Shown: one piece after another, positions 1 through 38,614 of the stretch
Layout of the letters: every line of letters begins with the position of its first letter
How positions within the stretch are numbered: the stretch's first letter is position 1
Assembly: GCA_017503015.1 (NCBI GenBank)
Contig: JAFVTX010000006.1
Location: 1 to 38,614, forward strand
Source: Fibrobacter sp.
Lineage (GTDB): Bacteria; Fibrobacterota; Fibrobacteria; Fibrobacterales; Fibrobacteraceae
Direction of reading: 5' to 3'
Length of the DNA: 38,614 nt
The notes under the pieces: generated by a model
The model's input: only the letters and a program-made list of their open reading frames with translations
Databases searched by the model: none
What the model was told of the DNA's origin: nothing
Position numbers and translations under genes: made by a program

Positions 1-51
1 GTTTTCTAAATATTGAATAGATTTCTTCTTCAACGGTTCATTAATTGACAT
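1..51 (-). CDS. 5' end of an unidentified gene running off the left edge
   Basis: Only the first 17 codons are inside the window (MSINEPLKKKSIQYLEN). The ATG is at 49-51, preceded by a good ribosome binding site (GAAGG around 58-62). The gene lies 39 bp after the end of the frameshifted ORF at 91-791 and on the same strand, so it probably continues the defence operon. Too little is visible for a functional call. Confidence 0.55.
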   Translation of the reverse strand, partial: MSINEPLKKKSIQYLEN

Positions 52-90
52 ACTTTTCCTTCACGACTCTTTCTTTATTTTTCAAAACCA

Positions 91-791
91 TTAGATAAGT
101 TTCACTTTTCGTTTAGTTATCCGAGCCTTCAATGTTTTATAAGACATATTATTCAAAATATTTATATCATGCATACTTTGCACAGCATTAGCAAATCGGT
201 ATGAATTTTTACTACCGTTAGCTGCACATACTAGTGTGGGCGTATATGTGTTTTCGTACGGCTCTTAACGATCAAACAATCTGGTTTTAGGACTGTAACA
301 AGACCTACAAAATTGGCAATCAATTCTGGAAATGGATTCATAAATTTACATTCAAAAAATGTCATTAAATGCGAGTTCGGAACAAAATCAACATTTTTAT
401 TATCAATGGCTTTTGATTGACTTGAGTTCTCATCAATTACGCAAATATCTGCAGTAATATAGCTGTCTTTATATGAAGCGCTCTCGCATTTCAAATTATG
501 AACAATCCAAAACCTTTGATTATTTTTTTCTATTTCAAAATACGAAAAATTTTTTATATATCCACTAGTACTTAATTTATACTTAAATTGATTTCCATTG
601 AACAATTGCATTGGCTTACAACTATAACCTAATTGTTCGTAAGCACGAACAACATCATTATAAATTTTCATTTCAAAAAAATCAGAGAAGCGAGATACAG
701 CATTTTCTAAATCTTTTTTATATTTATTCAAAAAAAATCTAACAGAGGCATCAAAGCCTTGTTTTGTCCTATTCTTTTTATTTTTCATCAT
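91..791 (-). pseudogene. Frameshifted gene, possible PD-(D/E)XK nuclease-like protein
   Basis: The first frame codes 186 residues and stops at 231. Its last ten residues look spurious. Dropping back one frame near 265 (minus strand GTTAAGAGCC, where one more A would restore the frame) gives a sensible continuation, EPYENTYTPTLVCAANGSKN and onward, ending at a TAA at 91-93. The repaired protein is about 233 residues. A hydrophobic strand with an ECK motif (MTFFECKF), preceded by an acidic strand (TADICVID), resembles the core of PD-(D/E)XK nucleases; this is a motif impression, not a family match. The start codon directly follows the stop of the upstream gene, with GGAG in the upstream gene's end, so the pair is translationally coupled. 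A sequencing error in an A-run is the main alternative to true decay. Confidence 0.6.
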
Positions 792-1235
792 CTATTTCAC
801 TCCAAAAAAACGTTCAAAATCTAAAGTTGTCTCGATTTTAAGGAATCCTTTCCAATTTTGGAAACCTTTTTCCTCAAAAAAAACTTTGAGCATTCCATAA
901 AACTGTGCAATGATTTGTGTATTCTTTTCAACGCCTGCGCTATCAAGAGAATAATGTCCCAAAGTTACTGACGAAACACCAAAACTGTGCATTCTTTTAT
1001 AAAAATCTTTAGCATGCTCCAGCGGAGCCACAACCAACCTATACAAAAAAATTACTGAAACCAGAGTTTTCAAATCATCATACTCAAGGATGAATTTTTT
1101 TCCTTTACCTATTTTGTCATTTATCATATTAATGAAAACAGCATGCTGTTCCATAACATTTTTTCGTTCCATTCTAGGAACATAATGAAGAATTGTTTCT
1201 AATAATAAATCACGATTAGCCAAAATTAACCTCAT
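792..1235 (-). CDS. Hypothetical protein, 147 aa, in the defence operon
   Basis: I do not recognise this family. The 147-residue product is mostly helical in appearance (for example the segment ILHYVPRMERKNVMEQ), with no signal peptide or clear catalytic motif. It begins 10 bp after the DUF262/HNH gene and its stop codon is immediately followed by the ATG of the next gene. The close packing makes it part of the same leftward transcript. It could be a partner or immunity-type protein for the neighbouring nuclease-like ORF, but that rests on position only. Confidence 0.6.
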   Translation of the reverse strand: MRLILANRDLLLETILHYVPRMERKNVMEQHAVFINMINDKIGKGKKFILEYDDLKTLVSVIFLYRLVVAPLEHAKDFYKRMHSFGVSSVTLGHYSLDSAGVEKNTQIIAQFYGMLKVFFEEKGFQNWKGFLKIETTLDFERFFGVK

Positions 1236-1245
1236 TAAATTCCGC

Positions 1246-3093
1246 TCATATTATTTTTTCCCAAACCAATTTTACGCCAAATTCCTTAATTGTTTCTTCA
1301 CTATCTCGCCCACTAATATTCTTACCCATAGCCACCTCAATTCTATCAAGGAGCCTCTTGGCTCGGTCTACGAAATACTCATCAAACATATTCTTTGATA
1401 AATATTCGTAATTCACTTTATGAGAAGAAATTGCAGAAACAATCATTTCTTTATCAAGTCCCTTATTCTTCATTGTCTTAAGATATTCACTTGGGGCGCG
1501 GCCACCAATAGAACGATTCGAAGATGCATAAATAGGAGTCTTGTTTACTACGGAATTCCACTTTTTTTGCGGATATTTTTGTTTTTCACAATATGCCTGG
1601 GGGAAAATGTGATGAATGTCTGTATCTTCATCCAAATACTTAGCAACATCCATCTTTTCGCCACTCATAAAATCAAGTGGCGAATCTTGCATTACAATAG
1701 CCATCACGCCCTTATACGCAGCACTATTTCTTGTTTGCATAGACAGCAATCTCGTAGGAACGAAACTTGCACGAGAAACAGTATCCGGGACTTCGCCGCC
1801 CTTGATCCATTTGAACATATCGGCAATATCTAGAGCAAAGCGAGCTTCATTTGCGCCGCCATAAAGTTCTCCAAAAACACCGCACCAATACCACTTTGCC
1901 AAAAGTTCTTTGTTTGATGCAAGCATAAATGCGCGATTATCTTTCTTTTCATTATCAACCGCAAAGATTGCTGCTAAAGGAACAAGTTGTGTTGTATAGG
2001 GCAAATCGTTTTCACGATATATTCCTTGATGAACAAGGAATGACGCAGCCGACTCAAACCCACTAATTAAGAAATCTCGATTTTCCTTATATTCTTTGAG
2101 ATTCAATCTGAGAATGTCTCTCTTTTTACAAGAAACAGCACTCATTCCCTTAAGACTTTTCTTATAAGTAGTTAACAATGTCATTGCAGACAAGAAATTA
2201 TCACCCGTAACATCATTAAGCACCTGCAATTTCTTATCCCTGAATGATTGGCTTATGCTATCCCAATCTGCGCGTAAATCAAATTCATCTGCAGCAAACG
2301 TAGCAGTAACCAATTCAAATACCGTTAAAGGGACGCCTCCAGTATTCACATTTTCAAATATTTGGCATACAGCTTCTTTAGGAGTGTTTTTCAATAGTTG
2401 TATTACAGGAATTACATAATCTTGAATCGGTCGAATAATTTTTTCTCGGAAATCTCTATATTTGTTCTTATAAGATTTATCGTTATCGTAATAATCGTCT
2501 AGTCCATCTTGCCAAGCATCCATATCCTTTGCGGAGAATACGCAATTCAACGGAAACATCAGCTGTTTGTATTCCATTTCCGGAGTAGATAAATCAAGCT
2601 CAATTTTACGACCTATTTCGGAAGTAATCTTTTTATTCTTTGAAGAATTCTTTTCATCTGCCGGCACAGATACAATGGCATCTAACCTATCAGCATTTGA
2701 ATCCAAGCACTTTTCTATATCAAGATAATAGTACCTAAAAATAGTCTTGTCTTTATCCGTATCTAAACGAGTTTTTACCGGTTTCTTTGATTTAAATACC
2801 TGAAATAAGGTCGTTAAACGTTGTTGGCCATCAAGAACAAGCCATTCTGGCGATACCATTTTATCAAGGGAAACTCCCGTAAACAGTCTACTTTTGAAAC
2901 GAATAGAATCTCCACCCGCCTGGAGAAACATTGCTGCGCCCATCGGATAACCTGACGAAATACTTTCAATCAGTTTGCAAATTTTAGTATCATCCCAAAC
3001 CCAACTTCTTTGAAATTCCGGAAGTTGCGCCCCACCTTCTTCAACCAAACGAAGAAGATCTGCAAGTTTTTTATCGTGAGATTCTACGGACAT
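1246..3093 (-). CDS. GmrSD-like DUF262 / DUF1524 HNH restriction protein
   Basis: The 615-residue protein has the two domains of single-chain GmrSD-type enzymes. The N-terminal DUF262 part carries the LPEFQRSWVW strand (residues 24-33) and the diagnostic DGQQR motif (88-92) of this ParB-like nucleotide-using fold. The C-terminal part has DIHHIFP (492-498) followed by conserved Asn residues (NRSIGG near 526), the His-Me/HNH nuclease signature of DUF1524. Known members are NTP-dependent type IV restriction enzymes that cleave modified phage DNA. The ATG has AAGGA upstream. It lies 11 bp downstream of the membrane-protein gene and 10 bp upstream of the 147-aa gene. Family assignment is strong; the substrate and a role here are inferred. 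Confidence 0.85.
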   Translation of the reverse strand: MSVESHDKKLADLLRLVEEGGAQLPEFQRSWVWDDTKICKLIESISSGYPMGAAMFLQAGGDSIRFKSRLFTGVSLDKMVSPEWLVLDGQQRLTTLFQVFKSKKPVKTRLDTDKDKTIFRYYYLDIEKCLDSNADRLDAIVSVPADEKNSSKNKKITSEIGRKIELDLSTPEMEYKQLMFPLNCVFSAKDMDAWQDGLDDYYDNDKSYKNKYRDFREKIIRPIQDYVIPVIQLLKNTPKEAVCQIFENVNTGGVPLTVFELVTATFAADEFDLRADWDSISQSFRDKKLQVLNDVTGDNFLSAMTLLTTYKKSLKGMSAVSCKKRDILRLNLKEYKENRDFLISGFESAASFLVHQGIYRENDLPYTTQLVPLAAIFAVDNEKKDNRAFMLASNKELLAKWYWCGVFGELYGGANEARFALDIADMFKWIKGGEVPDTVSRASFVPTRLLSMQTRNSAAYKGVMAIVMQDSPLDFMSGEKMDVAKYLDEDTDIHHIFPQAYCEKQKYPQKKWNSVVNKTPIYASSNRSIGGRAPSEYLKTMKNKGLDKEMIVSAISSHKVNYEYLSKNMFDEYFVDRAKRLLDRIEVAMGKNISGRDSEETIKEFGVKLVWEKII

Positions 3094-3104
3094 AATTAAG
3101 TTCC

Positions 3105-4511
3105 TTATTCAAAATCAAAAGTATAAGTGCCTAAAGCCAGCACCTGCGTAAACTTTCTCGTTTGAGAATCGTATGACACTGATTGCGGCAAAAGTGCTTT
3201 CATAATTTCCTGATTTTGCACAAAGCAATTATGCCATTTACGTTTCATCAAGCGTCTAAAATATCTTATAACCGTACATTTATTGTCTTTTCCCAAACCA
3301 CCCATCAGCATAACACAACGAAATAAGGATCTAGTCGCATATCGACGCCCTAATTTGAAGTGCTCATTCAAATCTGCTATACAATCTAACTGAAAGGTTC
3401 TTTCAATTGATTTTCTAGGAGGATTCTCTATCAAAAGAATTTCCAACAAATCATCAACTTTACTTCTTAAAGAAAAATCATCACAGTTTCGATCTAGCAT
3501 ATAAAACAAATCAAAGAGTTGACTACTCAACAGCTCAAATTTATGCGCCCCATAATAAACATTATTAGAAAATTGATCATTTCGCTTCATATACGTGCTT
3601 ATCGCTTTTATAATTTCAACATGTGTCCTTAACCAGAAAAAAGTTCCTTGCTTCAAAAAACGTTCATAAACACTTGATAACTTTTCCAAGATGAATCCAT
3701 ACTGAATTACCATTTCAGGGCAAATATGTTCCGTTTTGAAACTTTCTAGGAGAAGTTCTTCATAGCAATTCAAAGTATCTTTATCAAACTGTTCATAATC
3801 ACGATGCGAAAACTGCAACGCACTATTCATCGCAATTATAAAAGATTTTTCTCTCACAAATTCAGTCAAATCGCCTTGATAATATTTCATTATAGAGCGG
3901 CGATGAAAAGAATTTGGATTCATTATTGCACATCGGATAATATTTTTCAAAAAAGGCTGTTCATTTATAAAACCAATAACATCCCTATAAGCGTCCATAA
4001 CAGCAAACGCAGAATAATAGTGACTGATGACTAAGCGATTGCATATTCTATCATCAGCCAAAATCAACAATGTAAGACAACCAAATCGTTCTGGCTTTTG
4101 TGCTTCTGCATTCTTAACTAGCAATTTTATAGAAGGAGCAACCTCACATAGCAGTTCATCATCTTTTCCTCTTTCGCAAAGATTCCTTATCCCAGTAAAA
4201 AAATGTTCAGCATTTTTTGGGGAATACAGAACGGGTTTATATGCACTACAAACAAACCAAACAAACGTGACCAAAAATAAAATAAACGCCACCAAACTCC
4301 ACACAATAGGGCAGCCTAGGCAATAAAGCGAATAATGCTGTATAACCGTAGACAGAACAACAATAAGAACCGTCATCACCAAAAGAATCACAAACTTTTT
4401 ATAGCCACGAACTTTTAAACGAAAGGTAATTTGAGGGTTCAATGTTGGAATAATAGCCATCACAAGAGAGGCTACTATTAGAATATCGCCTATGCCAATT
4501 AGTGACTCCAA
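3105..4511 (-). CDS. Membrane-anchored protein of unknown function, 468 aa
   Basis: There are probably three N-terminal membrane segments (about residues 5-24, 37-57 and 66-88), then a roughly 370-residue soluble, helix-rich and charged region with no motif I recognise. The predicted start is TTG, chosen because a good GGAG lies 5-6 bases upstream and no ATG is nearby. The gene is packed against the DUF262/HNH gene (11 bp). Its position between a nuclease gene and a restriction gene suggests a membrane-located sensor or effector in a defence module, but no sequence feature proves this. Confidence 0.65.
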   Translation of the reverse strand: MESLIGIGDILIVASLVMAIIPTLNPQITFRLKVRGYKKFVILLVMTVLIVVLSTVIQHYSLYCLGCPIVWSLVAFILFLVTFVWFVCSAYKPVLYSPKNAEHFFTGIRNLCERGKDDELLCEVAPSIKLLVKNAEAQKPERFGCLTLLILADDRICNRLVISHYYSAFAVMDAYRDVIGFINEQPFLKNIIRCAIMNPNSFHRRSIMKYYQGDLTEFVREKSFIIAMNSALQFSHRDYEQFDKDTLNCYEELLLESFKTEHICPEMVIQYGFILEKLSSVYERFLKQGTFFWLRTHVEIIKAISTYMKRNDQFSNNVYYGAHKFELLSSQLFDLFYMLDRNCDDFSLRSKVDDLLEILLIENPPRKSIERTFQLDCIADLNEHFKLGRRYATRSLFRCVMLMGGLGKDNKCTVIRYFRRLMKRKWHNCFVQNQEIMKALLPQSVSYDSQTRKFTQVLALGTYTFDFE

Positions 4512-4598
4512 AATTACTCCTTACATTTTGATTTGGCAGTTCTTAGGTGAGAAAGAAGTGAAGCATCCGATCATTCGAAAAAATCAACTTTCATTGTC

Positions 4599-5729
4599 CT
4601 AAACAGTTTTGACAATATCTTCTATTAGAACATTTTCACCACTTTCTTGATCTGTCTCAACATATACTAAGTTAACAGTTTCTTCAAAAACAGGTTTTGA
4701 AGAAACTTTAATTACACTTTCGCATTGAAAATTTCTACTTAAAAAGCGATACTTTATGTCGAAATTCGCTTCAGTTCGAGGAAGACGAATAAACGTTTTA
4801 ATCCTTCGTCCATCACTAGGAACTAGTGCACCTTCACCATGATAAGTAATTTTATGAGATTCAATACAATAAGATTTTTGCATAAAGTTCAAACTAGAAA
4901 TGGCAAGGCCTTCTTTCACAACGTTATCTTCTACGAAATTACAGTCGTCACCAGCCAAGCCAACGAACAATTTATAATCATCAAAAGTTTCATTTCCGTC
5001 ATTATAAAATGTGATTGACAAAAGGACCAATGAATGATTCTCTTTTTTCTCAGAATTCCAAAACAATTTAGCAGGTCTCAAAGTTTCAACAACACTATTT
5101 TCCCCGCATAATTTGGCAATAGCACTTTGGCCCTCATCAAACAAAGGGGTTTTCACGGGAATTCTTTTTATACGTTTCGTAATTTTTTTCGCATATCGAG
5201 GAGTTAAAACTAAATCTTTTTCAACATCATTTATTTTTACAAGTAATGAATTTTTTTCAACAAATCCTTGTCCATTCACATACCATTCATAGGTATTCTT
5301 GTTTTCTTCAATCAAATCAACAATATCTTCCCAAGAATATAGCTCAATAGAAAAGTTCCCTTGGGTTCGGCTTTCAACATCCTTTTCCCTTATATAGGTT
5401 TCTATTTTTTCATCCTTATTTGCAGTAGTCGTAAAGATGAAGCGTTTCAATTTAGGCTTAAATGTTAATGCTTTTTGTATTTCTTGATCAATTTCATCTT
5501 CGGTTAACTGCGCATTAGTATAATCATCTTTTCCCTTACATTGTATTCCGCAATAATCTATTTCTCCTTTTGGAACTCCATATACATCCACACCATGCTG
5601 GCTTTGACCAGCACGACCATTTTTCTTAATTGAAGGACATTCCCAAATTTCGCCCCATAGTTTCTTACATAAATCTTCAAAATCTTGCCAGTGTTCCGGC
5701 TTTCTCATTGTTTTTTTCATACAATTCAC
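4599..5729 (-). CDS. Mrr-like restriction endonuclease-fold protein
   Basis: The N-terminal ~150 residues look like an Mrr/REase-fold nuclease: FEDLCKKLW helix, then HGVDVYG and GIQCKGK, giving the D...QxK catalytic pattern of PD-(D/E)XK enzymes (approximately residues 45-70). The C-terminal ~200 residues are beta-rich and unassigned. The gene overlaps the DUF2806-like gene by four bases (GTGA), with GTG as start; an ATG three codons later is equally possible. Similar nuclease domains serve as effectors in many anti-phage systems. The product should be a cytoplasmic DNase; its trigger is unknown, and the C-terminal part may be the sensor. Confidence 0.7.
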   Translation of the reverse strand: MNCMKKTMRKPEHWQDFEDLCKKLWGEIWECPSIKKNGRAGQSQHGVDVYGVPKGEIDYCGIQCKGKDDYTNAQLTEDEIDQEIQKALTFKPKLKRFIFTTTANKDEKIETYIREKDVESRTQGNFSIELYSWEDIVDLIEENKNTYEWYVNGQGFVEKNSLLVKINDVEKDLVLTPRYAKKITKRIKRIPVKTPLFDEGQSAIAKLCGENSVVETLRPAKLFWNSEKKENHSLVLLSITFYNDGNETFDDYKLFVGLAGDDCNFVEDNVVKEGLAISSLNFMQKSYCIESHKITYHGEGALVPSDGRRIKTFIRLPRTEANFDIKYRFLSRNFQCESVIKVSSKPVFEETVNLVYVETDQESGENVLIEDIVKTV

Positions 5730-6721
5730 ATTCCGTTAATTAAAGCACCATTCTCATACGCGAATTCTTCTTTCTGAACAAAATAATTTTCACCTACAAG
5801 TTTATGCACAGACACTCGACAGTTTTGAGAAGAAGATATCTCTTTGCTTAAAATCTCCAGAACATCAGCATCCATTCCTTCTGTCATATATTTACGGAGT
5901 TGTTTCCCTTCTGCAGTCAAAGACATTGAATAGGTCATTTCAAATTTTTCAACATCCTTCCAAACTCTCAAAAAGCAATTAGGATAAGGAATGAGGATAC
6001 ATGTTTTATCACCAATTTTTCTTCTTCCGTAACTACGATACTCGCCAAAACCAGAAGCAAATCGCGCAAGCCCTAGGTTTTCTAGCATTTGTTGATTGTG
6101 TAGATTGATTTTGAAAAAAGAGGAATCAGACATCATCAATCCAACATGATTAAAAAGATACCCGTCACTAGAAAAATACCTGACAAATTTGCCAAAGAAA
6201 TCTAAATCTTCCGTAGACAGGTCACCAAGCGTTCGAATAAATCTTGCCGAGACACTTCCGTGAGTTTTCGTTTCAAATTCAAGAACTTTAGCAAGAATTT
6301 GCTGTTTCAACGGATTAGAAGTCATTTTAGCCCGTTCTAACCACAGGAGCCACCAATCTGGATCCATATCCTTATCATCAACTTCTTCCGACTTCGTTTC
6401 CTTTGTATTTTCACAAAATTGACTTAATACGGAAACAATGTTCAGACTTTTTTGACCATCTGATTGCACATCAATGATATGCCCCATAATAAGCTTTCGT
6501 TCATTTTCATCTTGAAACTGATTAATAAAATTTACTTGATATGCAGGATCATTTAAAATTCGATACTCATTCAAAAATTTTTCATGAACAGCTTTTTCCG
6601 TTTGTTCTTTGCGTTCTTCGTAACGAATAACATCGCCAAGTATAGGGATTTTTTTCACAAGTGCATAAAAGCCTTCCGATGCACCTGCCACAGCACCAAC
6701 GGCATTTGTCAATGAATCCAT
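5726..6721 (-). CDS. DUF2806-like protein, partner of the nuclease
   Basis: The 331-residue protein carries a segment resembling DUF2806: a PDWWLLWLERAK helix, then a region on organisation of helices ending SARFIRTLGDLS (about residues 120-170). The N terminus is Ala/Gly-rich and could associate with membranes (NAVGAVAGAS). The start has a strong AAGGAG 7 bases upstream. It is translationally coupled to the Mrr-like nuclease, which points to a two-gene system such as sensor plus effector. The DUF2806 call is from memory of the motif pattern and is moderate. Confidence 0.6.
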   Translation of the reverse strand: MDSLTNAVGAVAGASEGFYALVKKIPILGDVIRYEERKEQTEKAVHEKFLNEYRILNDPAYQVNFINQFQDENERKLIMGHIIDVQSDGQKSLNIVSVLSQFCENTKETKSEEVDDKDMDPDWWLLWLERAKMTSNPLKQQILAKVLEFETKTHGSVSARFIRTLGDLSTEDLDFFGKFVRYFSSDGYLFNHVGLMMSDSSFFKINLHNQQMLENLGLARFASGFGEYRSYGRRKIGDKTCILIPYPNCFLRVWKDVEKFEMTYSMSLTAEGKQLRKYMTEGMDADVLEILSKEISSSQNCRVSVHKLVGENYFVQKEEFAYENGALINGM

Positions 6722-6778
6722 AATGTTCTCCTTTTATACAATTACAAGATGCAACCTCTACACTCTAAAATCTAAATC

Positions 6779-7984
6779 CTACACCTCAATTTGGCCGGTC
6801 ATGAGGAGCGGGAGAAGGGTGTTGCGTTGGGTGGTTAATGTTTCGATTTGTTGCGAATTTACCAATTGCTTTTTAAACAATGGTGTAACCTGAGAACTGA
6901 ATCTTTTCATGGTCTCTTCATCGGGAATCGCAATTCTACTTTGATTCAAATGGTCTGTTGTAATATGCCCCATTGTTGTTTTACGGGCTTCAGCCATTCT
7001 TTTAAAATTTCCAATATAATCTTTCAATTGGAAGTAAACGAAATACAATGAGAAATATTCTTTAGGAGTAACTTTGAAAATGTGTTGATTCAAACCACCT
7101 TTAACACCATTCCACATCATCACTTCTAAAGATGCTGACCATGAGAATAGTAAATCACCAGGATTGACAATAACTTTTTCGGGGATGTCACTTCTTACAA
7201 ACTCGGTGTCGGCGGTAATGCCTTCATGCATTTCTCGGATTTTGATAACAGGCAATTTATATTTTTCTGTTGTCGGTCTATATTTCTGACAAGCCAGTCC
7301 ATTTGTAAAATCAGCAATTCGATAAAGATTATCAATTTCCCAACCTACAGGGATGTTGCGGTTGAGGGTTTTGTTGTAGGTGGTTTGGTGGCCGGCGCAT
7401 TGGAGGAAGGTGTAGTCGTAGATTGTTTTGGCGGTTTGTTCCAGCACGCGATTCTGGGCTCGGAGATTTTCAATATAATCATCTAGCGCCGAAAGGACCG
7501 CAGCAATTTTCTTTTGCTCCGAAAGCGAGGGCACAAAAATTGGAAAATCTGCTATTTGTTTACCACTTATATGAGGGATCGAAGAGCCTGTCTTTATAGT
7601 ATTCACATATTCAATAAATCTAGGCGAAGAAATATACTGCCAAATATATTTCTGGTCATACCCTTTTTTTGCGCGAACACAAGCAACTCGCTGAACAAGA
7701 ATTAATGGTAAGTCTTCTTTTTTTACAATTGCAAAATTTTTCCCAACTTTCGACCCATCCATTCCAATCACTATATCATACTCTTTCAAATAATACGGTG
7801 TCAAACCATCTGTTAAATCACTCCACCAACGAGAGTCGTTTCCAAATCTTAAAAATCGTTCCGATACATTCATCCCCCGAACAAGACGAACCCCGTTTCC
7901 TTCTGTATTGAATTTTTCACTTTCAAAAGGAAACCCCACTAATATGTCCGCCACATCACCCAACTTATACTTTGTCATTTCCAT
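6779..7984 (-). CDS. hsdS: Type I restriction-modification specificity subunit HsdS
   Basis: This 401-residue protein has the classical repeat plan: TRD1 (about 5-150), a conserved helix with SLSEQKKIAAVLSALDDYI (about 155-175), TRD2 (about 215-360), and a second conserved helix ending NTLLPLLMTGQIEV. It fixes the recognition sequence for the HsdM methylase and HsdR nuclease. The start has GAGGAAGG 7 bases upstream, inside the end of the small preceding gene. The conserved repeats flanking the TRDs are intact, so it should be functional. It is separated from hsdM by one small gene, which is unusual. Confidence 0.93.
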   Translation of the reverse strand: MEMTKYKLGDVADILVGFPFESEKFNTEGNGVRLVRGMNVSERFLRFGNDSRWWSDLTDGLTPYYLKEYDIVIGMDGSKVGKNFAIVKKEDLPLILVQRVACVRAKKGYDQKYIWQYISSPRFIEYVNTIKTGSSIPHISGKQIADFPIFVPSLSEQKKIAAVLSALDDYIENLRAQNRVLEQTAKTIYDYTFLQCAGHQTTYNKTLNRNIPVGWEIDNLYRIADFTNGLACQKYRPTTEKYKLPVIKIREMHEGITADTEFVRSDIPEKVIVNPGDLLFSWSASLEVMMWNGVKGGLNQHIFKVTPKEYFSLYFVYFQLKDYIGNFKRMAEARKTTMGHITTDHLNQSRIAIPDEETMKRFSSQVTPLFKKQLVNSQQIETLTTQRNTLLPLLMTGQIEV

Positions 7985-7988
7985 ACCA

Positions 7989-8309
7989 TCACCTTCCTCG
8001 AAGGATTCTTTCTGATCGAATTATTCTGAACTCTTTTTCTATACGATCTTTTTTCGTTCCTTCAAAAATGGGAAAAGGAGAAGCGTTCGCTCTTCTTTCC
8101 GCTTCCTGCCAATCAAGTTGTTCTTGGCATTTTTCTTGTTTTCGCTTCAGCTCAACCAATTGCTCTTTTTCTTCTTTTTTTTTCTCAGTCTGTTCTGCAA
8201 ATTCAAGTTGTTTTTTTGCAAGCTCTCTTGAAACCTTAATAGAATGTATTGACACAAAAAGAGCTATCAAACTAATGAGGATAGCGATAACGTTCACAAT
8301 CACTTCCAT
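7989..8309 (-). CDS. Small membrane coiled-coil protein between hsdM and hsdS
   Basis: The 106-residue product has one N-terminal transmembrane helix (about residues 2-22, VIVNVIAILISLIALFVSI) and a highly charged coiled coil (about 28-70, rich in EKKKEEKEQ). The chosen ATG at 8309 has GGGGAAG five bases upstream; a GTG at 8315 would overlap the hsdM stop. No family is recognised. Its location inside the hsd operon, with tight spacing on both sides, suggests co-expression. It could tether or regulate the R-M complex at the membrane; this is inference. Confidence 0.7.
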   Translation of the reverse strand: MEVIVNVIAILISLIALFVSIHSIKVSRELAKKQLEFAEQTEKKKEEKEQLVELKRKQEKCQEQLDWQEAERRANASPFPIFEGTKKDRIEKEFRIIRSERILRGR

Positions 8310-8311
8310 AT

Positions 8312-9973
8312 TCACTTCCCCACGAATTTCAAATTGGCGAGCTGTTTCTGAATTTGCTTATCCAGTGTGACACCTTCTTTGGAAAGGGTTTCTAGTTCCT
8401 TGGCGAAGCCCTTTATCTTGGCCTTGAATTCTTCGGGAGTAATCTCTACGTATTCCACCTTGATATCAAAGTATTGGCCTGCGCTCAGACTGTAGCCCTT
8501 TTCCCTGATATCCTTGTATGTCACGGCAACAGAGAAATCTTCCACCGTTTTCTTTTTGCGGAAGGTGGTTACAATCTTCTCGATTTCTTCGGAGCGTAAA
8601 CGACGCTTCTGGTTGTTGCCTTCCTTGTATTCTTCACCAAGCTTGCTGGCATCAATCAAAATCACCTTGTCGGAATCTTTCTTGGGCGATTTGTCGAAGA
8701 ACAGCACAGAAACGTTGGTTCCGGTATTCGCAAACACGTTACTCGGCATGCTGACCACGCCACTAACGATATGCTTGTCGGTAATGTATTCCAGAATTTT
8801 CTTTTCAACACCGGACTTGCTGGTAATAAAGCCCGTAGGGATAACGATTGCGCCCTTTCCTTCGGCCTTTATGGAATTAATCACGTGCTGGATAAAGCAG
8901 GTGTAAATGGCCATCTTGGGTTTGTTGGGGTCAACCTTCTTTACCTTGTTGGGGATTCCCGCCCAAAAGCGGACACTGTCTGCCGCCAGGGTGTCGGAAT
9001 ACTCAGGGAAATCAAGCTTGAACGGCGGATTACTTACCACAAAGTCAAACTTCTTGAGGCTTCCATCCTTTTCTACATGGGCGGGTTCCAAAAGGGTATT
9101 CCCCTGCACCACATTAGGCAAACTGCCTACCAGATTGTTCAAGATTAAATTCAGTCGCAGCATTTCGCTGGACTTGTCCGAAATATCCTGGCTGTAAATG
9201 GAGCAGCGGTCCTCGCCCACCTGGTGCGCAAGCGCCATAAGGAGCGTGCCGGTACCAGCACTGGGGTCGTAACAGGTTGCTCCCTTGTATTCGGTTTCGG
9301 GATCCACCAAAAGTTGAGCCATCACCTGGGCAATTGCTCGGGGAGTAAAGTATTCCGCATACTTACCGCCACCGGCATTGTTGTAATCCTTAATCAGGTA
9401 TTCAAAAATGCCGCTGAAAAAGTCATACTTTTCGTTAAAAACTTCTTCAAAGTTAAATTCCGCGATGTTCTTTACCAACGCCTTGGCAAAATCATCGCGC
9501 TTACCAATGTCAGTGACATAGGGCGTAACGGCAGCAAAGATATTCACCTTCGCCTTGCCCGAAGTCACCACCGAAAACTGGTCCTGGTTATAGGTCGCGA
9601 TATCAACCAAAGTGGAATCTAGCAACGCCGAGAAATCGCCCTGAGTCGAAGCATTGTATAAATGGCTCAAAGTCTGATGCGGCTTGATTAAGGGGATGCC
9701 TCCGCCCATATAAGAGAACAAATCCTCGACTTCTTCGTCGGTAAAGGAATCGTATTCAACATCCCACTTTTCCGCTTTGCTCAAGCGCTTTTTATAAGGA
9801 GTCTTTTGGTTCTTGGCTTCAAAGGCAAACTTGTCGTTAAAGAACTTGTAAAGGAAAATCTCCGTGATTATCTTGTATTCGTTGCCGCCATTTGCAAGGC
9901 CATACGCACCCGTCGTACTTTTAAGGGAATCAATAAGGGCTATGGTTTTGGCTTTGAGTTCTTCGGTGTTCAT
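8312..9973 (-). CDS. hsdM: Type I DNA adenine methyltransferase HsdM
   Basis: The 553-residue protein has an N-terminal HsdM helical domain and an N6-adenine methylase core: SAM motif DPSAGTG (residues 236-242) and catalytic NPPF (315-318). It methylates adenines at the site chosen by HsdS. Length is normal for the family. Its ATG directly follows the TAA of hsdR, so translation is coupled. Both motifs are intact, in contrast with the HsdM-like protein at 14685. Confidence 0.96.
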   Translation of the reverse strand: MNTEELKAKTIALIDSLKSTTGAYGLANGGNEYKIITEIFLYKFFNDKFAFEAKNQKTPYKKRLSKAEKWDVEYDSFTDEEVEDLFSYMGGGIPLIKPHQTLSHLYNASTQGDFSALLDSTLVDIATYNQDQFSVVTSGKAKVNIFAAVTPYVTDIGKRDDFAKALVKNIAEFNFEEVFNEKYDFFSGIFEYLIKDYNNAGGGKYAEYFTPRAIAQVMAQLLVDPETEYKGATCYDPSAGTGTLLMALAHQVGEDRCSIYSQDISDKSSEMLRLNLILNNLVGSLPNVVQGNTLLEPAHVEKDGSLKKFDFVVSNPPFKLDFPEYSDTLAADSVRFWAGIPNKVKKVDPNKPKMAIYTCFIQHVINSIKAEGKGAIVIPTGFITSKSGVEKKILEYITDKHIVSGVVSMPSNVFANTGTNVSVLFFDKSPKKDSDKVILIDASKLGEEYKEGNNQKRRLRSEEIEKIVTTFRKKKTVEDFSVAVTYKDIREKGYSLSAGQYFDIKVEYVEITPEEFKAKIKGFAKELETLSKEGVTLDKQIQKQLANLKFVGK

Positions 9974-12900
9974 TTACACTCCATAACTATTATACTGATT
10001 GATGTATTCATTAGAAATCAGGTTGCTAATGAATTTGCGGTCATCAAGACTTGCAGTCAAATCAAGGTCCATGAACTTGTGGCTTACGCAGCCCAAAATA
10101 TCCTTACGGAGTTTGTCCTCGTTTTCCACAATTCCCGGATTCTTTTCAAACAGGTCGTCGGCAGAGTCCTTGATTTCGATAAGGCTTTTCTGAATTTCGA
10201 ATTCTTCCTTAGCAAGCAAGGGTCTTTCCTTCTTATCGCTTTGGGCACGCACTTCATTTGCTTCTACAATTCGCTTGTGAATGCGGACAAATTTCTCATC
10301 GTCCTTGTAATGGGACTTTAGCGCGCGATTCTTGCGATTGATTTCCTTGATTTTAGACATTACGTCTTTCAAGTAGAAAATGCTGCCTTCGGCTTCAGTT
10401 TTGTCTTTAGGAATGTAGCCGTGTTCCCTGAAATACTTTTTGAATTCTTCAATAAGGTTGACAAACTTGTCTTCTTTCTTATCGAAGTTGGCATCAAATT
10501 CGGCACGGACCTTTTCGGCTTCTTCCCTAAGGCTATTGATGATAATCTTGAGTTCTTCTGAAATGCCCTTGCGGAATTCAAAATCCAGACTATCAAGAAT
10601 CGTATTGATTATGCCCGACACATCTTCGCTATGGTCGTTGCCTTCCTTGAAGTTAATAGCAGCAATACGGCGTTCCACTTCACGCAGCAAAACAGGAATG
10701 CCACCGGGCAGCATGTTCTTATACTTGTCCTGCAGTTCAACGTTCCCGCTGGAACGGATTCTGTTGCCCAGGCCCTTTGCATCTTCAAGAATTTTACGAA
10801 GGTGGTACAAAGGTTCCTTGTCTTCAATTCCATCAATGACTTCGCGGAATTCTTCGTAATTCTCGGTAGGGAAATTCCACAAGAAATCCGTCAGTTCCTT
10901 AATCTGCAGCTTGACTTCTTCGGGATTTTCAATAATCACCTGGCCCGGGTCAGCGGAAAGTTCCAAGCCAGAATCTTCTGTAGTCTTGTTCAGTTCCCGC
11001 AGGTAACGGTCGTTGGTGGCATCAAAGTTTTCCTTGATGTCAACAAAGTCCACCACGTAGCCGTATTTGAAATCCTTATACGGGCGATTGACACGAGTCA
11101 GCGCCTGCAACAAATCGTGACCATCGAGTTTGCGACCAAGATACAACTTTTTCAAGCGGTTTGCGTCAAAACCCGTAAGCAACATTTTATTGACAATCAA
11201 AAAGTCCGTCGTCATGTTCTTCTTGTAGTCAACAATGTATTCCTTGCGTTCCTTCTTGTCTCCTTCGTCATGGAGAATCAGGGACGCCTTCAACGGTTTT
11301 TCAAAGAAAGAAGCGTTGTAATGCATCAGCTTTTCTGCCGCCATGTTTGCGACTTCTTCTCTCTTTTTCTCAATGACGCTTAATGCAAAATCGTAGCGTT
11401 CGTTCCACAACTCAAAAAGTTTACGGGCCTGGTCGTTGGTTTTGCAAACAATCATCGCACCAATAGACTTGTCGTCGCATTCAACGCGGAAAGAGGTAAA
11501 ATCATCGATGATATAATCCAGCAAGGCGTTCAAATACTTTGGATGCTCAATGATTTTATCCTTATCGATATCGCTCTTTTTGACTTGAATCTGGTTTGCC
11601 GAATTGTTTTCAAGCTCATCAAGAATCCCCTGCAAAGTTTCTTTGTAGTGGGTTTCAATGGGTTCACGCATCAACTTAAGCGTGTAACCGTCCGCAATTG
11701 ACTTGTCGTAATAGTAGGTGTGAATGTAATCGCCAAACACGCGCCAGGATTCACGTTCTTCACGAAGCAGCGGAGTGCCCGTAAGGGCGAGCTTTATTGC
11801 ATGTTTGTCGGCACTCAAAAGGTTTGCAAGGAACGCACCTTCGGGATTGTAACCTCGGTGAGCCTCGTCAATAAAGAATATTCGTTGCAGGTTTGTGTTG
11901 TAGCCCGCAGAAATATCTACTGGGGCCTTGTCTTCGGCAAATTTCTGGATATTCACCACGGTGATTTCCAGCCTACCGTCGGCACTTTTTACCAGCTGCG
12001 TATTCTTGATATCTGCCATGAGTTGTGCGCGGTCTTCTACAGTCTGCACAACAAGTCCACGAGCGGCAAACTCGTCGCACGCCTGTTCCATCAGGTCGAT
12101 TCTATCCACGATGAAATAGAACTTGGCGGGAATAGACTTCTTCGCAAAATAGTCGGTGAGGCTCTTTACGGAGTAATAAGCCAAAGCCGTCTTGCCGGAG
12201 CCCTGCGTATGCCAAATGATTCCACTCTTTACGCCTTCATCCAATTTTTTACGGATGGCAAAAGAAGCGAAAAGTTGCTGGTAACGCATTACATGTTTTT
12301 CAAGCGTCTTAATCTTTTCGCCGTCGTCTTTTTCGACAGTCTTTTCTACATAGGCAAAACCATAACGAAGCAGGAACAAGAAACGTTCCTTGCTCAGCAA
12401 CGAAGTCAGAATGCGGTTCGTGGGAGTAGTCACCTTGCAATTCGTAGCATACTCCGGATGGCACTTGAGGGAAAGGCAATTTCTGTGCTTAAGAATCAGT
12501 TTTTCAGTGTCTTCCGAAACCTCTTGATACGAATACTTGGGGCCAAACTTTTCGTCTTCTTCGCGGAACACATTGAAAAACGCTTTCTGCTTACCAATGC
12601 AGGCGTAGAACGCACCCTGGACAGGAACACGATTCGCATTGTCGTATTCTTGATTGTTGCTAAAAATCATCAGCTGGGTGATGTTCAGAAAACGCCTAAA
12701 ACTTTTGTTGGGCAAACGTTTCTGGTTAGTACGGCTTTGCTCGGCAACAATGCCTTCCGCATTATTCGGCTTTTTCACTTCGATAAAAGCCAAAGGCAAC
12801 CCGTTCACAAAACACGTTATATCTGGGCGGAAACTATCACCCGTCTCCTGATTCTCGCAAGGAAGTTCCGTCGTCACGAGCCAGCTATTGTTCTCCGGAT

Positions 12901-13204
12901 TTTCGAAATCAATCAGCTTGATTCCAGAATTCGAAGAAAGCACCTGGTAAAATTCACGACCAAGATCGTCGCTGCCAAGCTTGCTCAACGCAAACTTCGC
13001 AAAAATTTGAAGGTCGTGGAGCTTTTGCTCCGGATTTAAACGAACAAGTGCTTTTAGGAATTCATCGGTAAGAACGTTATTGTTCTTGTCTAGCCTACCT
13101 ACCGGAGTTTCTTCGCCGCATTCAGCAAAATAGGTGTAACCCAAACGGCACAGATGAAGTGCCGCCGGGACCTGAACTCTAGTACATTCGTTAAATCCAG
13201 CCAT
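9974..13204 (-). CDS. hsdR: Type I restriction endonuclease/translocase subunit HsdR
   Basis: A 1076-residue protein with the N-terminal nuclease site SFRPDITCF...FIEVKK (D128, E142, K144 from this start), then a superfamily 2 helicase: Walker A TQGSGKT, DEAH box IDEAHRGYNP, motif III LTGTPLL and later RVNRPYKDF. It translocates and cuts unmodified DNA. The ATG at 13204 begins MAGFNECTRVQVP, typical for the family; an in-frame TTG at 13234 with AAGG nearby would add ten residues. It is first gene of the leftward operon. Length and motifs are complete. Confidence 0.96.
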   Translation of the reverse strand: MAGFNECTRVQVPAALHLCRLGYTYFAECGEETPVGRLDKNNNVLTDEFLKALVRLNPEQKLHDLQIFAKFALSKLGSDDLGREFYQVLSSNSGIKLIDFENPENNSWLVTTELPCENQETGDSFRPDITCFVNGLPLAFIEVKKPNNAEGIVAEQSRTNQKRLPNKSFRRFLNITQLMIFSNNQEYDNANRVPVQGAFYACIGKQKAFFNVFREEDEKFGPKYSYQEVSEDTEKLILKHRNCLSLKCHPEYATNCKVTTPTNRILTSLLSKERFLFLLRYGFAYVEKTVEKDDGEKIKTLEKHVMRYQQLFASFAIRKKLDEGVKSGIIWHTQGSGKTALAYYSVKSLTDYFAKKSIPAKFYFIVDRIDLMEQACDEFAARGLVVQTVEDRAQLMADIKNTQLVKSADGRLEITVVNIQKFAEDKAPVDISAGYNTNLQRIFFIDEAHRGYNPEGAFLANLLSADKHAIKLALTGTPLLREERESWRVFGDYIHTYYYDKSIADGYTLKLMREPIETHYKETLQGILDELENNSANQIQVKKSDIDKDKIIEHPKYLNALLDYIIDDFTSFRVECDDKSIGAMIVCKTNDQARKLFELWNERYDFALSVIEKKREEVANMAAEKLMHYNASFFEKPLKASLILHDEGDKKERKEYIVDYKKNMTTDFLIVNKMLLTGFDANRLKKLYLGRKLDGHDLLQALTRVNRPYKDFKYGYVVDFVDIKENFDATNDRYLRELNKTTEDSGLELSADPGQVIIENPEEVKLQIKELTDFLWNFPTENYEEFREVIDGIEDKEPLYHLRKILEDAKGLGNRIRSSGNVELQDKYKNMLPGGIPVLLREVERRIAAINFKEGNDHSEDVSGIINTILDSLDFEFRKGISEELKIIINSLREEAEKVRAEFDANFDKKEDKFVNLIEEFKKYFREHGYIPKDKTEAEGSIFYLKDVMSKIKEINRKNRALKSHYKDDEKFVRIHKRIVEANEVRAQSDKKERPLLAKEEFEIQKSLIEIKDSADDLFEKNPGIVENEDKLRKDILGCVSHKFMDLDLTASLDDRKFISNLISNEYINQYNSYGV

Positions 13205-13422
13205 AATCTTTAACTCAAAAACCGGCTTGCCCAAGAGGGCAAACCTTATGTTGACAATATACCTTAATAATATGGGGGATAATTCTATGTTTTTGGAGAA
13301 ATAGCGTTTTTCAGGAAAAAAGCTCTCTCCGACATCAGTTTTCGGACGTAACAGACGCCAATAAGTAAAATTATTTTAACTAAATGCTATTTTTGGCCTA
13401 AAAACGGCAAATCATCCACCAT

Positions 13423-13442
13423 TGTTCAAAAACTTTTGAACA
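13423..13442. promoter_or_regulatory. Perfect palindrome, likely operator upstream of the orphan R-M cassette
   Basis: TGTTCAAAA-AC-TTTTGAACA has two perfect 9-base arms. It lies 17 bp upstream of the -35 box of the rightward promoter, and a half copy, TTTGAACA, recurs at 13487-13494 over the -10 edge and expected transcription start. The arrangement resembles a repressor or controller binding region in the 346-bp divergent gap between hsdR and the rightward cassette. No regulator gene is identified beside it. Apart from this and the promoter I see no gene in the gap. Confidence 0.6.
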
Positions 13443-13459
13443 TTTTTATTAAATCGCTA

Positions 13460-13488
13460 TTGACTCGTGCTTTTTGATATTGTATATT
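13460..13488 (+). promoter_or_regulatory. Sigma70-type promoter for the orphan HsdS/HsdM cassette
   Basis: TTGACT (13460-13465), a 17-base spacer and TATATT (13483-13488) make a strong vegetative-type promoter. The transcript would start near 13495, giving a leader of about 56 nt before the ATG at 13551. Confidence 0.75.
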
Positions 13489-13550
13489 TGAACATAGAAA
13501 ATAAATCAAAATTCAAACACAACAACATCAGTAAATCACGAGGCGCCGCC

Positions 13551-14015
13551 ATGAAAAACAACATCCTTAAGTTAGAAATGTTCGAAGCCGTATGCAAGTG
13601 CGGCCACGTCGGGAAATCGCATTACGTAATCATCAGTTTCCCCTTGATGGCGCAGTCCAAGAAAGACGCCGCCAGAATCGCTCGCGGGATGCCGCGCGTA
13701 AAGCACGACTACCAAGATGCCATTTTGAACGTTTTCAATATTGACCAGAAGCGCTACTTTGAACTGCTTGAAACCAACGACCGCGACCCCTATCTTCATT
13801 GCACCTGCATTCAGGATCAGAATATGCTCGACCTGTCTGACCGATTAATGGACGAAGACCGTTCGAATCATTACACTTCCCGCAAAGAAGAAAACAAAAA
13901 GTCATTCTATTGCAACAAGCAAAAAATCCGCAACCAGAAAAAATACATGACTCGTTACTACGACTTTGAGAAAATCAGCAACTACAACACCATTGAATAC
14001 AACGACATTGCATAA
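13551..14015 (+). CDS. Cys-rich 154-aa protein of unknown function, first gene of orphan R-M cassette
   Basis: The start ATG at 13551 follows GAGGCG and lies downstream of the promoter; an in-frame TTG upstream begins at 13467, before the expected transcription start, and is rejected. The N-terminal half has a conserved-looking core: VCKCGHVGKSHYVI, a beta-strand, an Ala-rich helix (SKKDAARIARGM), then PRVKHDYQDAI, and NDRDPYLHCTC. CKC and HCTC together could form a zinc site. The last ~50 residues are basic and low in structure. I believe similar CGHVG/PRVKHD proteins occur near methylase genes in anaerobes but cannot verify this. Function is unknown; it is followed directly by an HsdS-like gene. 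Confidence 0.75.
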   Translation: MKNNILKLEMFEAVCKCGHVGKSHYVIISFPLMAQSKKDAARIARGMPRVKHDYQDAILNVFNIDQKRYFELLETNDRDPYLHCTCIQDQNMLDLSDRLMDEDRSNHYTSRKEENKKSFYCNKQKIRNQKKYMTRYYDFEKISNYNTIEYNDIA

Positions 14016-14026
14016 TGGAGACAACC

Positions 14027-14680
14027 ATGACGAAAAAAAGATTAGGCGACATTTCTAAAATTACCGGTGGCCAAATCACTTCCAGGCTGGAAAAGAAAGA
14101 AATCGACGATCTCTTTGAGATTGTACGCGAATCCGACAAGCCAAAGATTACATGCGAAGCTCTTGTTCTTGTACCCAGAGCAATTTCGAATGGTTTTGTG
14201 GACAAATCTTCTTTGATGAAAATCGTTTGCGAAAAAGAAACCAAAAAAGAACTCGACGCAACGGACTTGACTTCATACGTTGACGAAAGCAAAATTACGA
14301 AAGCAAACACTTTGGTTTTGAAGTTGTCCACGCCGTACGACGCCTGCGTTATCACGAAAGATGACGAGAACCTGATCGTCTCATCTTTTTGCGCATCCCT
14401 GACGCTTACGGATAAAGACGTTGACTTACTTTATGTTCTCGCCTTTTTGAATTCAAAACCATACCAAGACCAAATCAAGGACCTCGCAGCAGGTTCCGCC
14501 ATCCCTTTAATTTCTGTAGGAGCAATCGAAAATGTACAGATTCCTCTTCCGTCTAAAGAGGAACAAAAACAAATTGGAAAGGATTTCATAAACACTATGA
14601 AAAAAATCAAACTCATTAATAAAGTCATCGCTTTGGAAAGCGAAAAAATGAACTCTATTTTCTACGGAATGGAGGGATAA
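14027..14680 (+). CDS. Single-TRD HsdS-like specificity protein
   Basis: The 217-residue product corresponds to half an HsdS: an N-terminal RLGDISKITGG, one target-recognition-like domain, then SAIPLISVGAIENVQIPLPS and the conserved helix EEQKQIGKDFINTMKKI. The ATG at 14027 is chosen over an ATG at 14015 because GGAG sits 6 bases before it. Half-size HsdS proteins can act as dimers to recognise palindromic sites. It lies between the 154-aa gene and the HsdM-like gene and would be its natural DNA-recognition partner. Confidence 0.8.
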   Translation: MTKKRLGDISKITGGQITSRLEKKEIDDLFEIVRESDKPKITCEALVLVPRAISNGFVDKSSLMKIVCEKETKKELDATDLTSYVDESKITKANTLVLKLSTPYDACVITKDDENLIVSSFCASLTLTDKDVDLLYVLAFLNSKPYQDQIKDLAAGSAIPLISVGAIENVQIPLPSKEEQKQIGKDFINTMKKIKLINKVIALESEKMNSIFYGMEG

Positions 14681-14684
14681 GAAG

Positions 14685-15968
14685 ATGGATAAAAATAAAA
14701 GTTTTGCAAATGACTTTATTCACGGAATGCTTCTCAATGGGGCTCCTGATGATCGTTTAATTCCATATTCTGGTGCAAAAAAGACCTTGATTGAATTGCT
14801 TTTTTTCAAAGCAATGATGACAAAGTCTGATTTTGCGAACATGCAAGGTCAAGAAGACTTCAATGTAATGCTCGACTTCATGCGTATGTGCACCTCCGGC
14901 GGAGATGGATACGACGAAGCGATTACAGCAAAGACATTAAACATGTTCGAAAGGAACCACGGACTTCCCTGCGGAACTCTTGAAATAGATTCCTTTAAGA
15001 ATCTTTTGCGTAATCATTGGTATCTCATCCATGAGACTTTCTCTTTAAACATTTCCTCGCTGGAAGGCGATTACGCAACAAGCTTGGCAGATTTAATCAC
15101 CCGTCCTCAAGACAACAAGGACTCCGCGAACACCTATCTTTATTACACAAACGAAAGTCTTCAACAATTAGCAGCAGGAATCCTGAAAGTCAAGAACAAT
15201 GAAACATTTATGGATTGTTGTTGCGGAATGTTTTCTTCAGCGCTTTACAACGACGCAGCAAATTACATCGGCGTTGAATTGGACAAAGAAATTGCCGGCA
15301 TCGCGGCAATGATCCTGATTATGGCCAAGAAGAAATTCAACATCAAACACGAAAACTTCTTGGATTACAAAGATAAAAATGTTGCAGACAAAATTCTTGC
15401 CGATATTCCCTGCGGCACAGGAACGCCCCAAACGGAGAATCGTCCTTACGGCAAAAATACCGAAGCTTATTGTATTGAGAACGTTGTCAACGCTCTTAAA
15501 GATGGCGGCAAGGCTGTAGTCGTCTGCTTTGGATCGATTTTGAGCAAACAGGATTCTTCGAAAAAATTGCGCGAGGCTCTTACGAAAGATCACTTGCAGG
15601 CAGTAGTCGTTTTGCCTCCGATGAGCAATGGCACAAAATCAAATACCAATTTGATCGTTCTGCAAAAAAATTGCCATGCCAAGGAAATCAAGTTCATCAA
15701 CGCATCGAATCTTGACATCAAGAACAAGAACAGATTGACGCTGAACGAATCTGATATATCAGACATCATCAAATGCCTAGATGGCGAAAATGCTAATTGT
15801 TTTTCCGCAAGCATCCCTGTCGAAGATATTTTGAAATCCGATAGCATTTCTTGGACTCCGAACAGCTACGTAAAGGGAGATGAGAAAAGCAAAGGGCGTT
15901 CCATTGAAGAAATTGATAATGATTTGAAAGAAACCTACAAGAAACTTAAAGACTTGTTTCTGAGTTAA
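14685..15968 (+). CDS. HsdM-like protein with degenerate methylase motifs
   Basis: The 427-residue protein follows the HsdM fold: a YYTNESLQQLAA segment in place of the usual YTP, motif I region, a methylase core and a C-terminal helix region (RSIEEIDNDLKETYKKL). Two key motifs are altered. Motif I reads DCCCGMF (177-183) rather than DPxxGxG. The catalytic motif reads DIPC (240-243) rather than NPPF or NPPY, losing the aromatic residue. It may bind DNA without methylating, or use unusual chemistry. No HsdR accompanies it on this strand. GGAGG lies about 10 bases upstream of the ATG. Confidence 0.8.
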   Translation: MDKNKSFANDFIHGMLLNGAPDDRLIPYSGAKKTLIELLFFKAMMTKSDFANMQGQEDFNVMLDFMRMCTSGGDGYDEAITAKTLNMFERNHGLPCGTLEIDSFKNLLRNHWYLIHETFSLNISSLEGDYATSLADLITRPQDNKDSANTYLYYTNESLQQLAAGILKVKNNETFMDCCCGMFSSALYNDAANYIGVELDKEIAGIAAMILIMAKKKFNIKHENFLDYKDKNVADKILADIPCGTGTPQTENRPYGKNTEAYCIENVVNALKDGGKAVVVCFGSILSKQDSSKKLREALTKDHLQAVVVLPPMSNGTKSNTNLIVLQKNCHAKEIKFINASNLDIKNKNRLTLNESDISDIIKCLDGENANCFSASIPVEDILKSDSISWTPNSYVKGDEKSKGRSIEEIDNDLKETYKKLKDLFLS

Positions 15969-15991
15969 TTGTTGTTGTTCATTCTCATAAT

Positions 15992-16018
15992 CGCTCGCCG
16001 ACGGCGGGCGTTTTTTTT
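15992..16018 (+). terminator. Rho-independent terminator after the orphan cassette
   Basis: CGCTCGCC-gac-GGCGGGCG (8-bp stem with one G-T pair) is followed by eight T residues, 24 bp after the stop of the HsdM-like gene. Confidence 0.9.
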
Positions 16019-16028
16019 GCAGTCGGGG

Positions 16029-16068
16029 CGTTGCGGGGTGTCCCCGCTAGAAGGGGTAGCGAGCAACG
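16029..16068. repeat. GC-rich nested inverted repeat
   Basis: CGTTGC (16029-16034) and GCAACG (16063-16068) enclose further GGGG/CCCC arms, so a branched hairpin can form. The first part (GGGGCGTTGCGG) recurs near 17915, suggesting a dispersed intergenic element. It separates the cassette terminator from the toxin promoter. Confidence 0.45.
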
Positions 16069-16116
16069 GAGTGCGAGCGAGGGGAAGGCATTCTCCTCAA
16101 AAAACACCATTACACC

Positions 16117-16145
16117 TTGACATATTATAGCATATATGCTATATT
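16117..16145 (+). promoter_or_regulatory. Promoter with embedded operator for the toxin-antitoxin pair
   Basis: TTGACA (16117-16122), a 17-base spacer and TATATT (16140-16145). A perfect 18-bp palindrome, TATAGCATATATGCTATA (16126-16143), fills most of the spacer and reaches into the -10. A repressor bound there would block RNA polymerase, as expected for autoregulation by the HTH antitoxin downstream. The predicted transcription start (16151-16153) coincides with the toxin GTG codon. Confidence 0.8.
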
Positions 16146-16151
16146 TAATGC

Positions 16152-16574
16152 GTGGAGTTCAAGTTTTTTCCAAATATTCGCAATTATGACCCCGAAAACA
16201 CGGAGCCTAAAGACGAAATAGGTGATGTCGGAAGAGAATTGGAGGATTTGTCAAAGCGGCGTCCCGATCTGTATTTGCGCGTAAAGAGTTTTTTGCTGAT
16301 GTTAAAGAGAGTTTTAGATCTAACTCCGTATTTGCAGAACAGTCAAATTTATAGGTTCCCTAAAGAATATGACGGTCTCTATGAAATGCGGATTCCCAAG
16401 CAGGCGCGAGGTGGTGTCTTTAGAATATATTTTTGTATGTCGTTGCGCGAGTTGAACACTTTGATTTTGTTGTGTGCGGAATTGAAGCATAAAAAGGAAC
16501 CTATGAAATTGGCAACGGCTTTCAGCAAATTGAAGCAATATAGGGAACTTGTCAAACAAGGAGCGATGCTATGA
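16152..16574 (+). CDS. RelE/HigB-like type II toxin
   Basis: The 140-residue protein matches the phage-derived Gp49/HigB type of RelE-fold toxin: a helical N-terminal half, then IYRFPKEYDGLYEMRIPKQ, a strand with RGGVFRIYF, and ILLCAELKHKKEPMK, with basic residues positioned as in mRNA interferases. Such toxins cut mRNA at the ribosome. The start is GTG, placed at the expected transcription start, so the message seems leaderless. Its end overlaps the antitoxin start by four bases (ATGA). Toxin-first order is usual for the HigBA type. Confidence 0.85.
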   Translation: MEFKFFPNIRNYDPENTEPKDEIGDVGRELEDLSKRRPDLYLRVKSFLLMLKRVLDLTPYLQNSQIYRFPKEYDGLYEMRIPKQARGGVFRIYFCMSLRELNTLILLCAELKHKKEPMKLATAFSKLKQYRELVKQGAML

Positions 16575-17074
16575 AAAAGAACCAAGTCCTAGATTTCATG
16601 GACACTCTTGAAAAGGGTGACAAAAAGCTTGACTCGTATGCGAAAATGTACGAGGCTCTGTCGGCGTTCCTGACGGATTTCGACTTCTTGAAAGATTCCT
16701 TGGGTTTGACTCAGCAGGATGTCGCCGAGAAGATGGGCACCACGCAGAGCGCCATCTCTCGCATAGCATCGCTGAAAACGAATCCATCCTACAAACAGTT
16801 GCAGAAGATGGCGGAGGCTGTCGGTGGCGAACTCCTTGTCACCCCGATGAAAAGCATGACCGTCCAGGTACCTTACGACATGCAAGAGTCCGTGCGCAAA
16901 CTGGCCGCAAGCGAGAACAAGTCGACAAGCGATTACCTGGAAGGCGTTTTTCGCAACGCCATAGAGTTGGAACGCTCTAGCTATATGCACCGAACACTCG
17001 CATTGAGCAAAGTTTGCGAACCGAGGACTGTATACAATTGCCACGGCAGAAAGCCTAAGCGGAAAATGAAATAA
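16571..17074 (+). CDS. HTH antitoxin with a ribbon-helix-helix-like C-terminal part
   Basis: An XRE-type helix-turn-helix is clear at about residues 37-75 (LTQQDVAEKMGTTQSAISRI). After it, about residues 97-135, a stretch reading MTVQVPYDMQESVRKLAA and then ENKSTSDYLEGVFRNAIE looks like a ribbon-helix-helix or Arc/MetJ-type fold. The 167-residue length exceeds typical HigA (about 100). The protein should neutralise the toxin and repress the operon through the palindrome at 16126-16143. It stops 1 bp short of the convergent acetyltransferase gene. Confidence 0.82.
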   Translation: MKKNQVLDFMDTLEKGDKKLDSYAKMYEALSAFLTDFDFLKDSLGLTQQDVAEKMGTTQSAISRIASLKTNPSYKQLQKMAEAVGGELLVTPMKSMTVQVPYDMQESVRKLAASENKSTSDYLEGVFRNAIELERSSYMHRTLALSKVCEPRTVYNCHGRKPKRKMK

Positions 17075-17075
17075 T

Positions 17076-17702
17076 TTACCCTAACTGTCCGGGCAGCACG
17101 AACTTTTCCTTCGGCGGGAATTCTACGTCGTACTTCTCGAACGCCTCGGGGTTTCGCATGGCGACAAAGTACGGTTCGGGGTCGCGGTAGCTGCCGGTGA
17201 TTCCGTTGAGGAACCCTTCTTGCAGTTCCTTGCAGAGGAAGTAAGGCGCGTCGCTTTCGGGGTCGTCGGCGTAGCGGATTCCCCTGGTGCTCGCGACCAC
17301 AAAGCCGCTCTTGCCGTAGAACGCGATGTTCCCGCAAATCAGGAGGCAGCCCGCGCCCATCTCGGTGGCAATTCGCATGGAATGGTCGAGCAATGTTTTC
17401 CCGTATCCCTTGCGCTTGTAGTCGGGGCGGATGCTGATGGGCCCGAAGGTCATCATGCGGATTTTGCGTCCGTCGTCGGCGTCGATGTGCGACCACGCGT
17501 ACATCACGTGCCCGATGATTTCGCCGTCCACTTCCAGCACGAGCGAGAGTTCCGGCACAAAGTCGGGCTCGCTCCTGTAGCAGTGCAGCACGTAATGCTC
17601 GGTGCATCCGGGACGGTACACGTTCCAGAAGGCTTCGCGGGTAAGGTTTTCGACGGTCTTAAAGTCGCGCGGTTGTTCCGTGCGGATGGTGTAATTTTTC
17701 AT
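17076..17702 (-). CDS. GNAT-family N-acetyltransferase
   Basis: The 208-residue protein shows the GNAT fold: the strand MTFGPISIRPDYKRKGYG with acetyl-CoA pyrophosphate-binding residues R..G.G (about 85-102), followed by helix KTLLDHSMRIA and the CGNIAFYGKSGF segment typical of YhbS-like enzymes. It transfers an acetyl group from acetyl-CoA to an unknown amine. GGAG lies 7 bases before the ATG. Upstream hairpins at 17721-17780 could control it. The substrate cannot be read from the sequence. Confidence 0.88.
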   Translation of the reverse strand: MKNYTIRTEQPRDFKTVENLTREAFWNVYRPGCTEHYVLHCYRSEPDFVPELSLVLEVDGEIIGHVMYAWSHIDADDGRKIRMMTFGPISIRPDYKRKGYGKTLLDHSMRIATEMGAGCLLICGNIAFYGKSGFVVASTRGIRYADDPESDAPYFLCKELQEGFLNGITGSYRDPEPYFVAMRNPEAFEKYDVEFPPKEKFVLPGQLG

Positions 17703-17720
17703 TGTTTATCTCCAGGTTGA

Positions 17721-17780
17721 ATTTTTATGACGGGCATAAAAATCGCCTTGGAAGACGGCCCAAGGAATGTCTCCCAAGGC
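17721..17780 (-). promoter_or_regulatory. Two stacked hairpins upstream of the acetyltransferase gene
   Basis: Reading leftward, a long hairpin (GCCTTGG and AGAC arms at 745-756 paired with 769-780, one mismatch, 12-base loop) is followed directly by GATTTTT, like an intrinsic terminator. A second stem, ATTTTTATG/CATAAAAAT (17721-17729 with 17735-17743), sits next to the ribosome binding site. A GGCCCAAGG segment in the loop (17757-17765) offers an alternative pairing to the first arm. This may be an attenuator for the acetyltransferase gene or simply the terminator of upstream transcription. Confidence 0.5.
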
Positions 17781-17885
17781 CCTAGACAATGAACCAAAAT
17801 TTGCTAAACAGCATCCAGTCTCCGTAAATTGGTACTAGCGGGAATATAGAATTTTTTTCGTGTAGTTCGTATTCCGCACATGAGT

Positions 17886-17910
17886 AGTTGTCAAGGAATA
17901 TTTGACAACT
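17886..17910. repeat. Inverted repeat downstream of the pectate lyase gene
   Basis: AGTTGTCAA and TTGACAACT are perfect 9-base arms around a 7-base loop. It lies about 50 bp beyond the stop of the pectate-lyase-like gene and has no T-run. It could be an RNA-stability hairpin or a protein-binding site. Confidence 0.45.
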
Positions 17911-17958
17911 GCCGGGGCGTTGCGGAAAGTCGGAATAGCCGACCCTATAACGGTACCC

Positions 17959-19743
17959 CTACCTCACCTGCACTTTCCGGATTTCGCTGCCGTAACGCAA
18001 AATATAGGTGCCGGGGTTCCTGAATTTTGCGCGGAGGGCTTCAGCGAGTGATTTGTCGCGGTCGGCAAAATCGCCACCGTTAATTTGTTCAAACCGCAAG
18101 TTTCCGAGAAGGCGTCCCTGCAGGTCGAAAACATTCGCGGCGCCACGGGTGGCGTGCAGCCCAGGTAAATGGCCGTTGCGGGGCATGGCGATGGAGGCGA
18201 CGCTTTCCGCGGAACTTGAAGACCCGACGACAGAGCCACTAGATTCCGGGTCAAGCCCGGAATGACGTGACGAACTCATCCCGTATTCGAACGCACCGAG
18301 GTCGGGTGCTTCGCCCACAAACGGGAATCCCAAATCTTCGCCCTTGTCGATAGCACGGCTCCCCTTCTTGAGTTTCAAGAAGCCCACGTCTGGCAAGCTA
18401 CCGTCGGCGTTACGCGGGCCCAGGATTCCCGGAATCGTCGAGAGATCCTTGCCGGTGACGGTCATGCTCGGGTCGTCGAGACTCTCAAAGTCATCTTCGG
18501 TCAAGTCAAGATTTAGGTTCCATGTGTTGTTCTCGCCGGCGGGGCATTCCACATAACGGTCGATGTTCTGGCTCGGTATATACTCCCAGCATTCTCCGAT
18601 TTGCGAGAGCTTATTCGGGAAGGCGATGTTGTTCTTGAGTACGTGCGCATTGTCACCCGTAAGCGGAGCCACCTCGGCAAGACGGTTGCCTTCGGAATCA
18701 AAGAGTGTCGAAGCCATGCTGAAGGCCCGGTCCACATTCATGTACGAAGTATTGTTGAGCCACTTGCTGCCGGCACCGGTGTAGTTCGCGTAGAAGCCCG
18801 TGGACTTGTTTTTCCAGGCGGCGCAGAACTTGATGGTATGCCGCCCGCCGCCGAGGGTGCTCTCGCCCATCTTGATACCGTGTCCGTTGCCGTTCTTCGG
18901 GTTTCCAAGCCCGTAATCGCTGTAGCCGTTCCCCATGGCGTAGCAGTTCTCCAGCACCACGGGGAATTCCTGGTTGATGAAGTCAAAACCGTCGTCGCTG
19001 TTCCACCAGGCGCGGCACCCGATGAACTTCGTGGTATCGCCCTCGCCGGGTTTTTGGTAATGCGCGCCAAAGCCGTCGGCATTTTCGCCGTCGCCCTGCC
19101 AGCCCAAAGGATCGTAGTTGTCGTGCGCGTCGCAGTTCAGGAATATGTGTCCGCCGCCATCCGGCGCGCCGTCGTTCGCGAAGAATCCGGGACCCGCATT
19201 GTGGTGGCTGTCAATCTGCTCCAAGAAAATGTGCTTGCTCGCGTAAAGAAACACGCCGGAATTCGAGTTGTGTTTCATAGGCGTGTTGCGGACATCAAAA
19301 CCCTTCAAGTGCAGGTACTTCGCCGAAATCACAATCGGCGACGTGTACATCGCGCCCTCGGGAGTGCCGTCGCTATGTTCCACGCCTGCCGCCACGGGCA
19401 AGTTCGCGCCGTCAAAAATCGGGCGCTCGCCCGGATAGGCCAGGTAATGGATGCGGTTGTCGTCGCTCTCGCCGCTTGCCGTGAGGACGATTGCCGCAGT
19501 CATCCTGTAACGCTCGAAAAAGACCGTATCGTGCAGGTCGTAGATGCCGCCGCGTACCCACACGGTGTCGCCCGCGTGCACCACCTTGTTCGCCTTGTTG
19601 AGCGAGGCGAAGGGTTTTGCTTTTGTACCGGCGTTGTTGTCGCTGCCATCGGTGGCCACATAGTAAACGGCACCGAAGGATTGCACCGCCGCGAGGGCGA
19701 GCGAGAATGCAAATACTCTACTGTTCCATTTTTTCAGGCGCAT
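17959..19743 (-). CDS. Secreted pectate-lyase-like beta-helix protein, PL9 type
   Basis: The chosen ATG at 19743 has GGAG six bases upstream and starts a signal peptide (about residues 1-24, hydrophobic FAFSLALAAVQS). A right-handed parallel beta-helix follows. Residues match the PL9 calcium and catalytic pattern: D223 in NADGFGAH, D250/D251/D254 in WWNSDDGFDF and candidate catalytic K291 in GIKMGE. The enzyme would cleave polygalacturonate by beta-elimination outside the cell. A Ser-rich linker, then FDLQGRLLG and a final GTYILRYG segment, resemble a C-terminal sorting domain (T9SS-like). The linker contains RHSGLDPESS, the translation of a palindromic repeat at 18242-18267. The family call is by motif. 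Confidence 0.82.
   Translation of the reverse strand: MRLKKWNSRVFAFSLALAAVQSFGAVYYVATDGSDNNAGTKAKPFASLNKANKVVHAGDTVWVRGGIYDLHDTVFFERYRMTAAIVLTASGESDDNRIHYLAYPGERPIFDGANLPVAAGVEHSDGTPEGAMYTSPIVISAKYLHLKGFDVRNTPMKHNSNSGVFLYASKHIFLEQIDSHHNAGPGFFANDGAPDGGGHIFLNCDAHDNYDPLGWQGDGENADGFGAHYQKPGEGDTTKFIGCRAWWNSDDGFDFINQEFPVVLENCYAMGNGYSDYGLGNPKNGNGHGIKMGESTLGGGRHTIKFCAAWKNKSTGFYANYTGAGSKWLNNTSYMNVDRAFSMASTLFDSEGNRLAEVAPLTGDNAHVLKNNIAFPNKLSQIGECWEYIPSQNIDRYVECPAGENNTWNLNLDLTEDDFESLDDPSMTVTGKDLSTIPGILGPRNADGSLPDVGFLKLKKGSRAIDKGEDLGFPFVGEAPDLGAFEYGMSSSRHSGLDPESSGSVVGSSSSAESVASIAMPRNGHLPGLHATRGAANVFDLQGRLLGNLRFEQINGGDFADRDKSLAEALRAKFRNPGTYILRYGSEIRKVQVR
18242..18267. repeat. REP-like palindrome inside the pectate lyase gene
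   Basis: ATTCCGGG-tcaag-CCCGGAAT with GACG flank (18243-18263) is the palindromic GTCAT-type element seen in intergenic copies at 26.8 and 28.2-28.5 kb. Here it is in frame within the linker between the beta-helix and the C-terminal domain. Confidence 0.75.
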
Positions 19744-19771
19744 GTCCGACTCCGCGAATTGTCCTAATCCA

Positions 19772-19797
19772 CAAAAAAGCACGGGCAAAGCCCGTAC
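19772..19797 (-). terminator. Rho-independent terminator of the HEAGH-protein gene
   Basis: On the minus strand GTACGGGC-ttt-GCCCGTGC (8-bp stem with one T-G pair) is followed by six T residues. It lies between the HEAGH-protein stop and the pectate lyase start. Confidence 0.85.
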
Positions 19798-19835
19798 TCA
19801 TGAATATACACTATTTTCGGAGTATTGGGTACAAA

Positions 19836-20321
19836 TTATTTGAAAATAGCCTCGATATCGGCGCGGCTCAGGTAGGTGCGCTCGTTCAGGGCCTGCGCAA
19901 TCTTGCAGAGCTGCGTCTGGCAAGCCATCAAAATGTTGTAATCCTGCTCGACCACGTTCGTCTCGGCCAGCTGAAAATAGTAGCACGCCGCCTGGAACTT
20001 CTGGTAATCCGGATCGCTCTTGTAGAGTTCCATGGGCAGTTCCTTCATGACGGTATCGAGGTCGCACTTGAAATCCTTGCGCATCAAAAATTCCGCGATG
20101 TGACCCGCCATCGCGATATGCGCGTCGCCCTCGAGTTCCGTACCCGCGATGTGCGTGGTGCCCGGCTGCTCCCTGGAATTGTTCATCTTCACGTAATCCA
20201 GCGGGCGCTTGAATAAAAACGCGACAAGCGCGTGGCCCGCCTCGTGATTGCACAACTTCTTGAATTCCTCTTCCCCGAAAAACTCCACCAGCGATTCATG
20301 CGTCAAGACTTGTTCCGGCAT
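19836..20321 (-). CDS. Small HEAGH metalloprotease-like protein (FtsH peptidase-like)
   Basis: The 161-residue protein carries HEAGHALVAFLF (H26, E27, H30), the zinc motif of M41/FtsH-type peptidases, and later AGHIAEFLM as in the M41 helix that follows. It lacks the AAA+ ATPase and membrane parts of FtsH; family members are usually over 600 residues. It may be a stand-alone protease or a non-catalytic relative. The third zinc ligand is not identified with confidence. GGAG is seven bases before the ATG. The gene is divergent from the flavin reductase gene. Confidence 0.7.
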   Translation of the reverse strand: MPEQVLTHESLVEFFGEEEFKKLCNHEAGHALVAFLFKRPLDYVKMNNSREQPGTTHIAGTELEGDAHIAMAGHIAEFLMRKDFKCDLDTVMKELPMELYKSDPDYQKFQAACYYFQLAETNVVEQDYNILMACQTQLCKIAQALNERTYLSRADIEAIFK

Positions 20322-20503
20322 TGCGAAACTCCTTTTTTAGCCGGATAAAATATATGAAAAAACTCCCCTACTCCAGGTACCATACCGTTTCGACAGTATC
20401 TCCGGTTTTTTAGCGGGCATCCTTCACGGCAGACTCCAAAATCTGGAGTTTCACGTCGTGCACGTCCTTTTTTTGATTATCTTTAATGAAAAAGGAGCCA
20501 AAC

Positions 20504-21061
20504 ATGCGCAAAAATCTCGGAATCAAGACCTACCTTTACCCCCAACCCACGCTGGTTATTGCCACTTACAACGAAGACGGCACTCCCAATGCCATGGTGG
20601 CGGCCTGGGGTAGCGTAAGCGACACCAACCAGGTGGCAATTTACGTAGCACACAGCCACAAGACCATGCAGAACGTCCTTGAGCGCAAGGCCTTTACGGT
20701 GAGCATGGCCAACGAAAAGAATATCAAGGCCATTGATTACCTAGGCGTAACCTCCGGCAACAAGGTCGCAGACAAATTCAAAAAATCAGGACTTACCGCC
20801 ATCAGGAGCGAAAACGTAGATGCCCCACTGATTGCGGAACTCCCACTTGCCTTGGAATGCAAGCTCGTGAGTTACGACGAAAAGACGGAATTGCTTCTCG
20901 GAGAAATCGTAAACGTGACTGCCGACGATTCGGTGCTCGACGAAAACGGCAAGCTTTCCGTCGAAAAACTCGCCCCTGTTTGCTACGATTCTGCTGGCCA
21001 CGGCTACTACGTGATGGAACGCCGAGTAGGTAACGCCTTCAGCGACGGAAAAACGCTTTAG
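20504..21061 (+). CDS. Flavin reductase family protein
   Basis: The product (185 aa) shows the flavin-reductase-like split barrel: VIATYNEDGTPNAMVAAWGSVS, then HKTMQNVLERKAFTVSMAN and later a LECKLVSYDEKTE strand. These proteins bind FMN and pass electrons from NAD(P)H or act as FMN-binding proteins. The ATG at 20504 is chosen because AAAGGAG precedes it; the in-frame ATG at 20486 would place the ribosome site inside the gene. It is followed 10 bp later by a lipoprotein gene. Confidence 0.87.
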   Translation: MRKNLGIKTYLYPQPTLVIATYNEDGTPNAMVAAWGSVSDTNQVAIYVAHSHKTMQNVLERKAFTVSMANEKNIKAIDYLGVTSGNKVADKFKKSGLTAIRSENVDAPLIAELPLALECKLVSYDEKTELLLGEIVNVTADDSVLDENGKLSVEKLAPVCYDSAGHGYYVMERRVGNAFSDGKTL

Positions 21062-21071
21062 GGAGGGCAAT

Positions 21072-21701
21072 GTGTTTGGGAAAAATTTTATGCACAGCAA
21101 GATTCTTGTAACGATTCCATTTGCTGTTGCGGTAATGACCGCATCACTTATGGCCTGCAGTGGCGACAACTCCAGTAATTCAATCGAGATACTGGAATCA
21201 AGTTCTGGCGCTGTCACTGCCAGCAGCAAAAATAACGCCGTTCCGGAATCAGGTTCTAGCGCATCAGTCGCAAGCAGCGGTACCGAAACAGCATCCGACA
21301 CTGTCTGGAACAAGGCAAACCTCACCTGGTACATCTCATGGCCCGACCCCGGTAGCGAAGAATGTGTCAAATACAACGGTTGCCAATGGGCGGGTTACTT
21401 TGCAGGTGTCAACGGCCAGCAAACCGAACAGTGGGTCAGCCAGCACAACATCATATCCATCCACGAAAAGGACTGGGACAAATACAAACTAAAAACATTT
21501 AGGCTACGAAAAAACGGGCAATCTATAGATGCCGTGGTTTATGACAAGTGCGCTGACAGTGATTGCGATGGATGTTGCACCCAGAATGCAGGCCAGCTCG
21601 GGTTCCTTATCGATATCGAAAGCTATTCGTGCGAAAGGCTTACCGGCGACAAGGAAGGCTGCGACGGCGTTGTCGAATGGACCTGCCTGGACTGCGAATA
21701 A
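21072..21701 (+). CDS. Cys-rich lipoprotein, possibly expansin/DPBB-like
   Basis: The GTG start is chosen since GGGAGGG lies six bases upstream. An N-terminal hydrophobic segment ends in the lipobox LMAC (Cys at about residue 29), so the protein is exported and lipidated. A Ser-rich linker follows (residues 30-75). The C-terminal ~130 residues contain eight or more Cys, with DAVVYDKCADSDCDGCC and a GVVEWTCLDC ending, which resembles the double-psi beta-barrel of expansin or barwin proteins that loosen plant wall polymers. The likeness is suggestive only. A surface role in plant fibre attack fits the neighbouring pectate lyase. Confidence 0.65.
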   Translation: MFGKNFMHSKILVTIPFAVAVMTASLMACSGDNSSNSIEILESSSGAVTASSKNNAVPESGSSASVASSGTETASDTVWNKANLTWYISWPDPGSEECVKYNGCQWAGYFAGVNGQQTEQWVSQHNIISIHEKDWDKYKLKTFRLRKNGQSIDAVVYDKCADSDCDGCCTQNAGQLGFLIDIESYSCERLTGDKEGCDGVVEWTCLDCE

Positions 21702-21707
21702 TCCCGG

Positions 21708-23072
21708 TTATTCCTGTTTGGCCGTTTCTTCTGCAGCCTCTTCGCCGTGATGGGGCTTGGAGACAAGGCTCATGTAGATGGTGCCGAGAATCGCCGCACT
21801 GAAGCTGCCCAGCAAAATGCCTAGCTTTGCGGAATCCTGACGGTCGCCTACATCAAAGGCAAGGCCCGCCACAAACAGCGCCATGGTAAAGCCGATACCC
21901 GCCAGCATGCCGCCACCCCACAGAATTTTCCAGGAGTAGCTGGGCCGCTTGGAAATGCCAATCTTTACGGAGAGCAGGCTGAACAGGAAAATACCGATGG
22001 GCTTGCCGAACACGAGGGCCAAGGCCACCGCACCCATCACGGGGACTTCTACACCACCCAGCTTAATTTCTACGCCGGCGTTGCTCAGGGCGAACAGCGG
22101 CATGATAAAGAAGTTCACCCAGGGCACCAGGGGCTTGAACAAGCGCTCCTGCATGGAAATGCTCTCGCGGGCACCCTGCTTGAGCATGGTAAATACTTCG
22201 TATTGCTCATTACGGTCCTTCGTTTCGCCAGAAAGCTTGCCGCCAATGCTCCCGGCAAACTGGGCCAGCTTGCCCTTGGCAAGAACTGCCTTCGCAGGCA
22301 CAGAAAGGCCCAGCAGCACACCCGCGATGGTGGGGTGCACACCGCTCTTGACAAAGAAGGCCCAGACGGCCACTCCGATGATATGGAACAGCAGCAAGTT
22401 CCTGATACCTATGCGGAAAAATACATTGATCAGGGCCAATAGGACAAAGCCCATGCCCAGGGCCGCAAAGTTGATTCCGTCACCACTGGGGTAACCGATA
22501 GCAATCACAAGGATAGCGCCGATATCGTCGGCAATAGCGAGAGTCAAAATCATCACGCGCAAAGCATGTGGCACCTTCTTGCCGAGAATCGCCATACAGC
22601 CCACCACGAAGGCGATATCGGTAGCCGTCGGGATTCCCCATCCGTGTCCGGCCCCTGCAGGGCAAAGAGCCAGGTAAATCAACGCAGGGAACAGCATGCC
22701 GCCCGCCGCAGCAATGATGGGCAAGCTCGCCGCCTTGGGGTCGTGCAGTTCACCATAGGCAATCTCCCCCTTCACCTCGAGACCGATGTTGAAGAAGAAG
22801 ATGGTCATCAGCGCATCGTTGATAAACCAGTGCAAGTCCGCAGCACCCACCCAACTGCCGATGGTCAAGGCAAAAGGCAAGTGCCAAACGTGGTGGTAAC
22901 TCTCCGGGCTCAGGTTCGCCCACAAAAGTGCCGCAACCGTCATGATGATAAGGACAATCCCACCCGTGGTTTCCACCTTCATCAGGCGTTCCATGGGCGT
23001 GATGATTTTCCGGATAGGGGTATCCGGGAACAATTCCTCAATCTTATCGCTGCTTGTTACTTTTGCGGACAT
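21708..23072 (-). CDS. nhaA: Na+/H+ antiporter NhaA
   Basis: The 454-residue inner-membrane protein has the NhaA pattern: FFFNIGLEVKGE, GHGWGIPTATDIAFVVG, and the ion-binding Asp pair in LTLAIADDIGAI (about residue 180), plus multiple hydrophobic helices. It exports Na+ in exchange for protons. AGG lies five bases before ATG. It convergently meets the lipoprotein gene (6 bp gap) and is 25 bp downstream of prs on the same strand, so it may be read with it. Confidence 0.95.
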   Translation of the reverse strand: MSAKVTSSDKIEELFPDTPIRKIITPMERLMKVETTGGIVLIIMTVAALLWANLSPESYHHVWHLPFALTIGSWVGAADLHWFINDALMTIFFFNIGLEVKGEIAYGELHDPKAASLPIIAAAGGMLFPALIYLALCPAGAGHGWGIPTATDIAFVVGCMAILGKKVPHALRVMILTLAIADDIGAILVIAIGYPSGDGINFAALGMGFVLLALINVFFRIGIRNLLLFHIIGVAVWAFFVKSGVHPTIAGVLLGLSVPAKAVLAKGKLAQFAGSIGGKLSGETKDRNEQYEVFTMLKQGARESISMQERLFKPLVPWVNFFIMPLFALSNAGVEIKLGGVEVPVMGAVALALVFGKPIGIFLFSLLSVKIGISKRPSYSWKILWGGGMLAGIGFTMALFVAGLAFDVGDRQDSAKLGILLGSFSAAILGTIYMSLVSKPHHGEEAAEETAKQE

Positions 23073-23097
23073 AAATACCTATGAGCCGTTGAATGGA

Positions 23098-24267
23098 TTA
23101 AAAGAACTGGGGCGGCCAACGGGGGTTCTTGGAGGACATGTCGATCTTGTAGAAGTCCTTCTCGAAACGTCCGTCGTCCAGACCGTACATCTGCATCACG
23201 TGGCGGGCAATCCACTTGCCGAGCTTCATCACGGTGAGCTTCTTGCGGAGGCGGCCCTGGCAGTCGCGGTTCATGATGTCGGGCAGAGTAGACGTGGTAA
23301 GTATTTCGTCGATGGCCGGGCTGTTCAGCTTTTCGCGGGCCTCGGGGCTCGTGTGGAAGTGGGTCACGCCGAAGCACACGCGGTTGGGATTCCCCTTCTT
23401 GATGTGTTCGCAGCACTGCACAATCGTAGTACCGGTGCGGACCATGTCGTCGAACACAATCACGTCCTTGCCTTCAATTTCCTCGATGCTGATGTCGGAA
23501 AGTTCCGGGTTGAAAGTCATGCTGATTTCACGTTCACCGGTACGGACCTTGTCCATCACCACGCGCTTGCATTCGGGCAGGTCCAGGGCCTCGTAGACAG
23601 CGTTCATGAAGGGGCGTGCGCCCTTGTCCGGAGAGACAATCACCAGGTTGTTACCGTCCTTGCCGGTCTGCACAAAATTGCTGTTCTTGATGTAGTGGGC
23701 GTAGGCGTCCGTGGGAATCAAATTGTGGAAATTATCCTTGCCGAAAATGTCGGCGAAAAGGTTCTGCACCTTCACGCTGTGGTTGTGCACCGTCACCACG
23801 GCATCCACGCCAGAAGTCTTGAGGAGCTGGGCATACAGGAGGCTGGTGAAAGCCTGTCCGTCAAATTTCTTGAGGTCAATGTCCGGGCGGTCCTTTTCCA
23901 GTTCGCCTACGCGGTGGGGGCCGCGGTCCTGGGCGCTGTAGAACAGGTCCGGTTCAACCAAGACAACCTGTTCGGCGCCGTTGTCCTTGGCGGCGCGGGC
24001 CAGAATGCAGTTGCGCATGGCGTAGTCGTTACGGCTGCGTTCATGGTTCGAGACCGAGCAAATCAAGACAATCTTCCCTTCCAGGCGACGGCCGATATGT
24101 TCCATATCGTCCACGTCCAGGCCGTAGCGGGGGCAGAATTCGGAGTTTGCAAAGGTCTTCAGGGAGACCACGTCGGAAATATCTTCACGAAGACCGATGT
24201 ACTGGGCCATGTCGATGGCAAAGGGGTCGTCGGTGAAGTTGCCGGTCACGATAAAACGATCAGACAT
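23098..24267 (-). CDS. prs: Ribose-phosphate pyrophosphokinase
   Basis: The 389-residue enzyme makes PRPP from ribose 5-phosphate and ATP for nucleotide synthesis. It has SNHERSRNDYAMRNC near the nucleotide site, a central VSPDKGARPF segment and the PRPP loop VIVFDDMVRTGTTI (about residue 265). It is longer than the usual ~310-residue enzyme, with inserts and a C-terminal extension. The ATG at 24267 is preferred (AAGG upstream) over one at 24297. Confidence 0.92.
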   Translation of the reverse strand: MSDRFIVTGNFTDDPFAIDMAQYIGLREDISDVVSLKTFANSEFCPRYGLDVDDMEHIGRRLEGKIVLICSVSNHERSRNDYAMRNCILARAAKDNGAEQVVLVEPDLFYSAQDRGPHRVGELEKDRPDIDLKKFDGQAFTSLLYAQLLKTSGVDAVVTVHNHSVKVQNLFADIFGKDNFHNLIPTDAYAHYIKNSNFVQTGKDGNNLVIVSPDKGARPFMNAVYEALDLPECKRVVMDKVRTGEREISMTFNPELSDISIEEIEGKDVIVFDDMVRTGTTIVQCCEHIKKGNPNRVCFGVTHFHTSPEAREKLNSPAIDEILTTSTLPDIMNRDCQGRLRKKLTVMKLGKWIARHVMQMYGLDDGRFEKDFYKIDMSSKNPRWPPQFF

Positions 24268-24320
24268 AATTACGCCTTGATGTTGGAGTTGATGCATTGG
24301 GTAGCGGAAATATAAAATTT

Positions 24321-25256
24321 TTAGAACCTTCTCACTACAAGGATTTCAAAAGCGGACACGAATTTCTCCTCGAGATGCTCGCCAAAGGCAATGAGGGAAT
24401 ACCCGCACTTGAGGACCACGTTCCACGACCATTTTTCGCCGATGTAGCCCAGGGCAGTTTTCATGTCGGCTTCGGGCAACAGCAGGTTCCCGTCGTCGGC
24501 GTACTCGCGACCATAGGCCACGCCCACGACGCCCCAGAGATTCCAGAAATACCCGTTGCCGTAGACAAAGGTGTAGGTGTATCCCATGTCTCCCCAAAAG
24601 CTGGTAATATCCCGCTTGTTATCTTCGTAGCCCAGTACGCCGTCGTTGTCCTCGGCGTAATTGTGCTGCAGGCGCCCGCCGATAACCATGCTCCCCGCCG
24701 AACTTTTCTGCCGGCGGTCCAAAAAGTAGGCGCTCCTGGGGGCAAACCTGCCGCCTGCGGTAGCCATCCAGAGCATGGAAAAGTACATGTCGAACACCGT
24801 AAGGTCTATAAAGCTGTCATCGTCGCCGTCTTCCAGGTTCTGGGAAAAACCGCTGTAATAGCGAACTTTGGCGGTAAGCCACCAGTCCCCCGGAAAAAGG
24901 TCCAGGCCGGTCTCGAAGGTCTTGGAGTCGGAATGCCCTTTGCTGGTGGTAAAGGGGAGGCCGTACTTGAAGTCGAAGGAAATATCCCAGGAAGTGCCGA
25001 ACAGGGTAAACAGGCTGTCGTAACCAAACCCGATACCTACGTCCACGGGCCGGTTAGACGAGAGGGGCTCGTCACCGTAGGCGGTGTTCTTGACCATCAT
25101 AAAGTTGTAGTCGCACAAAAAGCGGAGCGAAATCCGTTCCCGGAATTTCGAGACGGCCGGCTCATCGGGTTCCTGCGGTTCGGCACTGGCAGGTGCCGAA
25201 AAGACGGAACACGCCAGGAGCAGGAGCGGCAAAATTCTTGTCAAAAAAAGCTTCAT
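24321..25256 (-). CDS. Exported outer-membrane beta-barrel-like protein
   Basis: A signal peptide (residues 1-25: LFLTRILPLLLLAC, then SAPASAE) precedes a region with alternating aromatic and polar strands, such as WDISFDFKYGLPF and WWLTAKVRYYSG, ending in an aromatic residue. This is the look of an outer-membrane barrel of about 12-14 strands. No specific family is recognised. It is the last gene before the probable origin, reading away from it. Confidence 0.7.
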   Translation of the reverse strand: MKLFLTRILPLLLLACSVFSAPASAEPQEPDEPAVSKFRERISLRFLCDYNFMMVKNTAYGDEPLSSNRPVDVGIGFGYDSLFTLFGTSWDISFDFKYGLPFTTSKGHSDSKTFETGLDLFPGDWWLTAKVRYYSGFSQNLEDGDDDSFIDLTVFDMYFSMLWMATAGGRFAPRSAYFLDRRQKSSAGSMVIGGRLQHNYAEDNDGVLGYEDNKRDITSFWGDMGYTYTFVYGNGYFWNLWGVVGVAYGREYADDGNLLLPEADMKTALGYIGEKWSWNVVLKCGYSLIAFGEHLEEKFVSAFEILVVRRF

Positions 25257-25440
25257 CAGAGGCCTACGGGCACAAATATAGAAGGATAAAATCTATCAAC
25301 AAGACATCGTATAGACCTTTTTCTTGATTTTCGTCGGCGATGGCAAGTGTTTATATATTGTTGATTTAATGTTATTTAATTGTGACGGCATTTTACGGGT
25401 TAATTTCCAATTCAAACAGATTATTCACAAAATCCATATT

Positions 25441-25456
25441 TGTTTCACGTGAAACA
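25441..25456. other. parS: parS site 1 (perfect)
   Basis: TGTTTCACGTGAAACA is identical to the bacterial parS consensus, the binding site for ParB. It lies within the DnaA-box cluster. Confidence 0.93.
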
Positions 25457-25531
25457 TTTGTTTTGGCAGTCAAATTATCCCCATTTGTGGAAAACCTGTG
25501 GGATATTATTCATATTCTATCCACAAAAATA

Positions 25532-25557
25532 AATGTCTAACCAATTGGCTAGACATT
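25532..25557. other. 26-bp near-perfect palindrome in the origin region
   Basis: AATGTCTA, then CCAATTGG in the centre, then TAGACATT, with one mismatched pair (A540/C549). It lies between DnaA-box-like sequences. It may bind a dimeric origin regulator; no family is proposed. Confidence 0.55.
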
Positions 25558-25659
25558 ATTGTTTATATTTTGTTTAGAAATTTTATCAACATTCCGAGTC
25601 ATTTTCCGGGCAATTATCCGCAAAAAAAATTGGAACGCGGAATCTAGAAAAATCCAAAC

Positions 25660-26058
25660 TTAAAATTTCACGGTGCGGGGTGCCGCCGTGAAACTGTAGA
25701 ACGTGGCAGTCGCGTCCTTGAAGTAGAGGGTCTCGGTGTTGTCGTCGTCGGGCAAGTACATCGACTTGAGCTCGGGGTAGTGTTCCAGCATGTCCACCTT
25801 CGGTTCACGACGGTCGTCGCGGACCAGGGTACCGGCAACGCGGATCCACTTGGAACCGGTCTTGTCCATGGCACAGATTTCCACCTTGCCGTTTTTCTGG
25901 ATCTGCTTGGAGCAGTCCTTGGACTTGCCCGTCTGGATATAGAGCTTGCCCTCGAAAATGTTGGCGGTGCCAAACGGGCGGACGCGGGGTTGATCATTAT
26001 CTACCGTCGCCAAAAAGTAGGCGCCGGCATCCTTGAGAAATTTTACGACTTCTTCCAT
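25660..26058 (-). CDS. Pyridoxamine 5'-phosphate oxidase-like FMN-binding protein
   Basis: The 132-residue protein has the split-barrel pattern AYFLATVDNDQPRVRPFGT, followed by KLYIQTGKSKDCSKQIQKN and ICAMDKTGSKWIRVAGT. Small members of this family bind flavin or related cofactors; the reaction is unknown. No clear ribosome site is seen before the ATG. A heptad repeat array starts eight bp upstream of its start codon, so the repeat sits in the leader of this gene. Confidence 0.85.
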   Translation of the reverse strand: MEEVVKFLKDAGAYFLATVDNDQPRVRPFGTANIFEGKLYIQTGKSKDCSKQIQKNGKVEICAMDKTGSKWIRVAGTLVRDDRREPKVDMLEHYPELKSMYLPDDDNTETLYFKDATATFYSFTAAPRTVKF

Positions 26059-26065
26059 AGTTTTG

Positions 26066-26206
26066 TTTAGGGGTTAGGGGTTAGGATCTAGGATTTAGGG
26101 GGTAGGGTGTGTGGGGCGAAAGATTAGTAATGAGTTTTCAGTTATGAGTTGTGAGTTCTTATAGTCGCGCCTTTGGCGCCAAATTATATACTGAGAACTG
26201 AAAACT
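26066..26206. repeat. Heptad-periodic repeat array with inverted arms
   Basis: Six tandem 7-mers with TAG at positions 3-5 (26066-26107: TTTAGGG, GTTAGGG, GTTAGGA and so on). Then a second heptad type, GAGTTAT/GAGTTGT, near 26139-26160. AGTTTTCAGTT (26133-26143) and AACTGAAAACT (26196-26206) are perfect 11-base inverted arms around a GCGCC-ttt-GGCGC hairpin. G-runs on the + strand could form quadruplexes. The element fills the gap between two genes. Confidence 0.8.
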
Positions 26207-26225
26207 GACTACTGATAACTCGCAA

Positions 26226-26729
26226 CTATTTCCCGATGGCCTCCTCTTTATAAATTCGTTCCATCTCCTCGCTGAAGCAGCAGAAGATGACTTTCTTGAC
26301 TCTTTGGGCCGGAAAATTCCGGACCGTTTTCACGGCAATCTTGGTGGCGGCCTCCCAGGGGTAATCTTAAACACCGGTGGAAATGGCGGGGAAGGCAATC
26401 GTTTCGCAGCCATTTTCTTCGGCCAGGTCGAGGCAGCTTTTGTAGCAGGATTCCAGCAGTTCAGGTTCGCCGTGCAGGCCATCCCGATAGATAGGCCCCG
26501 GAGTATGGATGACGAACTTGGCCGGAAGCTTGAACCCCGGAGTGATTTTCGCCTTGCCCGTCTCGCAACCGTTCAGGGGTATGCACGCCCCCAAAAGTTC
26601 CGGACCTGCCGCCCGGTGGATGGCACCGTCCACGCCTCCGCCACCCAAAAGGGAACAGTTCGCCGCATTCACGATGGCATCGACTTGCAGCTTCGTGATG
26701 TCGCCCCGGATAATTTCAATCTCGATCAT
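26226..26729 (-). pseudogene. Macro-domain protein gene interrupted by a nonsense codon
   Basis: The frame starts [15 protein letters not shown], then [29 protein letters not shown] and AFPAISTGV, which is the macro-domain (ADP-ribose) signature of YmdB-like deacetylases. It stops at TAA 26367-26369 exactly where the family reads STGVYGYP. The same frame then continues DYPWEAATKIAVKTV to a stop at 26226-26228, so one base change (TAC/TAT to TAA) seems to have cut a 167-residue full-length protein to 120. The lost part includes the last helix of the fold. AGAGG precedes the ATG. Possible sequencing error or readthrough. Confidence 0.8.
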
Positions 26730-26762
26730 GTTGGACCTCTGAAAGAAAATATATAAAAGTTT

Positions 26763-26872
26763 TGAGTGGTGAGTTATGAGTTATGAGTTGCGGGTCTTAA
26801 ATGTTGTCATCCCCGACCTGGTCGGGGTCACCTTCCTGACCCTTCGTGCTATCGGCATCCGCCGGGATGACA
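26763..26872. repeat. Heptads plus REP-like palindrome doublet
   Basis: Four heptads (TGAGTGG, TGAGTTA, TGAGTTA, TGAGTTG; 26763-26790), then TCTTAAATGTTGTCAT and the palindrome CCCCGAC-ctg-GTCGGGG (26811-26827). A linker (TGACCCTTCGTGCTAT) follows, then a second, inverted palindrome GGCATCCGCCGGGATGACAT. The same order recurs at 28.2-28.5 kb. The paired inverted palindromes resemble a REP doublet (REPIN). Confidence 0.75.
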
Positions 26873-26882
26873 TTCTGCGGAC

Positions 26883-26943
26883 GTTGGCGATTGCACCAGA
26901 ATGTAGGGCAATAAGGAAACAATCGCAACATCCTGGGGCTCGG
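26883..26943. repeat. 61-bp stem-loop repeat, copy A
   Basis: Starts GTTGGCGATTGCACCAGAA and ends in CTCGG. GTTG plus CGATTG pair with CAATCG plus CAAC near the 3' half (one bulged G), giving an 10-11 bp stem. Copy B lies 107 bp downstream; copies C and D are at 28.5 kb. A small perfect hairpin (AAAATACAT/ATGTATTTT) follows. Confidence 0.85.
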
Positions 26944-26989
26944 CAATGAAAATACATAAATGTATTTTCACTGCACTCGCCCTGTGCGT

Positions 26990-27050
26990 GTTGGCGATTG
27001 CACCAGAAAGCAAGGCAGTAGGGAAGCAATCGCAACTTGCTGCACCTCGG
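26990..27050. repeat. 61-bp stem-loop repeat, copy B
   Basis: Same length and ends as copy A; variable positions in the loop and in the last 20 bases. The stem is fully complementary here (GCGATTGC/GCAATCGC core). Followed by CGATAAAT-aa-ATTTATCG, another perfect hairpin. Confidence 0.85.
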
Positions 27051-27094
27051 AAATGTCGATAAATAAATTTATCGCCGTTTCCTCGGTTTGCAAA

Positions 27095-27110
27095 CGTTTC
27101 ACGTGAAACA
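27095..27110. other. parS: parS site 2 (15 of 16)
   Basis: CGTTTCACGTGAAACA differs from consensus parS only at the first base. It abuts the 3' end of the thioesterase gene. Confidence 0.88.
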
Positions 27111-27941
27111 TTACCCACGGACGGCCAGGGGATACTCCTCGATAGCGGTCTGTTTTTCTCCCAAAGCCTCCCACTCCAGGATGATATTACAGACCGTAGC
27201 GTCCCCTTTCTCCAACTTGTAACTGCAAACGTTATCCCCAAGACCATATTCCGTACAGACCAGGGTATCGCCCATAAAACACTCCTGCATGAACCGGACC
27301 TTAATGGACTTGATGGTATTGTCAAACCCAAAGGTTTCCGAATGACATGCCACCGCCAAGTTTAAATAAGTCCTATTGTTCACATGACGGTTGAAATCGA
27401 TGTCGCCCATATTCACCTGATGGGTCAGCGTATGCAGTACATTTCCAGAATCGTTCCATCCGAACTTCTCATGGGGGCCCACAGCCAATTCTTCAATCAC
27501 ATCCATCTTGCCGTCAAGCAGAGCCGTGGAATATGGACGATGACGGTTCTTGTCCATCACCACCCAGCAACTGTTTCCCCTGGCAAAAACCTTTCCGCGA
27601 TAGCTCATGGTAAAGTCGCAAAAAATCTTGATTCTGGACTTTTCCGAAATCCACAGGTCCACCTGGAAACTTTCGGACCAGAAGGGAAGGTCGCCCTCGA
27701 AACGGATATCTATTTCAGAAATAATCCAGTACAAGCCTCTGTCCACGATATCGAAAGCGGCAAGAAACTTGCTCGCCGCATAACGGGCAAAACAATCCTC
27801 GAAATAGGCCAAGGCCGACATGGGAACCATCCGGTAGCTCAAATCCATATCGTGGCCAGTCACATAATAACTCTGGGAAAACTTCTGCACCTCAAACCTC
27901 CAAAAGTACGACAATCTCAATTTAGAATTATCCCTTCGCAC
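27111..27941 (-). CDS. Acyl-ACP thioesterase
   Basis: The 276-residue protein has the two hot-dog domains of FatA-type enzymes: SEIDIRFEGDLPFWSESFQV in the first and MGDIDFNRHVNNRTYLNLA in the second (conserved Asn and His of the active site, about residues 195-210). It releases fatty acids from acyl-carrier protein. The open frame begins with GTG at 27941; a later ATG (MDLSYRMV, about residue 32) is possible but would remove a conserved-looking strand. A TATAAT lies about 65 bp upstream on the minus strand with no good -35. Confidence 0.85.
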   Translation of the reverse strand: MRRDNSKLRLSYFWRFEVQKFSQSYYVTGHDMDLSYRMVPMSALAYFEDCFARYAASKFLAAFDIVDRGLYWIISEIDIRFEGDLPFWSESFQVDLWISEKSRIKIFCDFTMSYRGKVFARGNSCWVVMDKNRHRPYSTALLDGKMDVIEELAVGPHEKFGWNDSGNVLHTLTHQVNMGDIDFNRHVNNRTYLNLAVACHSETFGFDNTIKSIKVRFMQECFMGDTLVCTEYGLGDNVCSYKLEKGDATVCNIILEWEALGEKQTAIEEYPLAVRG

Positions 27942-28160
27942 GCTTCTCTTCTTTATTTCTTATAAAAAATGTCTGCCAAAAAAAATCGCCACCTATTATA
28001 ATATAGTGTTGGGCGTTCCCCCTCGAACCACGGACCACCCCGAAGGAGAGGGGTCGGGCCATACTCGCTTCGCTCCCCGAGCCCCAGCAAAAAAATGTTC
28101 AACCACCGGCATGACTTTTGCCGGGTCTCGGCCCTACGGGTCACTGTCCCTAACGCGGAG

Positions 28161-28404
28161 GTTAGGGGATAGGATTTAGAGGCTAGGATCTAGAGAAGTG
28201 TGGAATGTGAGGTTCGGGGGTGGGTCTTAAATGTTGTCATCCTCGCTGTCATTCTGGAGCGCAGCGATAGAATCACGAGGATCCGCTAGAATTTTTAGGG
28301 GTTAGGATTTAGGGGATAGGATTTAGGGAAATGTGGAATGCGAGGTTCGGGGCGTGGTCATAAACGTTGTCATCCCCGACATGGTCGGGGATCCGCTAGA
28401 AGTT
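28161..28404. repeat. Two tandem composite elements (heptads plus palindromes)
   Basis: Each unit has five TAG-type heptads (28161-28195 and 28294-28328), then AAGTGTG, GAATGTG, AGGTTCG-like heptads, then TTAAATGTTGTCATCC-like sequence and a palindrome; the period is 133 bp. The first palindrome (ATCCTCG 28239-28245 with CGAGGAT 28276-28282) has another GTCATTC-type element nested in its loop. The second is ATCCCCGAC-atg-GTCGGGGAT (28372-28392). The preceding 28000-28160 holds further GC-rich hairpin-prone sequence but no gene. Confidence 0.78.
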
Positions 28405-28427
28405 TCAGGGGCTATGGTTTAGCAAGA

Positions 28428-28497
28428 TGTCACCCCGACCCTGTGCCGGGGTCAACTTCTTGACCCTTCGTGCTATCCCGGCATCCGCCGGGATGAC
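28428..28497. repeat. REP-like inverted doublet
   Basis: ACCCCG...CGGGGT (28432-28452) and ATCCCGGC-atcc-GCCGGGAT (28475-28494) face each other across TCTTGACCCTTCGTGCT. The linker matches the copy at 26.83 kb, so the pair is a repeated unit. Confidence 0.75.
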
Positions 28498-28525
28498 ATC
28501 CGGAAGCTCAGAAATATTTGAATGT

Positions 28526-28586
28526 GTTGGCGATTGCACCAGAATGTAGGGCAATAGGGAAGCAATCGCAACATCCTGGGGCTCGG
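28526..28586. repeat. 61-bp stem-loop repeat, copy C
   Basis: Nearly identical to copy A, same 61-bp length. Copy D begins 105 bp later. A 44-bp spacer with AACATGTT lies between them. Confidence 0.85.
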
Positions 28587-28630
28587 AACTATGTAATCGT
28601 GAAACCAACATGTTATACGCCCTTGTGCGC

Positions 28631-28691
28631 GTTGGCGATTGCACCAGAATGTAGGGCAATAAGGAAACAATCGCAACTTGCTGCACCTCGG
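28631..28691. repeat. 61-bp stem-loop repeat, copy D
   Basis: Same ends and stem. Its 3' part matches copy B (CTTGCTGCACCTCGG) and its loop matches copy A, so copies are mosaics. Followed by two perfect hairpins, CCAACATG/CATGTTGG (28710-28730) and GGACTATGGC-tac-GCCATAGTCC (28730-28752). Confidence 0.85.
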
Positions 28692-28813
28692 AACTATGTG
28701 ATCGTGAAACCAACATGTTATACATGTTGGGACTATGGCTACGCCATAGTCCTACACCCTGCGGTTGGCAAATAAAAAAATGAAATCATTTTTTTCCTTT
28801 CCAACCTTGTGCG

Positions 28814-28829
28814 TGTTTCACGTGAAACA
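28814..28829. other. parS: parS site 3 (perfect)
   Basis: TGTTTCACGTGAAACA, exact consensus, in the AT-rich leader region upstream of rsmG-parA-parB. Confidence 0.93.
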
Positions 28830-28833
28830 TTTT

Positions 28834-28874
28834 TTATCAACAAAAAATTCACATTTATCAAAAATTTATTCACG
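28834..28874. other. AT-rich stretch with DnaA-box-like sequences
   Basis: TTATCAACA (28834-28842) and TTATTCACG (28866-28874) each differ from TTATNCACA or TTATCCACA at one position, and lie in a strongly AT-rich run between two parS sites. It may be a second part of the origin or the promoter region of the rsmG operon. Confidence 0.45.
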
Positions 28875-28956
28875 GATATTTTTAAAAAATAAGGGTTCAA
28901 GGCCCATTTTTCGTTGTGATTGTGATTTAGTAATGCTAAATTGTTGACTAATATAA

Positions 28957-28972
28957 TGTTTCACGTGGAGCA
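28957..28972. other. parS: parS-like site 4 (14 of 16), overlapping a -10 box
   Basis: TGTTTCACGTGGAGCA has two mismatches to parS. Just upstream and touching it is TATAAT (28952-28957), a perfect -10 candidate for the rsmG-parA transcript. ParB binding here could repress its own operon; that is inference. Confidence 0.65.
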
Positions 28973-28988
28973 ATAGTATATCCCGGCA

Positions 28989-29756
28989 TTGCCGTGGATA
29001 ACGAATCAGGGTCTTTTGAGTTATAGAAACAACATCGAACAGCAGAACCTTTTGAACCAATTCCTAAGAGAAAATGGTGTTGAATTGCCCGGAGAAACTC
29101 TCGGCAAGCTGTACGACTATGCCGACCTGGTGGTAGAAACCAAGCAGTTCGGCAACCTGATTTCGGCGAAGGATTCCGAAAAATTTTTGAGCAGGCACAT
29201 TGCAGATTCGCTGGTGGCCTATGTATATATAGTAAGGGAATGCAAGGAGATCCCCGCCTTCGCGGGGATGACGAGTCACGTACAAAAAACCACAACCTCG
29301 GCCCACCCATACCTCAAAGCGACCGAAGGGAGCGGCCTCATACCTCACACCTATAAATGGGCCGACATGGGAGCCGGAGCAGGCTGTCCGGTTTTCCCCC
29401 TTGCCATCGTAATGCCCCAAGTCCAGTTCTATGCCGTAGAACCCCGGAACATGCGTGTGCAGTTCATGCAGATGGCCAAAGAAAAACTGGGCCTCAAGAA
29501 CCTGACCGTGGTGGGCAAGCGTTTCGAGACTTCTGGCCTAACCGACCTGGATTTTATCAGCTGCCGGGCCCTTTCCACTTTCGAAAACGACTGGGAACGC
29601 GCGAGGCCCGCCCTCAAGAAGGGTGGCATGTTCCTCACCCTCAAGAGCTACAACAACGTAGTCCAGCTGGAAAGCGACCCCGCAATTATACTGCACAAAT
29701 ATACACTACCTAACGAAGAACAAGTTTACGCCTTAGTCACTCGAGGTAACGAATGA
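28989..29756 (+). CDS. rsmG: 16S rRNA (guanine-N7) methyltransferase RsmG with an in-frame insertion
   Basis: The protein methylates G527 of 16S rRNA using SAM. Family features are present: NGVELPGETLGKLYDYADLV, LISAKDSEKFLSRHIADSLV, the SAM motif MGAGAGCPVFPLAI, and CRALSTFEN. Between DSLV and KWADMGAGAG there are about 43 extra residues (with KEIPAFAGMT) that E. coli RsmG lacks; they are encoded by a repeat element at 29250-29356. The only long start is TTG at 28989; an in-frame TTG at 29016 with AGG upstream is possible, so the N terminus is uncertain. Its stop overlaps the parA start (ATGA). Confidence 0.85.
   Translation: MPWITNQGLLSYRNNIEQQNLLNQFLRENGVELPGETLGKLYDYADLVVETKQFGNLISAKDSEKFLSRHIADSLVAYVYIVRECKEIPAFAGMTSHVQKTTTSAHPYLKATEGSGLIPHTYKWADMGAGAGCPVFPLAIVMPQVQFYAVEPRNMRVQFMQMAKEKLGLKNLTVVGKRFETSGLTDLDFISCRALSTFENDWERARPALKKGGMFLTLKSYNNVVQLESDPAIILHKYTLPNEEQVYALVTRGNE
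29250..29356 (-). repeat. Palindrome plus heptads inserted within rsmG
   Basis: ATCCCCGC-cttc-GCGGGGAT followed by GACG (29250-29273) is the GTCATCCCC-type palindrome, here in the opposite direction to the 28-kb copies. CCTCATA, CCTCACA, CCTATAA (29336-29356) are the complement of GTGAGGT-type heptads. The order and orientation correspond to an inverted composite element. It keeps the rsmG frame open. Confidence 0.75.
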
Positions 29757-30535
29757 GTAAAGTGATAGCGATATGCAACCAGAAAGGCGGCGTGGGCAAG
29801 ACCACTACAGCCGTGAACCTGGCTGCCAGTTTTGCCGCCCTGGAGAAAAAGACTCTCCTTATCGACATGGACCCCCAGGGGAACGCGTCCCAGGGTTTCG
29901 GCTACAACGAATCCCAGGAGATGGATATCCACGAGGTGCTGGAACTGGCCGAAAATCCGGACAATGTCACCTACGATAACATCAAGCCCGCCATCATGAA
30001 CACGAGGCTCGACTTCTTGAAGATCATCACTTCGGGGCCGGACCTTGCCGTCATGGAAATCGAACTGGTGAACGCCATGAGCCGCGAACACCGTCTGGAG
30101 CGTGTCATGAAAGTTCTGGACCAGGCCTTCGAATTCATCATCATTGATGCGCCCCCAAGCCTGAACCTGCTCACCATCAACGTGCTCACCGCCGCAAAGA
30201 GTGTGCTGATTCCTATCCAGTGCGAATACTACGCCCTCCACGGCGTGACGGAGCTGTTCAACACCATCCGCGAAGTCCAGAAAAACCTGAACGGAAACCT
30301 GAAAATCGAAGGGGCGCTCCTCACCATGTTCGCCAACAACAACCTCTCGAAGCAGGTGGCCGACGAAGTTCGCGAAAACCTGGCCGACACCGTTTTCCAG
30401 ACGGTCATCCCGCGTAACGTGCGCCTCAGCGAGGCACCCTCCCACGGAAAGCCGGTCATCTTGTACGACGTGCGGAGCCCCGGTTCCCAGTCCTACATGA
30501 AACTCGCCGAAGAAATCCTGAATAAGGGGAAGTAG
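29753..30535 (+). CDS. parA: Chromosome partitioning ATPase ParA (Soj)
   Basis: The 260-residue protein has the deviant Walker A KGGVGKTTT (11-19), LLIDMDPQGN (Walker A' region) and FIIIDAPPSLN (Walker B). With ParB and parS it moves origin regions apart; ATP-bound dimers bind DNA nonspecifically. Translation is coupled to rsmG by a four-base overlap. Length is standard for chromosomal ParA. Confidence 0.97.
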   Translation: MSKVIAICNQKGGVGKTTTAVNLAASFAALEKKTLLIDMDPQGNASQGFGYNESQEMDIHEVLELAENPDNVTYDNIKPAIMNTRLDFLKIITSGPDLAVMEIELVNAMSREHRLERVMKVLDQAFEFIIIDAPPSLNLLTINVLTAAKSVLIPIQCEYYALHGVTELFNTIREVQKNLNGNLKIEGALLTMFANNNLSKQVADEVRENLADTVFQTVIPRNVRLSEAPSHGKPVILYDVRSPGSQSYMKLAEEILNKGK

Positions 30536-30643
30536 TTATGAGTTGTGAGTGATGAGTATTGAGTTATGAGTACGCATTTCACATTCCACACCCCACACTT
30601 CCCAAGATCATAACCCCTAAACCACTACAACCTAATACCTAAC
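30534..30643. repeat. Heptad array between parA and parB
   Basis: AGTTATG, AGTTGTG, AGTGATG, AGTATTG, AGTTATG run from 30534, so the first heptad includes the parA stop. CATTTCA, CATTCCA, CACCCCA and then TAACCCC, TAAACCA follow, the complement of the arrays at 28.2-28.3 kb. There is no gene here. The array lies in the intergenic part of the transcript just before parB. Confidence 0.75.
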
Positions 30644-30644
30644 A

Positions 30645-31607
30645 ATGGGAAAGAAATCTTTTGCACTTGGACGCGGTCTTTCTGACATTCTCAAGGACCA
30701 TGACGCTAATAAGAATTTTTCTGCCAACGCCCCCCAGGGCGAGTCTTCCAATGGACAGCAGGTCGTAGAAATCCAGCTGGACCTGATCGACCCAAACCCG
30801 TTTCAACCCCGCAAGTTTTTCAGCGACGACGAACTTTCAGAACTGGCCGAAACCATCAAGACCCACGGGCTTCTGACTCCCATCAACGTGCGGAGCGTAA
30901 ACGGCCGCTACCAGATTATCAGCGGTGAACGCCGCACCCGCGCAAGCAGGCTTGCAGGCCTCAAGACCATCAAGGCCCAGGTGTTCAGCGACATTGGCGA
31001 CAAGGCCATGGCCGAATGGGCTCTTATCGAAAATATCCAGCGCGTGGACCTGAACCCCATCGAGACGGCGCAGTCCTACCAGCAGCTCATCGACAACCAC
31101 GACTACACTCACGAAGACCTGGCAAAGGCGGTAGGCAAGTCCCGTTCCGCCATCACCAACGCGCTCCGACTGCTGAAACTCCCGGACCAGGTGCAGTACT
31201 GGATCCAAGAAGGCAAGCTCTCTTCTGGAGCGGCCCGCGCCCTCTGCAGCGACAAGATTGCCGACGTAGAAGCCCTTGCAAAGAGAATCATCGACGAAGG
31301 CCTGAACGTCCGCCAGATCGAGGCAATTTCCAGAGGCGAAGAAATTGACCCGACTAAAGTCGAAAAGCAAGAAAAAGAAAATAATGAAAAGCCTGCAGCA
31401 AGTCCTGCGGCTTCTGGAAATCCGCCCAAGCCGAAGCCGGAACTCAGTGCCGACATGAAACAGTTCGAGTCCAAGCTGGAAACCTATTTCGGCACCAAGG
31501 TGGCAATCAACCCCAGCGCAGGTTCCGAAACCAAGGGAACCATCGTAATTAACTATTATTCCATGGACGACCTGAACCGTATCCAGCAACTCATGGAAAA
31601 CGCCTAG
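30645..31607 (+). CDS. parB: Chromosome partitioning protein ParB
   Basis: The 320-residue protein has the CTP-binding ParB/sulfiredoxin motif ISGERRTRA (92-100), the PFQPRKFF box, and the HTH YTHEDLAKAVGKSRSAITNAL (about 150-172) that reads parS. A Pro/Lys-rich linker (about 240-265) leads to a C-terminal dimerisation region. It loads on parS and spreads as a CTP-dependent clamp; parS copies lie 1.7-5 kb upstream. ATG at 30645 has no obvious strong ribosome site because the repeat array directly precedes it. Confidence 0.96.
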   Translation: MGKKSFALGRGLSDILKDHDANKNFSANAPQGESSNGQQVVEIQLDLIDPNPFQPRKFFSDDELSELAETIKTHGLLTPINVRSVNGRYQIISGERRTRASRLAGLKTIKAQVFSDIGDKAMAEWALIENIQRVDLNPIETAQSYQQLIDNHDYTHEDLAKAVGKSRSAITNALRLLKLPDQVQYWIQEGKLSSGAARALCSDKIADVEALAKRIIDEGLNVRQIEAISRGEEIDPTKVEKQEKENNEKPAASPAASGNPPKPKPELSADMKQFESKLETYFGTKVAINPSAGSETKGTIVINYYSMDDLNRIQQLMENA

Positions 31608-31614
31608 GAAACTT

Positions 31615-32412
31615 ATGAAAGGCAAGTACTACACCATACAGATTATCCCGGAAGATTCCGAGAAGGTGAGAAAGTTCAAGGTTCGCACCTGGTGGTTCGC
31701 CTTTATCAAGATTTCCCTGGTCGTGATCATCCTCGTGCTGGGACTGTTCATCTACCATCTCGGGAAAATCAACCGCATCGTGGCAAGCTACGAAAAAATG
31801 CGGGTGACCAACGCCCAGCTGGTCAAGAAGGACAACAACTACGAAGAAATGTTCTCCCGCCTGGATTCCCTGTGGATTTTGGAAGAACGCATCCAGAACA
31901 TCTTCGAGACTTTTTTGGAAAACGATTCTGCAAAAATCAACAGCATTATCGACAAGAACAAGTTCGCCCATACGCCCGTCGAAAAAATCCAGGTGGACTA
32001 CGAAGGTATCCACGGCTGGCAGCCCCTTTCTGAAAAAATCAAGCTGGAACACATCCCCAGTGTTCTGCCCGTGGTTGGAATCGAAAGCAAGAAGTTTTCC
32101 GAAGAAGAAAACCATCTTGGCATAGATATTTCGGCACAGGCCGGAAACCCGGTATTCGCATCGGGAGCTGGCAACGTGGTCTTTGCAGGCCAAAAAGATG
32201 AACTGGGAAACACCATTGTCATTGACCACCAGAACGGCTACAGGTCGAGCTATTCTCATCTGAAGACGATCAACGTGAGAAAGGGTTATACCGTAAGCAA
32301 GGGCGACATTATCGGTACAGTCGGGAGCACCGGCAATACCAGCGGCGCCCACTTGCATTTTGAAATTACAAAAGACGGAATCAACTTGAATCCGTCAGAT
32401 TTCATAGACTAA
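31615..32412 (+). CDS. M23-family peptidoglycan endopeptidase, membrane-anchored
   Basis: The 265-residue protein has one transmembrane helix (about 28-48), a coiled-coil-like stretch (50-110) and an M23 domain with zinc and catalytic residues H167 and D171 (NHLGID), H215 (YSHL) and H246/H248 (HLHFE). It should cut cross-bridges of peptidoglycan in the periplasm. Pairing with a bactofilin gene is common and associated with cell shape or local wall growth. It begins 8 bp after parB. Confidence 0.92.
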   Translation: MKGKYYTIQIIPEDSEKVRKFKVRTWWFAFIKISLVVIILVLGLFIYHLGKINRIVASYEKMRVTNAQLVKKDNNYEEMFSRLDSLWILEERIQNIFETFLENDSAKINSIIDKNKFAHTPVEKIQVDYEGIHGWQPLSEKIKLEHIPSVLPVVGIESKKFSEEENHLGIDISAQAGNPVFASGAGNVVFAGQKDELGNTIVIDHQNGYRSSYSHLKTINVRKGYTVSKGDIIGTVGSTGNTSGAHLHFEITKDGINLNPSDFID

Positions 32413-32441
32413 TAAAATTTTTAATTCATTGGAGAAACAAC

Positions 32442-32807
32442 ATGCCAGGTAAAGAACAGGAAATTACCCAGATCAGCAACACCATTACCATCAAGGGCGA
32501 CATTATCGGCAAGAGCGATGTCCGCGTGGCAGGTGTAGTTAACGGAAGCATCAGCATCGATGGCGAACTCATTATCGAAAAGAGCGGCCACATCGAAGGC
32601 GAAATCAAGACCAAGTCTGCTGTGATTGCAGGCTCCATCAAGGGCAATATCGACTGCTCCGAAAAAATGATTCTCGAAAGTTCTTCCCAGTTCGTAGGGA
32701 ACATCAAGACCAAACAGCTCATTATCCAGGAAGGTGCCATGTTCCAGGGTAACTGCCAGATGGGTATTCCTTCTACACCTGCAGCCCAACCTAAGGAAAA
32801 GGCATAA
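32442..32807 (+). CDS. Bactofilin
   Basis: The 121-residue protein has the bactofilin right-handed beta-helix core: ITIKGDIIGKSDVRVAGVV, then IEGEIKTKSAVIAGSIKGNI and so on, with the repeated short strands of this polymer-forming cytoskeletal family. GGAG precedes the ATG by eight bases. It follows the M23 peptidase gene by 29 bp, and the two likely work together on the wall. It is short for the family, mostly lacking tails. Confidence 0.95.
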   Translation: MPGKEQEITQISNTITIKGDIIGKSDVRVAGVVNGSISIDGELIIEKSGHIEGEIKTKSAVIAGSIKGNIDCSEKMILESSSQFVGNIKTKQLIIQEGAMFQGNCQMGIPSTPAAQPKEKA

Positions 32808-32880
32808 TTCCACACCTATATCAGTATTATCTTTTTATTTATATATAGAGATAATTATACTGATACTGTGAATTGTGGAA
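32808..32880 (+). other. Long hairpin directly after the bactofilin gene
   Basis: Arms: TTCCACA (32808-32814) with TGTGGAA (32874-32880), TATCAGTAT (32819-32827) with ATACTGATA (32857-32865), TATCT with AGATA inside. No T-run follows. It may stabilise the 3' end of the par operon transcript. Confidence 0.55.
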
Positions 32881-32885
32881 AGAAA

Positions 32886-33025
32886 TGTTGAAGGGTAGGT
32901 ACTAGTTTTTAATCCTCAACAAGATACGATATTCACATGGAATATTGAATATGTTGAAGATTGAAAACGAGTCCACTTTTTTCAATGTTGATTACTGTTG
33001 AAAGAAAATTTTCAACTTCTGTTGA
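32886..33025. other. Cluster of TGTTGA hexamers in the 257-bp gap
   Basis: TGTTGA or its complement occurs at 32886, 32916 (minus), 32952, 32986, 32996 and 33020. The gap also holds a direct repeat AGGTGCCA (33055 and 33104) before the phosphoesterase. No gene is visible. The same hexamer occurs in the origin region at 25359 and 28942. Confidence 0.5.
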
Positions 33026-33144
33026 CAGAAAAATCACGAAGGGGCATTAAAAACAGGTGCCAAAAATGATTTTAATCACATTTGAAAAGAATAAGTGGAA
33101 AATAGGTGCCAGCGGGGCAAGGTAAAGACTATATTTCTCACTAG

Positions 33145-33888
33145 ATGGGTTGTAAGTTGTTGAAGATAGGGCAGATATCGGATCTCCACATAGGCGAGGA
33201 CGAAAACCTCGTGCAGGGGATTGATGTGCGTGCCAATTTTCAGAAGGCCCTCCGTTCCAAGTCCATAAAGGATATGGACCTGTTGGTATTGTCTGGTGAC
33301 CTGGCCAACGAAGACGGGGAGCCCGGCGCTTACCGTTTTGTCTTTGAGCAGGTGAAAGACCTTAAGTTTCCCGTGCTGGTCATTCCTGGCAACCACGACC
33401 GTCTTGACACCATGGCCCAGTTTTTTGACCTGCAGGGCAAGATTCACGGCGAAAAATGCTATTTCAAGTACGAAATTGCAGGCCGGACGCTGTTTTTCCT
33501 GGATAGCGCCTGCGGGACTGTTTCCAAGGACCAGCTGGACTGGTTAAAAGCGGAAGCCGCCAAGATCCAGGGCGAAATTTTCCTGTTTATGCACCATCCG
33601 CCCTGCCTCTGCGGTCACCGGTTCATGGATTCCAAGTATTCCCTCAAGAACAAGGAAGAGGTGCAAGCGGTCTTTGCCGAAATCCAGAATCTGACACATA
33701 TCTTCTGTGGCCACTACCATTCCCATTTTGAGCTGGACATGGGCCGGCAGAAGGTCCACGTGGCCCCTTCCACCCAGATGCAAATAGATTCCCACGCCCC
33801 GAACTTTATCCTCAAGAGTTCCGCTCCCGAGTGGATGACCATAGAAATTGGCGAAAATTTCGTAGAAACGGCAGTTTATTTGCGCTAA
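33145..33888 (+). CDS. Calcineurin-like metallophosphoesterase
   Basis: The 247-residue protein has all five metal motifs: SDLHIG (D and H), SGDLANED, IPGNHDRLD, MHHPPC and CGHYHSH. It is like CpdA-type 3',5'-cyclic nucleotide phosphodiesterases in length and motif spacing, although the substrate is unverified. No good ribosome site is seen before the ATG. It stands alone between the hexamer region and the tRNA promoter. Confidence 0.88.
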   Translation: MGCKLLKIGQISDLHIGEDENLVQGIDVRANFQKALRSKSIKDMDLLVLSGDLANEDGEPGAYRFVFEQVKDLKFPVLVIPGNHDRLDTMAQFFDLQGKIHGEKCYFKYEIAGRTLFFLDSACGTVSKDQLDWLKAEAAKIQGEIFLFMHHPPCLCGHRFMDSKYSLKNKEEVQAVFAEIQNLTHIFCGHYHSHFELDMGRQKVHVAPSTQMQIDSHAPNFILKSSAPEWMTIEIGENFVETAVYLR

Positions 33889-33901
33889 TGCCTTGAATTT
33901 T

Positions 33902-33907
33902 TATAAT
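33902..33907 (+). promoter_or_regulatory. -10 box of the tRNA-Met gene
   Basis: TATAAT lies 24 bp before the mature tRNA start. The -35 is weak (TTGCGC at 33880-33885, 16-base spacer). Confidence 0.55.
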
Positions 33908-33931
33908 TTCTTTCTAAATTTGGTTCAAAAT

Positions 33932-34003
33932 GGCGGTTTAGCTCAGCGGTAGAGCACTGGAATCATAATCCATTGGTCCGGGGTTCAAATCCCTGAACCG
34001 CTA
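33932..34003 (+). tRNA. tRNA-Met (CAT)
   Basis: All arms fold: acceptor GGCGGTT with AACCGCT, D-stem GCTC/GAGC, anticodon loop ATCATAA with CAT anticodon, T-arm CGGGG-TTCAAAT-CCCTG. The first anticodon pair is a C-T mismatch and acceptor pair 1-72 is G-U. The absence of the initiator-type C-A top pair favours elongator Met; an Ile-CAT identity is possible. CCA is not encoded. Confidence 0.92.
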
Positions 34004-34007
34004 TTAC

Positions 34008-34076
34008 AAAAAAAAAGAGGCGCGTATGTTGAAAAAAATTCTAGCGATTTTAATTCTGGCTACCGCCTCTTTTTTT
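34008..34076 (+). promoter_or_regulatory. Hairpin enclosing the start codon of the lipoprotein gene
   Basis: AAAAAAAGAGGCG (ending 34022) is the exact complement of CGCCTCTTTTTTT (34064-34076). The ribosome site GAGG lies in the 5' arm and the ATG in the loop. With the closing U-run it also resembles an intrinsic terminator placed inside the coding start. Confidence 0.55.
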
Positions 34077-34451
34077 GTTGCCTGTAACCAAGAAGAAAAG
34101 GTGACTCCCGAAGTCATTCAGGCCAAGGTGGCCGCCGAAAAGTCGGCTCCCATCGTCAAGGTAGATGAATTCCAGTCTCCTAGCAGCCCTGTCATCGATT
34201 CTACCAAGGCCAAGCAGTATGTCAAGGCCAGCGCCGCCCTGGTGGAACTGGGCGTTACCTGGTCCGAAAAGATCGACAAGGCCGAAGATTCCGAGAAGGT
34301 CCAGATTCTGAATGCCTACAACGTGGCCCGCGACCAGCTTTGCGCCCGCGTGGGTCTTGCCGGCATCGCCGAATTCAACTGGATTACCAAGGTAGCGCTC
34401 CCCAACCCGCAGAACGAAGCGGTGTTTAAGGCAGCTGGCTTGAGACAATAA
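34026..34451 (+). CDS. Small lipoprotein, unknown function
   Basis: The 141-residue protein has a lipoprotein signal peptide (ILAILILATASFFVAC, lipid-bearing Cys at residue 20). After it comes an acidic region, then a helical stretch (AKQYVKASAALVELGVTW onward). No known family. The start codon lies 22 bp after the tRNA gene, so its message may come from a tRNA-mRNA co-transcript. Confidence 0.8.
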   Translation: MLKKILAILILATASFFVACNQEEKVTPEVIQAKVAAEKSAPIVKVDEFQSPSSPVIDSTKAKQYVKASAALVELGVTWSEKIDKAEDSEKVQILNAYNVARDQLCARVGLAGIAEFNWITKVALPNPQNEAVFKAAGLRQ

Positions 34452-34476
34452 ACCGAGTTTCTTTATTGATATTTTT

Positions 34477-34504
34477 TCCCGGCTTTTGAGTCGGGATTTT
34501 TTTT
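34477..34504 (+). terminator. Rho-independent terminator after the lipoprotein gene
   Basis: TCCCGGC-ttttga-GTCGGGA stem (seven pairs, one G-U) followed by eight T residues. Confidence 0.9.
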
Positions 34505-34579
34505 GTCCAATAAATTCCGGCAATGCTTTTCAACAAAATGAATATATTTGTACAAAAGGAATGTCTAGAGGAATTGACA

Positions 34580-35209
34580 ATGGAAAACGTGACGGTCTTT
34601 AACCATCCTTTAATCCAGCACAAGATTTCGCTATTGCGCGACAAGAATACGGATACAAATGAATTCCGTCGCCTGGTCGAAGAGATTGCCATGCTTGAGG
34701 GTTTCGAGGCTTTGTCGGACCTTCCGCTGGAGGACAGGGAGGTCGAAACCCCGATAGAAAAATGCACTACGCCAGTGCTGGCCGGACGCAAGCTCGTGCT
34801 GGCTCCCATCTTGCGTGCTGGACTTGGCATGGTGCCTGGCATGCTTGCGCTGGTGCCGTCTGCCAAGGTAGGGCATATCGGGCTTTTTCGTAACGAGGCA
34901 ACTCACGAACCCGTGGAATACTACTGCAAATTGCCAGCCGCCATAGACCAGCGAGTCATTGTGGTGGTAGACCCGATGCTTGCCACGGGCGGCTCCGCTG
35001 TCGATGCTATCAGCATGATCAAAAAACGTGGCGGCAAAAAAATCAAGTTTGTGTGTATTATTGCCGCTCCCGATGGCCTTAAAAACCTGCACGAGGTGCA
35101 CCCCGATGTACAGATTTACGTGGGGCACCTGGACCGCTGCCTGAACGAAGACGCCTACATTTGCCCGGGTCTTGGCGACGCCGGCGACAGGGTATTCGGA
35201 ACAAAATAG
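34580..35209 (+). CDS. upp: Uracil phosphoribosyltransferase
   Basis: The 209-residue enzyme converts uracil and PRPP to UMP. It has the PRPP loop [13 protein letters not shown] (about 125-137), the [10 protein letters not shown] segment and the uracil-loop region [13 protein letters not shown] at 34580 is chosen because GAGGAA precedes it by eight bases; an earlier ATG at 34523 would place the ribosome site inside the gene. A TATATT at 34543-34548 could be its -10. Confidence 0.97.
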
Positions 35210-35216
35210 TTTTAGA

Positions 35217-37379
35217 TTACTGCATGGTGCCTTTTTCAAGGCTGCGGACGGGAATAAAGCTGGTGCTGCCGTCGGAAGATATGATCATGGCCACGCCGGA
35301 CATGTAGTTGAGCCACCTTCTTTTTTCATGATAGCGCACGTTGGCGCGACCGTCCGTCACGTAGGCCAGCAGGGGCACTATCAGGTAGTCGTGGGTGCAC
35401 ATGATGTTTATGCGTTTCATGGTGCCCATGTTCTTCTTGATTTCGCTGATGAGTTGTTCACTACGGGTCCCCAGGTCGTAGAAGGCATCGGAGTAGGAGC
35501 CTGCGAATGCGTACTTGGAATACACCGCCCAGCCGCCGCCATCGGCGGACTTGGAGTATTCCTCCACTTTTTTGGAGTCCTTTACGTACCAGCCGCCATC
35601 CAGAGTGGCGAGCTCCACCAGGTTGTAGTTGGTTTGGCCCTTGCCCTGGGCGATGTTGTCGCAGGTTTCCTGGGTGCGGGTATAGCCGGAATGGGCAAAG
35701 TAGAAGTCTTCGGTACCGCCTGCCGCCTTGAATCGCCCGCCCAGTTCCTGGGCGTACTTGACGCCGTTTTCGGTGAGGTGCCCGCTCTTGCCTGTGCTGT
35801 TGGTGCGTTCGCTATGGCGGATGATGAACACCGCCTTGTCTGTTGGTTTTAGGCTTTTGAAGACTTCTACGATGTCGGTAAATCCGTCGGCTTCGTCCTT
35901 GGTGGCGACGCGCCACTTGCCACCGTCGTAGATATAAGAGATTTCGTGGTTCACTCGGCCTTCGCGGATTTCCTTATCGTAGGCGCCGGGGCCAAAGCCT
36001 GCGGTGTCTTTTTCTAGGGCATTTGCCGTGCGCCAGCGGTTTTGGGTAGCGTCGCAAACAAAGCGTACTCTCGAATGGTCCGCATGTTCGTAATCGTTTG
36101 CGAAGTATACGCTTTGTCCCTGGTTCACAAAGGTGAGCTTGCCTGCGTTTGAACTGTTGCAGGGGCCAAAACCATAGACCATGGGGAAAAAGTTCTGGAT
36201 GTATTTTTCAAAGTTTGGTACGGGTCCAAGGTTCCAAGAAGCGACATTGTTGCGGATTTGACTGTATTTGTTGGTGGAGTCGACTCCGACAATCCAGTCG
36301 GCTATTTTTATTTTCCAGTTGGGGTCGTTCCAGACGCCGTCGCCCTTGAGGTCTTCGGCGAGGTTGTTGGCGAGGTTCAGCATCTCGCCTTCGTCCCGAC
36401 CGCCCTGCAGCATGGCCGAAATGGCCAGCAGGGCGGCGCTGTAGTCGCTGTCTTCGAATATGCTTATTTCTTCGGCAGATGTGTTTTCGAGCTTAACGTC
36501 GTTGATTCCGAAAGCCTCGAGAACTTCGCGTCTTGCTTGGGCCTTCGCCATGTTGATGTCGATGTGGTTCATCAGCAGCTGGTCCACCCGCGGGATTTCC
36601 AAGTGCGTGAGGATGTTCACGTTTGCCTTTGAGGGGTCGCAGGTCCTTGCGGCAAGGGTTACAGGGCTTGCGGAGGTGCCTCCGTTCAGTTCGTTCTTGT
36701 AGTAGCCGGTCACCTTGATTTTTACGCAATTGGAATCGGCATGTACATTGCCAAGGTTAAACTGCCCGTTGTTGGAAACAATACAGCCCTCTGCAATCTG
36801 ACGCATTTCGTGCCCGAAAAAGGAATCTACTTCCTGAACCGTGATGCCGGCGCCCGGAACAAAGGGGCCTTTCTGGGCGAGTCCTGCTATGGGAGAATCG
36901 AAACCGGAAGGCGTTGTGGGCATTTGGTTGTTGTAGTTCTGGTCCCAGGGGTTTCCGTAATTCTGTGATGGAGCGGAGTTAGGTTCGTTGCTTGCCGATG
37001 AGGTGTTTTCGACAGGGAAAATTTTATCCACGGCCTGTAAAAGCCCGTCATTGCAGGTGATGCTGAAACCGGCACTATCTGCGGCACTATGCCATTCGCC
37101 GTTTACGCAGAAATAGGGGAGTGTCTCGTCGCTTACAAAAAAGAAGTGACCTTTGCGCTCTTCGTTACAGTCCGGCAGGTCGCTGGCGTCTTCTACCGTC
37201 AAGGAATCAAAAACGGAGGGCTTTTTTTCGTCCAGGTCTGGTATTTTCGAATCGGACGATATAACCTCGCTGTTCTCGTTCCCCTCATTTTCTTCGGCAC
37301 TGCTCCCGCTAGAGGAACAGCCCGCGAAAAAAAGGGCGAGGGCAAAAATTGCCTTTATTGTGAGCCAGCCGGATTTCAT
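35217..37379 (-). CDS. Large lipoprotein with C-terminal histidine-phosphatase domain
   Basis: The 720-residue protein has a lipoprotein signal (IFALALFFAGC, Cys about residue 21), then a Ser/Glu-rich linker. A long middle part follows, with QKGPFVPGAGITVQEVD and a YKNELNGGTSA strand resembling Fibrobacter-type repeat/domain modules. Residues from about 507 form a histidine phosphatase: RHSER (R521, H522) and the second catalytic His in CTHDY (H663). The phosphatase part may be active, since both His are present. It probably sits on the cell surface. The gene converges on upp with a 7-bp gap. Confidence 0.78.
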   Translation of the reverse strand: MKSGWLTIKAIFALALFFAGCSSSGSSAEENEGNENSEVISSDSKIPDLDEKKPSVFDSLTVEDASDLPDCNEERKGHFFFVSDETLPYFCVNGEWHSAADSAGFSITCNDGLLQAVDKIFPVENTSSASNEPNSAPSQNYGNPWDQNYNNQMPTTPSGFDSPIAGLAQKGPFVPGAGITVQEVDSFFGHEMRQIAEGCIVSNNGQFNLGNVHADSNCVKIKVTGYYKNELNGGTSASPVTLAARTCDPSKANVNILTHLEIPRVDQLLMNHIDINMAKAQARREVLEAFGINDVKLENTSAEEISIFEDSDYSAALLAISAMLQGGRDEGEMLNLANNLAEDLKGDGVWNDPNWKIKIADWIVGVDSTNKYSQIRNNVASWNLGPVPNFEKYIQNFFPMVYGFGPCNSSNAGKLTFVNQGQSVYFANDYEHADHSRVRFVCDATQNRWRTANALEKDTAGFGPGAYDKEIREGRVNHEISYIYDGGKWRVATKDEADGFTDIVEVFKSLKPTDKAVFIIRHSERTNSTGKSGHLTENGVKYAQELGGRFKAAGGTEDFYFAHSGYTRTQETCDNIAQGKGQTNYNLVELATLDGGWYVKDSKKVEEYSKSADGGGWAVYSKYAFAGSYSDAFYDLGTRSEQLISEIKKNMGTMKRINIMCTHDYLIVPLLAYVTDGRANVRYHEKRRWLNYMSGVAMIISSDGSTSFIPVRSLEKGTMQ

Positions 37380-37502
37380 TTGTTACAAAATACATAAAAA
37401 GCAGCATAATTCAAGACTATGGCGATACAAAAAAGAGTCCATTGGTCAGTGAACTTTTCTTTTTTTAAATTTTTAGCCGAAAGTGAATGAAAGGGTAAAG
37501 CT

Positions 37503-38468
37503 ATGAAAAAAATATTTACAGTCCTCTTGTCTGTGGCCGCCATGGCCCTTGCCGAGAATGTTCAGGTTCTTGAGCCCTCCGGTGCGGAATTTTCTACCGA
37601 CGCCCCCCAGGTGGTCATGTCCATCTTGCGTTCTGCCGTGGCCCAGACGGGCAACACCCCGGTGGAATCTTCGGCAGATATCCAGATTCGTACCACCCTC
37701 AGCACCATGGGCTCTTCCATCGTTGTTGTGGTGGAACAGCTCAAGGACGGAACGGTTGTGGGTTCCGGGCGCCAGAAGACGCCTACCGTCGATGACCTGG
37801 ATGTGGCTATCGATGATGCCGTAAAGGCGGCCCTTGCAAATCTCGATGCCGGCAGTGCTCCCGAGTCGGCGGCATACGCTCCGGAGGCGGGCTACCAGGA
37901 CGGTCCGGACGTGGTTTACGTGGTTCCTGTGGAACGCCAGAGCAGCGAAGACCCCAACGACAATTTTGCCCACAAGCGGCCCACCCGTAACTATGTGAGC
38001 TACGGCCTTGGTATGGCCATGTGGCACAACTATGATTTTGAAAATGACGATTACGAAGTGGAAATGTCTTGGGAGCAGGCCTTTGTGTTCCACTATGGCC
38101 GTATTTTTGAAGTGGTGCCCCATGCGGCCATCACCATCATCAACAACATGAACATTTCTTTTGGTTCTGACTGGGAATGGCACGAAACCTTCTTGATTGG
38201 CGGCCGTTACTTTGTGAGCACTGGGAACATTACGCCCTACATTGGACTTGGTGGAGGTCTCGGTATCCAGACCGATGAGCATTATGAAGCAGCCGCCGAA
38301 GGATTTGCCATCGGCCTTGCCACCGGCGCCGAGCTTGGCATTATCTTTTTCCGTAATTCTGCAACCCAGTTGGAACTTGGCCTGGCCTGGGACGCCCTTT
38401 GGGACGGCTTCGAAAGCTTTGACCGTCGATTCGGTTCCGGCAGTTTCTACGTAGCGATTAACTACTAG
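37503..38468 (+). CDS. Exported outer-membrane barrel-like protein
   Basis: A short signal peptide (residues 1-17, IFTVLLSVAAMALA) precedes a ~100-residue domain, an acidic linker, and a C-terminal barrel with strands such as SYGLGMAMWHNYDF, ITPYIGLGGGLGI and TQLELGLAWDALW, ending in an aromatic residue (Tyr). This is the outer-membrane protein pattern. The first domain (SAVAQTGNTPVESSADIQIRTT) may be a conserved Fibrobacter periplasmic domain. No specific function is seen. Confidence 0.72.
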   Translation: MKKIFTVLLSVAAMALAENVQVLEPSGAEFSTDAPQVVMSILRSAVAQTGNTPVESSADIQIRTTLSTMGSSIVVVVEQLKDGTVVGSGRQKTPTVDDLDVAIDDAVKAALANLDAGSAPESAAYAPEAGYQDGPDVVYVVPVERQSSEDPNDNFAHKRPTRNYVSYGLGMAMWHNYDFENDDYEVEMSWEQAFVFHYGRIFEVVPHAAITIINNMNISFGSDWEWHETFLIGGRYFVSTGNITPYIGLGGGLGIQTDEHYEAAAEGFAIGLATGAELGIIFFRNSATQLELGLAWDALWDGFESFDRRFGSGSFYVAINY

Positions 38469-38614
38469 TTTTAGGTCACCTCTAAAAATTCATTTTCAAA
38501 AATTTGGCTGCAACACATCGCGCAGTTTCGTCACTCAAAGTGGTAAAGACCTCCAGTATTCACCACTTTTCGTTCCTGCCTGCGCTCGGTTTCGCTCAAA
38601 TTCTTTTTATCAAA
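38469..38614. other. Terminal region with an inverted repeat, no gene
   Basis: AAAGTGGT (38537-38544) pairs with ACCACTTT (38562-38569) around a 17-base loop. The remaining sequence is GC-mixed and without a reading frame that starts properly. It may be another dispersed element cut by the window edge. Confidence 0.4.

Follow-up and report, generated by a model that had tools for sequence, protein, structure and literature searches.

Much about the control of type I restriction operons is still to be worked out, as is the function of the short HsdS encoded before some hsdM genes. In type II restriction-modification, C (controller) proteins, which are HTH proteins, control the endonuclease gene. 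Type I restriction operons are repressed by RptR, a helical homodimer of 9 kDa that binds the 6-bp palindrome TAGCTA (PMC12255303). In the staphylococcal hsdRSMS operons, a conserved half-size HsdS of 191 aa, hsdS_short, is encoded before hsdM; its authors left the role open, proposed help in assembly, and reported that the short S is needed for proper methylation (PMC10030836). The open-access literature that we searched contains no report of an HsdS-based repressor.

A three-gene cassette beside a type I operon

The window, that is, the whole stretch of 38,614 nucleotides analyzed here, comes from a gut bacterium of the Fibrobacteraceae with an assembly of 2.96 Mb. Three co-directional genes encode, in order, a 154-aa protein of a widespread unannotated family (P1; 13551-14015, plus strand), a half-size HsdS of 217 aa with a single target-recognition domain (S′; 14027-14680, plus strand) and an HsdM-like protein of 427 aa (M′; 14685-15968, plus strand). 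Only short gaps separate the genes, which have ribosome-binding sites (GGAGA at 14017 precedes S′), and the half-size S, whose stop lies at 14680, is immediately upstream of the methylase gene starting at 14685. A sigma70-type promoter, TTGACT-17-TATATT (13460-13488, plus strand), agrees with the consensus at 10 of 12 positions, and an intrinsic-terminator-like hairpin with a T run follows M′ (15992-16010, plus strand); its fold z is only -1.2, so that it is weak evidence for a terminator on its own. The cassette reads rightward, between a leftward type I operon and a 140-aa ORF with an HTH gene (16152-17074). The divergent operon consists of hsdR (9974-13234), hsdM (8312-9973), in which DPSAGTG and NPPF are both intact, and a full-length hsdS (6779-7984), all on the minus strand. 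These observations bear out the earlier note, which had described three genes with a promoter and a terminator as one unit that diverges from a full type I operon, carries no nuclease gene among its three genes, and encodes an HsdS of half size: the match of S′ to Pfam Methylase_S (E 4e-9) covers a single recognition domain, short of the two domains of a complete HsdS.

Cassette loci with readable context are situated among defence genes. Elsewhere in the window, a DUF262/GmrSD-like protein (1249-3093) has PADLOC matches to PDC-M55C and HEC-05, and its presence in the same region suggests a defence island. On the other side of the cassette, at 16117-17074, a strong promoter (TTGACA-17-TATATT) and the palindrome AGCATATATGCT lie ahead of the 140-aa ORF and the HTH_3 protein, which might form a toxin-antitoxin pair that has an operator of its own.

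Members of the P1 family are about 135 aa long and share a conserved core of KCGHVG and RVKHxHKDAI. Searches of Pfam, NCBIfam and PHROGs with P1 gave nothing convincing, and the one PADLOC match, to GajA, was weak (E 0.006) and judged to be due to chance. P1 had been called Cys-rich, which holds for the window protein, with 5 Cys in 154 aa, but not for the family, in which only C17 is nearly invariant among 41 members. The AlphaFold model of P1 has a confident core (pLDDT 83); its Foldseek matches are weak (E of at least 0.25 in PDB and at least 0.02 in viral models), as are those from VIA-align, in which ribosomal eL20-type proteins reach a Z of at most 6, a likeness that may be no more than a common arrangement. 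P1 relatives occupy many contexts and often immediately precede genes for anaerobic ribonucleotide reductase (NrdG/NrdD-like), both in gut bacteria (L045 7983, L046 2347, L050 8004, L053 541 and L058 8028) and in phage NatCom_17901 (L040:7004-7411). In genome G002, a 161-aa ORF (L037:6913-7398) flanked by two large genes of helicase type includes a fragment that resembles P1 (36% over 74 residues); neither S′ nor M′ accompanies it.

The P1-S′-M′ order is present in five Fibrobacteraceae genomes, namely the window genome (G000), G014, G030, G116 and G165; a carrier of the cassette in this family is deposited as Fibrobacter sp. UBA1765. The cassette of G014 adjoins the same type I operon as in the window; no type I operon accompanies those of G030, G116 and G165 within the stretches that were read, and G116 and G165 share a third chromosomal site. 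A P1 search of 84,980 species genomes returned 51 loci, among which the three-gene order was found, besides one already known member, in two distant Bacillota MAGs, one of Acholeplasmatales (L049) and one labelled Erysipelothrix (L052), with 23-24% identity in M′ and 36-38% in S′; many of the relatives come from MAGs. The samples of Clostridia, Bacilli and Bacteroidia searched with S′ profiles yielded few matches and no further P1-S′-M′ cassettes, the viral contigs scanned contained no relative, and plasmids and phages searched for P1 and M′ gave just one phage P1 relative and distant HsdM. In L049, the cassette continues into hsdM-S-R, with hsdM beginning 10 bp past the M′ stop codon. The word orphan, applied to the cassette in the earlier note, is not entirely apt, since in L049 the cassette opens a type I operon. 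The search for the three-gene set elsewhere, which that note had proposed, has located it in four other Fibrobacteraceae genomes and two Bacillota MAGs.

M′ matches Pfam N6_Mtase (PF02384, E 6e-22), and its sequence reads exactly as had been noted, with DCCCGMF at motif I and DIPC at motif IV. In all seven cassette M′ proteins, from three lineages, motif IV has the form D-x-P-[CSLI] (DIPC in three, DIPS in two, and DFPL and DGPI), whereas in the 55 other HsdM sequences that we collected and aligned with them, it is N-x-P-[FY] without exception (55/55). The altered motif is therefore conserved among members from two phyla. None of the seven has the final aromatic residue of the methylase pattern [NDS]-P-P-[FYW]; this aromatic stacks the flipped adenine, and its non-aromatic substitution impairs adenine methylases (PMC10050889). 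The G-x-G of motif I is lost in the Fibrobacteraceae M′, kept in L049 (DPFVGTG) and largely kept in L052 (DFSCGYG), so that SAM binding may survive in some M′ proteins. The M′ core (residues 147-350) has a dN/dS of 0.03-0.06, obtained from comparisons with dS of 0.16-0.84, at which silent sites are unsaturated. S′ is likewise conserved and under purifying selection. Decay unique to this strain is ruled out by the seven altered motifs in two phyla together with this strong purifying selection, and the simplest reading of the sequences is that M′ would be a catalytically dead methylase under selection. The structure model of M′ (pLDDT 60, and below 50 around the SAM pocket) was too poor in confidence and was left unused.

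The first 146 residues of M′ have been exchanged; they exist as two types that differ strongly between otherwise near-identical proteins. G116 and G165 carry the cassette at the same chromosomal site, with P1 and the M′ core nearly identical (core dS 0.04), and yet their M′ N-termini differ to the point that silent sites are saturated; S′ is also affected (dS 0.37). Because the promoter sites described below do not track the N-terminal type, the N-terminal domain does not set DNA specificity. To judge from this pattern, it may be a contact for a partner or an inhibitor under diversifying pressure.

Paired sites at the promoters of cassettes and S′ operons

In the window, two copies of a bipartite site, TTTGAACA-N7-TAAATC, accompany the cassette promoter. 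Site 1 (13435-13455, plus strand) ends 4 bp short of the -35 element, and site 2 (13487-13507, plus strand) overlaps the end of the -10 element and the expected transcription start; the two are direct repeats that bracket -35/-10 and lie 52 bp apart, about five helical turns. Across the five Fibrobacteraceae genomes, 28/28 half-site bases are invariant, as are 10/14 spacer bases and 63/139 of the other bases in 13380-13560 (Fisher 4e-9 against the half-sites, bases not being independent). With zero mismatches, TTGAACA-N7-TAAATC has exactly two copies in the 2.96-Mb genome, both at the cassette. When single Fibrobacteraceae genomes were compared with shuffles, the repeat pair was mostly not significant (p 0.01-0.13 by genome), and the weight of this site pair therefore rests on its conservation. 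A palindrome, TGTTCAAAAACTTTTGAACA (TGTTCAAAA-AC-TTTTGAACA; 13423-13442), whose right arm forms the first part of site 1, had been proposed as the operator. The palindrome does exist, but it is kept in G000, G014 and G030 only and lost in G116 and G165, and it was rejected in this role as not conserved; the conserved element is the direct bipartite pair.

The two distant cassettes have pairs of their own. In L049, two copies of GTACCAAAAAAATATGACAAMATT at a distance of 70 bp flank TTGACA-17-TACAAT; in L052, two copies of ATGWACATRAAWAACATTTCAAWATT at a distance of 80 bp flank TTGACA-17-TATTAT. No shuffle equalled either pair (z 6.6 and 5.7, respectively), and the L049 24-mer and the L052 26-mer each have two matches in the whole genome when up to 3 mismatches are allowed. 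Site pairs thus bracket TTGACx-17-TATAAT-like promoters in all three cassette lineages, and their sequence differs between lineages where S′ differs; since L049 and L052 have their own pairs around their promoters, the layout is conserved and the address varies together with S′.

In Bacilli and Clostridia, searches with S′ profiles also detected S′ genes of about 200 aa; each precedes an intact hsdM, behind which come a full hsdS and hsdR, an arrangement similar to that of staphylococcal hsdRSMS. Repeat pairs are present at S′ operons that lack P1 (L104, L106, L118, L119, L128, L129 and L131); the promoter-bracketing pair is inverted in L104, L106, L118 and L119, and that of L129 is TGTTATTTATTACTCATGACAAA / TGTTATTTTTTTCTCATGACAAA (z 8.1). 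L131 (5225-8074), on a plasmid of Aliarcobacter cryaerophilus, is a GNAT acetyltransferase-S′-hsdM operon in which the GNAT gene takes the place of P1. Its direct repeats, TGTATTATTTTAA..., lie around TTGACA-17-TATACT (p 0.05), and L130 is marginal (p 0.09). Of the five S′ loci tested after the idea had been formed (L128, L129, L130, L131 and the staphylococci), three fit it (L128, L129 and L131); the staphylococcal hsdRSMS promoters, tested against shuffles, showed no significant pair. In total, a significant pair (p<=0.05) is found in 10/16 S′ lineages and is missing from 6/16, including the staphylococcal hsdRSMS operons. P1 genes without S′ have direct pairs in 4/47 cases and inverted pairs in 5/47, and the comparison of the 10/16 S′ lineages with 8-9/47 P1-only controls gives a Fisher p of about 0.001-0.002, with direct and inverted pairs pooled, loci treated as independent, and part of the S′ set having served to form the site-pair idea. 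The factor shared across these loci is S′: pairs are mostly absent from P1-only operons and frequent at S′ operons that have no P1, which makes P1 an unlikely binder.

A few loci depart from this arrangement. At L045, L058 and L059, which have P1 without S′, a direct repeat pair, e.g., TAGTGCAAATGGTGTCCTAT twice at a distance of 94-95 bp, is located upstream of P1 (250 bp), and at L045 and L058 a small HTH-like ORF lies just upstream; this ORF is perhaps another repressor that replaces S′-M′. L105 (4302-6020) encodes a fused M′-S′-type protein of 572 aa with NYPF as motif IV, and a complete type I operon follows. Upstream of this protein, the palindrome AGGTT-N6-AACCT occurs twice with a distance of 44 bp, which is not significant against shuffles.

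Possible roles of S′ and M′

We consider it moderately probable that S′-M′ is a catalytically dead, HsdS-addressed autorepressor of P1-S′-M′ and, in at least one relative, of the attached type I operon as well. S′ and M′ would form a complex similar to a type I methyltransferase and devoid of catalysis, in which S′ would give the DNA address and M′ would be the structural partner or scaffold, probably also carrying a switchable domain in its exchangeable N-terminus. By binding both copies of TTTGAACA-N7-TAAATC, the complex would limit P1-S′-M′ transcription, the two occupied sites presumably blocking initiation or looping the DNA; when the complex is scarce, P1-S′-M′ would be transcribed. In L049, where the M′ stop is separated by 10 bp from hsdM, itself followed by S and R, the cassette promoter would govern the amount of restriction enzyme as well. 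The cassette would thereby act as a controller made of the same kind of parts as the enzyme. We infer both S′-M′ as the binder and repression as the effect from the sequences. A half-size S normally gives palindromic targets, and the asymmetry of the bipartite sites consequently counts against S′-M′ autorepression, as do the P1-only loci with repeat pairs (L045, L058 and L059). S′ may also do more than repress, since the staphylococcal short S was reported to be necessary for proper methylation (PMC10030836). Of the roles listed in the earlier note, a DNA-binding regulator, a silenced methylase or a defence or anti-restriction unit, the evidence favors the regulator, which would act through sites other than the operator named there.

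Alternatively, S′ and M′ could be accessory subunits of the neighboring type I enzyme that associate with HsdM/HsdS and modulate its assembly, methylation or restriction. The cassette does adjoin a type I operon in the window, G014 and L049, and hsdS_short is needed in staphylococci for proper methylation (PMC10030836), but the stretches read of G030, G116 and G165 contain no type I operon and the conserved promoter sites would be left unexplained, and we regard such a role as rather unlikely. That M′ is an active methyltransferase with an unusual motif IV could be argued from the second P and the initial D of that motif and from the intact motif I of L049; given the absence of the aromatic in 7/7, the additional loss of motif I in Fibrobacteraceae and a genome in which TTGAACA-N7-TAAATC occurs just twice, it is very improbable. 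Deviation of the motifs from the consensus would also be expected of a decaying orphan of a type I system, an explanation to which we give hardly any credence in view of the purifying selection, the open frames in five genomes and the same kind of change in two phyla.

A special case of S′-M′ autorepression is a guard module, in which S′-M′ would repress P1 and double as bait for those anti-restriction proteins of phages that bind to type I methyltransferases; their removal of S′-M′ from the DNA would turn on P1, together with the restriction operon in some relatives. Its main support is the replacement of the M′ N-terminus by recombination between G165 and G116 while the sites stayed fixed, as for a pursued domain; the position of the cassettes among defence genes, the GNAT gene in place of P1 in the Aliarcobacter S′ operon and the CreTA precedent for CRISPR agree with it. 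The toxicity of P1 is, however, putative, and P1 relatives are found in many settings, such as next to the anaerobic ribonucleotide reductase genes of bacteria and of a phage; we consider such a guard quite doubtful. More speculatively, HsdS-addressed transcription control might be a general second life of type I subunits, with half-size S′ and HsdM or a dead M′ binding paired bipartite operators at their own promoters and with P1-type cassettes as guards that release an effector upon phage anti-restriction capture of the M′-S′ bait; this wider proposal appears unlikely to us at present.

Comparison with known systems

If S′-M′ binds its operator, the DNA-reading machine of restriction would have found a new use as a programmable transcription factor, and the varied recognition domains of S′ proteins would provide natural repressors, each with a long address of its own. 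The site pairs provide exact sequences for testing.

Like staphylococcal hsdRSMS, the cassette has a half-size S directly ahead of a methylase gene. The two differ in that the hsdM of hsdRSMS is intact, full HsdS and HsdR are encoded in the same operon and P1 is absent; in the window, the intact hsdM lies in the divergent operon. The best PADLOC matches of M′ and S′ are MAD2 and MAD5 of MADS (E 2e-19 and 9e-16, respectively), but the MAD5 match reaches 38.7 bits against an NCBIfam cut-off of 400 bits, no other mad genes were seen among the cassette neighbors, where a type I operon lies instead, and the cassette is a three-gene unit. With CreTA, the cassette would share the reuse of an immune effector as the repressor of a small adjacent module; CreTA uses Cascade and RNA, and the analogy is one of logic alone, with P1 toxicity putative. 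Similar to C proteins, S′-M′ would be a dedicated autoregulator of a restriction operon, although C proteins have no relation to HsdS/HsdM. As in an autoregulatory repressor, conserved sites are located at the cassette's own promoter, and RptR is likewise a first-gene autorepressor of a restriction operon with repeated sites at its own promoter; unlike RptR, S′-M′ would consist of HsdS/HsdM-like proteins with long bipartite sites.
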